DNA of 64,000 nt from Amia ocellicauda (taxonomy: Eukaryota > Chordata > Actinopteri > Amiiformes > Amiidae), in contig NW_027102660.1 of assembly GCF_036373705.1 (NCBI RefSeq), positions 806,001 to 870,000 of the forward strand. Reading direction: 5' to 3'. This document shows, piece by piece, positions 1 to 64,000 of this stretch. A program made the position numbers and the translations under genes. The stretch's first letter is position 1; each line of letters starts with the position of its first letter. Under the pieces are notes generated by a model. That model did not search any database and had not been told where the DNA came from. It saw only the letters and a program-made list of their open reading frames with translations.

Positions 1-56
1 GAACCAGGGACCTTTCGCGCGTTAGGCAAACGTGATAACCGTTACACTACGGAAAC
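1..56 (-). tRNA. tRNA-Val (AAC), 3' part outside window
   Basis: The minus strand reads the 5' acceptor strand, D arm, anticodon arm and part of the T arm of a vertebrate-type tRNA-Val. The anticodon AAC is complementary to plus-strand bases 21-23. The 3' acceptor strand lies off the window edge. One D-loop base and one anticodon-stem base differ from the better copies at 33081 and 51626, so it may be a weak or dead gene. Confidence 0.75.
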
Positions 57-312
57 TGACACCGCTGCCTCTTGCTTCGAACGGTTACCGTTGAAGCCTG
101 CTGGTAAAACGTGCTCAGGCGTTTCAGGTCGGCTTGGCTATGAGATGGCGTCTGAAGTGCCGCGAAAGGATGCCATTTTCACTGACCTGTTTGGCATTGC
201 AAAAGGCCACATCAGGACACTTCGGAAACTCTTTCAAAGGCAGGACGCCCTGCGCTCTGACAGTGCCTGCACTTAACCCAACAAGGTGATGCTGAATGGC
301 TTGTTCAAACGG

Positions 313-336
313 CTGGTGGTCTTCTGTCACCACCAG
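313..336. other. Perfect 8-bp hairpin near the insertion site
   Basis: CTGGTGGT and ACCACCAG form a perfect inverted repeat around an 8-base loop, 31 bases before the element's target duplication. The hairpin recurs in every spacer copy; in the 35296 copy the stem grows to 10 bp. It belongs to the host repeat, not to the element. Its role is unknown. Confidence 0.6.
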
Positions 337-366
337 ACTATCAGAGCTATACTGCGCCTTCAACTA

Positions 367-372
367 CATAAG
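367..372. repeat. Left target-site duplication CATAAG, copy 1
   Basis: CATAAG immediately precedes the element's left end and is repeated directly after its right end at 16639-16644. Six bases is the target duplication usual for Maverick/Polinton elements. The same spacer without an element has a single CATAAG at 33795 and 34759. Confidence 0.92.
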
Positions 373-557
373 AGTAGATAGTAGGGTTTTTTGGGCGCGG
401 CCTATTTTGTTATGACGTATGCCCTAAGCTTATTAATATTCCTAAGTCATAATTGGGGGGCGTGATTTTAGGTAGAGTTATTTCCTTAATTATTCCTACG
501 TCATATCCGTCAGAAAGTGTACACCCATAAAACCCTGAACAACAAGGCCACCCATAA
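373..557 (+). repeat. Left terminal inverted repeat, copy 1
   Basis: This segment is the reverse complement of 16454-16638 with only a few mismatches over 185 bp. It begins AGTAGATAGTAGGG. It carries ATF/CRE-type TGACGT motifs at 413-418 and 498-503; a third, at about 441-450, is mutated here but intact in the other copies. Such repeats act as replication ends in protein-primed linear genomes, and the motifs suggest that this one is also a promoter. Confidence 0.93.
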
Positions 558-675
558 ATACCCCCACCCCTCTGAAGGCAACGCCCCGAAACTCTCCTCT
601 CTATTTAAGAACCCGCGCTTCTTTTAGGCAATACCTCTTTAATTCTCAGCTTCTGAAACATCCCGCTTCTTCAAC
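558..675 (+). promoter_or_regulatory. Leader and TATA-like promoter of gene A
   Basis: A TATTTAAG box lies at 602-609, 67 bases before the gene A ATG at 676, downstream of the ATF/CRE motifs in the terminal repeat. The arrangement resembles an animal-virus early promoter. It is conserved in all five copies; the box is intact in each. Confidence 0.55.
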
Positions 676-1386
676 ATGTCCAGCGACATCAACATGAAAC
701 CCCGCAAGAAACAATCCCGGGCAAGGGTTCCTGTACTCACCAATTTGAAGATTGAACGCTCCTGGGTGTTGTTCTGCGGGGCTCGACAGGGTTACCGCTT
801 TAAAAGGGATCCCGGCTATGTTGGAGTGGAGCTTTTTGCTTTGGGAGAGAAGGAGGGTACGTTGGAACCTTTTGAGACGGTAATTGAATACTCTTATGAG
901 GACTGGTTGAAGGTGATGGCCTGGAAATATCTGGGGCTTGTGGATAAGACTCTAGAAGGCTTGCAAGAGGGTCCAAGAGAATGCGAAATGGAGTCTCCGA
1001 CTCAGGGTTTTGAAAGGTGTGAATGGGAAAGCTTGCAGAACTACGGTAGAGTGGTGAAGAGTCTATCTCTAACTACAGATCGTAAGATTTTGTTTAGCAG
1101 TACCCTGATTACAAACCCTATTGAAAGGGGTGTGGAGGATCCAGAAAAACAGGTTACTGAAATTATGTTTGACGCCGTGGACTGGCCGTTCTTGAAAGAG
1201 GTCATAAACTGAATAAATGATGGTTTTGACATCTTGACCAAATGTTCGCAACTGGATTTGGTTAGAAGGAGAATATGCTGGATTATGGATTATATATCCC
1301 CCTTGAATGACGACGACGATGATAAAACAGACGACGTGTGGGGTTTTGAAGGGGGGTCTGACGGCTCAGGGGCTACTCTCTTCTAA
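676..1386 (+). pseudogene. Gene A, unknown protein, one nonsense codon
   Basis: The first left-arm gene. Its full-length form (copies 2 and 5) is 236 aa with a basic start, no membrane segment and a strongly acidic tail (five consecutive Asp, then Gly/Ser-rich). I recognise no domain. Here a TGA at 1210-1212 replaces TGT and cuts the protein at 178 aa; the frame stays open on the far side to a stop at 1384-1386. Its place behind the terminal repeat suggests an early regulatory or host-interaction role, but that is inference. Confidence 0.75.
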
Positions 1387-1464
1387 GAGGGCGGTGTGTC
1401 GTGACGTAGTGAAGAGATAGGATAAAAGGCACAACAATTCATTCATGGTTTAAAATTAAAGAGA
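1387..1464 (+). promoter_or_regulatory. ATF/CRE and TATA-like promoter of gene B
   Basis: TGACGT at 1402-1407 and a TATA-like GATAAAAGG at 1421-1429 stand 36-63 bases before the gene B ATG at 1465. The same pair occurs before gene B in every copy. Together with the terminal-repeat motifs, this suggests that one class of bZIP factor drives the left arm. Confidence 0.5.
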
Positions 1465-2313
1465 ATGTCTTACCCGAAAGCTGCGGACGTCGACAGGCTC
1501 TACAGGCCTCTTCAAACCCGGGATCACCCCTGGTTCTATTCCCCAGATTTTGTATACACTCCGGAACCCTCTGACTGCGGTTACTCTCCAAGACCTCAGA
1601 CCCCGGTCCCTCAGGATGAAACAACATGCGGTGCGATGGATGTCCAAATGAGTCTCGGGGATCCCCAGCCTCTGGAGCTCATGGAGGGCCTTGATTTTGC
1701 CGAACTGTCTACCGTCTGTGCGTCTCAGGAGGGGGTCAGTCCAATGGATGTAGAAACACCCCACAAACCACCAGGCGACCCAATGAGCATCGGACTGTCC
1801 CGGAGGCATGATGAAGACGCAGGATTTATGCCCGGGGTATGTGACCAAGTAAGCAGAGTGGTTAAAAGCACCCTGGTGTATATTCTGAGTGCTCTCATCG
1901 ACCGAGCTCTGAAAGAAGTCTGTCGGGGGTGTGAAGTGAATCACCCCAGTCAGTTGAGACACAGTTGTTTGTTTGAACCAGACCGTTACTATTTCCTGTT
2001 CTATTTCAACGTGTTTTACAGAAGACTCAACAAACCGTGGCTGAAACTGGCACTAATCAAGGCGCTGTCTTACTCCCACATACATGTCACTGCGGGACAA
2101 GTCCAGAAAATCATAGATGAGATTTTGCTGGAGCTGAAAAAGGAGCCGTTTATAATAGAGAAACTTGGGCAGCTGCTCAATGACCTGGATGAGCCGAGTA
2201 GAAAAACCGCTGGCAAGCTAAAAGCTTATTTCTTCCGTAAAGAAGTTAAAGCTGGGGGCAGCGACGAAGAATTCGACATCTACGCCACTGATTCAGACTC
2301 TGACCTGAACTAA
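1465..2313 (+). CDS. Gene B, 282-aa protein with a Cys/His cluster
   Basis: An intact frame starting at the ATG after the TATA-like box. Residues 1-125 are Pro-rich and probably disordered. Residues 126-250 look folded and helical. A cluster C156-x3-H160-x5-H166-x-C168 could bind zinc. The C-terminus is acidic with SDEEFD and a TDSDSDLN end, like a CK2 target or activation region. I do not recognise the family. Gene C starts 12 bases after its stop. It is open in copies 1, 3 and 4, frameshifted in copy 2 and fused to gene C by a deletion in copy 5. Confidence 0.8.
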   Translation: MSYPKAADVDRLYRPLQTRDHPWFYSPDFVYTPEPSDCGYSPRPQTPVPQDETTCGAMDVQMSLGDPQPLELMEGLDFAELSTVCASQEGVSPMDVETPHKPPGDPMSIGLSRRHDEDAGFMPGVCDQVSRVVKSTLVYILSALIDRALKEVCRGCEVNHPSQLRHSCLFEPDRYYFLFYFNVFYRRLNKPWLKLALIKALSYSHIHVTAGQVQKIIDEILLELKKEPFIIEKLGQLLNDLDEPSRKTAGKLKAYFFRKEVKAGGSDEEFDIYATDSDSDLN

Positions 2314-2325
2314 GGGACTTTGAAC

Positions 2326-2718
2326 ATGGGGAATGTTCTGGACTGCTTCTGCAACTGGTTCTGTCATCAACACTCTGCAGCTAACCTGAGAGCGCTATTA
2401 CACCATGTGCTTGACAGAAAAGTAGCCAACGCGAGCCTTTTCTCTACAGATTTAACCATCGATGAGGATCAACTTTCAAACCTGGAAAAGTGAATGGCTG
2501 CTGTAACAAAGACCGGGGGGTACGAACACTGGGATGAAGCGCTCAAGGGGGCCAAGAATGATATTAGGCCATTTCATCAACATCTGTATGACCTTTTACT
2601 GAGCATGTTTAATACACCTCTGTTTACTTTTAAAATAGGTCATATTGTTGTTTTATTTACATATGTAACTGAGGTGTGTGCCTACAAGATAAAGAAACAG
2701 GTATATTTGTTGATATAG
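2326..2718 (+). pseudogene. Gene C, possible Bcl-2-like protein, nonsense at codon 56
   Basis: The 130-aa frame starts at ATG 2326. The C-terminal third has the pattern of a BH1 region: Leu-Phe, then Gly-His-Ile-Val-Val-Leu-Phe, followed by a hydrophobic helix with Cys. Bcl-2 homologues are plausible in large DNA viruses that must delay cell death, but the match rests on one motif. A TGA at 2491-2493 interrupts the frame here and in copies 2 and 4; copies 3 and 5 have TTA. The expected BH2 part is not in the same frame after 2718 in any copy, which suggests splicing or a shared break. Confidence 0.5.
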
Positions 2719-2890
2719 ATCAAGTAACCAATCATCTGATTTCTTTTTGTCTGGACCGTAGAAAAAATTGTTGTGTATGTTATACTTTTCTCAAATGTCT
2801 AAAAAGGGGTATCTGCTCTCCTGAAGTTGAATAAAAAACCTTGTATAAAAACTTTGCGCATAGTGTGGGTCTGTGTGGTTATTTGACAGA
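2719..2890 (+). promoter_or_regulatory. Poly(A) signal of gene C and TATA box of integrase
   Basis: AATAAA at 2830-2835 would end left-arm transcripts. A canonical TATAAAA at 2844-2850 follows only nine bases later and lies 41 bases before the integrase ATG. No open frame with an ATG of useful length lies in this gap. Confidence 0.55.
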
Positions 2891-3982
2891 ATGACTCGGC
2901 AAGCTCCCCAAATGCAGGAACTATACTACAACCCAGCCAAGATTGGGGGTTTGGCGGGTAAGAAGGGTTTTCAAAGAGGACTCGCTGAGGCCGGAGTGAA
3001 GGTTAATGTTGTGGTTGTTTCAGAATGGTTACGGGAACAAGACGCCTATACCTTTCATAAACCTCTCAGGATTAAGTTTAAAAGAAACCGCGTATATGCA
3101 ACTGACATAGACTCACAATGGCAAATGGATCTAGTCGATATGTCAAATTTATCAAAACATAACAATGGTCACAAATTGATGTTGATGTGTATCGATGTGT
3201 AATCAAAATATGCCTGGGCTCGAATTCTACATAATAAAACAGGTTGGGCGGTGACAAGGGCCTTTGAGGATATATTGTCCCAGGGTCGATGTCCTAAAAA
3301 ACTGCAGACTGATTAAGGAAAAGAGTTTCTCAACAGAGAATTTCAGAATCTACTGAAGAGACACAAAATACATCATTTCACCACCGGAAATGAGCTTAAA
3401 GCATCGGTAGTGGAGAGGTTTAACCGCACCATAAAGACCAAAATGTGGAGATATTTTACAGCGGTCAACACGTTCAAGTATTTTGATAAAGTTCAGGATT
3501 TTATTGATGCTTACAACCAAGGGTATCACACCAGTATTAAAATGAAGTCTATAGATGTTGATCAAAGTAATTCTTTTCAGGTCTATACAAAATTATACGG
3601 ACCATTTATTAAGAAGGGAAAAACTACTTATAAGTTCAACATCGGTGATGTGGTTCGCGTTTCAAAGCTAAGGAGTACTTTTGCCAAAGGTTATGAACAA
3701 ACATTTTCTGACGAATATTTTACAGTTACCGAACAGTTGGCTAGAGACCCCCCCGTGTACCGGTTAAAAGACTATGACGGGGAGGATATAGAAGGAACGT
3801 TTTACGAAGCCGAGTTACAAAAAATTATTGTGGGTAAAGACAGTGTATACAGAGTTGAAAAGATATTAGCTGAAAAAACCCAGAACCGGAAAAAATATGT
3901 GTTGGTGAAATGGCTTGGATGGCCTGAAAAGTTCAATAGTTGGGTCCCGGAACAACAGGTTTGCGATATTCAATCCTTATAA
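2891..3982 (+). pseudogene. Chromodomain integrase, two nonsense codons
   Basis: Retrovirus-type DDE integrase of the Maverick family; the intact form is described at 19775. Here TAA at 3200-3202 and TAA at 3314-3316 break the frame, the second just after the catalytic Asp of the LQTD motif. The true start is ATG 2891; the frame also runs open from a GTG at 2873, which is not a eukaryotic start. The C-terminal chromodomain is still readable. Confidence 0.9.
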
Positions 3983-4028
3983 CAACAAGCCCGCGGGTGT
4001 GTTGGGGGCATTACTTTCGATACTCAAG

Positions 4029-4758
4029 ATGGAATCAGGAGGCTTCTACGTGACTCTACCCAGTAACGCCTCTCTCGATATATACCCTAAAAATGAAATA
4101 TCCAGTTACACGGTACAATTTGGAAAATCTATAGATCTAAGGGGGTTGTGGGAAGTGGGGTTGGCGGAAATACAGTATCCTTACACTTGGGCTGTTTTAC
4201 AAGATAAGGATGCCACCTTCGCCATTTTTGATGATGTTAAAAAGAGTCAATGGACATTCACGATACAAGGAGGTTATTATGACAATGTGGATAAAATATT
4301 AGATGAGATGCATAAACAGTTCTCAGAAGGCACCCCCAACATCAAGCTATACTACAACCCTATTAAAAACAGAGTGTACAAGGTGTTACCAGGTATTAGC
4401 ATTCAAACCAGCGGCCAACTGGGGCGTATATTAGGGTTCTATTCTGACACAGAGAGCAGGTTCTCAGAAGTGGTGTGGCGGCTTTAACACTCTTTATGTG
4501 TATACGGATATCATAACCCACCAGAGGGTTGGGGATAGTTATGTCCCCCTTTTGAGAAATGTACTTATTAAAGGTAAAAGCAATGACATGGTCACAATTA
4601 CTTATGACAAGCCACACTACGTACCAGTCTCAAAGACCCACTTTGACAACATCACGATCGAAGTAAAATCGGATCAGAATATCAACGTACCCTTCCGCTT
4701 CGGTAAAGTTAATGTCAAACTACATTTTCGACCCCTGAAACAGTGTGTACATTATTAA
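4029..4758 (+). pseudogene. Minor capsid (penton-like) protein, frameshifted
   Basis: The Maverick single jelly-roll minor capsid protein, thought to form the fivefold vertices. It is recognised by its place between integrase and pVI-like gene and by the conserved HQRVGDSYVPLLR block near the C-terminus. It starts at ATG 4029, 46 bases after the integrase stop. The N-terminal and C-terminal parts lie in different frames, changing near 4470-4485 in a GGTGTGGCGG stretch. Copies 2, 3 and 4 change frame at the same place. This copy also lacks one codon near 4385 and has a stop at 4485-4487 in the first frame. Confidence 0.85.
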
Positions 4759-4759
4759 A

Positions 4760-5247
4760 ATGGCTACCTCGAGGGGTTATGTAGATCCTAGCGCCTATGT
4801 GGATTATTACAAGATGCAAGATGGAACGGCTTGCCCGGTTTTGTAGGAGCCCCCACAATGTATGGCGCCGGTCTAGGAGGACTCTTTCGTGGTCTCTTTA
4901 GAATGGCCGTACCCCTGCTTAAGAGAGGCTTTGCTATAGCCAGACCCCACTTGAAATCAGCGGCTAAAAATATTGTTAGTGACGTGTTCACCAATGTTAT
5001 GTACCGAGCAGCTAGCCATGAGCATCAGGAGGGTTCGGGTCTCATGGTAATGGCGAGGAGGGGGGGTAAAAGAAGAAACAGCATGTGTCCACCAGGGCGA
5101 CGATGATCTGTGGCTAACAAAAAACGAAGAATCTCTCATTCTCCAACATATTGTGGAAACACTCGGAGAAGGAAGCAGCACAAGAAAAAACCTGCAAAAA
5201 GAAAGTCTCAAAGAAAGAAAAATAGAGCCTCAGGATACATCTTTTAA
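4760..5247 (+). pseudogene. pVI-like basic membrane-active protein, broken
   Basis: Counterpart of the intact 162-aa frame at 56114. A one-base deletion after codon 19 (near 4820), shared with copies 2 and 3, separates the ATG from the rest. A private TGA at 5104-5106 then stops the main frame. The amphipathic stretch after the MYGAG motif and the Arg/Lys-rich tail are still visible. Confidence 0.75.
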
Positions 5248-5249
5248 AC

Positions 5250-6557
5250 ATGTCTTTTGTCCACAGTCTATCGGAAGAATGCGTCAAATCAGAACTGGAT
5301 CTGTTTACAGTTCCATACACTCAAACGAGTTTAGATAAGATCATATATGTAGAGATTCCCCCTCTTTCTGCAATTTCAGACACGGCCCCTCTGGAGTTTT
5401 TTATAGCTGGCAATGGCGAGGATTATATTGATTTGAATAACACATTTATTTTAATGAACTGAAAAGTGACTGATTAGGATGGCGATGCAATCGAGAAGAC
5501 GACCAACGCTGGGGTCATCAATTACCCGGTGGCCACCATGTTTTCACAGGTGGATGTGACCCTGGGAGATCGGCTCATTAGTCAAAGCAGCAATACTTAC
5601 CCCTATAGAGCCATGATGGAGTGTAAACTTAATTATAGTAAGGAGACCCTAAGCAAACAGTACAGCCCCGGCCTTTTCTTCAAAGACATCCCGGAAGCTA
5701 TGGACGACAAGGATCCAGAGGGACTCAATAAGGGTTTGCAAAAAAGAACGGCCTCTTCAACAGAAGGGAGGACCTTTGAGCTAATGGGGCATATCCATGC
5801 AGACATATTTTTCCAAGAAAAACTCATGCTCAACGGGGTAGACATTAAAATTAAAATGATCCGTAGTAAAAGTGCTTTTTGTCTGATGACCCCTGATACT
5901 GAAAAATATAAACTGACCATATTATCGGCCTCGCTGTTTGTGAAAAAAGTGTCCGTCTCCCCGGCGGTTAAACTAGGACACGCGCAGGCGTTAATGACGG
6001 CAAACGCCGAGTACCCGATCGAAAGAGTCTATATGAAAGTCCACAGTATCCCCGCAGGGACACGGGTGATGAACCAGGAAAATCTGTTTCTAGGACAGCT
6101 CCCAAAACAGGTTATTATAGGCCTCGTGGTTAATGATGCATTTACCGGGGTTTACAACAAGAACCCCTTTAACTTTAAAGATTATAATGCGGAATTTATA
6201 GCGTTGTACGTCGATGGTGTGCAGGTTCCATCCAGACCTTTTCAACCTGACTTTGAAAACGGCAATGCGGTTCGTGAATATTACAGTCTAGTACTGGCTA
6301 CGGGTCGCCATCTCAAGGATCAAACTCTGCTGATCGATCGCCGGGAATACTGCAGCGGTTACACCCTGTACGGTTTCAACCTGACCCCTGACGAAGAGTG
6401 TGGACAACATTTTTCACTGATGAAGACGGGCAATATGCGTTTGGAGATGCGTTTCAAGCAGCCTCTACCACGCACTGTAAATATGGTCGTGTATGCTGTG
6501 TTTGACAACATTATTGAGGTGAATCAGAGAAGAAACGTTCTGTATGATTATTATTAA
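5250..6557 (+). pseudogene. Major capsid protein, two early nonsense codons
   Basis: Double jelly-roll major capsid protein; the open form is described at 40623. TGA at 5460-5462 is private to this copy; TAG at 5475-5477 is shared with copies 2 and 4. After these stops the frame is open for 342 codons from ATG 5529. The ATG begins three bases after the pVI-like stop. Confidence 0.93.
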
Positions 6558-6558
6558 A

Positions 6559-7115
6559 ATGAACACCAGAGAGCTCAACCACATCATGAATGCCCTGGCC
6601 GGCTCACGGAAACTGTTTAAAGGGTCAACGCCTGCGATCAGCTGCCTAAATTTAAGATCAAGAATTTACCTGCAATGTACATAATCAACACACACCCTAA
6701 AAACATGCCCGGAGAACATTGGCTGGCTATTTATCTAAGGGAGGACCACCGTGGTGAATTTTTTGATTCCTATGCAAACCCCCCGGATTTCAGACATTTC
6801 CCTCGGAAGATCAATAACTTTCTGCTCAACAACTGTCAAGAAACCATTTACAGCGGTCGTCAAGTACAAAGTCTTCAGACCTTCACTTGTGGTCAACACT
6901 GTGTGTTTTTCTTATATCATAGATCTAAAGGAAGGTCATACCCCGATATTATGGCCTTGTACAGTGAGGATTTAGGCCAAAATGATAAAAAAGTGGCAGA
7001 GTTTGTCAGGACACTGTGGACCCCCCCTTATAACACAATGACTTACGACCCTAGCCAGCCATGTATACAGATGGGGTGTTCTTGTGAGGATTTTAAAAGA
7101 TGTCATGCGTGTTAA
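6559..7115 (+). pseudogene. Adenain-like cysteine protease, frameshifted
   Basis: The ATG follows the capsid stop by one base. One base is missing near 6620-6630 (the codons for residues 20-24), so the start and the catalytic part are in different frames. The catalytic region (GEHW, FFDSY, CGQHC) is otherwise preserved. The functional form is described at 41932. Confidence 0.88.
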
Positions 7116-7295
7116 GGTGAAAAAATAATGAAAACAGCCTTTGAATCATTAGTTATTGTTTTTTTTCAATACAATTCTTATACAAAGCAGGGGTTATGTT
7201 ATAAATAAATGTACAACATTTGAAAATAAAAAAAATAAAATAAAAAATTGTTTGTCGGGTCATTATTTACAGGGGAGACAAATAAAAACATGAGA
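7116..7295. terminator. A/T-rich gap between convergent genes with poly(A) signals
   Basis: The protease (plus) and the 247-aa gene (minus) converge here. AATAAA occurs on the plus strand at about 7203 and again near 7226. In copies 2 and 3 TTTATT near 24016 and 42534 gives AATAAA for the minus strand. I see no coding frame. Confidence 0.55.
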
Positions 7296-8037
7296 TTAAT
7301 TAGCTTCCCAACGATGGATAGATCCTGAGGATGGTCGCTCAGCACGGTCAGAGTAATGAGATATCGGAGTCAGATCAGGCTCCACCTCTTTACACAGACG
7401 GATTTTTTGTAGCGTTTCCTGGTTAGGAACTGTGGATTGGGGCATGTTCAGACAGGCCATCGCCTGTAGGAAAGCATTCCAGCCTACAGGTCGGCGACTA
7501 TCGGGTACCTTATTAGTGCTAGTGACACTCTTCAACAAATCAAACGTGTGAACCTTTGATCAGTTGTCCTTTAAAAACAAATTCACCCTGTTCATTCCAA
7601 GCCGTTACCCGCGGTTTCTGAACCATTTTGTGCAGGATATATTCTGCATGTCTTTTGCTTCTGGCCGGCATGTTTCTCAAAACATCCGTTACAACATCTC
7701 CCTCTGAACTCTCAACAGGTTCGGTCACCGCAACATCTTTATCAACCGTACCTCCCGCATCAGCCCCAGAACCATTTTCTTGAGAGGCCATGGTTAAAGT
7801 TAAAATGTTTTGATCTTTTTCACCCTGTCTAACCAGACGGAGGTAGCGCTGTAAAGTGTTGGTATACAACTGGGCTTTGGAATACTGATTTAAATCAGCC
7901 CTGGCCTGTATAGCTTTCATTTCAGAGTTCAGGTTGTTTTCGGCCGTTTGTCTAATGGGCTCTGGCCCGACAACATTTTTTCTCAGTTTCTCAAGCTGCT
8001 CCTGAGGGATCAAAAACATTTTCTGAGCATATTCCAT
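7296..8037 (-). pseudogene. 247-aa conserved Maverick protein, frameshifted
   Basis: Starts with MEYAQKMFLIPQEQ, a start I associate with a conserved but uncharacterised Maverick protein. The N-terminal third is charged and probably helical, the centre is Gly/Asp/Glu-rich, and the C-terminal half includes a compact basic region around KRHAEYILHKMV. Two bases are missing near 7545 relative to copies 2 and 3, shifting the last 80 residues. It ends two bases before the 111-aa gene begins reading, so the minus-strand genes are tightly packed. Confidence 0.75.
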
Positions 8038-8039
8038 TA

Positions 8040-8375
8040 TTAACCCACTCTGGAAGCTAGAAGACTGGTTAGGAAAGGCACGGCTATGCTCAACAGCGGT
8101 CCTATAAAACCCCCGGTTTGATTAATCTTCTTTCTTTTTCTTTTAATAGAATACTTCTTATTAGCGATGATCTTGATAACCGCTTTTTGTTTTTTGAGTT
8201 TAGAATGTTGAGAAGGGGTTAGGGGTATATTACCGCGTAAGATGTTAAAAGCTATTTCACACAGGGTCTCGATCAAATCCGAGGGGGCCCCTGCCAGCAC
8301 AGCTTTCCTATGGCGCGGGCTCCCCTCAAATAACATTTGCAAAAGCGGCAGATTTCTTTTAATCCGAACAGACAT
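8040..8375 (-). CDS. 111-aa basic protein with protease-site-like GG-F and hydrophobic tail
   Basis: Open and the same length in copies 1, 2 and 3, the best-preserved gene in the array. Residues 1-70 are helical; 71-84 are Lys/Arg-rich; Q86-T-G-G89 followed by F90 fits the adenain consensus (M/I/L/N/Q)xGG-x; residues 90-107 are hydrophobic. Small proteins of this kind are common in Mavericks and have been compared with adenovirus core or membrane-lytic peptides. Cleavage by the element's own protease would release the hydrophobic tail; this is inferred. Confidence 0.75.
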   Translation of the reverse strand: MSVRIKRNLPLLQMLFEGSPRHRKAVLAGAPSDLIETLCEIAFNILRGNIPLTPSQHSKLKKQKAVIKIIANKKYSIKRKRKKINQTGGFIGPLLSIAVPFLTSLLASRVG

Positions 8376-8381
8376 TCTTAT

Positions 8382-9050
8382 TTATTTCCTTTTCTTTAGC
8401 ACATACACTGCCGGCCAATCGGGCGGGCACAAACCTGTTCTGAGGCGAAAGTCTTCTGGGGTTTGTGCTTTTAAGTCCGCAATCAAGTACCCGTAGGGTT
8501 TTTTGGTGGCATCCTCAAATGCCTCCAAAAAGAACTTGGTCTGGTTAGGTTACATTTGACGAGCCACGACGGTGACCTGTAGTTTATCTCTGGGGTTTTT
8601 AAAAAGAATTATATAATTGGCATTTAAATTAATAGTGCGGCTTTTTTTACCTTGAAAAAATAGATTTTGAACTAAATAAATAATACTTAAATTCCTATGA
8701 TGAGTGTACTTTGTGTAAGCTTTTTCCACTTCACTGTTGTCACCGGCCTGCTCCATCAGGTCATCAAGGATCACTAGATTAGTTTGACCGGGCGGGAACA
8801 AGTCATCGTCACACAACGAGGCGGGGAGACCTTGCACAAATTTCAGATTATTTTTTTTCGAAGCCAAATCATCGTAGAGAGGTTGCCAGCAAGAGTACCA
8901 CACTATGTTGTCAAGAGCTTGGGACACGGTTGCGTCCACATCTTCTATGATGTTCTTTATAAGATAGCTCTTCCCCGAATTGGAGGGACCGGCTATAATA
9001 CAGGAGAAAGGGTGTTGAAGTCTGTTATCAAAACCACCGCTTATATCCAT
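8382..9050 (-). pseudogene. Packaging ATPase (A32/FtsK-HerA type), nonsense near C-terminus
   Basis: The intact form is at 25239. The Walker A GPSNSGKS and Walker B LVILDD motifs are intact here. One codon is missing in the WCYSCW stretch. A TAA at 8550-8552 replaces a Tyr codon just after the RQM residues, removing about 56 C-terminal residues that remain readable down to 8382. Confidence 0.9.
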
Positions 9051-12000
9051 AAGGCAGAGTGGTATAATCAGTCTTCAACACTCTTTTATTGTACACCACC
9101 CTGAACCGTTTGTTTAGTGATCTATTTTACAACGTGTACCCCTTTTTATTGCGATAGATCTGATTTCCGGCTGTAATAATCTCACGAGGAGGCGCGTCTT
9201 TCTCGGTTAAAAAACTTTCTACCAGGGTCGTCAGAGACTTGATGTTAATGAGCTTGATGTTACAGTGGTTCAGAGTGAAACCCTTAACTTTCATACAGGT
9301 CTTACCCGCAGCCGTTCTGTATGCGTAAGTCTTAGGACCCCCTGAAACAAACTCCACTATGTGGTCCTGAGGATCTAGTTCACTCGTTAACTCCCCAAGG
9401 TAGTCCCCGAGGGGAGGGACCCAATCCCCTGGCCTGGTGACAAAGATTACAGAGTCAGTATCTTGATAGAGCGTGCGTTCCTGCAACTGATCCATTAAGT
9501 TGTACAGTTCAAGCCGGGCGAAAGCCGTGGTAAAAACCGCTATGAAAACATTAACGTTCCCCTGTTTGGTGGGGAAATCTTTAGGGGCCCTCCACTGGAC
9601 CTGTGCCACGTGGTCATTTAAGAATTGAAAGTGTGATACTGCATGTTGTTTGGAAAACATAAATTCTATAAACTGTTTAGGGGTTTTAATCAAGGTTGTG
9701 TTTAGACGGTAATTTCTTTCCCCAAACTTACCCCACAGACTGTTTAAAATCAGTTTGGACATTTGTCTCTTGGCGGGGTTTACAGTTATGTTCCCCGGCT
9801 CTAGACGGATCCCTTCCTTTTCAAAATATTGCTGAACGTATTGCTCTTTGGCCGCGGAGTCAACACACCATGAGGGATAGCCCGATGCCTCCTGTTTCCC
9901 TTTCAGATGGGTCATAATGTAATCAGCAAAAAGAGTATCAGGTTTTTCAGAAAAATGCCAAACCTCATACACCTTACCGACTCTGTAACCTTTCTCCACC
10001 GCCTTGTCAAGCTCAATGCTACACCAGACACCCGTCAGCGCTCTCTCTTCATCACTGTGCAGACAAGAGGTAGTTTGATTTTCAGTTTCCACACACGTTC
10101 TACACAGAGGGAACATCAATTTTCCCGAACACCTGTAAGGCAACACGGGTAAGAACAGCTCGCGAGGAGGGTACATGGTGACTTTGATCAAACCAAAGTA
10201 ATGTCCGATTTCGAGAAAGTCACGATAAACAATGGTTGGACGCCCCATCGGGTACATTTTGGTCTTGTTGACATAAGGGTACAGACTGGTGAAATCATAG
10301 TAATCTACTCTCTCACCCTCCTTTACCTCATAATGTAAACAGAGGGCATTGGTACGACCCCCAAATAACGCATCCCGGGGCTCTAGACGTTCAGGAAAGT
10401 CCAAGGTTTCCATAAACCGTTGTACCCCCGCATCCTGTTGCTTCAGGGTCGTCCACTCGTGTTCCCAAATCACCAGCACGTTCAAACCATAGGTGTTTTT
10501 TAAAGTTTCAATTCGTTCCTGGAAATCATAGTACATATCACCGCAGAGTTTTTGTGTTACAGGGTTAAAGGTGTTTGGGTCGAAGCACTGAGGACAGCCA
10601 TGGTAAATACAACCTGCAAACTCATAAGCGGTACGCCGCCCGGACACGTCGCTAAAACCGTCTAAGTAGTAAGGCCCCATTTTGACTTCCCCTTGATTTA
10701 AAGCATGTCTGATGAAGATGTTATCCCGGGCACTCAGGTATTCCAGCCACTGTATGGAGACAGTCGAAAAGTTCTTTTGTCTAGCACGATAGTTGTCAGA
10801 AGTGGTGACCGCTATAGTGATTTTCTGCAAGAAATTGGACCGATACATTTTCATGCAGAGAGACGCTATGGTCACACTTTGCAAAGGGTCGAGACCCGAT
10901 GTGTTGATAACCTCGGCGCGGAAACGCACACAGGCTTCTTTAAGGATCACCACATCATTTTTACAATAAGCGGCCATCTCTTCTCGGTAATCAAAAACAC
11001 CTCCCTTAACCGTATTGTACCATTTAAAGAATTCCTCCCTCTCATGAGACATCATAGTATCAACCCCATAATAAGAGGCGGGCAGGTAGGACCCTCGATA
11101 ATTTTGAGTGTCCAGAGTATTAAAAAAATGGCAGAACCAACCTTTCTTCTGAGCCTCAAAACCCAGAGCCTTAGGCAAAGCGCTCAATTTCATGGGGAGG
11201 AAATTTAACGAGTCTATGTAACGTTAGTTGAAAGCTTCGTCGGTGAAACACATGATCTTGTTACCCTGAGCTATTATTTTTGGGGTCACCCCATTTTCCA
11301 CCAGATACTTCATCAAAATGTAAGAATCATAACCCTTAGCATTGTGGGCAATAAATGTGTAATTGAGGTATTTTGGACCGCGATACCGCGTAAAGAAATC
11401 CCTGACACAACTCTCACCGCTAGCTGACCACTCACGATCCAACATGTCAATACAGTGTATATAATTAGCAACGTGGACCCCGTTTTCTTGCCGGCATTCA
11501 AAAGCAAAAAAGACATACCGGTTGTGCGGCGGCTCCTTTTTAACCGGCTGAATAAAGCACTGGTGTTCGGACCCCGGGGTTAAATCAGCATTACAGATCC
11601 TGCATCTCGGCTCCAGACATTTGTGTGGTTTTATCTCATGAAAACGGTACTGGAGGCAACACTGCGGGCAATATTTAGTTTGATCACAATAACTCAATTT
11701 TTTAACCCCCTCAGCAGCGGCCCTCTGTACCTTATGCTCGGAAAAACAGAACGCTGAGAGACAAATCCTTAAGCAATCTTTACATCGGATGGTAGGGGCC
11801 AAACCCTTACGACATTGCGGATTGAAACAGACGTTACAGTAACCGTCACAGCGGTGCTTAAGCTTATCATTGAAGGCCTTATAACACCAATGACAAACAT
11901 ACGAACAACCCAAAAAAGCCGTCAAACTCTTTATTCCATAGTAATGACTATCACTTAGGAAGAGAAACAGTGTCTGTGTATGGGTTTCAGGATGTGTCTG

Positions 12001-13268
12001 AAATTTCACAAATACTTCCTTTACCTCACAACGGTACCACACAACAATTTTTAAAGACAACAACTCCTCAAACTTGGTGATGTCTGAAAAGGCAACCATC
12101 TGTTGAGAGTTTAAGCCGGCCCTCTGATGAAGCATTAAAGCCTCTTGCAGAGCTTGGGGTTCAGGCATGTCGGGGGTGAGTAGTTTTATTAAACTGTAAG
12201 CAAAACAGAGCTTATTGTCCCCACTGGAACTCACCACTAATTGCCTGAGCTTGGTCCTAATTATGTTGTTCTTCAAGCATTTCGACAGTCTTCTAAGCGC
12301 CCCACCCTCAGGGTTATGAACCACATTCATTACCAGAGACAGACTTTCATCAGCTAAGATGGCTGCGTTACTTTGCAATAACGCTTCGATTTTAGCCAGA
12401 CATCTAAATTATCTCCACTCAGCATTACAGATAGGTTGCTAAACAAATCATCCCCTCTGAGTTCTAACTGTACAACATCTCGAGGTCTGACCCTTTCAGC
12501 AACCTGTTCAAGCATTTTCTGCAAGGCCTCGTGTATGTTGACAAATATTTCTGCATAATTGTCACAATTTAAAAGTTCTGCAAAATTAAAACGCTGAATA
12601 ATTTCAAAATTGTTATAGGCCGGTCTATCTATAATCACGGGATCACTGGTACTCTTGGACACATCATCATTTTGAACAAAGCCTTCACCCCCTACATTCT
12701 CACAGAGCATGTCCTCCACAGCCTTATCAGTCTCAGAACCCTCCACATTCCGAACACCCCCACTGCTGACATCTACAAAACCCCCTTTTTGAGGAGGCTC
12801 ATTTAAAGCCTGTAAAAGTCCTTCAAAGATATCCAACCGGTTAATGTCAATACCCTCCTCTATAGTGATGGCTGCTTCTGCCGCCATCCTGTGTTCTAAT
12901 TGTCTCAAATCATTTATAATAGGGGCAGAATTTGGTAGGGGTAGCTCCTCCAAAGCCTCCACCATTTCAAACAAATCGGGGTGAACTAGGGGGTGAACCT
13001 CTATAAGCGCTACCGGTGGGAGGTGGTTATTTAGATCATTGACCATCTGTAACAGGTCGGGGTTCACCGGTAAGTCTGTTAATTCACATTCTATCGGTGG
13101 TAATTGGGGGTTATTTGAATCATTTATCATTTGTAATAGTTCCAGGTTCATTGGGACATCAGAGGAGTTCACAACAGGGCCGGGGATGTTCTCTCGGGAA
13201 GGTCTTTTTGGGGCCCTAGCTTGTTCATAATCCTTTAGTTTGTGAGTTCTTTTACCAAGTCAGGACAT
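9040..13268 (-). pseudogene. Protein-primed DNA polymerase B, at least five lesions
   Basis: Family B polymerase with the order: N-terminal acidic repeats (LLQMVNDLNN type), Cys-rich zinc-binding region, exonuclease motifs, then polymerase motifs DFTSLYP (A), KLILNSLWGKFGE (B) and DTDS (C). Lesions shared by copies 1-3: TGA two codons after the likely ATG at 13268 (13262-13260); a frame change between the 272-codon frame ending at 12354 and the frame that continues from there; TAA at 11226-11224 before the SLNFLP region. Private: TAA at 9129-9127. ExoI reads FAFE instead of FDFE. From 11193 a 688-codon frame is open. The end overlaps the ATPase start. Confidence 0.93.
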
Positions 13269-13334
13269 TTTTTAAAAAAAAAAATATTTTTCCAACAACC
13301 CACAATAGTAAGGCATTTTGTGTCTATTAAAACA

Positions 13335-15188
13335 TTAAATACGGTACAATTCGTTAGTAAGGGGATTAATAAGGGTGTTTTGGCTCTCTATCATCAGGTT
13401 TTGCCCCACTAACACAAGTCTTTGATTTTGTAACAAAGTATGTAGCAACTCATGCCGACCTTCAGGAAGTAGCTCCGGGGGCTGGTGGCCTGGCTCAGCT
13501 TCAAAGGATGGTCGCTCCGGTAAATCTCGGTCGAAGGAGGCAGGGAGCGAGCGTATACTCATGGACGGAGACCAAGAAGGCCTTTGCGGTTACACCCTGG
13601 CCAAGCGCGGGGTACTGTTCCGCGTTTCTGTAGCCAAGAAACGGGTCTGGGGGGACGATGTTGAAACCAGGCCGTCGTTGGGTGGTGTGTCAGCCCTGAC
13701 TGACGGCGACCCCTGAGGTTGTTGGATGCCTGTATTTGTTCCGCCCGACAATGCGGCGGGCTGAATCTGGGGTGTTGAATTACCCCCAGAAGGCTGTGGC
13801 CTGAGTAGATGTTGGGGTGTCTCCAAGACCACCGTGGGGGATCCTCTCGGTGATCTCACCGGGGAAGATGTTTGATCCCACTTAGACGGGGTAATTGTCC
13901 TCAATAGCTCATCCACAGAATGACTATCCCAAGAGTCTTGGGAAGAATAAAAATATACATTACATTTACATCTTTAAACGGCGACAGAAATCAAACTTAA
14001 AACAACATGTCCAGGACATTCAAAACCTTTAGCTTTTTTAGACCTTTGAAAATAGCCTTAGACATTCACTACAACGCCTTATTATTTACAGACAATATAT
14101 TTATTAGGACTTGATAATAAATGTAAAACAGAGAAGCCGCTGTAAATATTAAATACAATGAACACCTTCAAGCCTTTTCCTACAACCACTTTAAAACAGA
14201 AGTATAATAGCGGGAGATAAGCCAAACAACTTACTAAACCCTTTCGGACGGCTTTACTTCCTAACCAGACGGTACGGCAATCGGTCATTTCTAAACACGT
14301 TCCCCAGAAACAAGCCTAGACCTGTCCGGACTTCTAAAGATCTTTCCCAGAACCCCCCGCCCTACAGGAAACGGTCACCCATCGCTTAAATATTAGCCCC
14401 CAACGGGCAAAACAAAGCCCTTTTAAAAACATTAAAGTTTGAAAGATCTTACTTACCTCCACAGAATAATCGTTTCTTATGTTTTTCGGCTGGTTTAGCT
14501 TTTTGCACCGCTGTGAATGTAAGAGACATGTTTAACCTTTAACCACACCGCTTTATAAAAAGCTTTAACCTCTTACAGGCTGCAGATATATACTCACAGC
14601 TATCAGATACCGGGGCTGACGGCCTTTCAGATTCTTGAAAGGTTACGGTTCTCGAAGGTAAAACGAAACAAGCCCTCGATGTGGAAGGCCTTTCGTTGTC
14701 TCGAACCACGTTTCTTAATACTGCTAGACAGGATAATTTTTTAAAATTAACAAAACTGGACTCAAACATCTTACAGAAACGTTATACAAACAAACAGGGG
14801 TTTAGTTCTTACCCGGTCGGCAGACAGCCTGTCTAGGGACAACCACTTCTCTTGGTCGATCCTCGGAGACATTAATCACAGGCCTTTCGATAGTTTCTGT
14901 GTAATTAAAGAGACCGGCATTAATATATATTAAAACGTTTTCATAACTCTAATGAGCCGCTTCAAAACCACACACACCCATACATAAGAACCCATGAGCG
15001 CAAACACAAAAATCTTACCGTCGTTGTTCCAGATGATCTCCTCAGCGTTGGGAATTAACTCCTGTTGACTGGCTGAAAAATAATTTTACAGAACTTAAAA
15101 CAGATGACGCTCTGAGTCAATGAAAATAATCTGAAGACTTGCCTAAAAACTCGTTTAAATCGAAGTCGCTGATGTTGTTTCCGGACAT
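13335..15188 (-). pseudogene. Six-exon spliced gene, unknown product, one nonsense codon in copy 1
   Basis: Exons on the minus strand: 15188-15143 (starts with ATG), 15072-15019, 14896-14813, 14720-14598, 14510-14457 and 13936-13335. Donors are GCAAGT, GTAAGA, GTAAGA, GTGAGT and GTAAGT; all acceptors end in AG after pyrimidine-rich tracts. All five introns are phase 1 and the exons sum to 963 bases, exactly 321 codons. Exon 1 is acidic (SDFDLNEFL). ERPS recurs in exons 4 (twice) and 6. Exon 6 is Pro/Ser-rich with many SP and TP sites and ends in a helical, Leu-rich stretch. TAA at 13592-13590 interrupts exon 6 here. Function unknown; a regulatory protein is a guess. Confidence 0.8.
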
Positions 15189-15300
15189 TGTTGATCTTTA
15201 GTTTTAAATCGAAAGGTCAGTGTGAGTCTGTCGAGCTGAAGACCAGACCTTCATACTTATACTGATGGCCACATGCCGGATCTGCTTGTAAGGCATTGTT
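15189..15300 (-). promoter_or_regulatory. TATA-like promoter of the six-exon gene
   Basis: On the minus strand AGTATAAGT at 15263-15255 lies 67 bases before the ATG of exon 1, the same distance as the TATA-like box of gene A on the other arm. The segment is conserved in copies 2 (about 32280) and 3 (about 50823). Confidence 0.5.
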
Positions 15301-16453
15301 CTGGTCTGGCCTTTGTGCCGCCCTGTTACCAATTAACATATCAAAACCAACCAATAAAATGACACTGCATCAAATTTCAAATAGAAACCAAGATGGAGAC
15401 GATCTCTCTCCTCTCTACTCTAAACTTTTATTAGAACCTTTTGGTCTCTCAAAAAACATTTTTAAGCATCAAGACCTATAGTCAACAACCACTAAGAATA
15501 TTTCAGGCCTTTATAAGCGCTAAAAAACAACCTGAGCCAAGAAAATAACTATAAAGATCTAAAATAACTAGCGCTTTTACAGTGATTTTTTTTTTTTTTT
15601 TTTATAGCGATGCTTTGTTTGGTATTAAACAAGTCACAAACTACTCAGAACAGCGTTTATCCCCGCAAAAGAGATATTTGGGTTTATTTTACAAAGCTTA
15701 TAAATTATATAGGTTAAAAGTATTCTGAATGTTTTGATACCACACGCCATACGTACTGTTGTCTGAGCCCACCCCCGCCCCCCATGGTGTGAGTGATTTA
15801 GCCTTGAGTGTTGTGATCTATTTAGCATTGAGTGATCAGTTGTTTTTATTTTTTAAACGATTCCTTATCATCAGGGATTGAGACTGCTAAAATACCTTAA
15901 AAGCATATCCTTATCTTAAGTCTAACTCTTATGAGCTTTAAGACCCTAGAATGTATTTAAGTAAAACGACTGAACACATTATGTGAGAGATAAAATTTAA
16001 CCACAGCTTTTTTTGTTTTTGTTTTACAAAAACAATTAACCTATACACACAAACACCCACACACACACCCTCTTTTTTAATTTTATTTTTAATTAAATTT
16101 GAGGGGAGAGACAGAGCCAGATACAGTGTGGATAACATAAGAACCCTATGCAAAACAGGCATTGTTAGGACCTGGGATCATAACAGACAACAGAACTTGT
16201 TGATCTTATAAAATGATTGGGCGAGAGAGAGAGAGAGACAGACAGAGACAGTGTGAATATGATAAACGCACTATTCAAAACTGGCATTGTTAAGACCTGG
16301 GACCATTACAGACAACAGAACTTGTTGATCTTATAACGGTTTAGATTTACTAAACCATTACATGTATATTTAAAAAAGACCCCCAACCACTACAGGAAGA
16401 GCCGACCCATTCACACTCTACAGTTGACCAACAAGAACAACAAGAACAACAGG
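15301..16453. other. Non-coding right arm of copy 1
   Basis: A/T-rich DNA with no credible gene. It holds a poly(T) run at about 15583-15603, CA-rich microsatellite at about 16040-16066, and a diverged tandem duplication (next entry). Everything after about 15775 is unique to this copy because copies 2 and 3 are truncated there. Confidence 0.7.
16104..16336. repeat. Diverged tandem duplication in right arm
   Basis: Two units of about 110 bp (about 16104-16210 and 16225-16336). Each runs from a GA-rich start through ACAGTGTG and CATTGTTA to CAGAACTTGTTGATC-TTATAA. They are clearly related but diverged. A (GA)n run separates them. Role unknown. Confidence 0.75.
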
Positions 16454-16638
16454 TTATGGGCGGCCTTGTTGTTCAGGGTTTTATGGGTGTACACTTTCTG
16501 ACGGATATGACGTAGGAATAATTAAGGATATAACTCTACCTAAAATCACGCCCCCCAATTATGACGTAGGAATATTAATAAGCTTAGGGCATACGTCATA
16601 ACAAAATAGGCCGCGCCCAAAAAACCCTACTATCTACT
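16454..16638 (-). repeat. Right terminal inverted repeat, copy 1
   Basis: Reverse complement of the left repeat. Here all three ATF/CRE motifs are intact (16508-16513, 16562-16567, 16593-16598). It ends CCCTACTATCTACT. It is the only right terminal repeat in the window. Confidence 0.93.
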
Positions 16639-16644
16639 CATAAG
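16639..16644. repeat. Right target-site duplication CATAAG, copy 1
   Basis: Exact match to 367-372. The bases that follow (AGTAACAGCAATGTCG) equal those following the single CATAAG of the unoccupied sites at 33795 and 34759, which confirms the element boundary. Confidence 0.92.
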
Positions 16645-17251
16645 AGTAACAGCAATGTCGCCGATCCTGCTACGGTCGTATTGTAACAGCAACAACATGT
16701 ATCGATTTTAAAAGTGTCAGTTCCAGCGCTTCGCAAAGCTACCCTTCTGCGATCGTTTGTTCTCAAGGTCAGGATTTCTTGCCACTCCGATGAAGAGAAA
16801 ACGATGGCCAGCCTTGGGGCAGAGAGATGGCGACAGGTAACACGGCACTGGCACGCGTGCACCGCGGGTTGTTTCCGCACAGTTTCGAACCAGGGACCTT
16901 TCGCATGTGAGGCGTATGTGATAACGCTATGCAACGGAAACCGACACTGCCGCTTCTTGCTTCGAACGGTTACCGTTGAAGCCTGCTGGTAAAACGGGCT
17001 GTGGCGTTTCAGGTCGGCTAGACTGTGAGATGGCGTCTGAAGTGCCGCGAAAGGATGCCATTTTCACAGACCTGTTTGGCATTGCTAAAGGGCACATCAG
17101 GACACTTTGGAAACTCTTTCAAAGGCAGGACGCCCTGCGCTCTGACAGTGCCTGCACTTAGCCCAACAAGGTGATGCTGAATGGCTTGTTCAAACGGCTG
17201 GTGGTCTTCCGTCACCACCAGACTATCAGAGCTATACTGCGCCTTCAACTA
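16645..17251. repeat. tRNA-Val repeat between copies 1 and 2
   Basis: Same spacer as at 33801-34085 followed by the left-flank spacer of 57-372. It contains a degenerate tRNA-Val (next entry) and no protein gene. Confidence 0.85.
16870..16941 (-). pseudogene. Degenerate tRNA-Val (CAC)
   Basis: Recognisable tRNA-Val body with anticodon CAC, but one base shorter than the 73-base copies and with changes in the D arm, anticodon stem, T stem (3' side reads CTGTG) and acceptor. It is probably not functional. Confidence 0.75.
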
Positions 17252-17257
17252 CATAAG

Positions 17258-17442
17258 AGTAGATAGTAGGGTTTTTTGGGCGCGGCCTATTTTGTTATGA
17301 CGTATGCCCTAAGCTTATTAATATTCCTACGTCATAATTGGGGGGCGTGATTTTAGGTAGAGTTATTTCCTTAATTATTCCTACGTCATATCCGTCAGAA
17401 AGTGTACACCCATAAAACCCTGAACAACAAGGCCACCCATAA
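17258..17442 (+). repeat. Left terminal inverted repeat, copy 2
   Basis: 185-bp repeat with all three ATF/CRE motifs intact, nearly identical to copy 1's left repeat. Confidence 0.92.
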
Positions 17443-17560
17443 ATACCCCCACCCCTCTGAAGGCAACGCCCCGAAACTCTCCTCTCTATTTAAGAACCCG
17501 CGCTGCTTTTAGGCAATACCTCTTTAATTCTCAGCATCTGAAACATCCCGCTTCTTCAAC

Positions 17561-18271
17561 ATGTCCAGCGACATCAACATGAAACCCCGCAAGAAACAAT
17601 CCCAGGCAAGGGTTCCTGTACTCACCAATTTGAAGATTGAACGCTCCTGGGTGTTGTTCTGGGGGGCTCGACGGGGTTACCGCTTTAAAAGGGATCCCAG
17701 CTATGTTGGAGTGGAGCTTTTTGCTTTGGGAGAGAAGGAGGGTACGTTGGAACCTTTTGAGACGGTAATTGAATACTCTTATGAGGACTGGTTGAAGGTG
17801 ATGGCCTGGAGAGATCTGGGGCTTGTGGATAAGACTCTAGAAGGCTTGCAAGAGGGACCAAAAGAATGCGAAATGGAGTCTCCGACTCAGGGTTTTGAAA
17901 GGTGTGAATGGGAAAGCTTGCAGAACTACGGTAGAGTGGTGAAGAGTCTATCTCTAACTACAGATCGTAAGGTTTTGTTTAGCAGTACCCTGATTACAAA
18001 CCCTATTGAAGGGGGTGTGGAGGATCCAGAAAAACAGGTTACTGAAATTATGTTTGACGCCGTGGACTGGCCGTTCTTGAAAGAGGTCATAAACTGTATA
18101 AATGATGGTTTTGACATCTTGACCAAATGTTCGCAACTGGATTTGGTTAGAAGGAGAATATGCTGGATTATGGATTATATATCCCCCTTGAATGACGACG
18201 ACGATGATAAAACAGATGACGTGTGGGGTTTTGGAGGGGGGTCTGACGGCTCAGGGGCTACTCTATTCTAA
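17561..18271 (+). CDS. Gene A, 236-aa unknown protein, intact
   Basis: Full-length form. N-terminus basic (KPRKKQSQAR), then a mixed alpha/beta-looking body with several Trp (W31, W36, W73, W78 region), a short hydrophobic segment near residue 200 (RRRICWIMDYI) and an acidic tail of five Asp followed by a Gly/Ser-rich end. No signal peptide or known motif is seen. It is the same length as the copy 5 version, which supports the reading. Early, virus-host regulatory function is possible from its position only. Confidence 0.78.
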   Translation: MSSDINMKPRKKQSQARVPVLTNLKIERSWVLFWGARRGYRFKRDPSYVGVELFALGEKEGTLEPFETVIEYSYEDWLKVMAWRDLGLVDKTLEGLQEGPKECEMESPTQGFERCEWESLQNYGRVVKSLSLTTDRKVLFSSTLITNPIEGGVEDPEKQVTEIMFDAVDWPFLKEVINCINDGFDILTKCSQLDLVRRRICWIMDYISPLNDDDDDKTDDVWGFGGGSDGSGATLF

Positions 18272-18349
18272 GAGGGCGGTGTGTCGTGACGTAGTGAAGA
18301 GATAGGATAAAAGGCGCAACAATTCATTCATGGTTTAAAATTAATGAGA

Positions 18350-19197
18350 ATGTCTTACCCGAAAGCTGCGGATGTCGACAGGCTCTACAGGCCTCTTCAA
18401 ACCCGGGATCACCCCTGGTTCTATTCCCCAGATTTTGTATACACTCCGGAACCCTCTGACTGCGGTTACTCTCCGAGACCTCAGACCCCGGTCCCTCATT
18501 ACGAAACAACATGCGGTGCGATGGATGTCCAAATGAGTCTCGGGGATCCCCAGCCTCTGGAGCTCATGGAGGGCCTCGATTTTGCCGAACTGTCTACCGT
18601 CTGTGCGTCTCAGGAGGGGGTCAGTCCAATTGATGTTGAAACACCCCACAAACCACCAGGCGACCCAATGAGCATCGGACTGTCCCGGGGGGTGATGAAG
18701 ACGCAGGATTTATGCCCGGGGTATGTGACCAAGTAAGCAGAGTGGTTAAAAGCACCCTGGTGTATATTCTGAGTGCTCTCATCGACCGAGCTCTGAAAGA
18801 AGTCTGTCGGGGGTGTGAAGTGAATCACCCCAGTCAGTTGAGACACAGTTGTTTGTTTGAACCAGACCGTTACTATTTCCTGTTCTATTTCAACGTGTTT
18901 TACAGAAGACTGAACAAACCGTGGCTGAAACCGGCACTAATCAAGGCGCTGTCTTACTCCCACATACATGTCACTGCGGGACAAGTCCAGAAAATCATAG
19001 ATGAGATTTTGCTGGAGCTGAAAAAGGAGCCGTTTATAATAGAGAAACTTGCGCAGCTGCTCAATGACCTGGATGAGTCGAGTAGAAAAACCGCTGGCAA
19101 GCTAAAAGCTTATTTCTCCCGTAAAGAAGTTAAAGCTGGGGGCAGCGACGAAGAATTCGACATCTACGCCACTGATTCAGACTCTGACCTGAACTAA
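18350..19197 (+). pseudogene. Gene B, one-base frameshift
   Basis: Colinear with the 282-aa gene but 848 bases long. One base is lost in the G-run near 18687, just before the helical domain. An upstream ATG at 18344 is private to this copy. Both halves are otherwise open. Confidence 0.8.
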
Positions 19198-19209
19198 GGG
19201 ACTTTGAAC

Positions 19210-19602
19210 ATGGGGAATGTTCTGGACTGCTTCTGCAACTGGTTCTGTCATCAACACTCTGCAGCTAACCTGAGAGCGTTATTACACCATGTGCTTGACA
19301 GAAAAGTAGCCAACGCGAGCCTTTTCTCTACAGATTTAACCATCGATGAGGATCAACTTTCAAACCTGGCAAAGTGAATGGCTGCTGTAACAAAGACCGG
19401 TGGGTACGAACACTGGGATGAAGGGCTCAAGGGGGCCAAGAATGATATTAGGCCATTTCATCAACATCTGTATGACCTTTTACTGAGCATGTTTAATACA
19501 CCTCTGTTTACTTTTAAAATAGGTCATATTGTTGTTTTATTTACATATGTAACTGAGGTGTGTGCCTACAAGATAAAGAAACAGGTATATTTGTTGATAT
19601 AG
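19210..19602 (+). pseudogene. Gene C (possible Bcl-2-like), nonsense at codon 56
   Basis: TGA at 19375-19377 is the same lesion as in copies 1 and 4. An ATG directly follows the stop, so the BH1-like part could be read as a 74-aa remnant starting at 19378. Confidence 0.55.
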
Positions 19603-19774
19603 ATCAAGTAACCAATCATCTGATTTCTTTTTGTCTGGACCGTAGAGAAAATTGTTGTGTATGTTATACTTTTCTCAAATGTCTAAAAAGGGGTATCTGC
19701 TCTCCTGAAGTTGAATAAAAAACCTTGTATAAAAACTTTGCGCATAGTGTGGGTCTGTGTGGTTATTTGACAGA

Positions 19775-20866
19775 ATGACTCGGCAAGCTCCCCAAATGCA
19801 GGAACTATACTACAACCCAGCCAAGATTGGGGGTTTGGCGGGTAAGAAGGGTTTTCAAAGAGGACTCGCTGAGGCCGGAGTGAAGGTTAATGATGTGGTT
19901 GTTTCAGAATGGTTACGGGAACAAGACGCCTATACCTTACATAAACCTCTCAGGATTAACTTTAAAAGAAACCGCGTATATGCAACTGACATAGACTCAC
20001 AATGGCAAATGGATCTAGTCGATATGTCAAATTTATCAAAACATAACAATGGTCACAAATTTATGTTGATGTGTATCGATGTGTTATCAAAATATGCCTG
20101 GGCTCGCATTCTACATAATAAAACAGGTCGGGCGGTGACAAGGGCCTTTGAGGATATATTGTCCCAGGGTCGATGTCCTAAAAAACTGCAGACTGATAAA
20201 GGAAAAGAGTTTCTCAACAGAGAATTTCAGAATCTACTGAAGAGACACAAAATACATCATTTCACCACCGGTAATGAGCTTAAGGCATCGGTAGTGGAGA
20301 GGTTTAACCGCACCATAAAGACCAAAATGTGGAGATATTTTACAGCGGTCAACACGTTCAAATATTTTGATAAAGTTCAGGATTTTATCGATACTTACAA
20401 CCAAGGGTATCACACCAGTATTAAAATGAAGCCTATAGATGTGGATCAAAGTAATTCTTTTAAGGTCTATAAAAAATTATACGGACCATTTATTAAGAAG
20501 GGAAAATCTACTTATAAGTTCAACATCGGTGATGTGGTTCGCGTTTCAAAGCTAAGGAGTACTTTTGCCAAAGGTTATGAACAAACATTTTCTTACGAAT
20601 ATTTTACAGTTACCGAACAGTTGGCTAGAGACCCCCCCGTGTACCGGTTAAAAGACTATGACGGGGAGGATATAGAAGGAACGTTTTACGAAGCCGAGTT
20701 ACAAAAAATTATTGTGGGTAAAGACAGTGTATACAGAGTTGAAAAGATATTTGCTGAAAAAACCCAGAACCGGAAAAAATATGTGTTGGTGAAATGGCTT
20801 GGATGGCCTGAAAAGTTCAATAGTTGGGTCCCGGAACAACAGGTTTGCGATATTCAATCCTTATAA
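19775..20866 (+). CDS. Chromodomain integrase, intact (363 aa)
   Basis: Inserts the linear element into host DNA. The catalytic core is rve-type: D80 (in WQMDLVDM), D141 (LQTDKGKEF) and E175 (SVVERFNRT), with 33 residues between the last two. An N-terminal DNA-binding region (residues 1-65) precedes it, and an SH3-like stretch and a chromodomain (about 318-357, ending WLGWPEKFNSWVPEQQV) follow. The chromodomain could direct insertion to modified chromatin. The start is ATG 19775, preceded by a TATAAAA box at about 19728; the frame upstream is open only to a GTG. It is the only complete integrase frame inside the window. Confidence 0.95.
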   Translation: MTRQAPQMQELYYNPAKIGGLAGKKGFQRGLAEAGVKVNDVVVSEWLREQDAYTLHKPLRINFKRNRVYATDIDSQWQMDLVDMSNLSKHNNGHKFMLMCIDVLSKYAWARILHNKTGRAVTRAFEDILSQGRCPKKLQTDKGKEFLNREFQNLLKRHKIHHFTTGNELKASVVERFNRTIKTKMWRYFTAVNTFKYFDKVQDFIDTYNQGYHTSIKMKPIDVDQSNSFKVYKKLYGPFIKKGKSTYKFNIGDVVRVSKLRSTFAKGYEQTFSYEYFTVTEQLARDPPVYRLKDYDGEDIEGTFYEAELQKIIVGKDSVYRVEKIFAEKTQNRKKYVLVKWLGWPEKFNSWVPEQQVCDIQSL

Positions 20867-20912
20867 CAACATGCCCGTGGGTGTGTTGGGGGCATTACTT
20901 TCGATACTAAAG

Positions 20913-21645
20913 ATCGAATCAGGAGGCTTCTACGTGACTCTACCCAGTAACGCCTCTCTCGATATATACCCTAAAAATGAAATATCCAGTTACACGGTAC
21001 AATTTGGAAAATCTATAGATCTAAGGGGGTCGTGGGAAGTGGGGTTGGCGGAAATACAGTATCCTTACACTTGGGCTGTTTTACAAGATAAGGATGCCAC
21101 CTTCGCCATTTTTGATGATGTTAAAAAGAGTCAATGGACATTCACGATACAAGGAGTTTATTATGACAATGTGGATAAAATATTAGATGAGATGTATAAA
21201 CAGTTCTCAGAAGGCACCCCCAACATCAAGCTATATTACAACCCTATTAAAAACAGAGTGTACAAGGTGTCAAAACCAGGTATTAGCATTCAAACCAGGG
21301 GCCAACTGGGGCGTATATTAGGGTTCTATTCTGACACAGAGAGCAGGTTCTCAGAAGTGGTGTGGCGGCTTCTACACTCTTTATGTGTATACGGATATCA
21401 TAACCCACCAGAGGGTTGGGGATAGTTATGTCCCCCTTTTGAGAAATGTACTTATTAAAGGTAAAAGCAATGACATATTCACAATTACTTATGACAAACC
21501 ACACTACGTACCAGTCTCAAAGACCCACTTTGACAACATCACGATCAAAGTAAAATCGGATCAGAATATCAACGTACCCTTCCGCATCGGTAAAGTTAAT
21601 GTCAAACTACATTTTCGACCCCTGAAACAGTGTGTACATTATTAA
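20913..21645 (+). pseudogene. Minor capsid (penton-like) protein, start lost and frameshifted
   Basis: The ATG has become ATC at 20913-20915. The same frame change as in the other copies occurs near 21355-21365. The C-terminal HQRVGDSYVPLLR block is readable in the second frame. Confidence 0.85.
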
Positions 21646-21646
21646 A

Positions 21647-22134
21647 ATGGCTACCTCGAGGGGTTATGTAGATCCTAGCGCCTATGTGGATTATTACAAG
21701 ATGCAAGATGGAACGGCTTGCCCGGTTTTGTAGGAGCCCCCAAAATGTATGGCGTCAGTCTAGGAGGACTCTTTCGTGGTCTCTTTAGAATGGCCGTACC
21801 CCTGCTTAAGAGAGGCTTTGCTATAGCCAGACCCCACTTGAAATCAGCGGCTAAAAATATTGTTAGTGACGTGTTCACCAATGTTATGAACCGGGCAGCT
21901 AGCCATGAGCATCAGGAGGGTTCGGGTCTCATGGTAATGGCGAGGAGGGGGGGTAAAAGAAGAAACAGCATGTGTCCACCAGGGCGACGAAGATCCGTGG
22001 CTAACAAAAAACGAGGAATCTCTCATTCTTCAACATATCGTGGAAACACTCGGAGAAGGAAGCAGCACAAGAAAAAACCTGCAAAAAGAAAGTCTCAAAG
22101 AAAGAAAAATAGAGCCTCAGGATACATCTTTTAA
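21647..22134 (+). pseudogene. pVI-like protein, one-base frameshift
   Basis: Carries the shared one-base loss after codon 19. From 21718 the rest of the protein is open to its natural stop. The putative protease site MYGAG has changed to MYGVS, losing the Gly at P1'. Confidence 0.75.
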
Positions 22135-22136
22135 AA

Positions 22137-23413
22137 ATGTCTTTTGTCCACAGTCTATCGGAAGAATGCGTCAAATCAGAACTGGATCTGTTTACAGTTC
22201 CATACACTCAAACGAGTATAGATAAGATCATATATGTAAAGATTCCCCCTCTTTCTGCAATTTCAGACACGGCCTCTCTGGAGTTTTTTAAAGCTGGCAA
22301 TGGCGAGGATTATATTGATTTGAATAACACATTTATTTTAATGAACTGTAAAGTGACTGATTAGGATGGCGATGCAATCGAGAAGACGGCCAACGCTGGG
22401 GTCATCAATTACCCGGTGGCCACCATGTTTTCACAGGTGGATGTGACCCTGGGAGATCGGCTCATTAGTCAAAGCAGCAATACTTACCCCTATAGAGCCA
22501 TGATGGAGTGTAAACTTAATTATAGTGAGGAGACCCTAAGCAAACAGTTCAGCCCCGGCCTTTTCTTCAAAGACATCCCGGAAGCTATGGACGACAAGGA
22601 TCCAGAGGGACTCAATAAGGGTTTGCAAAAAAGAACGGCCTCTTCAACAGAAGGGAGGACCTTTGAGCTAATGGGGCATATCCATGCAGACATATTTTTC
22701 CAAGAAAAACTCATGCTCAACGGGGTAGACATAAAAATTAAAATGATCCGTAGTAAAAGTGCTTTTTGTCTGATGACCCCTGATACTGAAAAATATAAAC
22801 TGAGCATATTATCGGCCTCGCTGTTTGTGAAAAAAGTGTCCGTCTCCCCGGCGGTTAAACTAGGACACGCGCAGGCGTTAAGTACCCGATCGAAAGAGTC
22901 TATATGAAAGTCCACAGTATCCCCGCAGGGACACGGGTGATGAACCAGGAAAATCTGTTTCTAGGACAGCTCCCAAAACAGGTTATTATAGGTCTCGTGG
23001 ATAATGATGCATTTACCGGGGTTTACAACAAGAACCCCTTTAACTTTAAACATTATAACGTGGAATTTATAGTATTGTACGTCGATGGTGTGCAGGTTCC
23101 ATCCAGACCTTTTCAACCTGACTTTGAAAACGGCAATGCGGTTCGTGAATATTACAGTCTAGTACTGGCTAAGGGTCGCCATCTCAAGGATCAAACTCTG
23201 CTGATCGATCGCCGGGAATACTGCTACGGTTTCAACCTGACCCCTGACGAAGAGTGTGGACAACATTTTTCACTGATGAAGACGGGCAATATGCGTTTGG
23301 AGATGCGTTTCAAGCAGCCTCTACCACGCACTGTAAATATGGTCGTGTATGCTGTGTTTGACAACATTATTGAGGTGCATCAGAGGAGAAACGTTCTGTA
23401 TGATTATTATTAA
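22137..23413 (+). pseudogene. Major capsid protein, nonsense plus two deletions
   Basis: Shared TAG at 22362-22364; a private 16-bp deletion near 22880 that shifts the frame; and a private 15-bp in-frame deletion near 23224 that removes the SGYTL segment. The length deficit of 31 bp equals the sum of the two. Confidence 0.93.
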
Positions 23414-23414
23414 A

Positions 23415-23971
23415 ATGAACACCAGAGAGCTCAACCACATCATGAATGCCCTGGCCGGCTCACGGAAACTGTTTCAAGGAGTCTACGCCTGCGATCAGCT
23501 GCCTAAATTTAAGATCAAGAATTTACCTGCAATGTACATAATCAACACACACCCAAAAATATGCCCGGAGAACATTGGCTGGTTATTTATCTAAGGGAGG
23601 ACCAACGTGGTGAATTTTTTGATTCCTATGGAAACCCCCCAGATTTCAGACCTTTCCCTCGGAAGATCAATAACTTTCTGCTCAACAACTGTCAAGAAAG
23701 CATTTACAGCTGTCGTCAAGTACAAAGTCTTCAGACCTTCACTTGTGGTCAACACTGTGTGTTTTTCTTATATCATAGATCTAAAGGAAGGTCATACCCC
23801 GATATTATGGCCTTGTACAGTGAGGATTTAGGCCAAAATGATAAAAAAGTGGCAGAGTTTGTCAGGACACTGTGGACCCCCCCTTATAACACAATGACTT
23901 ACGACCCTAGCCAGCCATGTATACAGATGGGGTGTTCTTGTGAGGATTTTAATAGATGTCATGCGTGTTAA
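23415..23971 (+). pseudogene. Adenain-like protease, one-base frameshift
   Basis: One base lost near 23555 (codons 47-49), before the catalytic His. From 23561 the catalytic part is open to the normal stop. A different lesion from copy 1, so the loss is independent. Confidence 0.88.
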
Positions 23972-24150
23972 GGTGAAAAAATAATGAAAACAGCCTTTTA
24001 ATCATTAGTTTTGTTTTTATTCAACACAATTCTTATACAAAGCAGGGGTTATGTTATAAATAAATGTACAACATTTGAAAATAAAAAAAATAAAATAAAA
24101 AATTGTTTGTCGGGTCATTATTTACAGGGGAGACAAATAAAAACATGAGA

Positions 24151-24894
24151 TTAATAAGCTTCCCAACGATGGATAGATCCTGAGGATGGTCGCTCAGCAC
24201 GGTCAGAGTAATGAGATATCGGAGTCAGATCAGGCTCCACCTCTTTACACAGACGGATTTTTTGTCGCGTTTCCTGGTTAGGAACTGTGGATTGGGGCAT
24301 GTTCAGACAGGCCATCGCCTGTAGGAAAGCATTCCAGCCTACAGGTCGGCGACTATCGGGTACCTTATTAGTGCTAGTGACACTCTTCAACAAATCAAAC
24401 ATGTGTGAACCTTTGATCAGTTGTCCTTTAAAAACAAATTCACCCTGTTCATTCCAAGCCGTTACCCGCGGTTTCTGAACCATTTTGTGCAGGATATATT
24501 CTGCATGTCTTTTGCTTCTGGCCGGCATGTTTCTCAAAACATCCGTTACAACATCTCCCTCTGAACTCTCAACAGGTTCGGTCACCGCAACATCTTTATC
24601 AACCGTACCCCCCGCATCAGCCCCAGAACCATTTTCTTGAGAGGCCATGGTTAAAGTTAAAATGTTTTGATCTTTTTCACCCTGTCTAACCAGACGGAGG
24701 TAGCGCTGTAACGTGTTGGTATACAACTGGGCTTTGGAATACTGATTTAAATCGGCCCTGGCCTGTATAGCTTTCATTTCAGAGTCCAGGTTGTTTTCGG
24801 ACGTTTGTCTAATGGGCTCTGGCCCGACAACATTTTTTCTCAGTTTCTCAAGCTGCTCCTGAGGGATCAAAAACATTTTCTGAGCATATTCCAT
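24151..24894 (-). CDS. 247-aa conserved Maverick protein, intact
   Basis: Complete frame beginning MEYAQKMFLIPQEQ. Residues 1-80 are charged and helical (LEKLRKN, RADLNQYSKAQL); 85-125 are Gly/Asp/Ser-rich and probably flexible; 125-200 are compact, with conserved-looking KRHAEYILHKMV and GWNAFLQAMACL. The tail is polar. No enzymatic motif is seen. Its position next to the 111-aa protein and the ATPase suggests a virion or packaging role, inferred from synteny. Confidence 0.78.
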   Translation of the reverse strand: MEYAQKMFLIPQEQLEKLRKNVVGPEPIRQTSENNLDSEMKAIQARADLNQYSKAQLYTNTLQRYLRLVRQGEKDQNILTLTMASQENGSGADAGGTVDKDVAVTEPVESSEGDVVTDVLRNMPARSKRHAEYILHKMVQKPRVTAWNEQGEFVFKGQLIKGSHMFDLLKSVTSTNKVPDSRRPVGWNAFLQAMACLNMPQSTVPNQETRQKIRLCKEVEPDLTPISHYSDRAERPSSGSIHRWEAY

Positions 24895-24896
24895 TA

Positions 24897-25232
24897 TTAA
24901 CCCACTCTGGAAGCTAGAAGACTGGTTAGGAAAGGCACGGCTATGCTCAACAGCGGTCCTATAAAACCCCCGGTTTGATTAATCTTCTTTCTTTTTCTTT
25001 TAATAGAATACTTCTTATTAGCGATGATCTTGATAACCGCTTTTTGTTTTTTGAGTTTAGAATGTTGAGAAGGGGTTAGGGGTATATTACCGCGTAAGAT
25101 GTTAAAAGCTATTTCACACAGGGTCTCGATCAAATCCGAGGGGGCCCCTGCCAGCACAGCTTTCCTATGGCGCGGGCTCCCCTCAAATAACATTTGCAAA
25201 AGCGGCAGATTTCTTTTAATCCGAACAGACAT
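24897..25232 (-). CDS. 111-aa basic protein with GG-F site, intact
   Basis: Identical in length and nearly in sequence to 8040-8375. Two bases separate its stop from the next minus-strand ATG, and six from the ATPase stop. Retention in all three copies may mean little, since it is short. Confidence 0.75.
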   Translation of the reverse strand: MSVRIKRNLPLLQMLFEGSPRHRKAVLAGAPSDLIETLCEIAFNILRGNIPLTPSQHSKLKKQKAVIKIIANKKYSIKRKRKKINQTGGFIGPLLSIAVPFLTSLLASRVG

Positions 25233-25238
25233 TCTTAT

Positions 25239-25910
25239 TTATTTCCTTTTCTTTAGCACATACACTGCCGGCCAATCGGGCGGGCACAAACCTGTTCTGA
25301 GGCGAAAGTCTTCTGGGGTTTGTGCTTTTAAGTCCGCAATCAAGTACCCGTAGGGTTTTTTGGTGGCATCCTCAAATGCCTCCAAAAAGAACTTGGTCTG
25401 GTTAGGGTACATTTGACGAGCCAAGACGGTGACCTGTAGTTTATCTCTGGGGTTTTTAAAAAGAATTATATAATTGGCATTTAAATTAATAGTGCGGCTT
25501 TTTTTACCTTGAAAAAATAGATTTTGAACTAAATAAATAATACTTAAATTCCTATGATGAGTGTACTTTGTGAAAGCTTTTTCCACTTCACTGTTGTCAC
25601 CGGCCTGCTCCATCAGGTCATCAAGGATCACTAGATTAGTTTGACCGGGCGGGAACAAGTCATCGTCACACAACGAGGCGGGGAGACCTTGCACAAATTT
25701 CAGATTATTTTTTTTCGAAGCCAAATCATCGTAGAGAGGTTGCCAGCAAGAGTAACACCACACTATGTTGTCAAGAGCTTGGGACACGGTTGCGTCCACA
25801 TCTTCTATGATGTTCTTTATAAGATAGCTCTTCCCCGAATTGGAGGGACCGGCTATAATACAGGAGAAAGGGTGTTGAAGTCTGTTATCAAAACCACCGC
25901 TAATATCCAT
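25239..25910 (-). CDS. Packaging ATPase (A32/FtsK-HerA type), intact
   Basis: 223-aa P-loop ATPase of the class that pumps genomes into Maverick, adenovirus-IVa2-like and poxvirus A32-type capsids. Walker A is GPSNSGKS (residues 21-28) and Walker B LVILDD (93-98); a sensor-like Gln-Asn follows at about 123-124 (YLVQNLF). The C-terminal half includes the conserved KNPRDK block. ATG 25910 overlaps the polymerase stop at 25900-25902 by a few codons, so the two may share a transcript. Confidence 0.95.
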   Translation of the reverse strand: MDISGGFDNRLQHPFSCIIAGPSNSGKSYLIKNIIEDVDATVSQALDNIVWCYSCWQPLYDDLASKKNNLKFVQGLPASLCDDDLFPPGQTNLVILDDLMEQAGDNSEVEKAFTKYTHHRNLSIIYLVQNLFFQGKKSRTINLNANYIILFKNPRDKLQVTVLARQMYPNQTKFFLEAFEDATKKPYGYLIADLKAQTPEDFRLRTGLCPPDWPAVYVLKKRK

Positions 25911-28900
25911 AAGGCAGAGTGGTATAATCAGTCTTCAACACTCTTTTATTGTACACCACCCTGAACCGTTTGTTTAGTGATCTATTTTCCAACGTGTACC
26001 CCTTTTTATTGCGATAGATCTGATTTCCGGCTGTAATAATCTCACGAGGAGGCGCGTCTTTCTCGGTTACAAAACTTTCTACCAGGGTCGTCAGAGACTT
26101 GATGTTAATGAGCTTGTTGTTACAATGTTTCAGAGTGAAACCCTTAACTTTCATACAGGTCTTACCCGCAGCCGTTCTGTATGCGTAAGTCTTAGGACCC
26201 CCTGAAACAAACTCCACTATGTGGTCCTGAGGATCTAGTTCGCTCGTTAACTCCCCAAGGTAGTCCCCGAGGGGAGGGACCCAATCCCCTGGCCTGGTGA
26301 CAAAGATTACAGAGTCAGTATCATGATAGAGCGTGCGTTCCTGCAACTGATCCATTAAGTTGTACAGTTCAAGCCGGGCGTAAGCCGTGGTAAAAACCGC
26401 TATGAAAACATTAACGTTCCCCTGTTTGGTGGGGAAATCTTTAGGGGCCCTCCACTGGACCTGTGCCACGTGGTCATTTAAGAATTGAAAGTGTGATACT
26501 GCATGTTGTTTGGAAAACATAAATTCTATAAACTGTTCAGGGGTTTTAATCATGGTTGTGTTTAGACGGTAATTTCTTTCCCCAAACTTACCCCACAGAC
26601 TGTTTAAAATCAGTTTGGACATTTGTCTCTTGGCGGGGTTTACAGTTATGTTCCCCGGCTCTAGACGGATCCCTTTCTTTTCAAAATATTGATGAACGTA
26701 TCGCTCTTTGGCCGCGGAGTCAACACACCATGAGGGATAGCCCGATGCCTCCTGTTTCCCTTTCAGATGGGTCATAATGTAATCAGCAAAAAGAGTATCA
26801 GGTTTTTCAGAAAAATGCCAAACCTCATACACCTTACCGACTCTGTAACCTTTCTCCACCGCCTTGTCAAGCTCAATGCTACACCAGACACCCGTCAGCG
26901 CTCTCTCTTCATCACTGTGCAGACAAGAGGTAGTTTGATTTTCAGTTTCCACACACGTTCTACACAGAGGGAACATCAATTTTCCCGAACACCTGTAAGG
27001 CAACACGGGTAAGAACAGCTCACGAGGAGGGTACATGGTGACTTTGATCAAACCAAAGAAATGTCCGATTTTGAGAAAGTCACGATAAACAATGGTTGGA
27101 CGCCCCACCGGGTACATTTTGGTCTTGTTGACATAAGGGTACAGACTGGTGAAATCATAGTAATCTACTCTCTCACCCTCCTTTACCTCATAATGTAAAC
27201 AGAGGGCGTTGGTACGACCCCCAAATAACGCATCCCGGGGCTCTAGACGTTCAGGAAAGTCCAAGGTTTCCATAAACCATTGTACCCCCGCATCCTGTTG
27301 CTTCAGGGTCGTCCACTCGTGTTCCCAAATCACCAGCACGTTCAAACCATAGGTGTTTTTTAAAGTTTCAATTCGTTCCTGGAAATCATAGTACATATCA
27401 CCGCAGAGTTTTTGTGTTACGGGGTTAAAGGTGTTTGGGTCGAAGCACTGAGGACAGCCATGGTAAATACAACCAGCAAACTCATAAGCGGTACGCCGCC
27501 CGGACACGTCGCTAAAACCGTCTAAGTAGTAAGGCCCCATTTTGACTTTCCCTTGATTTAAAGCATGTCTGATGAAGATGTTATCCCGGGCACTCAGGTA
27601 TTCCAGCCACTGTATGGAGACAGTCGAAAAGTTCTTTTGTCTAGCACGATAGTTGTCAGAAGTGGTGACCGCTATAGTGTTTTTCTGCAAGAAATTGGAC
27701 CGATACATTTTCATGCAGAGAGACGCTATGGTCACACTTTGCAAAGGGTCGAGACCCGATGTGTTGATAACCTCGGCGCAGAAACGCACACAGGCTTCTT
27801 TAAGGATCACCACATCATTTTTACAATAAGCGGCCATCTCTTCTCGGTATTGTACCATTTAAAGAATTCGTCCCTCTCATGAGACATCATAGTATCAACC
27901 CCATAATAAGAGGCGGGCGGGTAGGACCCTCGATAATTTTGAGTGTCCTTAGTATTAAAAAAATGGCAGAACCAACCTTTCTTCTGAGCCTCAAAACCCA
28001 GAGCCTTAGGCAAAGCGCTCAATTTAATGGGGAGGAAATTTAACGAGTCTATGTAACGTTAGTTGAAAGCTTCGTCGGTGAAACACATGATCTTGCTACC
28101 CTGAGCTATTATTTTTGGGGTCACCCCATTTTCCACCAGATACTTCATCAAAATGTAAGAATCATAACCCTTAGCATTGTGGGCAATAAATGTGTAATTG
28201 AGGTATTTTGGACCGCGATACCGCGTAATGATTTCCCTGACACAACTCTCACCGCTAGCTGACCACTCACGATCCAACATGTCAATACAGTGTATATAAT
28301 TAGCAACGTGGACCCCGTTTTCTTGCCGGCATTCAAAAGCAAAAAAGACATACCGGTTGTGCGGCGGCTCCTTTTTAACCGGCTGAATAAAGCACTGGTG
28401 TTCGGACCCCGGGGTTAAATCAGCATTACAGATCCTGCATCTCGGCTCCAGACATTTGTGTGGTTTAACCTCATGAAAACGGTACTGGAGGCAACACTGC
28501 GGGCAATATTTAGTTTGATCACAATAACTCAGTTTTTTAACCCCCTCAGCAGCGGCCCTCTGTACCTTATGCTCGGAAAAACAGAACGCAGAGAGACAAA
28601 TCCTTAAGCAATCTTTTCATCGGATGGTAGGGGCCAAACCCTTACAACATTGGGGATTGAATCAGACGTTACAGTAACCGTCACAGCGGTGCTTAAGCAT
28701 ATCATTGAAGGCCTTATAACAACAATGACAAACATACGAACAACCCAAAAAAGCCGTCAAACTCTTTATTCCAAAGTAATGACTATCACTTAGGAAGAGA
28801 AACAGTGTCTGTGTATGGGTTTCAGGATGTGTCTGAAATTTCACAAATACTTCCTTTACCTCACAACGGTACCACACAACAATTTTTAAAGACAACAACT

Positions 28901-30103
28901 CCTCAAACTTGGTGATGTCTGAAAAGGCAACCATCTGTTGAGAGTTTAAGCCGGCCCTCTGATGAAGCATTAAAGCCTCTTGCAGAGCTTGGGGTTCAGG
29001 CATGTCGGGGGTGAGTAATTTTATTAAACTGTAAGCAAAACAGAGCTTATTGTCCCCACTGGAACTCACCACTAATTGCCTGAGCTTGGTCCTAATTATG
29101 TCGTTCTTCAAGCATTTCGACAGTCTTCTAAGCACCCCACCCTCAGGGTTACGAACCACATTCATTACCAGAGACAGACTTTCATCAGCTATGATGGCTG
29201 CGTTACTTTGCAATAACGCTTCGATTTTAGCCAGACGTCTAAATTATCTCCACTCAGCATTACAGATAGGTTGCTAAACAAATCATCCCCTCTGGGTTCT
29301 AACTGTACAACATCTCGAGGTCTGACCCTTTCAGCAACCTGTTCAAGCATTTTCTGCAAGGCCTCGTATATGTTGACAAATATTTCTGCATAATTGTCAC
29401 AATTTAAAAGTTCTGCAAAATTAAAACGCTGAATCATTTCAAAATTGTTATAGGCCGGTCTATCTATAATCACGGGATCACTGGTACTCTTGGACACATC
29501 ATCATTTTGAACAAAGCCTTCACCCCCTACATTCTCACAGAGCATGTCCTCCACAGCCTTATCAGTCTCAGAACCCTCCAAATTCCAAACACCCCCACTG
29601 CTGACATCTACAAAACCCCCTTTTTGAGGAGGCTCATTTAAAGCCTGTAAAAGTCCTTCAAAGATATCCAACCGGTTAATGTCAAGACCCTCCTCTATAG
29701 TGATGGCTGCTTCTGCCGCCATCCTGTGTTCTAATTGTTTCAAATCATTTATAATAGGGGCAGAATTTGGTCGGGGTAGCTCCTCCAAAGCCTCCACCAT
29801 TTCAAACAAATCGGGGTGAACTAGGGGGTGAACCTCTATAAGCGCTACCGGTGGGAGGTGGTTATTTAGATCATTGACCATCTGTAACAGGTCGGGGTTC
29901 ACCGGTAATTCTGTTAATTCACATTCTATCGGTGGTAATTGGGGGTTATTTAAATCATTTATCATTTGTAATAGTTCCAGGTTCATTGGGACATCAGAGG
30001 AGTTCACAACAGGGCCGGGGATGTTCTCTCGGGAAGGTCTTTTTGGGGCCCTAGCTTGTTCATAATCCTTTAGTTTGTGAGTTCTTTTACCAAGTCAGGA
30101 CAT
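25900..30103 (-). pseudogene. Protein-primed DNA polymerase B, broken
   Basis: Shared lesions: TGA at codon 3 after ATG 30103; frame change near 29189-29240; TAA before the SLNFLP region (about 28059-28061). Private: TGA for Cys in the zinc region near 28664, and a 25-bp deletion near 27848 that shifts the frame between ExoII and ExoIII. From 27858 a 652-codon frame is open to the natural C-terminus and carries DFTSLYP, KLILNSLWGKFGE and HDTDS. ExoI reads FAFE (GCT codon at 28338-28340). Confidence 0.93.
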
Positions 30104-30169
30104 TTTTTAATTTATTTTTTATTTTTCCAACAACCCACAATAGTAAGGCGTTTTGTGTCTATTAAAACA

Positions 30170-32210
30170 TTAAATACGGTACAATTCGTTAGTAAGGGTA
30201 TTAATAAGGGTGTTTTGGCTCTCTATCAGCAGGTTTTGCCCCACTAACACAAGTCTTTGATTTTGTAACAAAGTATGTAGCAACTCATGCCGACCTTCAG
30301 GAAGAAGCTCCGGGGGCTGGTGGCCTGGCTCAGCTTCAAAGGATGGTCGCTCCGGTAAATCTCGGTCGAAGGAGGCAAGGAGCGAGTGTATACTCATGGA
30401 CGGAGACCAAGAAGGCCTTTGCGGTGACACCCTGGCCAAGCGCGGGGTACTGTTCCGCGTTTCTGTAGCCAAGAAACGGGTCTGGGGGGACGATGTTGAA
30501 ACCAGGCCGTCGTTGGGTGGTGTGTCAGCCCTGACTGACGGCGACCCCTGAGGTTGTTGGATGCCTGTATTTGTTCCGCCCGACAATGCGGCGGGCTGAA
30601 TCTGGGGTGTTGAATTACCCCCAGAAGGCTGTGGCCTGAGTAGATGTTGGGGGGTCTCCAAGACCACCGTGGGGGATCCTCTCGGTGATCTCACCGGGAA
30701 AGATGTTTGATCCCACTTAGACGGGGTAATTGTCATCAATAGCTCATTCACAGAATGACTATCCCAAGAGTCTTGGGAAGAATAAAAATATACATTACAT
30801 TTACATCTTTAAACGGCGACAGAAATCAAACTTAAAACAACATGTCCAGGACATTCAAAACCTTTAGCTTTTTTAGACCTTTGAAAATAGCCTTAGACAT
30901 TCACTACAACGCCTTATTATTTACAGACAATATATTTATTAGGACTTGATAATAAATGTAAAACAGAGAAGCCGCTGTAAATAAACTGTTTCTTAAATGT
31001 TTCTTTAAAAACTGTAATATTGTTAATAAAACACACACACACACAACAACATTTCATTTTTAAACGAACCTTCCAAGTGTAAACGCTTCCTGATCCCGGG
31101 ACTTCCTGTTTCACAAACGTTTTCACGATCTGTTTAAATATTAAATACAATGAACACCTTCAAGCCTTTTCCTACAACCACTTTAAAACAGAAGTATAAT
31201 AGCGGGAGATAAGCCAAACAACTTACTAAACCCTTTCGGACGGCTTTACTTCCTAACCAGACGGTACGGCAATCGGTCATTTCTAAACACGTTCCCCAGA
31301 AACAAGCCTAGACCTGTCCGGACTTCTAAAGATCTTTCCCAGAACCCCCCGCCCTACAGGAAACGGTCACCCATCGCTTAAATATTAGCCCTCAACGGGC
31401 AAACAAAGCCCTTTTAAAAACATTAAAGTTTGAAAGATCTTACTTACCTCCACAGAATAATCGTTTCTTATGTTTTTCGGCTGGTTTAGCTTTTTGCACC
31501 GCTGTGAAGGTAAGAGACATGTTTAACCTTTAACCACACCGCTTTATAAAAAGCTTTAACCTCTTACAGGCTGCAGATATATACTCACAGCTATCAGATA
31601 CCGGGGCTGACGGCCTTTCAGATTCTTGAAAGGTTACGGTTCTCGAAGGTAAAACGAAACAAGCCCTCGATGTGGAAGGCCTTTCGTTGTCTCGAACCAC
31701 ATTTCTTAATACTGTTAGACAGGATAATTTTTTTAAATTAACAAAACTGGACTCAAACATCTTACAGAATCGTTATACAAACAAACAGGGGTTTAGTTCT
31801 TACCCGGTCGGCAGACAGCCTGTCTAGGGATAACCACTTCTCTTGGTCGATCCTCGGAGACATTAATCACAGGCCTTTCGATAGTTTCTGTGTAATTAAA
31901 GAGACCGGCATTAATATATATTAAAACGTTTTCATAACTCTAATGAGCCGCTTCAAAACCACACACACCCATGCATAAGAACCCATGAGCGCAAACACAA
32001 AATTCTTACCGTCGTTGTTCCAGATGATCTCCTCAGCGTTGGAAATGAACTCCTGTTGACTGGCTGAAAAATAATTTTACAGAACTTAAAACAGATGTTA
32101 TAGCCTTATTTACAATACATGCACACAACACGCTCTGAGTCAATGAAAATAATCTGAAGACTTGCCTAAAAACTCGTTTAAATCGAATCGCTGATGTTGT
32201 TTCCGGACAT
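30170..32210 (-). pseudogene. Six-exon gene, copy 2, frameshift in exon 1
   Basis: Exons 32210-32166, 32063-32010, 31887-31804, 31711-31589, 31501-31448 and 30771-30170. Exons 2-6 have the same lengths as in copy 1 (54, 84, 123, 54, 602) and all splice sites hold. Exon 1 is 45 instead of 46 bases because one base is lost, breaking the frame. Exon 6 is fully open here. The last intron carries about 160 bp that copy 1 has lost between two TAAATA motifs. An AATAAA-type signal follows the stop near 30117. Confidence 0.8.
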
Positions 32211-32784
32211 TGTTGATCTTTAGTCTTAAATCGAAAGGTCAGTATGAGTCTGTCGAGCTGAAGACCAGACCTTCATACTTATACTGATGGCCACATGCCG
32301 GATCTGCTTGTAAGGCATTGTTCTGGTCTGGCCTTTGTGCCGCCCTGTTACCAATTAACATATCAAAACCAACCAATAAAATGACACTGCATCAAATTTC
32401 AAATAGAAACCAAGATGGAGACGATCTCTCTCCTCTCTACTCTAAACTTTTATTAGAACCTTTTGGTCTCTCAAAAAAACATTTTTAAGCATCAAGACCT
32501 ATAGTCAACAACCACTAAGAATATTTCAGGCCTTTATAAGCACTAAAAAACAACCTGAGCCTAGAAAATAACTATAAAGATCTAAAATAACTAGCGCTTT
32601 TACAGTGATTTTTTTTTTTTTTAATAGCGATGCTTTGTTTGGTATTAAACAAGTCACAAACTACTCAGAACAGCGTTTATCCCCGCAAAAGAGATATTTG
32701 GGTTTATTTTACAAAGCTTATAAATTATATAGGTTAAAAGTATTCTGAATGTTTTGATATCACACGCCATACCAACTGTTGTCT
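32211..32784. other. Truncated non-coding right arm of copy 2
   Basis: Colinear with 15189-15775 of copy 1: promoter-like AGTATAAGT, then A/T-rich DNA with a poly(T) run. Ends at the junction with tRNA spacer. No gene is seen. Confidence 0.8.
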
Positions 32785-32856
32785 TCTACACCTTACGGTA
32801 GCAACAAATCTAACTACTGCTTTACTTTAACAATAATAATGACGGCGACCACGATG

Positions 32857-32916
32857 ACAACAAGAACAACAACAACAAGAGCAACAACAACAACATCATC
32901 ATCATCATCATCATCA
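32857..32916. repeat. AAC/ATC microsatellite
   Basis: Runs of ACAACAAG and ATC triplets just before a TTTTAATTAAAAG block. Confidence 0.8.
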
Positions 32917-33080
32917 GATTTTAATTAAAAGTGGCTACACCAGCGTTTACAATTTCAACCTGTCGACGGACGGACGCTCTGAGTGCATCGATTGCGGGCA
33001 CTCCAATGAAGAAAAGACACCCACCGCCTCCGGGGAACCACGAGGGCAAGCATGACGAAAAGGGCCAGCCCACAGTAGGC

Positions 33081-33153
33081 TGTTTCCGCCCGGTTTCGAA
33101 CCGGGGACCTTTCGCGCGTTAGGCGAACGTGATAACCGCTACACTACGGAAAC
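33081..33153 (-). tRNA. tRNA-Val (AAC)
   Basis: 73 bases with a perfect 7-bp acceptor stem (GTTTCCG/CGGAAAC), discriminator A, intact D, anticodon and T arms (GGTTCGAA) and internal A and B box sequences. Anticodon AAC is encoded at plus 33118-33120. Probably functional. Confidence 0.92.
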
Positions 33154-33528
33154 TGACACCGCTGCCTCTTGCTTCAAATGGTTACCGTTAAAGCCTGCTG
33201 GTAAAACGGGCTCAGGTGTTTCAGGTCGGCTAGGCTGTGAGATGGCGTCTGAAGTGCGGCGAAAGGATGCCATTTTCACTGACCTGTTTGGCATTGCTAA
33301 AGGGCACATCAGGACACTTCGGAAACTCTTTTAAAGGCAGGACGCCCTGCGCTCTGACAGTGCCTGCACTTAACCCAACAAGGTGATGCTGAATGGCTTG
33401 TTCAAACGTCTGGTGGTCTTCCTTCACCACCAGACTATCAGAGCTATTGTGCCTTCTACACCTTACGGTAGCAACAAATCTAACTACTGCTTTACTTTAA
33501 CATTAATAATGACGGCGACTACGACGAC

Positions 33529-33561
33529 AACAAGAATAACAACAACAACATCTTCATCATC
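33529..33561. repeat. AAC/ATC microsatellite
   Basis: Short form of the same microsatellite. Confidence 0.75.
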
Positions 33562-33794
33562 AGATTTTAATTAAAAGTGGCTACACCAGCGTTTACAATT
33601 TCAACCTGTCGACGGACGGACGCTCTGAGTGCACCGATTTCGGGACACTTCGGAAACTCTTTCAAAGGCAGGACGACCTGCGCTCTGACAGTGCCTGCGT
33701 TTAGCCCTACAAGGTGATGCTGAATGGCTTGTTCAAACGGCTGGTGGTCTTCCGTCACCACCAGACTATCAGAGCTATACTGCGCCTTCAACTA

Positions 33795-33800
33795 CATAAG
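33795..33800. other. Unoccupied Maverick target site
   Basis: A single CATAAG, flanked on the left by the sequence that precedes every element copy and on the right by the sequence that follows copy 1. This is the pre-insertion structure in a paralogous repeat unit. Confidence 0.9.
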
Positions 33801-34025
33801 AGTAACAGCAATGTCGCCGATCCTGCTACGGTCGTATTGTAACAGCAACAACATGTATCGATTTTAAAAGTGTCAGTTCCAGTGCCTCGCAAAGCTACCC
33901 TTCTGCGATTGTTTGTTCTCAAGGTCAGGATTTCTTGCCACTCCGAGGAAGAGAAAACGACGGCCGGCCTTGGGGCAGAGAGATGGCGACGGGTAACACG
34001 GCACTGGCACGCGTGCACCGCGGGT

Positions 34026-34098
34026 TGTTTCCGCCCGGTTTCGAACCAGGGACCTTTCGCGTGTGAGGCGAACGTGATAGCCACTACACTACGGAAAC
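34026..34098 (-). tRNA. tRNA-Val (CAC)
   Basis: 73 bases, anticodon CAC (plus 34063-34065). Acceptor stem perfect; one T-stem pair is a G-U wobble. Probably functional. Confidence 0.9.
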
Positions 34099-34454
34099 CA
34101 ACCCGTCCTGGTGTTTCAAATGGCTCCCATCGAAGCCGGCTGGTAAAACGCGCACAGGGGTTTCCCGTGGGCCAGCCTGTGAGATAAAGGTTTCTATTTT
34201 CACTGACCTATTTTGCATTGCTAAAGGGCACATCAGGACACTTTGGAAACTCTTTCAAAGGAAGAACGCCCTGAGCTATGACGAGACTTACACTTACCCT
34301 AACAAGGTGATGCTCAATGGCTTGTTCAAACAGCTGCTGCTCGTCTTGTGCCACCATCAGACAATCACAAAGCTATTGTGCCTTCTACACCTTACGGTAG
34401 CAACAAATCTAACTACTGCTTTACTTTAACAATAATAATGACGGCGACCACGAC

Positions 34455-34528
34455 GACAACAAGAAAAACAAAAGAACAACAACAACAACAAGAACAAGAA
34501 CAAGAACATCATCATCATCATCATCATA
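34455..34528. repeat. AAC/AAG/ATC microsatellite
   Basis: Longest version in this cluster, including AAGAAC and ATC runs. Confidence 0.8.
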
Positions 34529-34758
34529 TTTTAATTAAAAGTGGCTACACCAGCGTTTACAATTTCAACCTGTCGACGGACGGACGCTCTGAGTGCACCG
34601 ATTTCGGGACACTTAGGATACTCTATCAAAGGCAGGTCGCCCTGCGCTCTGACAGTGCCTGCACTCAGCCCAACAAGGTGATGCTGAATGGCTTGTTCAA
34701 ACGGTTGGAGGTCTTCCGTCACCACCAGACTATCAGAGCTATACTGCGCCTTCGACTA

Positions 34759-34764
34759 CATAAG
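34759..34764. other. Second unoccupied Maverick target site
   Basis: CATAAG with the same left and right context as 33795, differing by a single nearby base. Confidence 0.88.
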
Positions 34765-34989
34765 AGTAACAGCAATGTCGCTGATCCTGCTACGGTCGTA
34801 TTGTAACAGCTACAACATGTATCGATTTTAAAAGTGTGAGTTCCAGCGCCTCGCAAAGCTACCCTTCTGCGATCGTTTGTTCTCAAGGTCAGGATTTCTT
34901 GCCACTCCGAGGAAGAGAAAACGACGGCCGGCCTTGGGGCAGAGAGATGGCGACGGGTAACATGGCACTGGCACGCGTGCACCGCGGGT

Positions 34990-35062
34990 TGTTTCCGCCC
35001 GGTTTCGAACCGGGGACCTTTCGCGTGTGAGGCGAACGTGATAGCCACTACACTACAGAAAA
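34990..35062 (-). tRNA. tRNA-Val (CAC), damaged acceptor stem
   Basis: Good D, anticodon and T arms, but the 5' acceptor strand reads GTTTTCTG-like on the minus strand and mispairs at two places. It may be a pseudogene. Confidence 0.7.
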
Positions 35063-35413
35063 CGACCCGTCCTGGCGTTTCGAATGGCTCCCATCGAAGC
35101 AGGCTGATAAAACGCGCACAGGCGTTTCCCGTGGGCCAGCCTGTGAGATAAAGGTTTCTATTTTCACTGACCTATTTTGCATTGCTAAAGGGCACATCAG
35201 GACACTTTGGAAACTCTTTCAAAGGCAGGACGCCCTGCGCTCTGACAGTGCCTGCACTTAGCCCAACAAGGTGATGCTGAATGGCTTGTTCAAACGTCTG
35301 GTGGTCTTCCTTCACCACCAGACTATCAGAGCTATTGTGCCTTCTACACCTTACGGTAGCAACAAATCTAACTACTGCTTTACTTTAACAATAATAATGA
35401 CGGCGACTACGAC

Positions 35414-35468
35414 GACAACAAGAACAACAAGAACAACAACAACAACATCATCATCATCATCATCATCA
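35414..35468. repeat. AAC/ATC microsatellite
   Basis: AAC and ATC triplet runs before the TTTTAATTAAAAG block. Confidence 0.8.
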
Positions 35469-35632
35469 GATTTTAATTAAAAGTGGCTACACCAGCGTTT
35501 ACAATTTCAACCTGTCGACGGACGGACGCTCTGAGAGCACCGATTTCGGGCACTCCAATGAAGAAAAGCCACCCACCGCCTGCGGGGAACCACAAGGGCA
35601 AGCAGGACGAAAAGGGCCGGCCCAAAGCAGGC

Positions 35633-35705
35633 TGTTTCCGCCCGGTTTCGAAAAGGGGACCTTTCGCGCGTTAGGCGAATTTGATAACCGCTACACTTCG
35701 GAAAC
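35633..35705 (-). pseudogene. Degenerate tRNA-Val (AAC)
   Basis: 73 bases, anticodon AAC, but the T loop and T stem are altered (CGAAAAGG on the plus strand) and there is a change in the D arm and in the 5' acceptor side. Confidence 0.75.
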
Positions 35706-36021
35706 TGACAACGCCGCCTCTTGCTTCAAACGGTTACCGTTGGAGCCTGCTGGTAAAACGGGCTCAGGCGTTTCAGGTCGGCTAGACTGTGAGATGGCGT
35801 CTGAAGTGCCGCGAAAGGATGCCATTTTCACAGACCTGTTTGGCATTGCTAAAGGGCACATCAGGACACTTCGGAAACTCTTTCAAAGGCAGGACGCCCT
35901 GCGCTCTGACAGTGCCTGCACTTAACCCAACAAGGTGATGCTGAATGGCTTGTTCAAACGGCTGGTGGTCTTCCGTCACCACCAGACTATGAGAGCTATA
36001 CTGCGCCTTCAACTACATAAG

Positions 36022-36206
36022 AGTAGATAGTAGGGTTTTTTGGGCGCGGCCTATTTTGTTATGACGTATGCCCTAAGCTTATTAATATTCCTACGTCATA
36101 ATTGGGGGGCGTGATTTTAGGTAGAGTTATTTCCTTAATTATTCCTACGTCATATCCGTCAGAAAGTGTGCACCCATAAAACCCTGAACAACAAGGCCAC
36201 CCATAA
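36022..36206 (+). repeat. Left terminal inverted repeat, copy 3
   Basis: As in copy 2, with a GTGCACCC variant that is shared only with copy 4. Confidence 0.92.
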
Positions 36207-36324
36207 ATACCCCCACCCCTCTGAAGGCAACGCCCCGAAACTCTCCTCTCTATTTAAGAACTCGCGCTTCTATTAGGCAATACCTCTTTAATTCTCAGCT
36301 TCTGAAACATCCCGCTTCTTCATC

Positions 36325-36754
36325 ATGTCCAGCGACATCAACATGAAACCCCGCAAGAAACAATCCCGGGCAAGGGTTCCTGTACTCACCAATTTGAAGA
36401 TTGAACGCTCCTGGGTGTTGTTCTGGGGGGCTCGACGGGGTTACCGCTTTAAAAGGGATCCCAGCTATGTTGGAGTGGAGCTTCTTGCTTTGGGAGAGAA
36501 GGAGGGTACGTTGGAACCTTTTGAGACGGTAATTGAATACTCTTATGAGGACTGGTTGAAGGTGATGGCCTGGAGAGATCTGGGGCTTGTGGATAAGACT
36601 CTAGAAGGCTTGCAAGAGGGTCCAAGAGAATGCGAAATGGAGTCTCCGACTCAGGGTTTTGAAAGGTGTGAATGGGAAAGCTTGCAGAACTACGACAGAC
36701 GACGTGTGGGGTTATGGAGGGGGGTCTGACGGCTCAGGGGCTACTCTCTTCTAA
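36325..36754 (+). pseudogene. Gene A with 281-bp internal deletion
   Basis: The segment between the codons for QNY and the acidic tail is missing. The deletion is not a multiple of three, so the frame ends at 36729 after 134 codons. Exactly the same deletion is in copy 4. Confidence 0.85.
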
Positions 36755-36832
36755 GAGGGCGGTGTGTCGTGACGTAGTGAAGAGATAGGATAAAAGGTGC
36801 AACAATTCATTCATGGTTTAAAATTAAAGAGA

Positions 36833-37681
36833 ATGTCTTACCCGAAAGCTGCGGACGTCGACAGGCTCTACAGGCCTCTTCAAACCCGGGATCACCCCTG
36901 GTTCTATTCCCCAGATTTTGTATACACTCTGGAACCCTTTGACTGTGGTTACTCTCCAAGACCTCAGACCCCGGTCCCTCAGGACGAAACAACATGCGGT
37001 GCGATGGATGTCCAAATGAGTCTCGGGGATCCCCAGCCTCTGGAGCTCATGGAGGGCCTCGATTTTGCCGAACTGTCTACCGTCTGTGCGTCTCAGGAGG
37101 GGGTCAGTCCAATGGATGGAGAAACACCCCACAAACCACCAGGCGACCCAATGAGCATCGGACTGTCCCGGGGGCGTGATGAAGACGCAGGATTTTTGCC
37201 CGGGGTATGTGACCAAGTAAGCAGAGTGGTTAAAAGCACCCTGGTGTATATTCTGAGTGCTCTCATCGACCGAGCTCTGAAAGAAGTCTGTCGGGGGTGT
37301 GAAGTGAATCACCCCAGTCAGTTGAGACACAGTTGTTTGTTTGAACCAGACCGTTACTATTTCCTGTTCTATTTCAACGTGTTTTACAGAAGACTGAACA
37401 AACCGTGGCTGAAACCGGCACTAATCAAGGCGCTCTCTTACTCCCACATACATGTCACTGTGGGACAAGTCCAGAAAATCATAGATGAGATTTTGCTGGA
37501 GCTGAAAAAGGAGCCGTTTATAATAGAGAAACTTGGGCAGCTGCTCAATGACCTGGATGAGCCGAGTAGAAAAACCGCTGGCAAGCTAAAAGCTTATTTC
37601 TTCCGTAAAGAAGTTAAAGCTGGGGGCAGCGACGAAGAATTCGACATCTACGCCACTGATTCAGACTCTGACCTGAACTAA
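36833..37681 (+). CDS. Gene B, intact
   Basis: 282 codons from the ATG that matches copy 1; the frame is open further upstream but only from a non-conserved ATG in the leader. The C156/H160/H166/C168 cluster and acidic end are preserved. Confidence 0.8.
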   Translation: MSYPKAADVDRLYRPLQTRDHPWFYSPDFVYTLEPFDCGYSPRPQTPVPQDETTCGAMDVQMSLGDPQPLELMEGLDFAELSTVCASQEGVSPMDGETPHKPPGDPMSIGLSRGRDEDAGFLPGVCDQVSRVVKSTLVYILSALIDRALKEVCRGCEVNHPSQLRHSCLFEPDRYYFLFYFNVFYRRLNKPWLKPALIKALSYSHIHVTVGQVQKIIDEILLELKKEPFIIEKLGQLLNDLDEPSRKTAGKLKAYFFRKEVKAGGSDEEFDIYATDSDSDLN

Positions 37682-37693
37682 GGGACTTTGAAC

Positions 37694-38086
37694 ATGGGGA
37701 ATGTTCTGGACTGCTTCTGCAACTGGTTCTGTCATCAACACTCTGCAGCTAACCTGAGAGCGCTATTACACCATGTGCTTGACAGAAAAGTAGCCAACGC
37801 GAGCCTTTTCTCTACAGATTTAACCATCGATGAGGATCAACTTTCAAACCTGGAAAAGTTAATGGCTGCTGTAACAAAGACCGGGGGGTACGAACACTGG
37901 GATGAAGCGCTCAAGGGGGCCAAGAATGATATTAGGCCATTTCATCAACATCTGTATGACCTTTTACTGAGCATGTTTAATACACCTCTGTTTACTTTTA
38001 AAATAGGTCATATTGTTGTTTTATTTACATATGTAACTGAGGTGTGTGCCTACAAGATAAAGAAACAGGTATATTTGTTGATATAG
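37694..38086 (+). CDS. Gene C, possible Bcl-2-like protein, open (130 aa)
   Basis: Open from ATG 37694, 12 bases after gene B. Cys-rich start (MGNVLDCFCNWFC), helical middle, and a BH1-like segment at about residues 100-122 (GHIVVLFTYVTEVC). Bcl-2 proteins continue with BH2 and a membrane anchor; here the frame stops eight codons later. The CAGGTATAT near the end resembles a splice donor, and a further open stretch follows in another frame. Family assignment is tentative. Confidence 0.5.
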   Translation: MGNVLDCFCNWFCHQHSAANLRALLHHVLDRKVANASLFSTDLTIDEDQLSNLEKLMAAVTKTGGYEHWDEALKGAKNDIRPFHQHLYDLLLSMFNTPLFTFKIGHIVVLFTYVTEVCAYKIKKQVYLLI

Positions 38087-38258
38087 ATCAAGTAACCAAT
38101 CATCTGATTTCTTTTTGTCTGGACCGTAGAAAAAATTGTTGTGTATGTTATACTTTTCTCAAATGTCTAAAAAGGGGTATCTGCTCTCCTGAAGTTGAAT
38201 AAAAAACCTTGTATAAAAACTTTGCGCATAGTGTGGGTCTGTGTGGTTATTTGACAGA

Positions 38259-39350
38259 ATGACTCGGCAAGCTCCCCAAATGCAGGAACTATACTACAAC
38301 CCAGCCAAGATTGGGGGTTTGGCAGGTAAGAAGGGTTTTCAAAGAGGACTCGCTGAGGCCGGAGTGAAGGTTAATGATGTGGTTGTTTCAGAATGGTTAC
38401 GGGAACAAGACGCCTATACCTTACATAAACCTCTCAGGATTAACTTTAAAAGAAACCGCGTATATGCAACTGACATAGATTCACAATGGCAAATGGATCT
38501 AGTCGATATGTCAAATTTATCAAAACATAACAATGGTCACAAATTGATGTTGATGTGTATCGATGTGTTATCAAAATATGCCTGGGCTCGCATTCTACAT
38601 AATAAAACAGGTCGGGCGGTGACAAGGGCCTTTGAGGATATATTGTCCCAGGGTCGATGTCCTAAAAAACTGCAGACTGATAAAGGAAAAGAGTTTCTCA
38701 ACAGAGAATTTCAGAATCTACTGAAGAGACACAAAATACATCATTTCACCACCGGTAATGAGCTTAGGGCATCGGTATTGGAGAGGTTTAACCGCACCAT
38801 AAAGACCAAAATGTGGAGATATTTTACAGCGGTCAACACGTTCAAGTATTTTGATAAAGTTCAGGATTTTATCGATGCTTACAACCAAGGGTATCACACC
38901 AGTATTAAAATGAAGCCTTTAGATGTTGATCAAAGTAATTCTTTTAAGGTCTATAAAAAATTATACGGACCATTTATTAAGAAGGGAAAAACTACTTATT
39001 AGTTCAACATCGGTGATGTGGTTCGCGTTTCAAAGCTAAGGAGTACTTTTGCCAAAGGTTATGAAGAAACATTTTCTGACGAATATTTTACAATTACCGA
39101 ACAGTTGGCTAGAGACCCCCCCGTGTACCGGTTAAAAGACTATGACAGGGAGGATATAGAAGGAACGTTTTACGAAGCCAAGTTACAAAAAATTATTGTG
39201 GGTAAAGACAGTGTATACAGAGTTGAAAAGATATTAGCTGAAAAAACCCAGAACCGGAAAAAATATGTGTTGATGAAATGGCTTGGATGGCCTGAAAAGT
39301 TCAATAGTTGGGTCCCGGAACAACAGGTTTGCGATATTCAATCCTTATAA
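38259..39350 (+). pseudogene. Chromodomain integrase, one nonsense codon
   Basis: TAG at 39000-39002 falls between the catalytic core and the chromodomain. The D, D and E catalytic residues are upstream and intact (VLERF replaces VVERF next to the Glu). Confidence 0.92.
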
Positions 39351-39396
39351 CAACATGCCCGCGGGTGTGTTGGGGGCATTACTTTCGATTCTCAAG

Positions 39397-40129
39397 ATGG
39401 AATCAGGAGGCTTCTACGTGACTCTACCCAGTAATGCCTCTCTCGATATATATCCTAAAAATGAAATATCCAGTTACACGGTACAATTTGGAAAATCTAT
39501 AGATCTAAGGGGGTCGTGGGAAGTGGGGTTGGCGGAAATACAGTATCCTTACACTTGGGCTGTTTTACAAGATACGGATGCCACCTTCGCCATTTTTGAT
39601 GATGTTAAAAAGAGTCAATGGACATTCACGATACAAGGAGGTTATTATGACAATGTGGATAAAATATTAGATGAGATGCATAAACAGTTCTCAGAAGGCA
39701 CCCCCAACATCAAGCTATATTACAACCCTATTAAAAACAGAGTGTACAAGGTGTCAAAACCAGGTATTAGCATTCAAACCAGCGGCCAACTGAGGCGTAT
39801 ATTTGGGTTCTATTCTGACACAGAGAGCAGGTTCTCAGAAGTGGTGGGGCGGCTTTTACACTCTTTATGTGTATACGGATATCATAACCCACCAGAGGGT
39901 CGGGGATAGTTATGTCCCCCTTTTGAGAAATGTACTTATTAAAGGTAAAAGCAATGACATGGTCACAATTACTTATGACAAACCACACTACGTACCAGTC
40001 TCAAAGACCCACTTTGACAACATCACGATCGAAGTATAATCGGATCAGAATATCAACGTACCCTTCCGCTTCGGTAAAGTTAATGTCAAACTACATTTTC
40101 GACCCCTGAAACAGTGTGTACATTATTAA
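39397..40129 (+). pseudogene. Minor capsid (penton-like) protein, frameshift and nonsense
   Basis: The common frame change is near 39840-39850, here in a GGTGGGGCGG context shared with copy 4. A private TAA at 40037-40039 cuts the C-terminal part. Confidence 0.85.
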
Positions 40130-40130
40130 A

Positions 40131-40620
40131 ATGGCTACCTCGAGGGGTTATGTAGATCCTAGCGCCTATGTGGATTATTACAAGATGCAAGATGGAACGG
40201 CTTGCCCGGTATTGTAGGAGCCCCCACAATGTATGGCGCCGGTCGAGGAGGACTCTTTCGTGGTCTCTTTAGAATGGCCATACCCCTGCTTAAGAGAGGC
40301 TTTGCTATAGCCAGACCCCACTTGAAATCAGCGGCTAAAAATATTGTTAGTGACGTGTTCACCAATGTTATGAACCGGGCAGCTAGCCATGAGCATCAGG
40401 AGGGTTCGGGTCTCATGGTAATGGCGAGGAGGGGGGGTAAAAGAAGAAACAGCATGTGTCCACCAGGGGGCGACAAAGATCCGTGGCTAACAAAAAACGA
40501 AGAATCTCTCATTCTCCAACATATCGTGGAAACACTCGGAGAAGGAAGCAGCACAAGAAAAAACCTGCATAAAGAAAGTATCAAAGAAAGAAAAATAGAG
40601 CCTCAGGATACATCTTTTAA
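40131..40620 (+). pseudogene. pVI-like protein, two frameshifts
   Basis: The shared one-base loss after codon 19 plus a two-base insertion in the G-run near 40467. The second shift replaces the basic tail. The protease-like motif MYGAG is kept. Confidence 0.75.
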
Positions 40621-40622
40621 AC

Positions 40623-41930
40623 ATGTCTTTTGTCCACAGTCTATCGGAAGAATGCGTCAAATCAGAACTGGATCTGTTTACAGTTCCATACACTCAAACG
40701 AGTATAGATAAGAGCATATATGTAGAGATTCCCCCTCTTTCTGCAATTTCAGACACGGCCCCTCTGGAGTTTTTTATAGCTGGCAATGGCGAGGATTATA
40801 TTGATTTGAATAACACATTTATTTTAATGAACTGTAAAGTGACTGATGAGGATGGCGATGCAATCGAGAAGACGACCAACGCTGGGGTCATCAATTACCC
40901 GGTGGCCACCATGTTTTCACAGGTGGATGTGACCCTGGGAGATCGGCTCATTAGTCAAAGCAGCAATACTTACCCCTATAGAGCCATGATGGAGTGTATA
41001 CTTAATTATAGTGAGGAGACCCTAAGCAAACAGTTCAGCCCCGGCCTTTTCTTCAAAGACATTCCGGAAGCTATGGACGACAAGGATCCAGAGGGACTCA
41101 ATAAGGGTTTGCAAAAAAGAACGGCCTTTTCAACAGAAGGGAGGACCTTTGAGCTAATGGGGCATATCCATGCAGACATATTTTTCCAAGAAAAACTCAT
41201 GCTCAACGGGGTAGACATTAAAATTAAAATGATCCGTAGTAAAAGTGCTTTTTGTCTGATGACCCCTGATACTGAAAAATATAAACTGACCATATTATCG
41301 GCCTCGCTGTTTGTGAAAAAAGTGTCCGTCTCCCCGGCGGTTAAACTAGGACACGCGCAGGCGTTAATGACGGCAAACGCCAAGTACCCGATTGAAAGAG
41401 TCTATATGAAAGTCCACAGTATCCCCGCAGGGACACGGGTGATGAACCAGGAAAATCTGTTTCTAGGACAGCTCCCAAAACAGGTTATTATAGGTCTCGA
41501 AGATAATGATGCATTTACCGGGGTTTACAACAAGAACCCCTTTAACTTTAAACATTATAACGCGGAATTTATAGCGTTGTACGTCGATGGTGTGCAGGTT
41601 CCATCCAGACCTTTTCAACCTGACTTTGAAATCGGCAATGCGGTTCGTGAATATTACAGTCTAGTACTGGCTACGGGTCGCCATCTCAAGGATCAAACTC
41701 TGCTGATCGATCGCCGGGAATACTGCAGCGGTTACACCCTGTACGGTTTCAACCTGACCCCTGACGAAGAGTGTGGACAACATTTTTCACTGATGAAGAC
41801 GGGCAATATGCGTTTGGAGATGCGTTTCAAGCAGCCTCTACCACGCACTGTAAATATGGTCGTGTATGCAGTGTTTGACAACATTATTGAGGTGAATCAG
41901 AGGAGAAACGTTATGTATGATTATTATTAA
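40623..41930 (+). CDS. Major capsid protein, double jelly-roll, open (435 aa)
   Basis: The only copy without a stop. Maverick major capsid proteins form the hexon-like trimers of an icosahedral virion. The order is typical: pVI-like, major capsid, protease. Recognisable blocks are the N-terminal FTVPYTQTS, the GDRLISQSSNTYPYRAM block typical of the family, a central basic/hydrophobic strand region and the C-terminal MRLEMRF strand. The length is a little under the 450-600 aa usual for the family. Position 86 is GAT-GAG where copies 1, 2 and 4 have a stop. Confidence 0.93.
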   Translation: MSFVHSLSEECVKSELDLFTVPYTQTSIDKSIYVEIPPLSAISDTAPLEFFIAGNGEDYIDLNNTFILMNCKVTDEDGDAIEKTTNAGVINYPVATMFSQVDVTLGDRLISQSSNTYPYRAMMECILNYSEETLSKQFSPGLFFKDIPEAMDDKDPEGLNKGLQKRTAFSTEGRTFELMGHIHADIFFQEKLMLNGVDIKIKMIRSKSAFCLMTPDTEKYKLTILSASLFVKKVSVSPAVKLGHAQALMTANAKYPIERVYMKVHSIPAGTRVMNQENLFLGQLPKQVIIGLEDNDAFTGVYNKNPFNFKHYNAEFIALYVDGVQVPSRPFQPDFEIGNAVREYYSLVLATGRHLKDQTLLIDRREYCSGYTLYGFNLTPDEECGQHFSLMKTGNMRLEMRFKQPLPRTVNMVVYAVFDNIIEVNQRRNVMYDYY

Positions 41931-41931
41931 A

Positions 41932-42489
41932 ATGAACACCAGAGAGCTCAACCACATCATGAATGCCCTGGCCGGCTCACGGAAACTGTTTCAAGGAGTC
42001 TACGCCTGCGATCAGCTGCCTAAATTTAAGATCAAGAATTTACCTGCAATGTACATAATCAACACACACCCTAAAAATATGCCCGGAGAACATTGGCTGG
42101 CTATTTATCTAAGGGAGGACCACCGTGGTGAATTTTTTGATTCCTATGCAAACCCCCCGGATTTCAGACCTTTCCCTCGGAAGATCAATAACTTTCTGCT
42201 CAACAACTGTCAAGAAACCATTTACAGCGGTCGTCAAGTACAAAGTCTTCAGACCTTCACTTGTGGTCAACACTGTGTGTTTTTCTTATATCATAGATCT
42301 AAAGGAAGGTCATACCCCGATATTATGGCCTTGTACAGTGAGGATTTAGGCCAAAATGATAAAAAAGTGGCAGAGTTTGTCAGGACACTGTGGACCCCCC
42401 CTTATAACACAATGACTTACGACCCTAGCCAGCCGTGTATACAGATGGGGTGTTCTTGTGAGGATTTTAAAAGATGTCATGCGTGTTAA
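41932..42489 (+). CDS. Adenain-like cysteine protease, intact (185 aa)
   Basis: Matures virion proteins in adenovirus-like assembly. Catalytic residues are visible: His54 (GEHWLAIYL), Asp70 (FFDSYANPP) and Cys115 (TFTCGQHCVFF), with the oxyanion Gln just before the Cys. The C-terminus is Cys-rich (GCSCEDFKRCHAC). It starts one base after the capsid stop. Candidate substrates within the element are the pVI-like and the 111-aa proteins. Confidence 0.95.
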   Translation: MNTRELNHIMNALAGSRKLFQGVYACDQLPKFKIKNLPAMYIINTHPKNMPGEHWLAIYLREDHRGEFFDSYANPPDFRPFPRKINNFLLNNCQETIYSGRQVQSLQTFTCGQHCVFFLYHRSKGRSYPDIMALYSEDLGQNDKKVAEFVRTLWTPPYNTMTYDPSQPCIQMGCSCEDFKRCHAC

Positions 42490-42668
42490 GGTGAAAAAAT
42501 AATGAAAACAGCCTTTGAATCATTAGTTTTGTTTTTATTCAACACAATTCTTATACAAAGCAGGGGTTATGGTATAAATAAATGTACAACATTTGAAAAA
42601 TAAAAAATAAAAATAAAAAAATGTTTGTCGAGACATTATTTACAGGGGAGACAAATAAAAACATGAGA

Positions 42669-43412
42669 TTAATAAGCTTCCCAACGATGGATAGATCCTG
42701 AGGATGGTCGCTCAGCACGGTCAGAGTAATGAGATATCGGAGTCAGATCAGGCTCCACCTCTTTACACAGACGGATTTTTTGTCGCGTTTCCTGGTTAGG
42801 AACTGTTGATTGGGGCATGTTCAGACAGGCCATCGCCTGTAGGAAAGCATTCCAGCCTACAGGTCGGCGACTATCGGGTACCTTATTAGTGCTAGTGACA
42901 CTCTTCAACAAATCAAACATGTGTGAACCTTTGATCAGTTGTCCTTTAAAAACAAATTCACCCTGTTCATTCCAAGCCGTTACCCGCGGTTTCTGAACCA
43001 TTTTGTGCAGGATATATTCTGCATGTCTTTTGCTTCTGGCCGGCATGTTTCTCAAAACATCCGTTACAACATCTCCCTCTGAACTCTCAACAGGTTCGGT
43101 CACCGCAACATCTTTATCAACCGTACCCCCCGCATCAGCCCCAGAACCATTTTCTTGAGAGGCCATGGTTAAAGTTAAAATGTTTTGATCTTTTTCACCC
43201 TGTCTAACCAGACGGAGGTAGCGCTGTAACGTGTTGGTATACAACTGGGCTTTGGAATACTGATTTAAATCGGCCCTGGCCTGTATAGCTTTCATTTCAG
43301 AGTCCAGGTTGTTTTCGGCCATTTGTCTAATGGGCTCTGGCCCGACAACATTTTTTCTCAGTTTCTCAAGCTGCTCCTGAGGGATCAAAAACATTTTCTG
43401 AGCATATTCCAT
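42669..43412 (-). CDS. 247-aa conserved Maverick protein, intact
   Basis: Same length as copy 2, with a few substitutions (QMAENN for QTSENN). The preceding gap (42490-42668) is an A/T-rich convergent terminator as in copy 1. Confidence 0.78.
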   Translation of the reverse strand: MEYAQKMFLIPQEQLEKLRKNVVGPEPIRQMAENNLDSEMKAIQARADLNQYSKAQLYTNTLQRYLRLVRQGEKDQNILTLTMASQENGSGADAGGTVDKDVAVTEPVESSEGDVVTDVLRNMPARSKRHAEYILHKMVQKPRVTAWNEQGEFVFKGQLIKGSHMFDLLKSVTSTNKVPDSRRPVGWNAFLQAMACLNMPQSTVPNQETRQKIRLCKEVEPDLTPISHYSDRAERPSSGSIHRWEAY

Positions 43413-43414
43413 TA

Positions 43415-43750
43415 TTAACCCACTCTGGAAGCTAGAAGACTGGTTAGGAAAGGCACGGCTATGCTCAACAGCGGTCCTATAAAACCCCCGGTTTGATTAA
43501 TCTTCTTTCTTTTTCTTTTAATAGAATACTTCTTATTAGCGATGATCTTGATAACCGCTTTTTGTTTTTTGAGTTTAGAATGTTGAGAAGGGGTTAGGGG
43601 TATATTACCGCGTAAGATGTTAAAAGCTATTTCACACAGGGTCTCGATCAAATCCGAGGGGGCCCCTGCCAGCACAGCTTTCCTATGGCGCGGGCTCCTC
43701 TCAAATAACATTTGCAAAAGCGGCAGATTTCTTTTAATCCGAACAGACAT
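43415..43750 (-). CDS. 111-aa basic protein with GG-F site, intact
   Basis: Open, with one substitution (Gly18 to Arg) relative to copies 1 and 2. Confidence 0.75.
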   Translation of the reverse strand: MSVRIKRNLPLLQMLFERSPRHRKAVLAGAPSDLIETLCEIAFNILRGNIPLTPSQHSKLKKQKAVIKIIANKKYSIKRKRKKINQTGGFIGPLLSIAVPFLTSLLASRVG

Positions 43751-43756
43751 TCTTAT

Positions 43757-44428
43757 TTATTTCCTTTTCTTTAGCACATACACTGCCGGCCAATCGGGCG
43801 GGCACAAACCTGTTCTGAGGCGAAAGTCTTCTGGGGTTTGTGCTTTTAAGTCCGCAATCAAGTACCCGTAGGGTTTTTTGGTGGCATCCTCAAATGCCTC
43901 CAAAGAGAACTTGGTCTGGTTAGGGTACATTTGACGAGCCAAGACGGTGACCTGTAGTTTATCTCTGGGGTTTTTAAAAATAATTATATCATTGGCATAT
44001 AAATTAATAGTGCGGCTTTTTTTACCTTGAAAAAATAGATTTTGAACTAAATAAATAATACTTAAATTCCTATGATGAGTGTACTTTGTGAAAGCTTTTT
44101 CCACTTCACTGTTGTCACCGGCCTGCTCCATCAGGTCATCAAGGATCACTAGGTTAGTTTGACCGGGCGGGAACAAGTCATCACCACACAACGAGGCGGG
44201 GAGACCTTGCACAAATTTCAGATTATTTTTTTTCGAAGCCAAATCATCGTAGAGAGGTTGCCAGCAAGAGTAACACCACACTATGTTGTCAAGAGCTTGG
44301 GACACGGTTGCGTCCACATCTTCTATGATGTTCTTTATAAGATAGCTCTGCCCCGAATTGGAGGGACCGGCTATAATACAGGAGAAAGGGTGTTGAAGTC
44401 TGTTATCAAAACCACCGCTAATATCCAT
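43757..44428 (-). pseudogene. Packaging ATPase, open frame but Walker A Lys replaced
   Basis: All 223 codons are open. The P-loop reads GPSNSGQS: the CAG at 44350-44348 (plus strand CTG) replaces the AAG of copies 1 and 2. Loss of the Walker A Lys abolishes ATP hydrolysis in most P-loop enzymes, so this copy is probably inactive even though it looks intact. Confidence 0.88.
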
Positions 44429-47400
44429 AAGGCAGAGTGGTATAATCAGTCTTCAACACTCTTTTATTGTACACCACTCTGAACCGTTTGTTTAGTGATC
44501 TATTTTCCAACGTGTACCCCTTTTTATTGCGATAGATCTGATTTCCGGCTGTAATAATCTCACGAGGAGGCGCGTCTTTCTCGTTACATAACTTTCTACC
44601 AGGGTCGTCAGAGACTTGATGTTAATGAGCTTGTTGTTACAATGGTTCAGAGTGAAACCCTTAACTTTCATACAGGTCTTACCCGCAGCCGTTCTGTATG
44701 CGTAAGTCTTAGGACCCCCTGAAACAAACTCCACTATGTGGTCCTGAGGATCTAGTTCGCTCGTTAACTCCCCAAGGTAGTCCCCGAGGGGAGGGACCCA
44801 ATCCCCTGGCCTGGTGACAAAGATTACAGAGTCAGTATCATGATAGAGCGTGCGTTCCTGCAACTGATCCATTAAGTTGTACAGTTCAAGCCGGGCGTAA
44901 GCCGTGGTAAAAACCGCTATGAAAACATTAACGTTCCCCTGTTTGGTGGGGAAATCTTTAGGGGCCCTCCACTGGACCTGTGCCACGTGGTCATTTAAGA
45001 ATTGAAAGTGTGATACTGCATGTTGTTTGGAAAACATAAATTCTATGAACAGTTCAGGGGTTTTAATCAAGGTTGTGTTTAGACGGTAATTTCTTTCCCC
45101 AAACTTACCCCACAGACTGTTTAAAATCAGTTTGGACATTTGTCTCTTGGCGGGGTTTACAGTTATGTTCCCCGGCTCTAGACGGATCCCTTCCTTTTCA
45201 AAATATTGCTGAACGTATCGCTCTTTGGCCGCGGAGTCAACACACCATGAGGGATAGCCCGATGCCTCCTGTTTCCCTTTCAGATGGATCATAATGTAAT
45301 CAGCAAAAAGAGTATCAGTTTTTTCAGAAAAATGCCAAACCTCATACACCTTACCGACTCTGTAACCTTTCTCCACCGCCTTGTCAAGCTCAATGCTACA
45401 CCAGACACCCGTCAGCGCTCTCTCTTCATCACTGTGCAGACAAGAGGTAGTTTGATTTTCAGTTTCCACACACGTTCTACACAGAGGGAACATCAATTTT
45501 CCCGAACACCTGTAAGGCAACACGGGTAAGAACAGCTCGCGAGGAGGGTACATGGTGACTTTGATCAAACTAAAGTAATGTCCGATTTCGAGAAAGTCAC
45601 GATAAACAATGGTTGGACGCCCCACCGGGTACATTTTGGTCTTGTTGACATAAGGGTACAGACTGGTGAAATCATAGTAATCTACTCTCTCACCCTCCTT
45701 TACCTCATAATGTAAACAGAGGGCATTGGTACAACCCCCAAATAACGCATCCCGGGGCTCTAGACATTCAGGAAAGTCCAAGGTTTCCATAAACCGTTGT
45801 ACCCCCGCATCCTGTTGCTTCAGGGTCGTCCACTCGTGTTCCCAAATCACCAGCACTTTCAAACCATAGGTGTTTTTTAAAGTTTCAATTCGTTCCTGGA
45901 AATCATAGTACATATCACCGCAGAGTTTTAGTGTTACGGGGTTAAAGGTGTTTGGGTCAAAGCACTGAGGACAGCCATGGTAAATACAACCGGCAAACTC
46001 ATAAGCGGTACGCCGCCCGGACACGTCGCTAAAACCGTCTAAGTAGTAAGGCCCCATTTTTACTTCCCCTTGATTTAAAGCATGTCTGATGAAGATGTTA
46101 TCCCGGGCACTCAGGTATTCCACCCACTGTATGGAGACAGTCGAAAAGTTCTTTTGTCTAGCACGATAGTTGTCAGAAGTGGTGACCGCTATAGTGTTTT
46201 TCTGCAAGAAATTGGACCGATACATTTTCATGCAGAGAGACGCTATGGTCACACTTTGCAAAGGGTTGAGACCCGATGTGTTGATAACCTCGGCGCAGAA
46301 ACGCACACAGGCTTCTTTAAGGATCACCACATCATTTTTACAATAAGCGGCCATCTCTTCTCGGAAATCAAAAACACCTCACTTAACCGTATTGTACCAT
46401 TTAAAGAATTCCTCCCTCTCATGAGACATCATAGTATCAGCCCCATAATAAGAGGCGGGCGGGTAGGACCCTTGATAATTTTGAGTGTCCTTAGTATTAA
46501 AAAAATGGCAGAACCAACCTTTCTTCTGAGCCTCAAAACCCAGAGCCTTAGGCAAAGCGCTCAATTTCATGGGGAGGAAATTTAACAAGTCTATGTAACG
46601 TTAGTTGAAAGCTTCGTCGGTGAAACACATGATCTTGCTACCCTGAGCTATTATTCTTGGGGTCACCCCATTTTCCACCAGATACTTCATCAAAATGTAA
46701 GAATCATAACCCTTAGCATTGTGGGCAATAAATGTGTAATTGAGGTATTTTGGACCTCGATACCGCGTAAAGAAATCCCTGACACAACTCTCACCGCTAG
46801 CTGACCACTCACGATCCAACATGTCAATACAGTGTATATAATTAGCAACGTGGACCCCGTTTTCTTGCCGGCATTCAAAATCAAAAAAGACATACCAGTT
46901 GTGCGGCGGCTCCTTTTTAACCGGCTGAATAAAGCACTGGTGTTCGGACCCCGGGGTTAAATCAGCATTACAGATCCTGCATCTCGGCTCCAGACATTTG
47001 TGTGGTTTAACCTCATGAAAACGGTACTGGAGGCAACACTGCGGGCAACATTTAGTTTGATCACAATAACTCCATTTTTTAACCCCTCTCAGCAGCGGCC
47101 CTCTGTACCTTATGCTCGGAAAAACAGAACGCTGAGAGACAAATCCTTAAGCAATCTTTACATCGGATGGTAGGGGCCAAACCCTTACGACATTGCGGAT
47201 TGAAACAGACGTTACAGTAACCGTCACAGCGGTGCTTAAGCTTATCATTGAAGGCCTTATAACACCAATGACAAACATACGAACAACCCAAAAAAGCCGT
47301 CAAACTCTTTATTCCAAAGTAATGACTATCACTTAGGAAGAGAAACAGTGTCTGTGTATGGGTTTCAGGATGTGTCTGAAATTTCACAAATACTTCCTTT

Positions 47401-48646
47401 ACCTCACAACGGTACCACACAACAATTTTTAAAGACAACAACTCCTCAAACTTGGTGATGTCTGAAAAGGCAACCATCTGTTGAGAGTTTAAGCCGGCCC
47501 TCTGATGAAGCATTAAAGCCTCTTGCAGAGCTTGGGGTTCAGGCATGTCGGGGGTGAGTAGTTTTATTAAACTGTAAGCAAAACAGAGCTTATTGTCCCC
47601 ACTGGAACTCACCACTAATTGCCTGAGCTTGGTCCTAATTATGTCGTTCTTCAAGCATTTCGACAGTCATCTAAGCGCCCCACCCTCAGGGTTACGAACC
47701 ACATTCATTACCAGAGACAGACTTTCATCAGCTAAGATGGCTGCGTTACTTTGCAATAACGCTTCGATTTTAGCCAGACGTCTAAATTATCTCCACTCAG
47801 CATTACAGATAGGTTGCTAAACAAATCATCCCCTCTGAGTTCTAACTGTACAACATCTCGAGGTCTGACCCTTTCAGCAACCTGTTCAAGCATTTTCTGC
47901 AAGGCCTCGTGTATGTTGACAAATATTTCTGCATAATTGTCACAATTTAAAAGTTCTGCAAAATTAAAACGCTGAATCATTTCAAAATTGTTATAGGCCG
48001 GTCTATCTATAATCACGGGATCACTGGTACTCTTGGACACATCATCATTTTGAACAAAGCCTTCACCCCCTACATTCTCACAGAGCATGTCCTCCACAGC
48101 CTTATCAGTCTCAGAACCCTCCACATTCCGAACACCCCCACTGCTGACATCTACAAAACCCCCTTTTTGAGGAGGCTCATTTAAAGCCTGTAAAAGTCCT
48201 TCAAAGATATCCAACCGGTTAATGTCAAGACCCTCCTCTATAGTGATGGCTGCTTCTGCCGCCATCCTGTGTTCTAATTGTCTCAAATCATTTATAATAG
48301 GGGCAGAATTTGGTCGGGGTAGCTCCTCCAAAGCCTCCACCATTTCAAACAAATCGGGGTGAACTAGGGGGTGAACCTCTATAAGCGCTACCGGTGGGAG
48401 GTGGTTATTTAGATCATTGACCATCTGTAACAGGTCGGGGTTCACCGGTAAGTCTGTTAATTCACATTCTATCGGTGGTAATTGGGGGTTATTTAAATCA
48501 TTTATCATTTGTAATAGTTCCAGGTTCATTGGGACATCAGAGGAGTTCACAACAGGGCCGGGGATGTTCTCTCGGGAAGGTCTTTTTGGGGCCCTAGCTT
48601 GTTCATAATCCTTTAGTTTGTGAGTTCTTTTACCAAGTCAGGACAT
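44418..48646 (-). pseudogene. Protein-primed DNA polymerase B, broken
   Basis: Shared lesions as in copies 1 and 2 (TGA at codon 3 after ATG 48646; frame change near 47732-47780; TAA at about 46601-46603). Private lesions: TGA near 47671; one-base insertion near 47085; TGA near 46379; one-base loss near 44583. ExoI reads FDFE, the expected catalytic form (GAT at 46880-46882), unlike copies 1 and 2. Confidence 0.92.
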
Positions 48647-48712
48647 TTTTTAATTTATTTTTTATTTTTCCAACAACCCACAATAGTAAGGCGTTTTGTG
48701 TCTATTAAAACA

Positions 48713-50753
48713 TTAAATACGGTACAATTCGTTAGTAAGGGTATTAATAAGGGTGTTTTGGCTCTCTATCACCAGGTTTTGCCCCACTAACACAAGTCTT
48801 TGATTTTGTAACAAAGTATGTAGCAACTCATGCCGACCTTCAGGAAGTAGCTCCGGGGGCTGGTGGCCTGGCTCAGCTTCAAAGGATGGTCGCTCCGGTA
48901 AATCTCGGTCGAAGGAGGCAGGGAGCGAGCGTATACTCATGGACGGAGACCAAGAAGGCCTTTGCGGTGACACCCTGGCCAAGCGCGGGGTACTGTTCCG
49001 CGTTTCTGTAGCCAAGAAACGGGTCTGGGGGGACGATGTTGAAACCAGGCCGTCGTTGGGTGGTGTGTCAGCCCTGACTGACGGCGACCCCTGAGGTTGT
49101 TGGATGCCTGTATTTGTTCCGCCCGACAATGCGGCGGGCTGAATCTGGGGTGTTGAATTACCCCCAGAAGGCTGTGGCCTGAGTAGATGTTGGGGGGTCT
49201 CCAAGACCACCGTGGGGGATCCTATCGGTGATCTCACCGGGGAAGATGTTTGATCCCACTTAGACGGGGTAATTGTCCTCAATAGCTCATCCACAGAATG
49301 ACTATCCCAAGAGTCTTGGGAAGAATAAAAATATACATTACATTTACATCTTTAAACGGTGACAGAAATCAAACTTAAAACAACATGTCCAGGACATTCA
49401 AAACCTTTAGCTTTTTTAAACCTTTGAAAATAGCCTTAGACATTCACTACAACGCCTTATTATTTACAGACAATATATTTATTAGGACTTGATAATAAAT
49501 GTAAAACAGAGAAGCCGCTGTAAATAAACTGTTTCTTAAATGTTTCTTTAAAAACTGTAATATTGTTAATAAAACACACACACGCACAACAACATTTCAT
49601 TTTTAAACGAACCTTCCAAGTGTAAACGCTTCCTGATCCCGGGACTTCCTGTTTCACAAATGTTTTCACGATCTGTTTAAATATTAAATACAATGAACAC
49701 CTTCAAGCCTTTTCCTACAACCACTTTAAAACAGAAGTATAATAGCGGGAGATAAGCCAAACAACTTACTAAACCCTTTCGGACGTCTTTACTTCCTAAC
49801 CAGACGGTACGGCAATCGGTCATTTCTAAACACGTTCCCCAGAAACAAGCATAGACCTGTCCGGACTTCTAAAGATCTTTCCCAGAACCCCCCGCCCTAC
49901 AGGAAACGGTCACCCATCGCTTAAATATTAGCCATCAACGGGCAAACAAAGCCCTTTTAAAAACATTAAAGTTTGAAAGATCTTACTTACCTCCACAGAA
50001 TAATCGTTTCTTATGTTTTTCGGCTGGTTTAGCTTTTTGCACCGCTGTGAAGGTAAGAGACATGTTTAACCTTTAACCACACCGCTTTATAAAAAGCTTT
50101 AACCTCTTACAGGCTGCAGACATATACTCACAGCTATCAGATACCGGGGCTAACGGCCTTTCAGATTCTTGAAAGGTTACGGTTCTCGAAGGTAAAACGA
50201 AACAAGCCCTCGATGTGGAAGGCCTTTCGTTGTCTCGAACCACGTTTCTTAATACTGTTAGACAGGATAATTTTTTAAAATTAACAAAACTGGACTCAAA
50301 CATCTTACAGAAACGTTATACAAACAAACAGGGGTTTAGTTCTTACCCGGTCGGCAGACAGCCTGTCTAGGGACAACCACTTCTCTTGGTCGATCCTCGG
50401 AGACATTAATCACAGGCCTTTCGATAGTTTCTGTGTAATTAAAGAGACCGGCATTAATATATATTAAAACGTTTTCATAACTCTAATGAGCCGCTTCAAA
50501 ACCACACACACCCATGCATAAGAACCCATGAGCGCAAACACAAAAATCTTACCGTCGTTGTTCCAGATGATCTCCTCAGCGTTGGGAATTAACTCCTGTT
50601 GACTGGTTGAAAAATAATTTTACAGAACTTAAAACAGATGTTATAGCCTTATTTACAATACATGCACACAACACGCTCTGAGTCAATGAAAATAATCTGA
50701 AGACTTGCCTAAAAACTCGTTTAAATCGAATCGCTGATGTTGTTTCCGGACAT
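48713..50753 (-). pseudogene. Six-exon gene, copy 3, exon 1 frameshift and lost acceptor
   Basis: Exons 50753-50709, 50606-50553, 50430-50347, 50254-50132, 50044-49991 and 49314-48713. Exon lengths match copy 2. Exon 1 has the same one-base loss as copy 2. The acceptor before exon 2 has changed from CAG to CAA (plus GGTTG at 50605-50609). Exon 6 is open. Confidence 0.8.
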
Positions 50754-51329
50754 TGTTGATCTTTAGTCTTAAATCGAAAGGTCAGTATGAGTCTGTCGAG
50801 CTGAAGACCAGACCTTCATACTTATACTGATGGCCACATGCCGGATCTGTTTGTAAGGCATTGTTCTGGTCTGGCCTTTGTGCCACCCTGTTACCAATTA
50901 ACATATCAAAACCAACCAATAAAATGACACTGCATCAAATTTCAAATAGAAACCAAGATGGAGACGATCTCTCTCCTCTCTACTCTAAACTTTTATTAGA
51001 ACCTTTTGGTCTCTCAAAAAAACATTTTTAAGCATCAAGACCTATAGTCAACAACCACTAAGAATATTTCAGGCCTTTATAAGCGCTAAAAAACAACCTG
51101 AGCCTAGAAAATAACTATAAAGATCAAAAATAACTAGCGCTTTTACAGTGATTTTTTTTTTTTTTTTTATAGCGATGCTTTGTTTGGTATTAAACAAGTC
51201 ACAAACTACTCAGAACAGCGTTTATCCCCGCAAAAGAGATATTTGGGTTTATTTTACAAAGCTTATAAATTATATAGGTTAAAAGTATTCTGAATGTTTT
51301 GATATCACACGCCATACCAACTGTTGTCT
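50754..51329. other. Truncated non-coding right arm of copy 3
   Basis: Colinear with 32211-32784. Ends at the same junction. No gene is seen. Confidence 0.8.
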
Positions 51330-51401
51330 TCTACACCTTACGGTAGCAACAAATCTAACTACTGCTTTACTTTAACAATAATAATGACGGCGACCACGAT
51401 G

Positions 51402-51461
51402 ACAACAAGAACAACAACAACAAGAACAACAACAACAACATCATCATCATCATCATCATCA
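51402..51461. repeat. AAC/ATC microsatellite
   Basis: Matches the one at 32857 nearly base for base. Confidence 0.8.
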
Positions 51462-51625
51462 GATTTTAATTAAAAGTGGCTACACCAGCGTTTACAATTT
51501 CAACCTGTCGACGGACGGACGCTCTGAGTGCATCGATTGCGGGCACTCCAATGAAGAAAAGACACCCACCGCCTCCGGGGAACCACGAGGGCAAGCATGA
51601 CGAAAAGGGCCAGCCCACAGTAGGC

Positions 51626-51698
51626 TGTTTCCGCCCGGTTTCGAACCGGGGACCTTTCGCGCGTTAGGCGAACGTGATAACCACTACACTACGGAAAC
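51626..51698 (-). tRNA. tRNA-Val (AAC)
   Basis: 73 bases with all four stems intact and anticodon AAC. Probably functional. Confidence 0.92.
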
Positions 51699-52004
51699 TG
51701 ACACCGCTGCCTCTTGCTTCAAATGGTTACCGTTAAAGCCTGCTGGTAAAACGGGCTCAGGTGTTTCAGGTCGGCTAGGCTGTGAGAAGTGCGGCGAAAG
51801 GATGCCATTTTCACAGACCTGTTTGGCATTGCTAAAGGGCACATCAGGACACTTCGGAAACTCTTTCAAAGGCAGGACGCCCTGCGCTCTGACAGTGCCT
51901 GCACTTAACCCAACAAGGTGATGCTGAATGGCTTGTTCAAACGGCTGGTGGTCTTCCGTCACCACCAGACTATGAGAGCTATACTGCGCCTTCAACTACA
52001 TAAG

Positions 52005-52189
52005 AGTAGATAGTAGGGTTTTTTGGGCGCGGCCTATTTTGTTATGACGTATGCCCTAAGCTTATTAATATTCCTACGTCATAATTGGGGGGCGTGATTT
52101 TAGGTAGAGTTATTTCCTTAATTATTCCTACGTCATATCCGTCAGAAAGTGTGCACCCATAAAACCCTGAACAACAAGGCCACCCATAA
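52005..52189 (+). repeat. Left terminal inverted repeat, copy 4
   Basis: Shares the GTGCACCC variant with copy 3; three ATF/CRE motifs intact. Confidence 0.92.
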
Positions 52190-52307
52190 ATACCCCCACC
52201 CCTCTGAAGGCAACGCCCCGAAACTCTCCTCTCTATTTAAGAACCCGCGCTTCTTTTAGGCAATACCTCTTTAATTCTCAGCATCTGAAACATCCCGCTT
52301 CTTCAAC

Positions 52308-52737
52308 ATGTCCAGCGACATCAACATGAAACCCCGCAAGAAACAATCCCGGGCAAGGGTTCCTGTACTCACCAATTTGAAGATTGAACGCTCCTGGGTG
52401 TTGTTCTGGGGGGCTCGACGGGGTTACCGCTTTAAAAGGGATCCCAGCTATGTTGGAGTGGAGCTTTTTGCTTTGGGAGAGAAGGAGGGTACGTTGGAAC
52501 CTTTTGAGACGGTAATTGAATACTCTTATGAGGACTGGTTGAAGGTGATGGCCTGGAGAGATCTGGGGCTTGTGGATAAGACTCTAGAAGGCTTGCAAGA
52601 GGGTCCAAGAGAATGCGAAATGGAGTCTCCGACTCAGGGTTTTGAAAGGTGTGAATGGGAAAGCTTGCAGAACTACAACAGACGACGTGTGGGGTTTTGG
52701 AGGGGGGTCTGACGGCTCAGGGGCTACTCTCTTCTAA
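52308..52737 (+). pseudogene. Gene A with 281-bp internal deletion
   Basis: Same deletion endpoints and same 430-base length as copy 3; frame ends at 52712. Confidence 0.85.
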
Positions 52738-52815
52738 GAGGGCGGTGTGTCGTGACGTAGTGAAGAGATAGGATAAAAGGTGCAACAATTCATTCATGGT
52801 TTAAAATTAAAGAGA

Positions 52816-53664
52816 ATGTCTTACCCGAAAGCTGCGGACGTCGACAGGCTCTACAGGCCTCTTCAAACCCGGGATCACCCCTGGTTCTATTCCCCATATT
52901 TTGTATACACTCTGGAACCCTTTGACTGTGGTTACTCTCCAAGACCTCAGACCCCGGTCCCTCAGGACGAAACAACATGCGGTGCGATGGATGTCCAAAT
53001 GAGTCTCGGGGATCCCCAGCCTCTGGAGCTCATGGAGGGCCTCGATTTTGCCGAACTGTCTACCGTCTGTGCGTCTCAGGAGGGGGTCAGTCCAATGGAT
53101 GGAGAAACACCCCACAAACCACCAGGCGACCCAATGAGCATCGGACTGTCCCGGGGGCGTGATGAAGACGCAGGATTTATGCCCGGGGTATGTGACCAAG
53201 TAAGCAGAGTGGTTAAAAGCACCCTGGTGTATATTCTGAGTGCTCTCATCGACCGAGCTCTGAAAGAAGTCTGTCGGGGGTGTGAAGTGAATCACCCCAG
53301 TCAGTTGAGACACAGTTGTTTGTTTGAACCAGACCGTTACTATTTCCTGTTCTATTTCAATGTGTTTTACAGAAGACTGAACAAACCGTGGCTGAAACCG
53401 GCACTAATCAAGGCGCTCTCTTACTCCCACATACATGTCACTGTGGGACAAGTCCAGAAAATCATAGATGAGATTTTGCTGGAGCTGAAAAAGGAGCCGT
53501 TTATAATAGAGAAACTTGGGCAGCTGCTCAATGACCTGGATGAGCCGAGTAGAAAAACCGCTGGCAAGCTAAAAGCTTATTTCTTCCGTAAAGAAGTTAA
53601 AGCTGGGGGCAGCGACGAAGAATTCGACATCTACGCCACTGATTCAGACTCTGACCTGAACTAA
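52816..53664 (+). CDS. Gene B, intact
   Basis: 282 codons, nearly the same as copy 3 (Tyr for Asp at residue 28). The Cys/His cluster is intact. Confidence 0.8.
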   Translation: MSYPKAADVDRLYRPLQTRDHPWFYSPYFVYTLEPFDCGYSPRPQTPVPQDETTCGAMDVQMSLGDPQPLELMEGLDFAELSTVCASQEGVSPMDGETPHKPPGDPMSIGLSRGRDEDAGFMPGVCDQVSRVVKSTLVYILSALIDRALKEVCRGCEVNHPSQLRHSCLFEPDRYYFLFYFNVFYRRLNKPWLKPALIKALSYSHIHVTVGQVQKIIDEILLELKKEPFIIEKLGQLLNDLDEPSRKTAGKLKAYFFRKEVKAGGSDEEFDIYATDSDSDLN

Positions 53665-53676
53665 GGGACTTTGAAC

Positions 53677-54069
53677 ATGGGGAATGTTCTGGACTGCTTC
53701 TGCAACTGGTTCTGTCATCAACACTCTGCAGCTAACCTGAGAGCGCTATTACACCATGTGCTTGACAGAAAAGTAGCCAACGCGAGCCTTTTCTCTACAG
53801 ATTTAACCATCGATGAGGATCAACTTTCAAACCTGGAAAAGTGAATGGCTGCTGTAACAAAGACCGGGGGGTACGAACACTGGGATGAAGGGCTCAAGGG
53901 GGCCAAGAATGATATTAGGCCATTTCATCAACATCTGTATGACCTTTTACTGAGCATGTTTAATACACCTCTGTTTAATTTTAAAATAGGTCATAATGTT
54001 GTTTTATTTACATATGTAACTGAGGTGTGTGCCTACAAGATAAAGAAACAGGTATATTTGTTGATATAG
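53677..54069 (+). pseudogene. Gene C (possible Bcl-2-like), nonsense at codon 56
   Basis: TGA at 53842-53844, as in copies 1 and 2. The BH1-like part differs by two substitutions (FNFKIGHNVV). Confidence 0.55.
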
Positions 54070-54241
54070 ATCAAGTAACCAATCATCTGATTTCATTTTG
54101 TCTGGACCGTAGAAAAAATTGTTGTGTATGTTATACTTTTCTCAAATGTCTTAAAAGGGGTATCTGCTCTCCTGAAGTTGAATAAAAAACCTTGTATAAA
54201 AACTTTGCGCATAGTGTGGGTCTGTGTGGTTATTTGACAGA

Positions 54242-55333
54242 ATGACTCGGCAAGCTCCCCAAATGCAGGAACTATACTACAACCCAGCCAAGATTGGGGG
54301 TTTGGCGGGTAAGAAGGGTTTTTAAAGAGGACTCGCTGAGGCCGGAGTGAAGGTTAATGATGTGGTTGTTTCAGAATGGTTACGGGAACAAGACGCCTAT
54401 ACCTAACATAAACCTCTCAGGATTAACTTTAAAAGAAACCGCGTATATGCAACTGACATAGACTCACAATGGCAAATGGATCTAGTCGATATGTCAAATT
54501 TATCAAAACATAACAATGGTCACAAATTGATGTTGATGTGTATCGATGTGTTATCAAAATATGCCTGGGCTCGCATTCTACATAATAAAACAGGTCGGGC
54601 GGTGACAAGGGCCTTTGAGGATATATTGTCCCAGGGTCGATGTCCTAAAAAACTGCAGACTGATAAAGGAAAAGAGTTTCTCAACAGAGAATTTCAGAAT
54701 CTACTGAAGAGACACAAAATACATCATTTCACCACCGGTAATGAGCTTAGGGCATCGGTAGTGGAGAGGTTTAACCGCACCATAAAGACCAAAATGTGGA
54801 GATATTTTACAGCGGTCAACACGTTCAAGTATTTTGATAAAGTTCAGGATTTTATCGATGCTTACAACCAAGGGTATCACACCAGTATTAAAATGAAGCC
54901 TAAAGATGTTGATCAAAGTAATTCTTTTAAGGTCTATAAAAAATTATACGGACCATTTATTAAGAAGGGAAAAACTACTTATAAGTTCAACATCGGTGAT
55001 GTGGTTCGCGTTTCAAAGCTAAGGAGTACTTTTGCCAAAGGTTATGAAGAAACATTTTCTGACGAATATTTTACAGTTACCGAACAGTTGGCTAGAGACC
55101 CACCCGTGTACCGGTTAAAAGACTATGACGGGGAGGATATAGAAGGAACGTTTTACGAAGCCGAGTTACAAAAAATTATTGTGGGTAAAGACAGTGTATA
55201 CAGAGTTGAAAAGATATTAGCTGAAAAAACCCAGAACCGGAAAAAATATGTGTTGATGAAATGGCTTGGATGGCCTGAAAAGTTCAATAGTTGGGTCCCG
55301 GAACAACAGGTTTGCGATATTCAATCCTTATAA
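54242..55333 (+). pseudogene. Chromodomain integrase, two early nonsense codons
   Basis: TAA at 54323-54325 (Gln codon lost) and TAA at 54404-54406 (Leu codon lost). From 54476 the catalytic core and chromodomain are open to the natural stop. Confidence 0.92.
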
Positions 55334-55379
55334 CAACTTGCCCGCGGGTGTGTTGTGGGCATTACTTTCGATACTCAAG

Positions 55380-56112
55380 ATGGAATCAGGAGGCTTCTAC
55401 GTGACTCTACCCAGTAACGCCTCTCTCGATATATACCCTAAAAATGAAATATCCAGTTACACGGTACAATTTGGAAAATCTATAGATCTAAGGGGGTCGT
55501 GGGAAGTGGGGTTGGCGGAAATACAGTATCCTTACACTTGGGCTGTTTTACAAGATAAGGATGCCACCTTCGCCATTTTTGATGATGTTAAAAAGAGTCA
55601 ATGGACATTCACGATACAAGGAGGTTATTATGACAATGTGGATAAAATATTAGATGAGATGCATAAACAGTTCTCAGAAGGCACCCCCAACATCAAGCTA
55701 TATTACAACCCTATTAAAAACAGAGTGTACAAGGTGTCAAAACCAGGTATTAGCATTCAAACCAGCGGCCAACTGGGGCGTATATTTGGGATCTATTCTG
55801 ACACAGAGAGCAGGTTCTCAGAAGTGGTGGGGCGGCTTTTACACTCTTTATGTGTATACGGATATCATAACCCACCAGAGGGTCGGGGATAGTTATGTCC
55901 CCCTTTTGAGAAATGTACTTATTAAAGGTAAAAGCAATGACATGGTCACAATTACTTATGACAAGCCACACTACGTACCAGTCTCAAAGACCCAATTTGA
56001 CAACATCACGATCGAAGTAAAATCGGATCAGAATATCAACGTACCCTTCCGCTTCAGTAAAGTTATTGTCAAACTACATTTTCGACCCCTGAAACAGTTT
56101 GTACATTATTAA
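55380..56112 (+). pseudogene. Minor capsid (penton-like) protein, frameshifted
   Basis: ATG intact; the only lesion is the frame change near 55825-55835 common to all copies. Of 733 bases, one is out of register (244 codons plus one base). This makes it the best copy for judging whether the frame change is a lesion or a recoding site. Confidence 0.85.
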
Positions 56113-56113
56113 A

Positions 56114-56602
56114 ATGGCTACCTCGAGGGGTTATGTAGATCCTAGCGCCTATGTGGATTATTACAAGATGCAAGCCGGGAACGGCTTGCCCGGTTTTGTA
56201 GGAGCCCCCACAATGTATGGCGCCGGTCTAGGAGGACTCTTTCATGGTCTCTTTAGAATGGCCGTACCCCTGCTTAAGAGAGGCTTTGCTATAGCCAGAC
56301 CCCACTTGAAATCAGCGGCTAAAAATATTGTTAGTGACGTGTTCACCAATGTTATGAACCGGGCAGCTAGCCATGAGCATCAGGAGGGTTCGGGTCTCAT
56401 GGTAATGGCGAGGAGGGGGGGTAAAAGAAGAAACAGCATGTGTCCACCAGGGCGACGAAGATCCGTGGCTAACAAAAAACGAAGAATCTCTCATTCTCCA
56501 ACATATCGTGGAAACACTCGGAGAAGGAAGCAGCACAAGAAAAAACCTGCAAAAAGAAAGTCTCAAAGAAAGAAAAATAGAGCCTCAGGATACATCTTTT
56601 AA
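56114..56602 (+). CDS. pVI-like basic protein, intact (162 aa)
   Basis: The only copy without the one-base loss after codon 19. Residues 20-24 (QAGN/G) and 34-38 (MYGA/G) both fit the adenain consensus (M/I/L/N/Q)xGx-G. An amphipathic, Gly-rich stretch follows (about 39-80, GLFHGLFRMAVPLLKRG), like the lytic helix of adenovirus pVI. Residues 99-158 are Arg/Lys-rich and could bind DNA. The gene lies between penton and major capsid genes, as expected for an internal virion protein. The homology to pVI is inferred from layout and motifs. Confidence 0.72.
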   Translation: MATSRGYVDPSAYVDYYKMQAGNGLPGFVGAPTMYGAGLGGLFHGLFRMAVPLLKRGFAIARPHLKSAAKNIVSDVFTNVMNRAASHEHQEGSGLMVMARRGGKRRNSMCPPGRRRSVANKKRRISHSPTYRGNTRRRKQHKKKPAKRKSQRKKNRASGYIF

Positions 56603-56604
56603 AC

Positions 56605-57920
56605 ATGTCTTTTGTCAACAGTCTATCGGAAGAATGCGTCAAATCAGAACTGGATCTGTTTACAGTTCCATACACTCAAACGAGTATAGATAAGATCATA
56701 TATGTAGAGATTCCCCCTCTTTCTGCAATTTCAGACACGGCCCCTCTGGAGTTTTTTATAGCTGGCAATGGCGAGGATTATATTGATTTGAATAACACAT
56801 TTATTTTAATGAACTGTAAAGTGACTGATTAGGATGGCGATGCAATCGAGAAGACGGCCAACGCTGGGGTCATCAATTAATCAATTACCCGGTGGCCACC
56901 ATGTTTTCACAGGTGGATGTGACCCTGGGAGATCGGCTCATTAGTCAAAGCAGCAATACTTACCCCTATAGAGTCATGATGGAGTGTATCCTTAATTATA
57001 GTGAGGAGACCCTAAGCAAACAGTTCAGCCCCGGCCTTCTCTTCAAAGACATCCCGGAAGCTATGGACGACAAGGATCCAGAGGGACTCAACAAGGGTTT
57101 GCAAAAAAGATCGGCCTCTTCAACAGAAGGGAGGACCTTTGAGCTAATGGGGCATATCCATGCAGACATATTTTTCCAAGAAAAACTCATGCTCAACGGG
57201 GTAGACATTAAAATTAAAATGATCCGTAGTAAAAGTGCTTTTTGTCTGATGACCCCTGATACGGAAAAATATAAACTGACCATATTATCGGCCTCGCTGT
57301 TTGTGAAATAAGTGTCCGTCTCCCCGGCGGTTAAACTAGGACACGCGCTGGCGTTAGTGACGGCAAACGCCAAGTACCCGATCGAAAGAGTCTATATGAA
57401 AGTCCACAGTATCCCCGCAGGGACACGGGTGATGAACCAGGAAAATCTGTTTCTAGGACAGCTCCCAAAACAGGTTATTATAGGTCTCGTGGATAATGAT
57501 GCATTTACCGGGGTTTACAACAAGAACACCTTTAACTTTAAACATTATAACGCGGAATTTATAGCATTGTACGTCGATGGTGTGCAGGTTCCATCCAGAC
57601 CTTTTCAACCTGACTTTGAAAACGGCAATGCGGTTCGTGAATATTACAGTCTAGTACTGGCTACGGGTCGCCATCTCAAGGATCAAACTCTGCTGATCGA
57701 TCGCCGGGAATACTGCAGCGGTTACACCCTGTATGGTTTCAACCTGACCCCTGACGAAGAGTGTGGACAACATATTTCACTGATGAAGACGGGCAATATG
57801 CGTTTGGAGATGCGTTTCAAGCAGCCTCTACCACACACTGTAAATATGGTCGTGTATGCTGTGTTTGACAACATTATTGAGGTGAATCAGAGGAGAAACG
57901 TTCCGTATGATTATTATTAA
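56605..57920 (+). pseudogene. Major capsid protein, two nonsense codons and 8-bp duplication
   Basis: Shared TAG at 56830-56832; an 8-bp tandem duplication (ATCAATTA) near 56876 that shifts the frame; private TAA at 57309-57311. Total 1316 bases against 1308 in the open copy. Confidence 0.93.
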
Positions 57921-57921
57921 A

Positions 57922-58275
57922 ATGAACACCAGAGAGCTCAACCACATCATGAATGCCCTGGCCGGCTCACGGAAACTGTTTCAAGGAGTCTACGCCTGCG
58001 ATCAGCTGCCTAAATTTAAGATCAAGAATTTACCTGCAATGTACATAATCAACACACACCCTAAAAATATGCCCGGAGAACATTGGCTGGCTATTTATCT
58101 AAGGGAGGACCACCGTGGTGAATTTTTTGATTCCTATGCAAACCCCCCGGATTTCAGACCTTTCCCTCAGAAGATCAATAACTTTCTGCTCAACAACTGT
58201 CAAGAAACCATTTACAGCGGTCGTCAAGTACAAAGTCTTCAGACCTTCACTTGTGGTCAGCACTGTGTGCACTAG
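57922..58275 (+). pseudogene. Adenain-like protease, truncated right after the catalytic Cys
   Basis: Open from ATG to CGQHCV, then six bases of tRNA-flank sequence supply His and a stop. His54, Asp70 and Cys115 are all present but about 70 C-terminal residues are gone. Confidence 0.9.
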
Positions 58276-58293
58276 CACGCATGCACCGCGGGT

Positions 58294-58366
58294 TGTTTCC
58301 GCCCGGTTTCGAACCAGGGACCTTTCGCGTGTGAGGCGAACGTGATAGCCACTACACTACGGAAAC
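58294..58366 (-). tRNA. tRNA-Val (CAC)
   Basis: 73 bases, perfect acceptor stem, anticodon CAC, one G-U wobble in the T stem. It begins about 25 bases after the breakpoint of Maverick copy 4. Confidence 0.9.
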
Positions 58367-58464
58367 CGACCTGTCCTGGTGTTTCGAATGGCTCCCATCG
58401 AAGCCGGCTGGTAAAACGCGCACAGGCGTTTCCCGTGGGCCAGCCTGTGAGATAAAGGTTTCTA

Positions 58465-59649
58465 CACTCACCTAAAGGATTATTAGGAACACCTGTTCAA
58501 TAACCAACCAATCATATGGCAGTTGCTTCAATGCATTTAGGGGTGTGGTCCTGGTCAAGACAATCTCCTGAACTCCAAACTGAAAGTCTGAATGGGAAAG
58601 AAAGGTGATTTAAGCAATTTTGAGCGTGGCATGGTTGTTGGTGCCAGACGGGCTGGTCTGAGTATTTCACAATCTGCTCAGTTACTGGGATTTTCACGCA
58701 CAACCATTTCTAGGGTTTACAAAGAATGGTGTGAAAAGGGAAAAACATCCAGTATGCGGCAGTCCTGTGGGCGAAAATGCCTTGTTGATGCTAGAGGTCA
58801 GAGGAGAATGGGCCGACTGATTCAAGCTGATAGAAGAGCAACTTTGACTGAAATAACCACTCGTTACAACCGAGGTATGCAGCAAAGCATTTGTGAAGCC
58901 ACAACACGTACAACCTTGAGGCGGATGGGCTACAACAGCAGAAGACCCCACCGGGTACCACTCATCTCCACTACAAATAGGAAAAAGAGGCTACAATTTG
59001 CACAAACTCACCAAAATTGGACAGTTGTTGCCTGGTCTGATGAGTCTCGATTTCTGTTGAGACATTCAGATGGTAGAGTCAGAATTTGACGTAAACAGAA
59101 TGAGAACATGGATCCATCATGCCTTGTTACCACTGTGCAGGCTGGTGGTGGTGGTGTAATGGTGTGGGGGATGTTTTCTTGGCACACTTTAGGCTCCTTA
59201 GTGCCAATTGGGCATCGTTTAAATGCCACGGCCTACCTGAGCATTGTTTCTGACCATGTCCATCCCTTTATGACCACCATGTACCCATCCTCTGATGGCT
59301 ACTTCCAGCAGGATAATGCACCATGTCACAAAGGTTGAATCATTTCAAATTGGTTTCTTGAACATGACAATGAGTTCACTGTACTAAACTGGCCCCCACA
59401 GTCACCAGATCTCAACCCAATAGAGCATCTTTGGGATGTGGTGGAACGGGAGCTTCGTGCCCTGGATGTGCATCCCACAAATCTCCATCAACTGCAAGAT
59501 GCTATCCTATCAATATGGGCCAACATTTCTAAAGAATGCTTTCAGCACCTTGTTGAATCAATGCCACGTAGAATTAAGTCAGTTCTGAAGGCGAAAGGGT
59601 GTCAAACATAGTATTAGTATGGTGTTCCTAATAATCCTTTAGGTGAGTG
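58465..59649 (+). mobile_element. Tc1/mariner element, 1185 bp
   Basis: Perfect 29-bp terminal inverted repeats beginning CACTCACCTAAAGG, flanked by TA on both sides (58463-58464 and 59650-59651). The undisturbed host sequence GTTTCTATTTTCACTGACC is seen at about 34190 and 60282, confirming insertion at a TA. Confidence 0.95.
58592..59611 (+). pseudogene. Tc1-type transposase, two nonsense codons
   Basis: 340-codon frame. N-terminal helix-turn-helix domains bind the terminal repeats (FSRTTISRVYKEW). DD34E catalytic motif: Asp in AWSDESRF, Asp in QQDNAPCH and Glu in NPIEHLWD. TGA at 59087-59089 and TGA at 59336-59338 interrupt it; no frameshift. The perfect terminal repeats mean it could still be moved by an enzyme from elsewhere. 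Confidence 0.93.
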
Positions 59650-59891
59650 TATTTTCACTGACCTATTTTGCATTGCTCAAGGACACATCAGGACACTTTG
59701 GAAACTCTTTCAAAGGAAGAACGCCCTGAGCTATGACAAGACTTACACTTACCCCAACAAGGTGATGCTCAATGGCTTGTTCAAACAGCTGCTGCTCGTC
59801 TTGTGCCACCATCAGACAATCACAGAGCTATTGTGCCTTCTACACCTTACGGTAGCTTTACTTTAACAATAATAATGACGGCGACCACGAC

Positions 59892-59948
59892 GACAAAAAG
59901 AAAAACAAGAACAACAACAACAACAACAAGAACAATAACATCATCATC
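59892..59948. repeat. AAC/ATC microsatellite
   Basis: AAG/AAC runs then three ATC triplets. Confidence 0.78.
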
Positions 59949-60113
59949 AGATTTTAATTAAAAGTGGCTACACCAGCGTTTACAATTTCAACCTGTCGAC
60001 GGACGGACGCTCTGAGTCCAACAATTTCGGGAACTCCAATGAAGAAAAGCCACCTACCGCCTCTGGGGAACCACGAGGGCAAGCAGGACGAAAAGGGCCG
60101 GCCCACAGCAGGC

Positions 60114-60186
60114 TCTTTCCGCCCGGTTTCAAACCGGGGACCTTTCGTGCGTTAGGCGAATGTGATAGCCACTACACTATGGAAAC
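60114..60186 (-). pseudogene. Degenerate tRNA-Val (AAC)
   Basis: 73 bases, anticodon AAC; the T loop has lost the CG of GTTCGAA (reads TTTGAA on the minus strand), and there are changes in the acceptor and D arms. Confidence 0.72.
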
Positions 60187-60542
60187 CAACCCGTCCTGGT
60201 GTTTCGAATAACTCCTATCGAAGCCGGCTGGTAAAACGCTCACAGGCGTTTCCCGTGGGCCAGCCTGTGAGATAAAGGTTTCTATTTTCACTGACCTATT
60301 TTGCATTGCTCAAGGGCACATCAGGACACTTTGGAAACTCTTTCAAAGGAAGAACGCCCTGAGCAATGACAAGACTTACACTTACCCCAACAAGGTGATG
60401 CTCAATGGCTTGTTCAAACAGCTGCTGCTCGTCTTGTGCCACCATCAGACAATCACAGAGCTATTGTGCCTTCTGCACCTTACGGTAGCAACAAATCTAA
60501 CTACTGCTTTACTTTAACATTAATAATGACGGCGACTACGAC

Positions 60543-60613
60543 GACAACAAGAACAACAACAACAACAACAACATCAACAAGAACAACAACAACATCATCA
60601 TCATCATCATCAG
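60543..60613. repeat. AAC/ATC microsatellite
   Basis: AAC and ATC triplet runs before TTTTAATTAAAAG. Confidence 0.8.
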
Positions 60614-60776
60614 ATTTTAATTAAAAGTGGCTACACCAGCGTTTACAATTTCAACCTGTCGACGGACGGACGCTCTGAGAGCACCGATTTCGGGCACTCC
60701 AATGAAGAAAAGCTACCCACCGCCTCCGGGGAACCACGAGGGCAAACAGGACGAAAAGGGCCGGCCCACAGCAGGC

Positions 60777-60849
60777 TGTTTCCGCCCGGTTTCGAACCGG
60801 GGACCTTTCGCGTGTTAGGCGAACGTGATAACCGCTACACTACGGAAAC
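60777..60849 (-). tRNA. tRNA-Val (AAC)
   Basis: 73 bases, perfect acceptor, D, anticodon and T stems, anticodon AAC, anticodon-stem side ACACGCG. The cleanest tRNA of the window. Confidence 0.93.
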
Positions 60850-61165
60850 TGACACCGCCACGTCTTGCTTCAAACGGTTACCGTTGAAGCCTGCTGGTAA
60901 AACGGGCTCAGGCATTTCAGGTCGGCTAGACTGTGAGATGGCGTCTGAAGTGCCGCGAAAGGATGCCATTTTCACAGACCTGTTTGGCATTGCTAAAGGG
61001 CACATCAGGACACTTCGGAAACTCTTTCAAAGGCAGGACGCCCTGCGCTCTGACAGTGCCTGCACTTAGCCCAACAAGGTGATGCTGAATGGCTTGTTCA
61101 AACGGCTGGTGGTCTTCCGTCACCACCAGACTATCAGAGCTATACTGCGCCTTCAACTACATAAG

Positions 61166-61350
61166 AGTAGATAGTAGGGTTTTTTGGGCGCGGCCTATTT
61201 TGTTATGACGTATGCCCTAAGCTTATTAATATTCCTACGTCATAATTGGGGGGCGTGATTTTAGGTAGAGTTATTTCCTTAATTATTCCTACGTCATATC
61301 CGTCAGAAAGTGTACACCCATAAAACCCTGAACATCAAGGCCACCCATAA
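61166..61350 (+). repeat. Left terminal inverted repeat, copy 5
   Basis: As in copy 2, with all three ATF/CRE motifs. Confidence 0.92.
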
Positions 61351-61468
61351 ATACCCCCACCCCTCTGAAGGCAACGCCCCGAAACTCTCCTCTCTATTTA
61401 AGAACCCGCGCTGCTTTTAGGCAATACCTCTTTAATTCTCAGCATCAGAAACATCCCGCTTCTTCAAC

Positions 61469-62179
61469 ATGTCCAGCGACATCAACATGAAACCCCGCAA
61501 GAAACAATCCCGGGCAAGGGTTCCTGTACTCACCAATTTGAAGATTGAACGCTCCTGGGTGTTGTTCTGGGGGGCTCGACGGGGTTACCGCTTTAAAAGG
61601 GATCCCAGCTATGTTGGAGTGGAGCTTTTTGCTTTGGGAGAGAAGGAGGGTACGTTGGAACCTTTTGAGACGGTAATTGAATACTCTTATGAGGACTGGT
61701 TGAAGGTGATGGCCTGGAGAGATCTGGGGCTTGTGGATAAGACTCTAGAAGGCTTGCAAGAGGGTCCAAGAGAATGCGAAATGGAGTCTCCGACTCAGGG
61801 TTTTGAAAGGTGTGAATGGGAAAGCTTGCAGAACTACGGTAGAGTGGTGAAGAGTCTATCTCTAACTACAGATCGTAAGGTTTTGTTTAGCAGTACCCTG
61901 ATTACAAACCCTATTGAAGGGGGTGTGGAGGATCCAGAAAAACAGGTTACGGAAATTATGTTTGACGCCGTGGACTGGCCGTTCTTGAAAGAGGTCATAA
62001 ACTGTATAAATGATGGTTTTGACATCTTGACCAAATGTTCGCAACTGGATTTGGTTAGAAGGAGAATATGCTGGATTATGGATTATATATCCCCCTTGAA
62101 TGACGACGACGATGATAAAACAGACGACGTGTGGGGTTTTGGAGGGGGGTCTGACGGCTCAGGGGCTACTCTCTTCTAA
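61469..62179 (+). CDS. Gene A, 236-aa unknown protein, intact
   Basis: Full length and close to identical to copy 2. The acidic tail and RRRICWIMDYI segment are kept. The TATTTAAG box is 67 bases upstream of the ATG. Confidence 0.78.
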   Translation: MSSDINMKPRKKQSRARVPVLTNLKIERSWVLFWGARRGYRFKRDPSYVGVELFALGEKEGTLEPFETVIEYSYEDWLKVMAWRDLGLVDKTLEGLQEGPRECEMESPTQGFERCEWESLQNYGRVVKSLSLTTDRKVLFSSTLITNPIEGGVEDPEKQVTEIMFDAVDWPFLKEVINCINDGFDILTKCSQLDLVRRRICWIMDYISPLNDDDDDKTDDVWGFGGGSDGSGATLF

Positions 62180-62257
62180 GAGGGCGGTGTGTCGTGACGT
62201 AGTGAAGAGATAGGATAAAAGGCGCAACAATTCAATCATGGTTTAAAATTAAAGAGA

Positions 62258-62776
62258 ATGTCTTACCTGAAAGCTGCGGACGTCGACAGGCTCTACAGGC
62301 CTCTTCAAACCCGGGATCACCCCTGGTTCTATTCCCCAGATTTTGTATACACTCTGGAACCCTTTGACTGCGGTTACTCTCCAAGACCTCAGACCCTGGA
62401 CTGCTTCTGCAACTGGTTCTGTCATCAACACTCTGCAGCTAACCTGAGAGCGCTATTACACCATGTGCTTGACAGAAAAGTAGCCAACGCGAGCCTTTTC
62501 TCTACAGATTTAACCATCGATGAGGATCAACTTTCAAACCTGGAAAAGTTAATGGCTGCTGTAACAAAGACCGGGGGGTACGAACACTGGGATGAAGCGC
62601 TCAAGGGGGCCAAGAATGATATTAGGCCATTTCATCAACATCTGTATGACCTTTTACTGAGCATGTTTAATACACCTCTGTTTACTTTTAAAATAGGTCA
62701 TATTGTTGTTTTATTTACATATGTAACTGAGGTGTGTGCCTACAAGATAAAGAAACAGGTATATTTGTTGATATAG
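62258..62776 (+). pseudogene. In-frame fusion of gene B start and gene C
   Basis: A deletion joins codon 46 of gene B (PRPQT) to codon 5 of gene C (LDCFCNWF) in frame, giving a 172-codon frame. The whole helical and Cys/His part of gene B is gone; gene C is otherwise complete and lacks the TGA of copies 1, 2 and 4. Whether the fusion is expressed is unknown; it would use the gene B promoter. Confidence 0.85.
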
Positions 62777-62948
62777 ATCAAGTAACCAATCATCTGATTT
62801 CTTTTTGTCTGGACCGTAGAAAAAATTGTTGTGTATGTTATACTTTTCTCAAATGTCTAAAAAGGGGTATCTGCTCTCCTGAAGTTGAATAAAAAACCTT
62901 GTATAAAAACTTTGCGCATAGTGTGGGTCTGTGTGGTTATTTGACAGA

Positions 62949-64000
62949 ATGACTCGGCAAGCTCCCCAAATGCAGGAACTATACTACAACCCAGCCAAGA
63001 TTGGGGGTTTGGCGGGTAAGAAGGGTTTTCAAAGAGGACTCGCTGAGGCCGGAGTGAAGGTTAATGATGTGGTTGTTTCAGAATGGTTACGGGAACAAGA
63101 CGCCTATACCTTACATAAACCTCTCAGGATTAACTTTAAAAGAAACCGCGTATATGCAACTGACATAGACTCACAATGGCAAATGGATCTAGTCGATATG
63201 TCAAATTTATCAAAACATAACAATGGTCACAAATTGATGTTGATGTGTATCGATGTGTTATCAAAATATGCCTGGGCTCGCATTCTACATAATAAAACAG
63301 GTCGGGCGGTGACAAGGGCCTTTGAGGATATATTGTCCCAGGGTCGATGTCCTAAAAAACTGCAGACTGATAAAGGAAAAGAGTTTCTCAACAGAGAATT
63401 TCAGAATCTACTGAAGAGACACAAAATACATCATTTCACCACCGGTAATGAGCTTAAGGCATCGGTAGTGGAGAGGTTTAACCGCACCATAAAGACCAAA
63501 ATGTGGAGATATTTTACAGCGGTCAACACGTTCAAGTATTTTGATAAAGTTCAGGATTTTATCGATACTTACAACCAAGGGTATCACACCAGTATTAAAA
63601 TGAAGCCTATAGATGTGGATCAAAGTAATTCTTTTAAGGTCTATAAAAAATTATACGGACCATTTATTAAGAAGGGAAAAACTACTTATAAGTTCAACAT
63701 CTGTGATGTGGTTCGCGTTTCAAAGCTAAGGAGTACTTTTACAGTTACCAAACAGTTGGCTAGAGACCCCCCCGTGTACCGGTTAAAAGACTATGACGGG
63801 GAGAATATAGAAGGAACGTTTTACGAAGCCGAGTTACAAAAAATTATTGTGGGTAAAGACAGTGTATACAGAGTTGAAAAGATATTAGCTGAAAAAACCC
63901 AGAACCGGAAAAAATATGTGTTGATGAAATGGCTTGGATGGCCTGAAAAGTTCAATAGTTGGGTCCCGGAACAACAGGTTTGCGATATTCAATCCTTATA
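62949..64000 (+). CDS. Chromodomain integrase, open with 13-codon deletion, stop just off the edge
   Basis: Open from ATG 62949 through the last base; by comparison with copy 2 the TAA would finish at base 64001. A 39-bp in-frame deletion near 63740, between TTTT repeats, removes 13 residues between the catalytic core and the chromodomain. The D, D and E residues and the chromodomain are intact. Whether the shortened linker is tolerated is unknown. Confidence 0.88.
   Translation, partial: MTRQAPQMQELYYNPAKIGGLAGKKGFQRGLAEAGVKVNDVVVSEWLREQDAYTLHKPLRINFKRNRVYATDIDSQWQMDLVDMSNLSKHNNGHKLMLMCIDVLSKYAWARILHNKTGRAVTRAFEDILSQGRCPKKLQTDKGKEFLNREFQNLLKRHKIHHFTTGNELKASVVERFNRTIKTKMWRYFTAVNTFKYFDKVQDFIDTYNQGYHTSIKMKPIDVDQSNSFKVYKKLYGPFIKKGKTTYKFNICDVVRVSKLRSTFTVTKQLARDPPVYRLKDYDGENIEGTFYEAELQKIIVGKDSVYRVEKILAEKTQNRKKYVLMKWLGWPEKFNSWVPEQQVCDIQSL

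What the first reader, a model, noticed from the sequence alone, without database searches (positions are those of the whole stretch)
13335..15188. A six-exon spliced gene in the right arm of a Maverick element
Six minus-strand exons (46, 54, 84, 123, 54 and 602 bases) join with five phase-1 introns into exactly 321 codons. Four donors are near-consensus GT sites and one is a GC site. All exon boundaries are kept in copies 2 and 3, with exons 2-6 identical in length. ERPS recurs in exons 4 and 6. Seen as separate open frames, only exon 6 looks like a gene, so the rest is easily missed. All-symmetric phase-1 introns suggest exon duplication. I do not recognise the protein; it may be an undescribed regulatory gene.
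Basis: partly seen in the sequence, partly recalled or inferred. Interest (0 to 1): 0.9.

Follow-up and report, generated by a model that had tools for sequence, protein, structure and literature searches.

The report
Spliced regulator-like gene in bowfin Mavericks
Virus-like Maverick elements in a bowfin genome carry a gene that is cut into seven pieces and must be spliced, unlike the unspliced genes reported for such elements, and the fast-changing protein it would make looks like a regulator that may dock on the host's cell-cycle machinery.

Summary
The six exons, phases and splice sites are as stated. The gene, however, has seven coding exons (46, 54, 84, 123, 54, 60, 602 nt; 340 codons plus stop). 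Copy 1 lost the 60-nt exon in a 157-nt deletion and has an in-frame TAA at codon 236. Copies 2 and 3 lose the frame in exon 1. So none of the three window copies is intact.

Of 40 copies read outside the window's array, 33 have all seven exons open with GT-AG at all six introns. Among 32 copies indels avoid exons (3 events against 25 in introns, P = 3e-5). Two NCBI bowfin (Amia ocellicauda) protein models join the last four exons as found here. I saw no spliced reads. The protein is an orphan under weak constraint (dN/dS 0.62-0.74).

My reading: a disordered, early regulatory adaptor, encoded in the accessory region next to PolB. Exons 5 and 5b each hold a cyclin-docking-like (RXL) motif, followed by CDK-type sites. 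Splicing is well supported; the function is inferred. The main survey I could read reports intronless genes in intact vertebrate Mavericks.

The parts
15248..15264 (-). TATA-like element about 70 nt before the ATG (also at 32270-32286 and 50813-50829)
   Evidence: Same string in the 3 window copies and seen in L039, L040, L041
15143..15188 (-). Exon 1, 46 nt, ATG; donor GC here, GT outside the array
15019..15072 (-). Exon 2, 54 nt
14813..14896 (-). Exon 3, 84 nt; two [ED]RP motifs
14598..14720 (-). Exon 4, 123 nt; two [ED]RP motifs
14457..14510 (-). Exon 5, 54 nt; RXL-like motif KKRLF
13937..14456 (-). Intron 5 of copy 1, which carries a 157-nt deletion that removed exon 5b
13335..13936 (-). 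Exon 6, 602 nt; in-frame TAA at 13592-13590 in copy 1; run of S/T-P sites; predicted C-terminal helices
30170..32210 (-). Copy 2: seven exons at 32166-32210, 32010-32063, 31804-31887, 31589-31711, 31448-31501, 31070-31129, 30170-30771; exon 1 is 45 nt and loses the frame
48713..50753 (-). Copy 3: seven exons at 50709-50753, 50553-50606, 50347-50430, 50132-50254, 49991-50044, 49613-49672, 48713-49314; exon 1 is 45 nt and loses the frame; intron-1 acceptor AA
31070..31129 (-).
48654..48666 (-). AATAAA/ATTAAA hexamers between the stop of the gene and the PolB-side ATG in copy 3 (likewise in copy 2; not in copy 1)
9127..13259 (-). Next genes on the same strand: 301-aa frame and PolB in two frames (394 and 698 aa) in copy 1
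16454..16642 (.). Right terminal inverted repeat of copy 1, 98% complementary to 369-557

Best explanation
This is a genuine accessory gene of a bowfin Maverick family that is processed by the host spliceosome. It is the first gene inside the right end, read from a TATA-like promoter toward the PolB module. Seven coding exons joined by six phase-1 introns give a 340-residue, largely disordered protein. Every internal exon is frame-neutral, so any of them can be left out without losing the frame. I infer that the protein is an early nuclear regulatory adaptor: exons 5 and 5b each hold an RXL/Cy-like cyclin-docking motif, CDK-type S/T-P sites follow at once in exon 6, and the C-terminus is a predicted helical stretch that may multimerise. 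The likeliest action is to sense or bend host cyclin-CDK activity in favour of the element, as HCMV pp150 and pUL21a do through RXL motifs. Shown: exon structure, kept frames and splice sites, avoidance of indels. Inferred: transcription, splicing in cells, isoforms, nuclear site, cyclin binding, early timing.
For: All seven exons open and GT-AG at six introns in 33 of 40 loci read outside the window's array. Indels 3 in exons against 25 in introns, P = 2.7e-5. Two NCBI Amia models join exons 4, 5, 5b and 6 as here. TATA-like element in 6 of 6 copies looked at and AATAAA after the stop in 4 of 5. Two RXL motifs with a preceding basic residue against 0.07 expected, P = 0.002, and 13 S/T-P against 6.3, P = 0.005 (L039); both RXL motifs recur in the three subfamilies sampled. 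Viral precedents for RXL docking: passages of PMC4231158 and PMC8669474.
Against: No RNA reads. dN/dS only 0.62-0.74 in nine pairs, not significant in the deepest pair (P = 0.10), and 0.3 to 1.3 in the shallower pairs. With the looser RXL pattern the enrichment vanishes (P = 0.15), and all patterns were chosen after reading the sequence. Single copies lose an RXL motif (L041, L071, L064, L065). Both NCBI models start at or just before exon 4, not at exon 1. No relative outside bowfin was found. In L078 exon 1 and splice sites are altered.
Confidence: 0.5

Rival explanations
1. A disordered antagonist of host innate immunity or of silencing. The repeated [ED]RP motif would be the real docking module, and the RXL-like strings only basic nuclear-localisation patches.
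For: [ED]RP occurs 5 times against 0.36 expected, 0 of 3000 shuffles (L039); fast evolution and disorder; accessory place next to the end.
Against: The RXL strings fit docking better than a plain basic patch, having F or L at +1/+2; no family match to any known antagonist.
Confidence: 0.2
2. A replication partner of PolB, for instance a terminal-protein-like or processivity factor, since it lies directly upstream of PolB on the same strand.
For: Position; spliced leader exons upstream of polymerase and terminal-protein genes are recalled from adenovirus.
Against: Predicted disorder (mean pLDDT 34.9 from only four sequences), weak constraint, no match to replication families.
Confidence: 0.08
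3. Only exons 4, 5, 5b and 6 form the gene; exons 1-3 are chance open stretches.
For: Short stretches are often open by chance. Both NCBI models begin near exon 4; P0001 begins with an ATG that reads through what I call intron 3 (compared by eye).
Against: Exons 1-3 with their splice sites are kept in 33 of 40 loci outside the array. The P0002 locus is itself damaged in exons 2 and 3 (L076), which would explain that model.
Confidence: 0.07
4. Not a gene: a decayed or never coding stretch kept alike by recent copying.
For: All three window copies are damaged; 37 of 38 loci L001-L038 have a stop or a frameshift in it.
Against: Indel contrast and open frames in dispersed copies of three subfamilies; exons diverge less than introns in nine of nine pairs.
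Confidence: 0.04

Closest known systems
Accessory regions of vertebrate Mavericks (Barreat and Katzourakis 2021, PMC8097293; section 7 and passages seen)
   Same: Lies outside the core modules, between the PolB module and the terminal repeat, where that paper places accessory ORFs.
   [quoted passage not shown] this gene has six.
HCMV pUL21a and pp150, viral RXL/Cy proteins (PMC4231158, PMC8669474; passages seen)
   Same: RXL motif with F or L at +1/+2; S/T-P sites beside it here, as in substrate-type RXL proteins such as pp150.
   Different: No sequence relation was found; first RXL residue is K here; binding not tested; pUL21a lacks full CDK sites.
Oncoid class of small DNA viruses (PMC11071296; section 16 and passages seen)
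   Same: Defined by short linear motifs in otherwise unrecognisable proteins.
   Different: No LXCXE here; whether any Oncoid has such an exon structure was not seen in the passages read.
Adenovirus E1A (recalled)
   Same: End-proximal, TATA-driven, spliced, disordered, rich in motifs.
   Different: No homology found; no LXCXE; seven exons instead of the few of E1A.

Membership tests
Maverick/Polinton element (the carrier) | Viral-type DNA polymerase B | tested here: met
   PF03175, E = 5.2e-39, window 9127-11223
Maverick/Polinton element (the carrier) | Retrovirus-like integrase, here with chromodomain | tested here: met
   Chromo E = 1.8e-9 above cut-off; rve_3 only E = 0.059, below cut-off
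Maverick/Polinton element (the carrier) | Adenain-type protease and A32-type ATPase | tested here: inconclusive
   Peptidase_C5 20.1 bits (cut-off 21.3) and Pox_A32 19.3 bits (cut-off 22.8): weak matches in the expected places
Maverick/Polinton element (the carrier) | Capsid genes | tested here: inconclusive
   No Pfam match for 9 of the 10 frames (the tenth is the chromodomain frame) nor for the 295- and 359-aa frames; not looked for by profile or fold
Maverick/Polinton element (the carrier) | Terminal inverted repeats and two modules facing the centre | tested here: met
   189 nt, 98% complementary; plus-strand frames left, minus-strand frames right
RXL/Cy cyclin-docking proteins | RXL core with bulky hydrophobic residue at +1 or +2 | tested here: met
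   Exons 5 and 5b, P = 0.002 with a preceding basic residue, P = 0.15 with the loose pattern; criterion from PMC4231158
RXL/Cy cyclin-docking proteins | Binds the hydrophobic patch of a cyclin | not testable with these tools
   Needs a binding assay
LXCXE-type viral oncoproteins | LXCXE motif | tested here: not met
   0 occurrences in L039, L036 and L074
Any described protein family | Sequence match above cut-off | tested here: not met
   Pfam, NCBIfam, PHROGs, PDB sequences; only two Amia proteins in the large protein search

The most novel reading that the evidence does not exclude
A vertebrate Maverick carries a motif-cassette regulator: frame-neutral mini-exons each hold one or two short docking motifs, and host alternative splicing, above all of exon 5b with its second RXL motif, tunes docking to cyclin-CDK, so that the element reads or steers the host cell cycle. 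It would be the first multi-intron spliceosomal gene described for vertebrate Mavericks, as far as the papers I could search go.
Probability: 0.2. Interest if true: 0.8.

Novelty: new variant of a known kind. Interest (0 to 1): 0.62.

Why it matters
Intact vertebrate Mavericks are reported to have intronless genes (PMC8097293), so surveys based on open frames see only the last exon of a gene like this. If it is spliced as the sequence says, Mavericks use the host spliceosome for a regulatory gene, as adenoviruses do (recalled). That fits the view of them as nuclear DNA viruses and opens a way to ask how they control their replication. The bowfin, with many dispersed copies whose frames are open, makes the question testable with ordinary RNA-seq.

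Tried and rejected
Exon duplication: 21 exon pairs compared, none stands out. Relatives outside bowfin: the protein search with exon 6 (373 candidates) and with the four-sequence alignment (7993 candidates scored, a capped list) found only the two Amia proteins. IMG/VR scans with PolB, a PolB alignment and the gene's alignment found no relative. Structure: one low-confidence model (mean pLDDT 34.9), so no fold search was run. PDB sequence matches to ETV6 (E = 0.11 at best) are weak and in a serine/proline-rich stretch. LXCXE was looked for and not found. The question whether more distant Maverick families of the same genome carry the gene (a Brienomyrus PolB as query) did not complete. The adintovirus paper of Starrett et al. 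2021 is not held and was not read. An earlier count gave the deletion as 152 nt; the alignments give 157 nt.

Full report
The carrier. The window holds head-to-tail, partly truncated copies of a Maverick-type element: DNA polymerase B (PF03175, E = 5.2e-39), a chromodomain (E = 1.8e-9) behind an integrase-like frame, and weak, below-cut-off matches to an adenain-type protease and an A32-type ATPase; 189-nt terminal inverted repeats; and modules on opposite strands facing the centre. It lies in a 988-Mb genome of 385 contigs. The only protein relatives of the gene found are from Amia ocellicauda, a bowfin, so the host is that species or a near one; this is inference.

The observation. But copy 1 has an in-frame TAA at codon 236 of 321. 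Copies 2 and 3 have a 45-nt exon 1 that leaves the frame, and copy 3 reads AA at the first acceptor. They match a 60-nt phase-1 exon in copies 2 and 3, inside 157 nt that copy 1 has lost, with a 6-nt match at the edges. So the gene has seven coding exons, 1023 nt. Because the lost exon is frame-neutral, six exons looked complete.

Other copies. Of 38 loci of the window's array type (L001-L038; L001 and L017 are window copies 1 and 3), one, L036, has all seven exons open; all 38 have the GC donor at exon 1. Outside that array I read 40 loci. All seven exons open with AG and GT at all introns: 2 of 3 (L039-L041), 27 of 30 (L042-L071), 4 of 4 (L072-L075), 0 of 3 (L076-L078); together 33 of 40. 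The seven failures: L040 lacks part of exon 2 and exons 3 to 5b; L055 has a frameshift in exon 2; L064 and L065 have a stop in exon 5; L076 and L077 have a lost acceptor, a stop in exon 3 and a frameshift late in exon 6; L078 has altered splice sites. All were picked by similarity to exon 6, so intact copies are over-represented, and several are nearly identical to each other. Some, such as L072, lie in other tandem arrays.

Selection. Over 32 loci (L039, L041, L042-L071; L040 was left out for lack of exons) there are 25 indel events in 1067 intron columns and 3 in the exons (1023 nt), two of these of 3 nt and one, in L055, of 2 nt (P = 2.7e-5). Variable sites: 112 in introns, 77 in exons (P = 0.018), with 18, 28 and 31 at codon positions 1, 2 and 3. 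In nine further pairs, with the older subfamily, exons always diverge less than introns (8.0% against 9.7% in the deepest), dN/dS is 0.62-0.74, and indels are 0 or 1 in exons against 6 to 13 in introns (where the lengths of exon 6 differ only its first 580 nt were compared). The deepest pair alone is not significant for dN/dS (P = 0.10), and the nine shallower pairs range from about 0.3 to 1.3. So frame and splice sites are kept while residues are only weakly constrained, as expected of a disordered, motif-bearing protein. I did not measure the core genes in the same way.

Signals. A TATA-like element stands about 70 nt before the ATG in the six copies looked at: three in the window, and L039-L041. 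AATAAA hexamers follow the stop in copies 2 and 3, L039 and L041, not in copy 1. The next frame on the same strand, which runs into PolB, starts there with its own ATG in L039 and L041. In L039 donors match 6 to 8 of 8 consensus positions. Exon 5b has the fewest pyrimidines before its acceptor (8 of 15, others 9 to 13) and a donor GTTCGT that scores 6 of 8, like those of three other exons; that it is the most skippable exon is a guess.

The protein. No family match (P0002 has a below-cut-off Arteri_env line, E = 0.015). The model from four sequences is of low confidence throughout, with helices only near the C-terminus and two short ones. In single copies with residues shuffled over the exons (figures for L039; L036 and L074 agree closely, with 12 S/T-P and 4 [ED]RP in L074): RXL with a preceding basic residue 2 against 0.07, P = 0.002; looser RXL 2 against 0.7, P = 0.15; S/T-P 13 against 6.3, P = 0.005; S/T-P-x-K/R 3 against 0.7, P = 0.03; [ED]RP 5 against 0.36, 0 of 3000; SUMO-interaction-like 1 against 0.3, P = 0.28; LXCXE 0. 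The patterns were chosen after reading the sequence, so these values flatter the motifs. Likeness to the docking sites of p21, p107 and E2F1, and of exon 1 to acidic activation domains, is recalled, not tested.

Mechanism. Best reading: an early regulatory adaptor that docks on cyclin-CDK. There is viral precedent: pUL21a binds cyclin A2 through RRLFQ, and pp150 is docked on and phosphorylated by cyclin A-CDK (passages of PMC4231158 and PMC8669474). CDK-type sites next to the motifs make a substrate likelier than an inhibitor. I give this part about even odds and the spliced gene itself about 0.95.

Novelty. Barreat and Katzourakis (PMC8097293; section 7 and passages) state that no introns were seen in the genes of intact vertebrate Mavericks and that accessory regions flank the core. 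Group I self-splicing introns in some protist polinton-like viruses (PMC12220804, passages) are another matter. The paper searches listed no paper whose title or abstract start tells of a spliced Maverick gene in bowfin; I saw the listings, not the papers, and most subscription papers are not held. The gene is not wholly unseen: NCBI lists partial models of it as uncharacterized proteins. I file it as a new variant: a known kind of place with an unreported gene architecture and an orphan protein.

Noticed in passing
Window 1-64000; G000 contigs C11 (first Mb), C12-C17, C31, C63, C68, C89, C198, C297, C340: The elements stand head to tail, 16-18 kb apart, over what looks like several megabases: of 150 scored exon-6 places (1014 candidates) nearly all lie on these contigs. 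A tandem array of Mavericks on this scale was not in the papers listed by the searches.
   Followed up: partly
G000:C6:49.48-50.65 Mb, C25:1.33-2.22 Mb, C42, C55, C78, C372; also starts of C8, C117, C143: Further arrays of other subfamilies of the same element.
   Followed up: no
676-1212 (+) and 1465-2313 (+): Two left-arm accessory frames of 178 and 282 aa without Pfam match; the 295-aa stop-to-stop frame of the second recurs at the same length in copies 3 and 4 (36794-37681, 52777-53664).
   Followed up: partly
14721-14812 (-), intron 3: In P0001 the first 16 residues look like an in-frame read-through of this intron from an internal ATG, which could mark an alternative start or a mere prediction artefact (compared by eye).
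   Followed up: no
33100-35700 and 59650-61150: Nested end-derived repeats between element copies, about 62-100% alike, which may show how the array grew.
   Followed up: no
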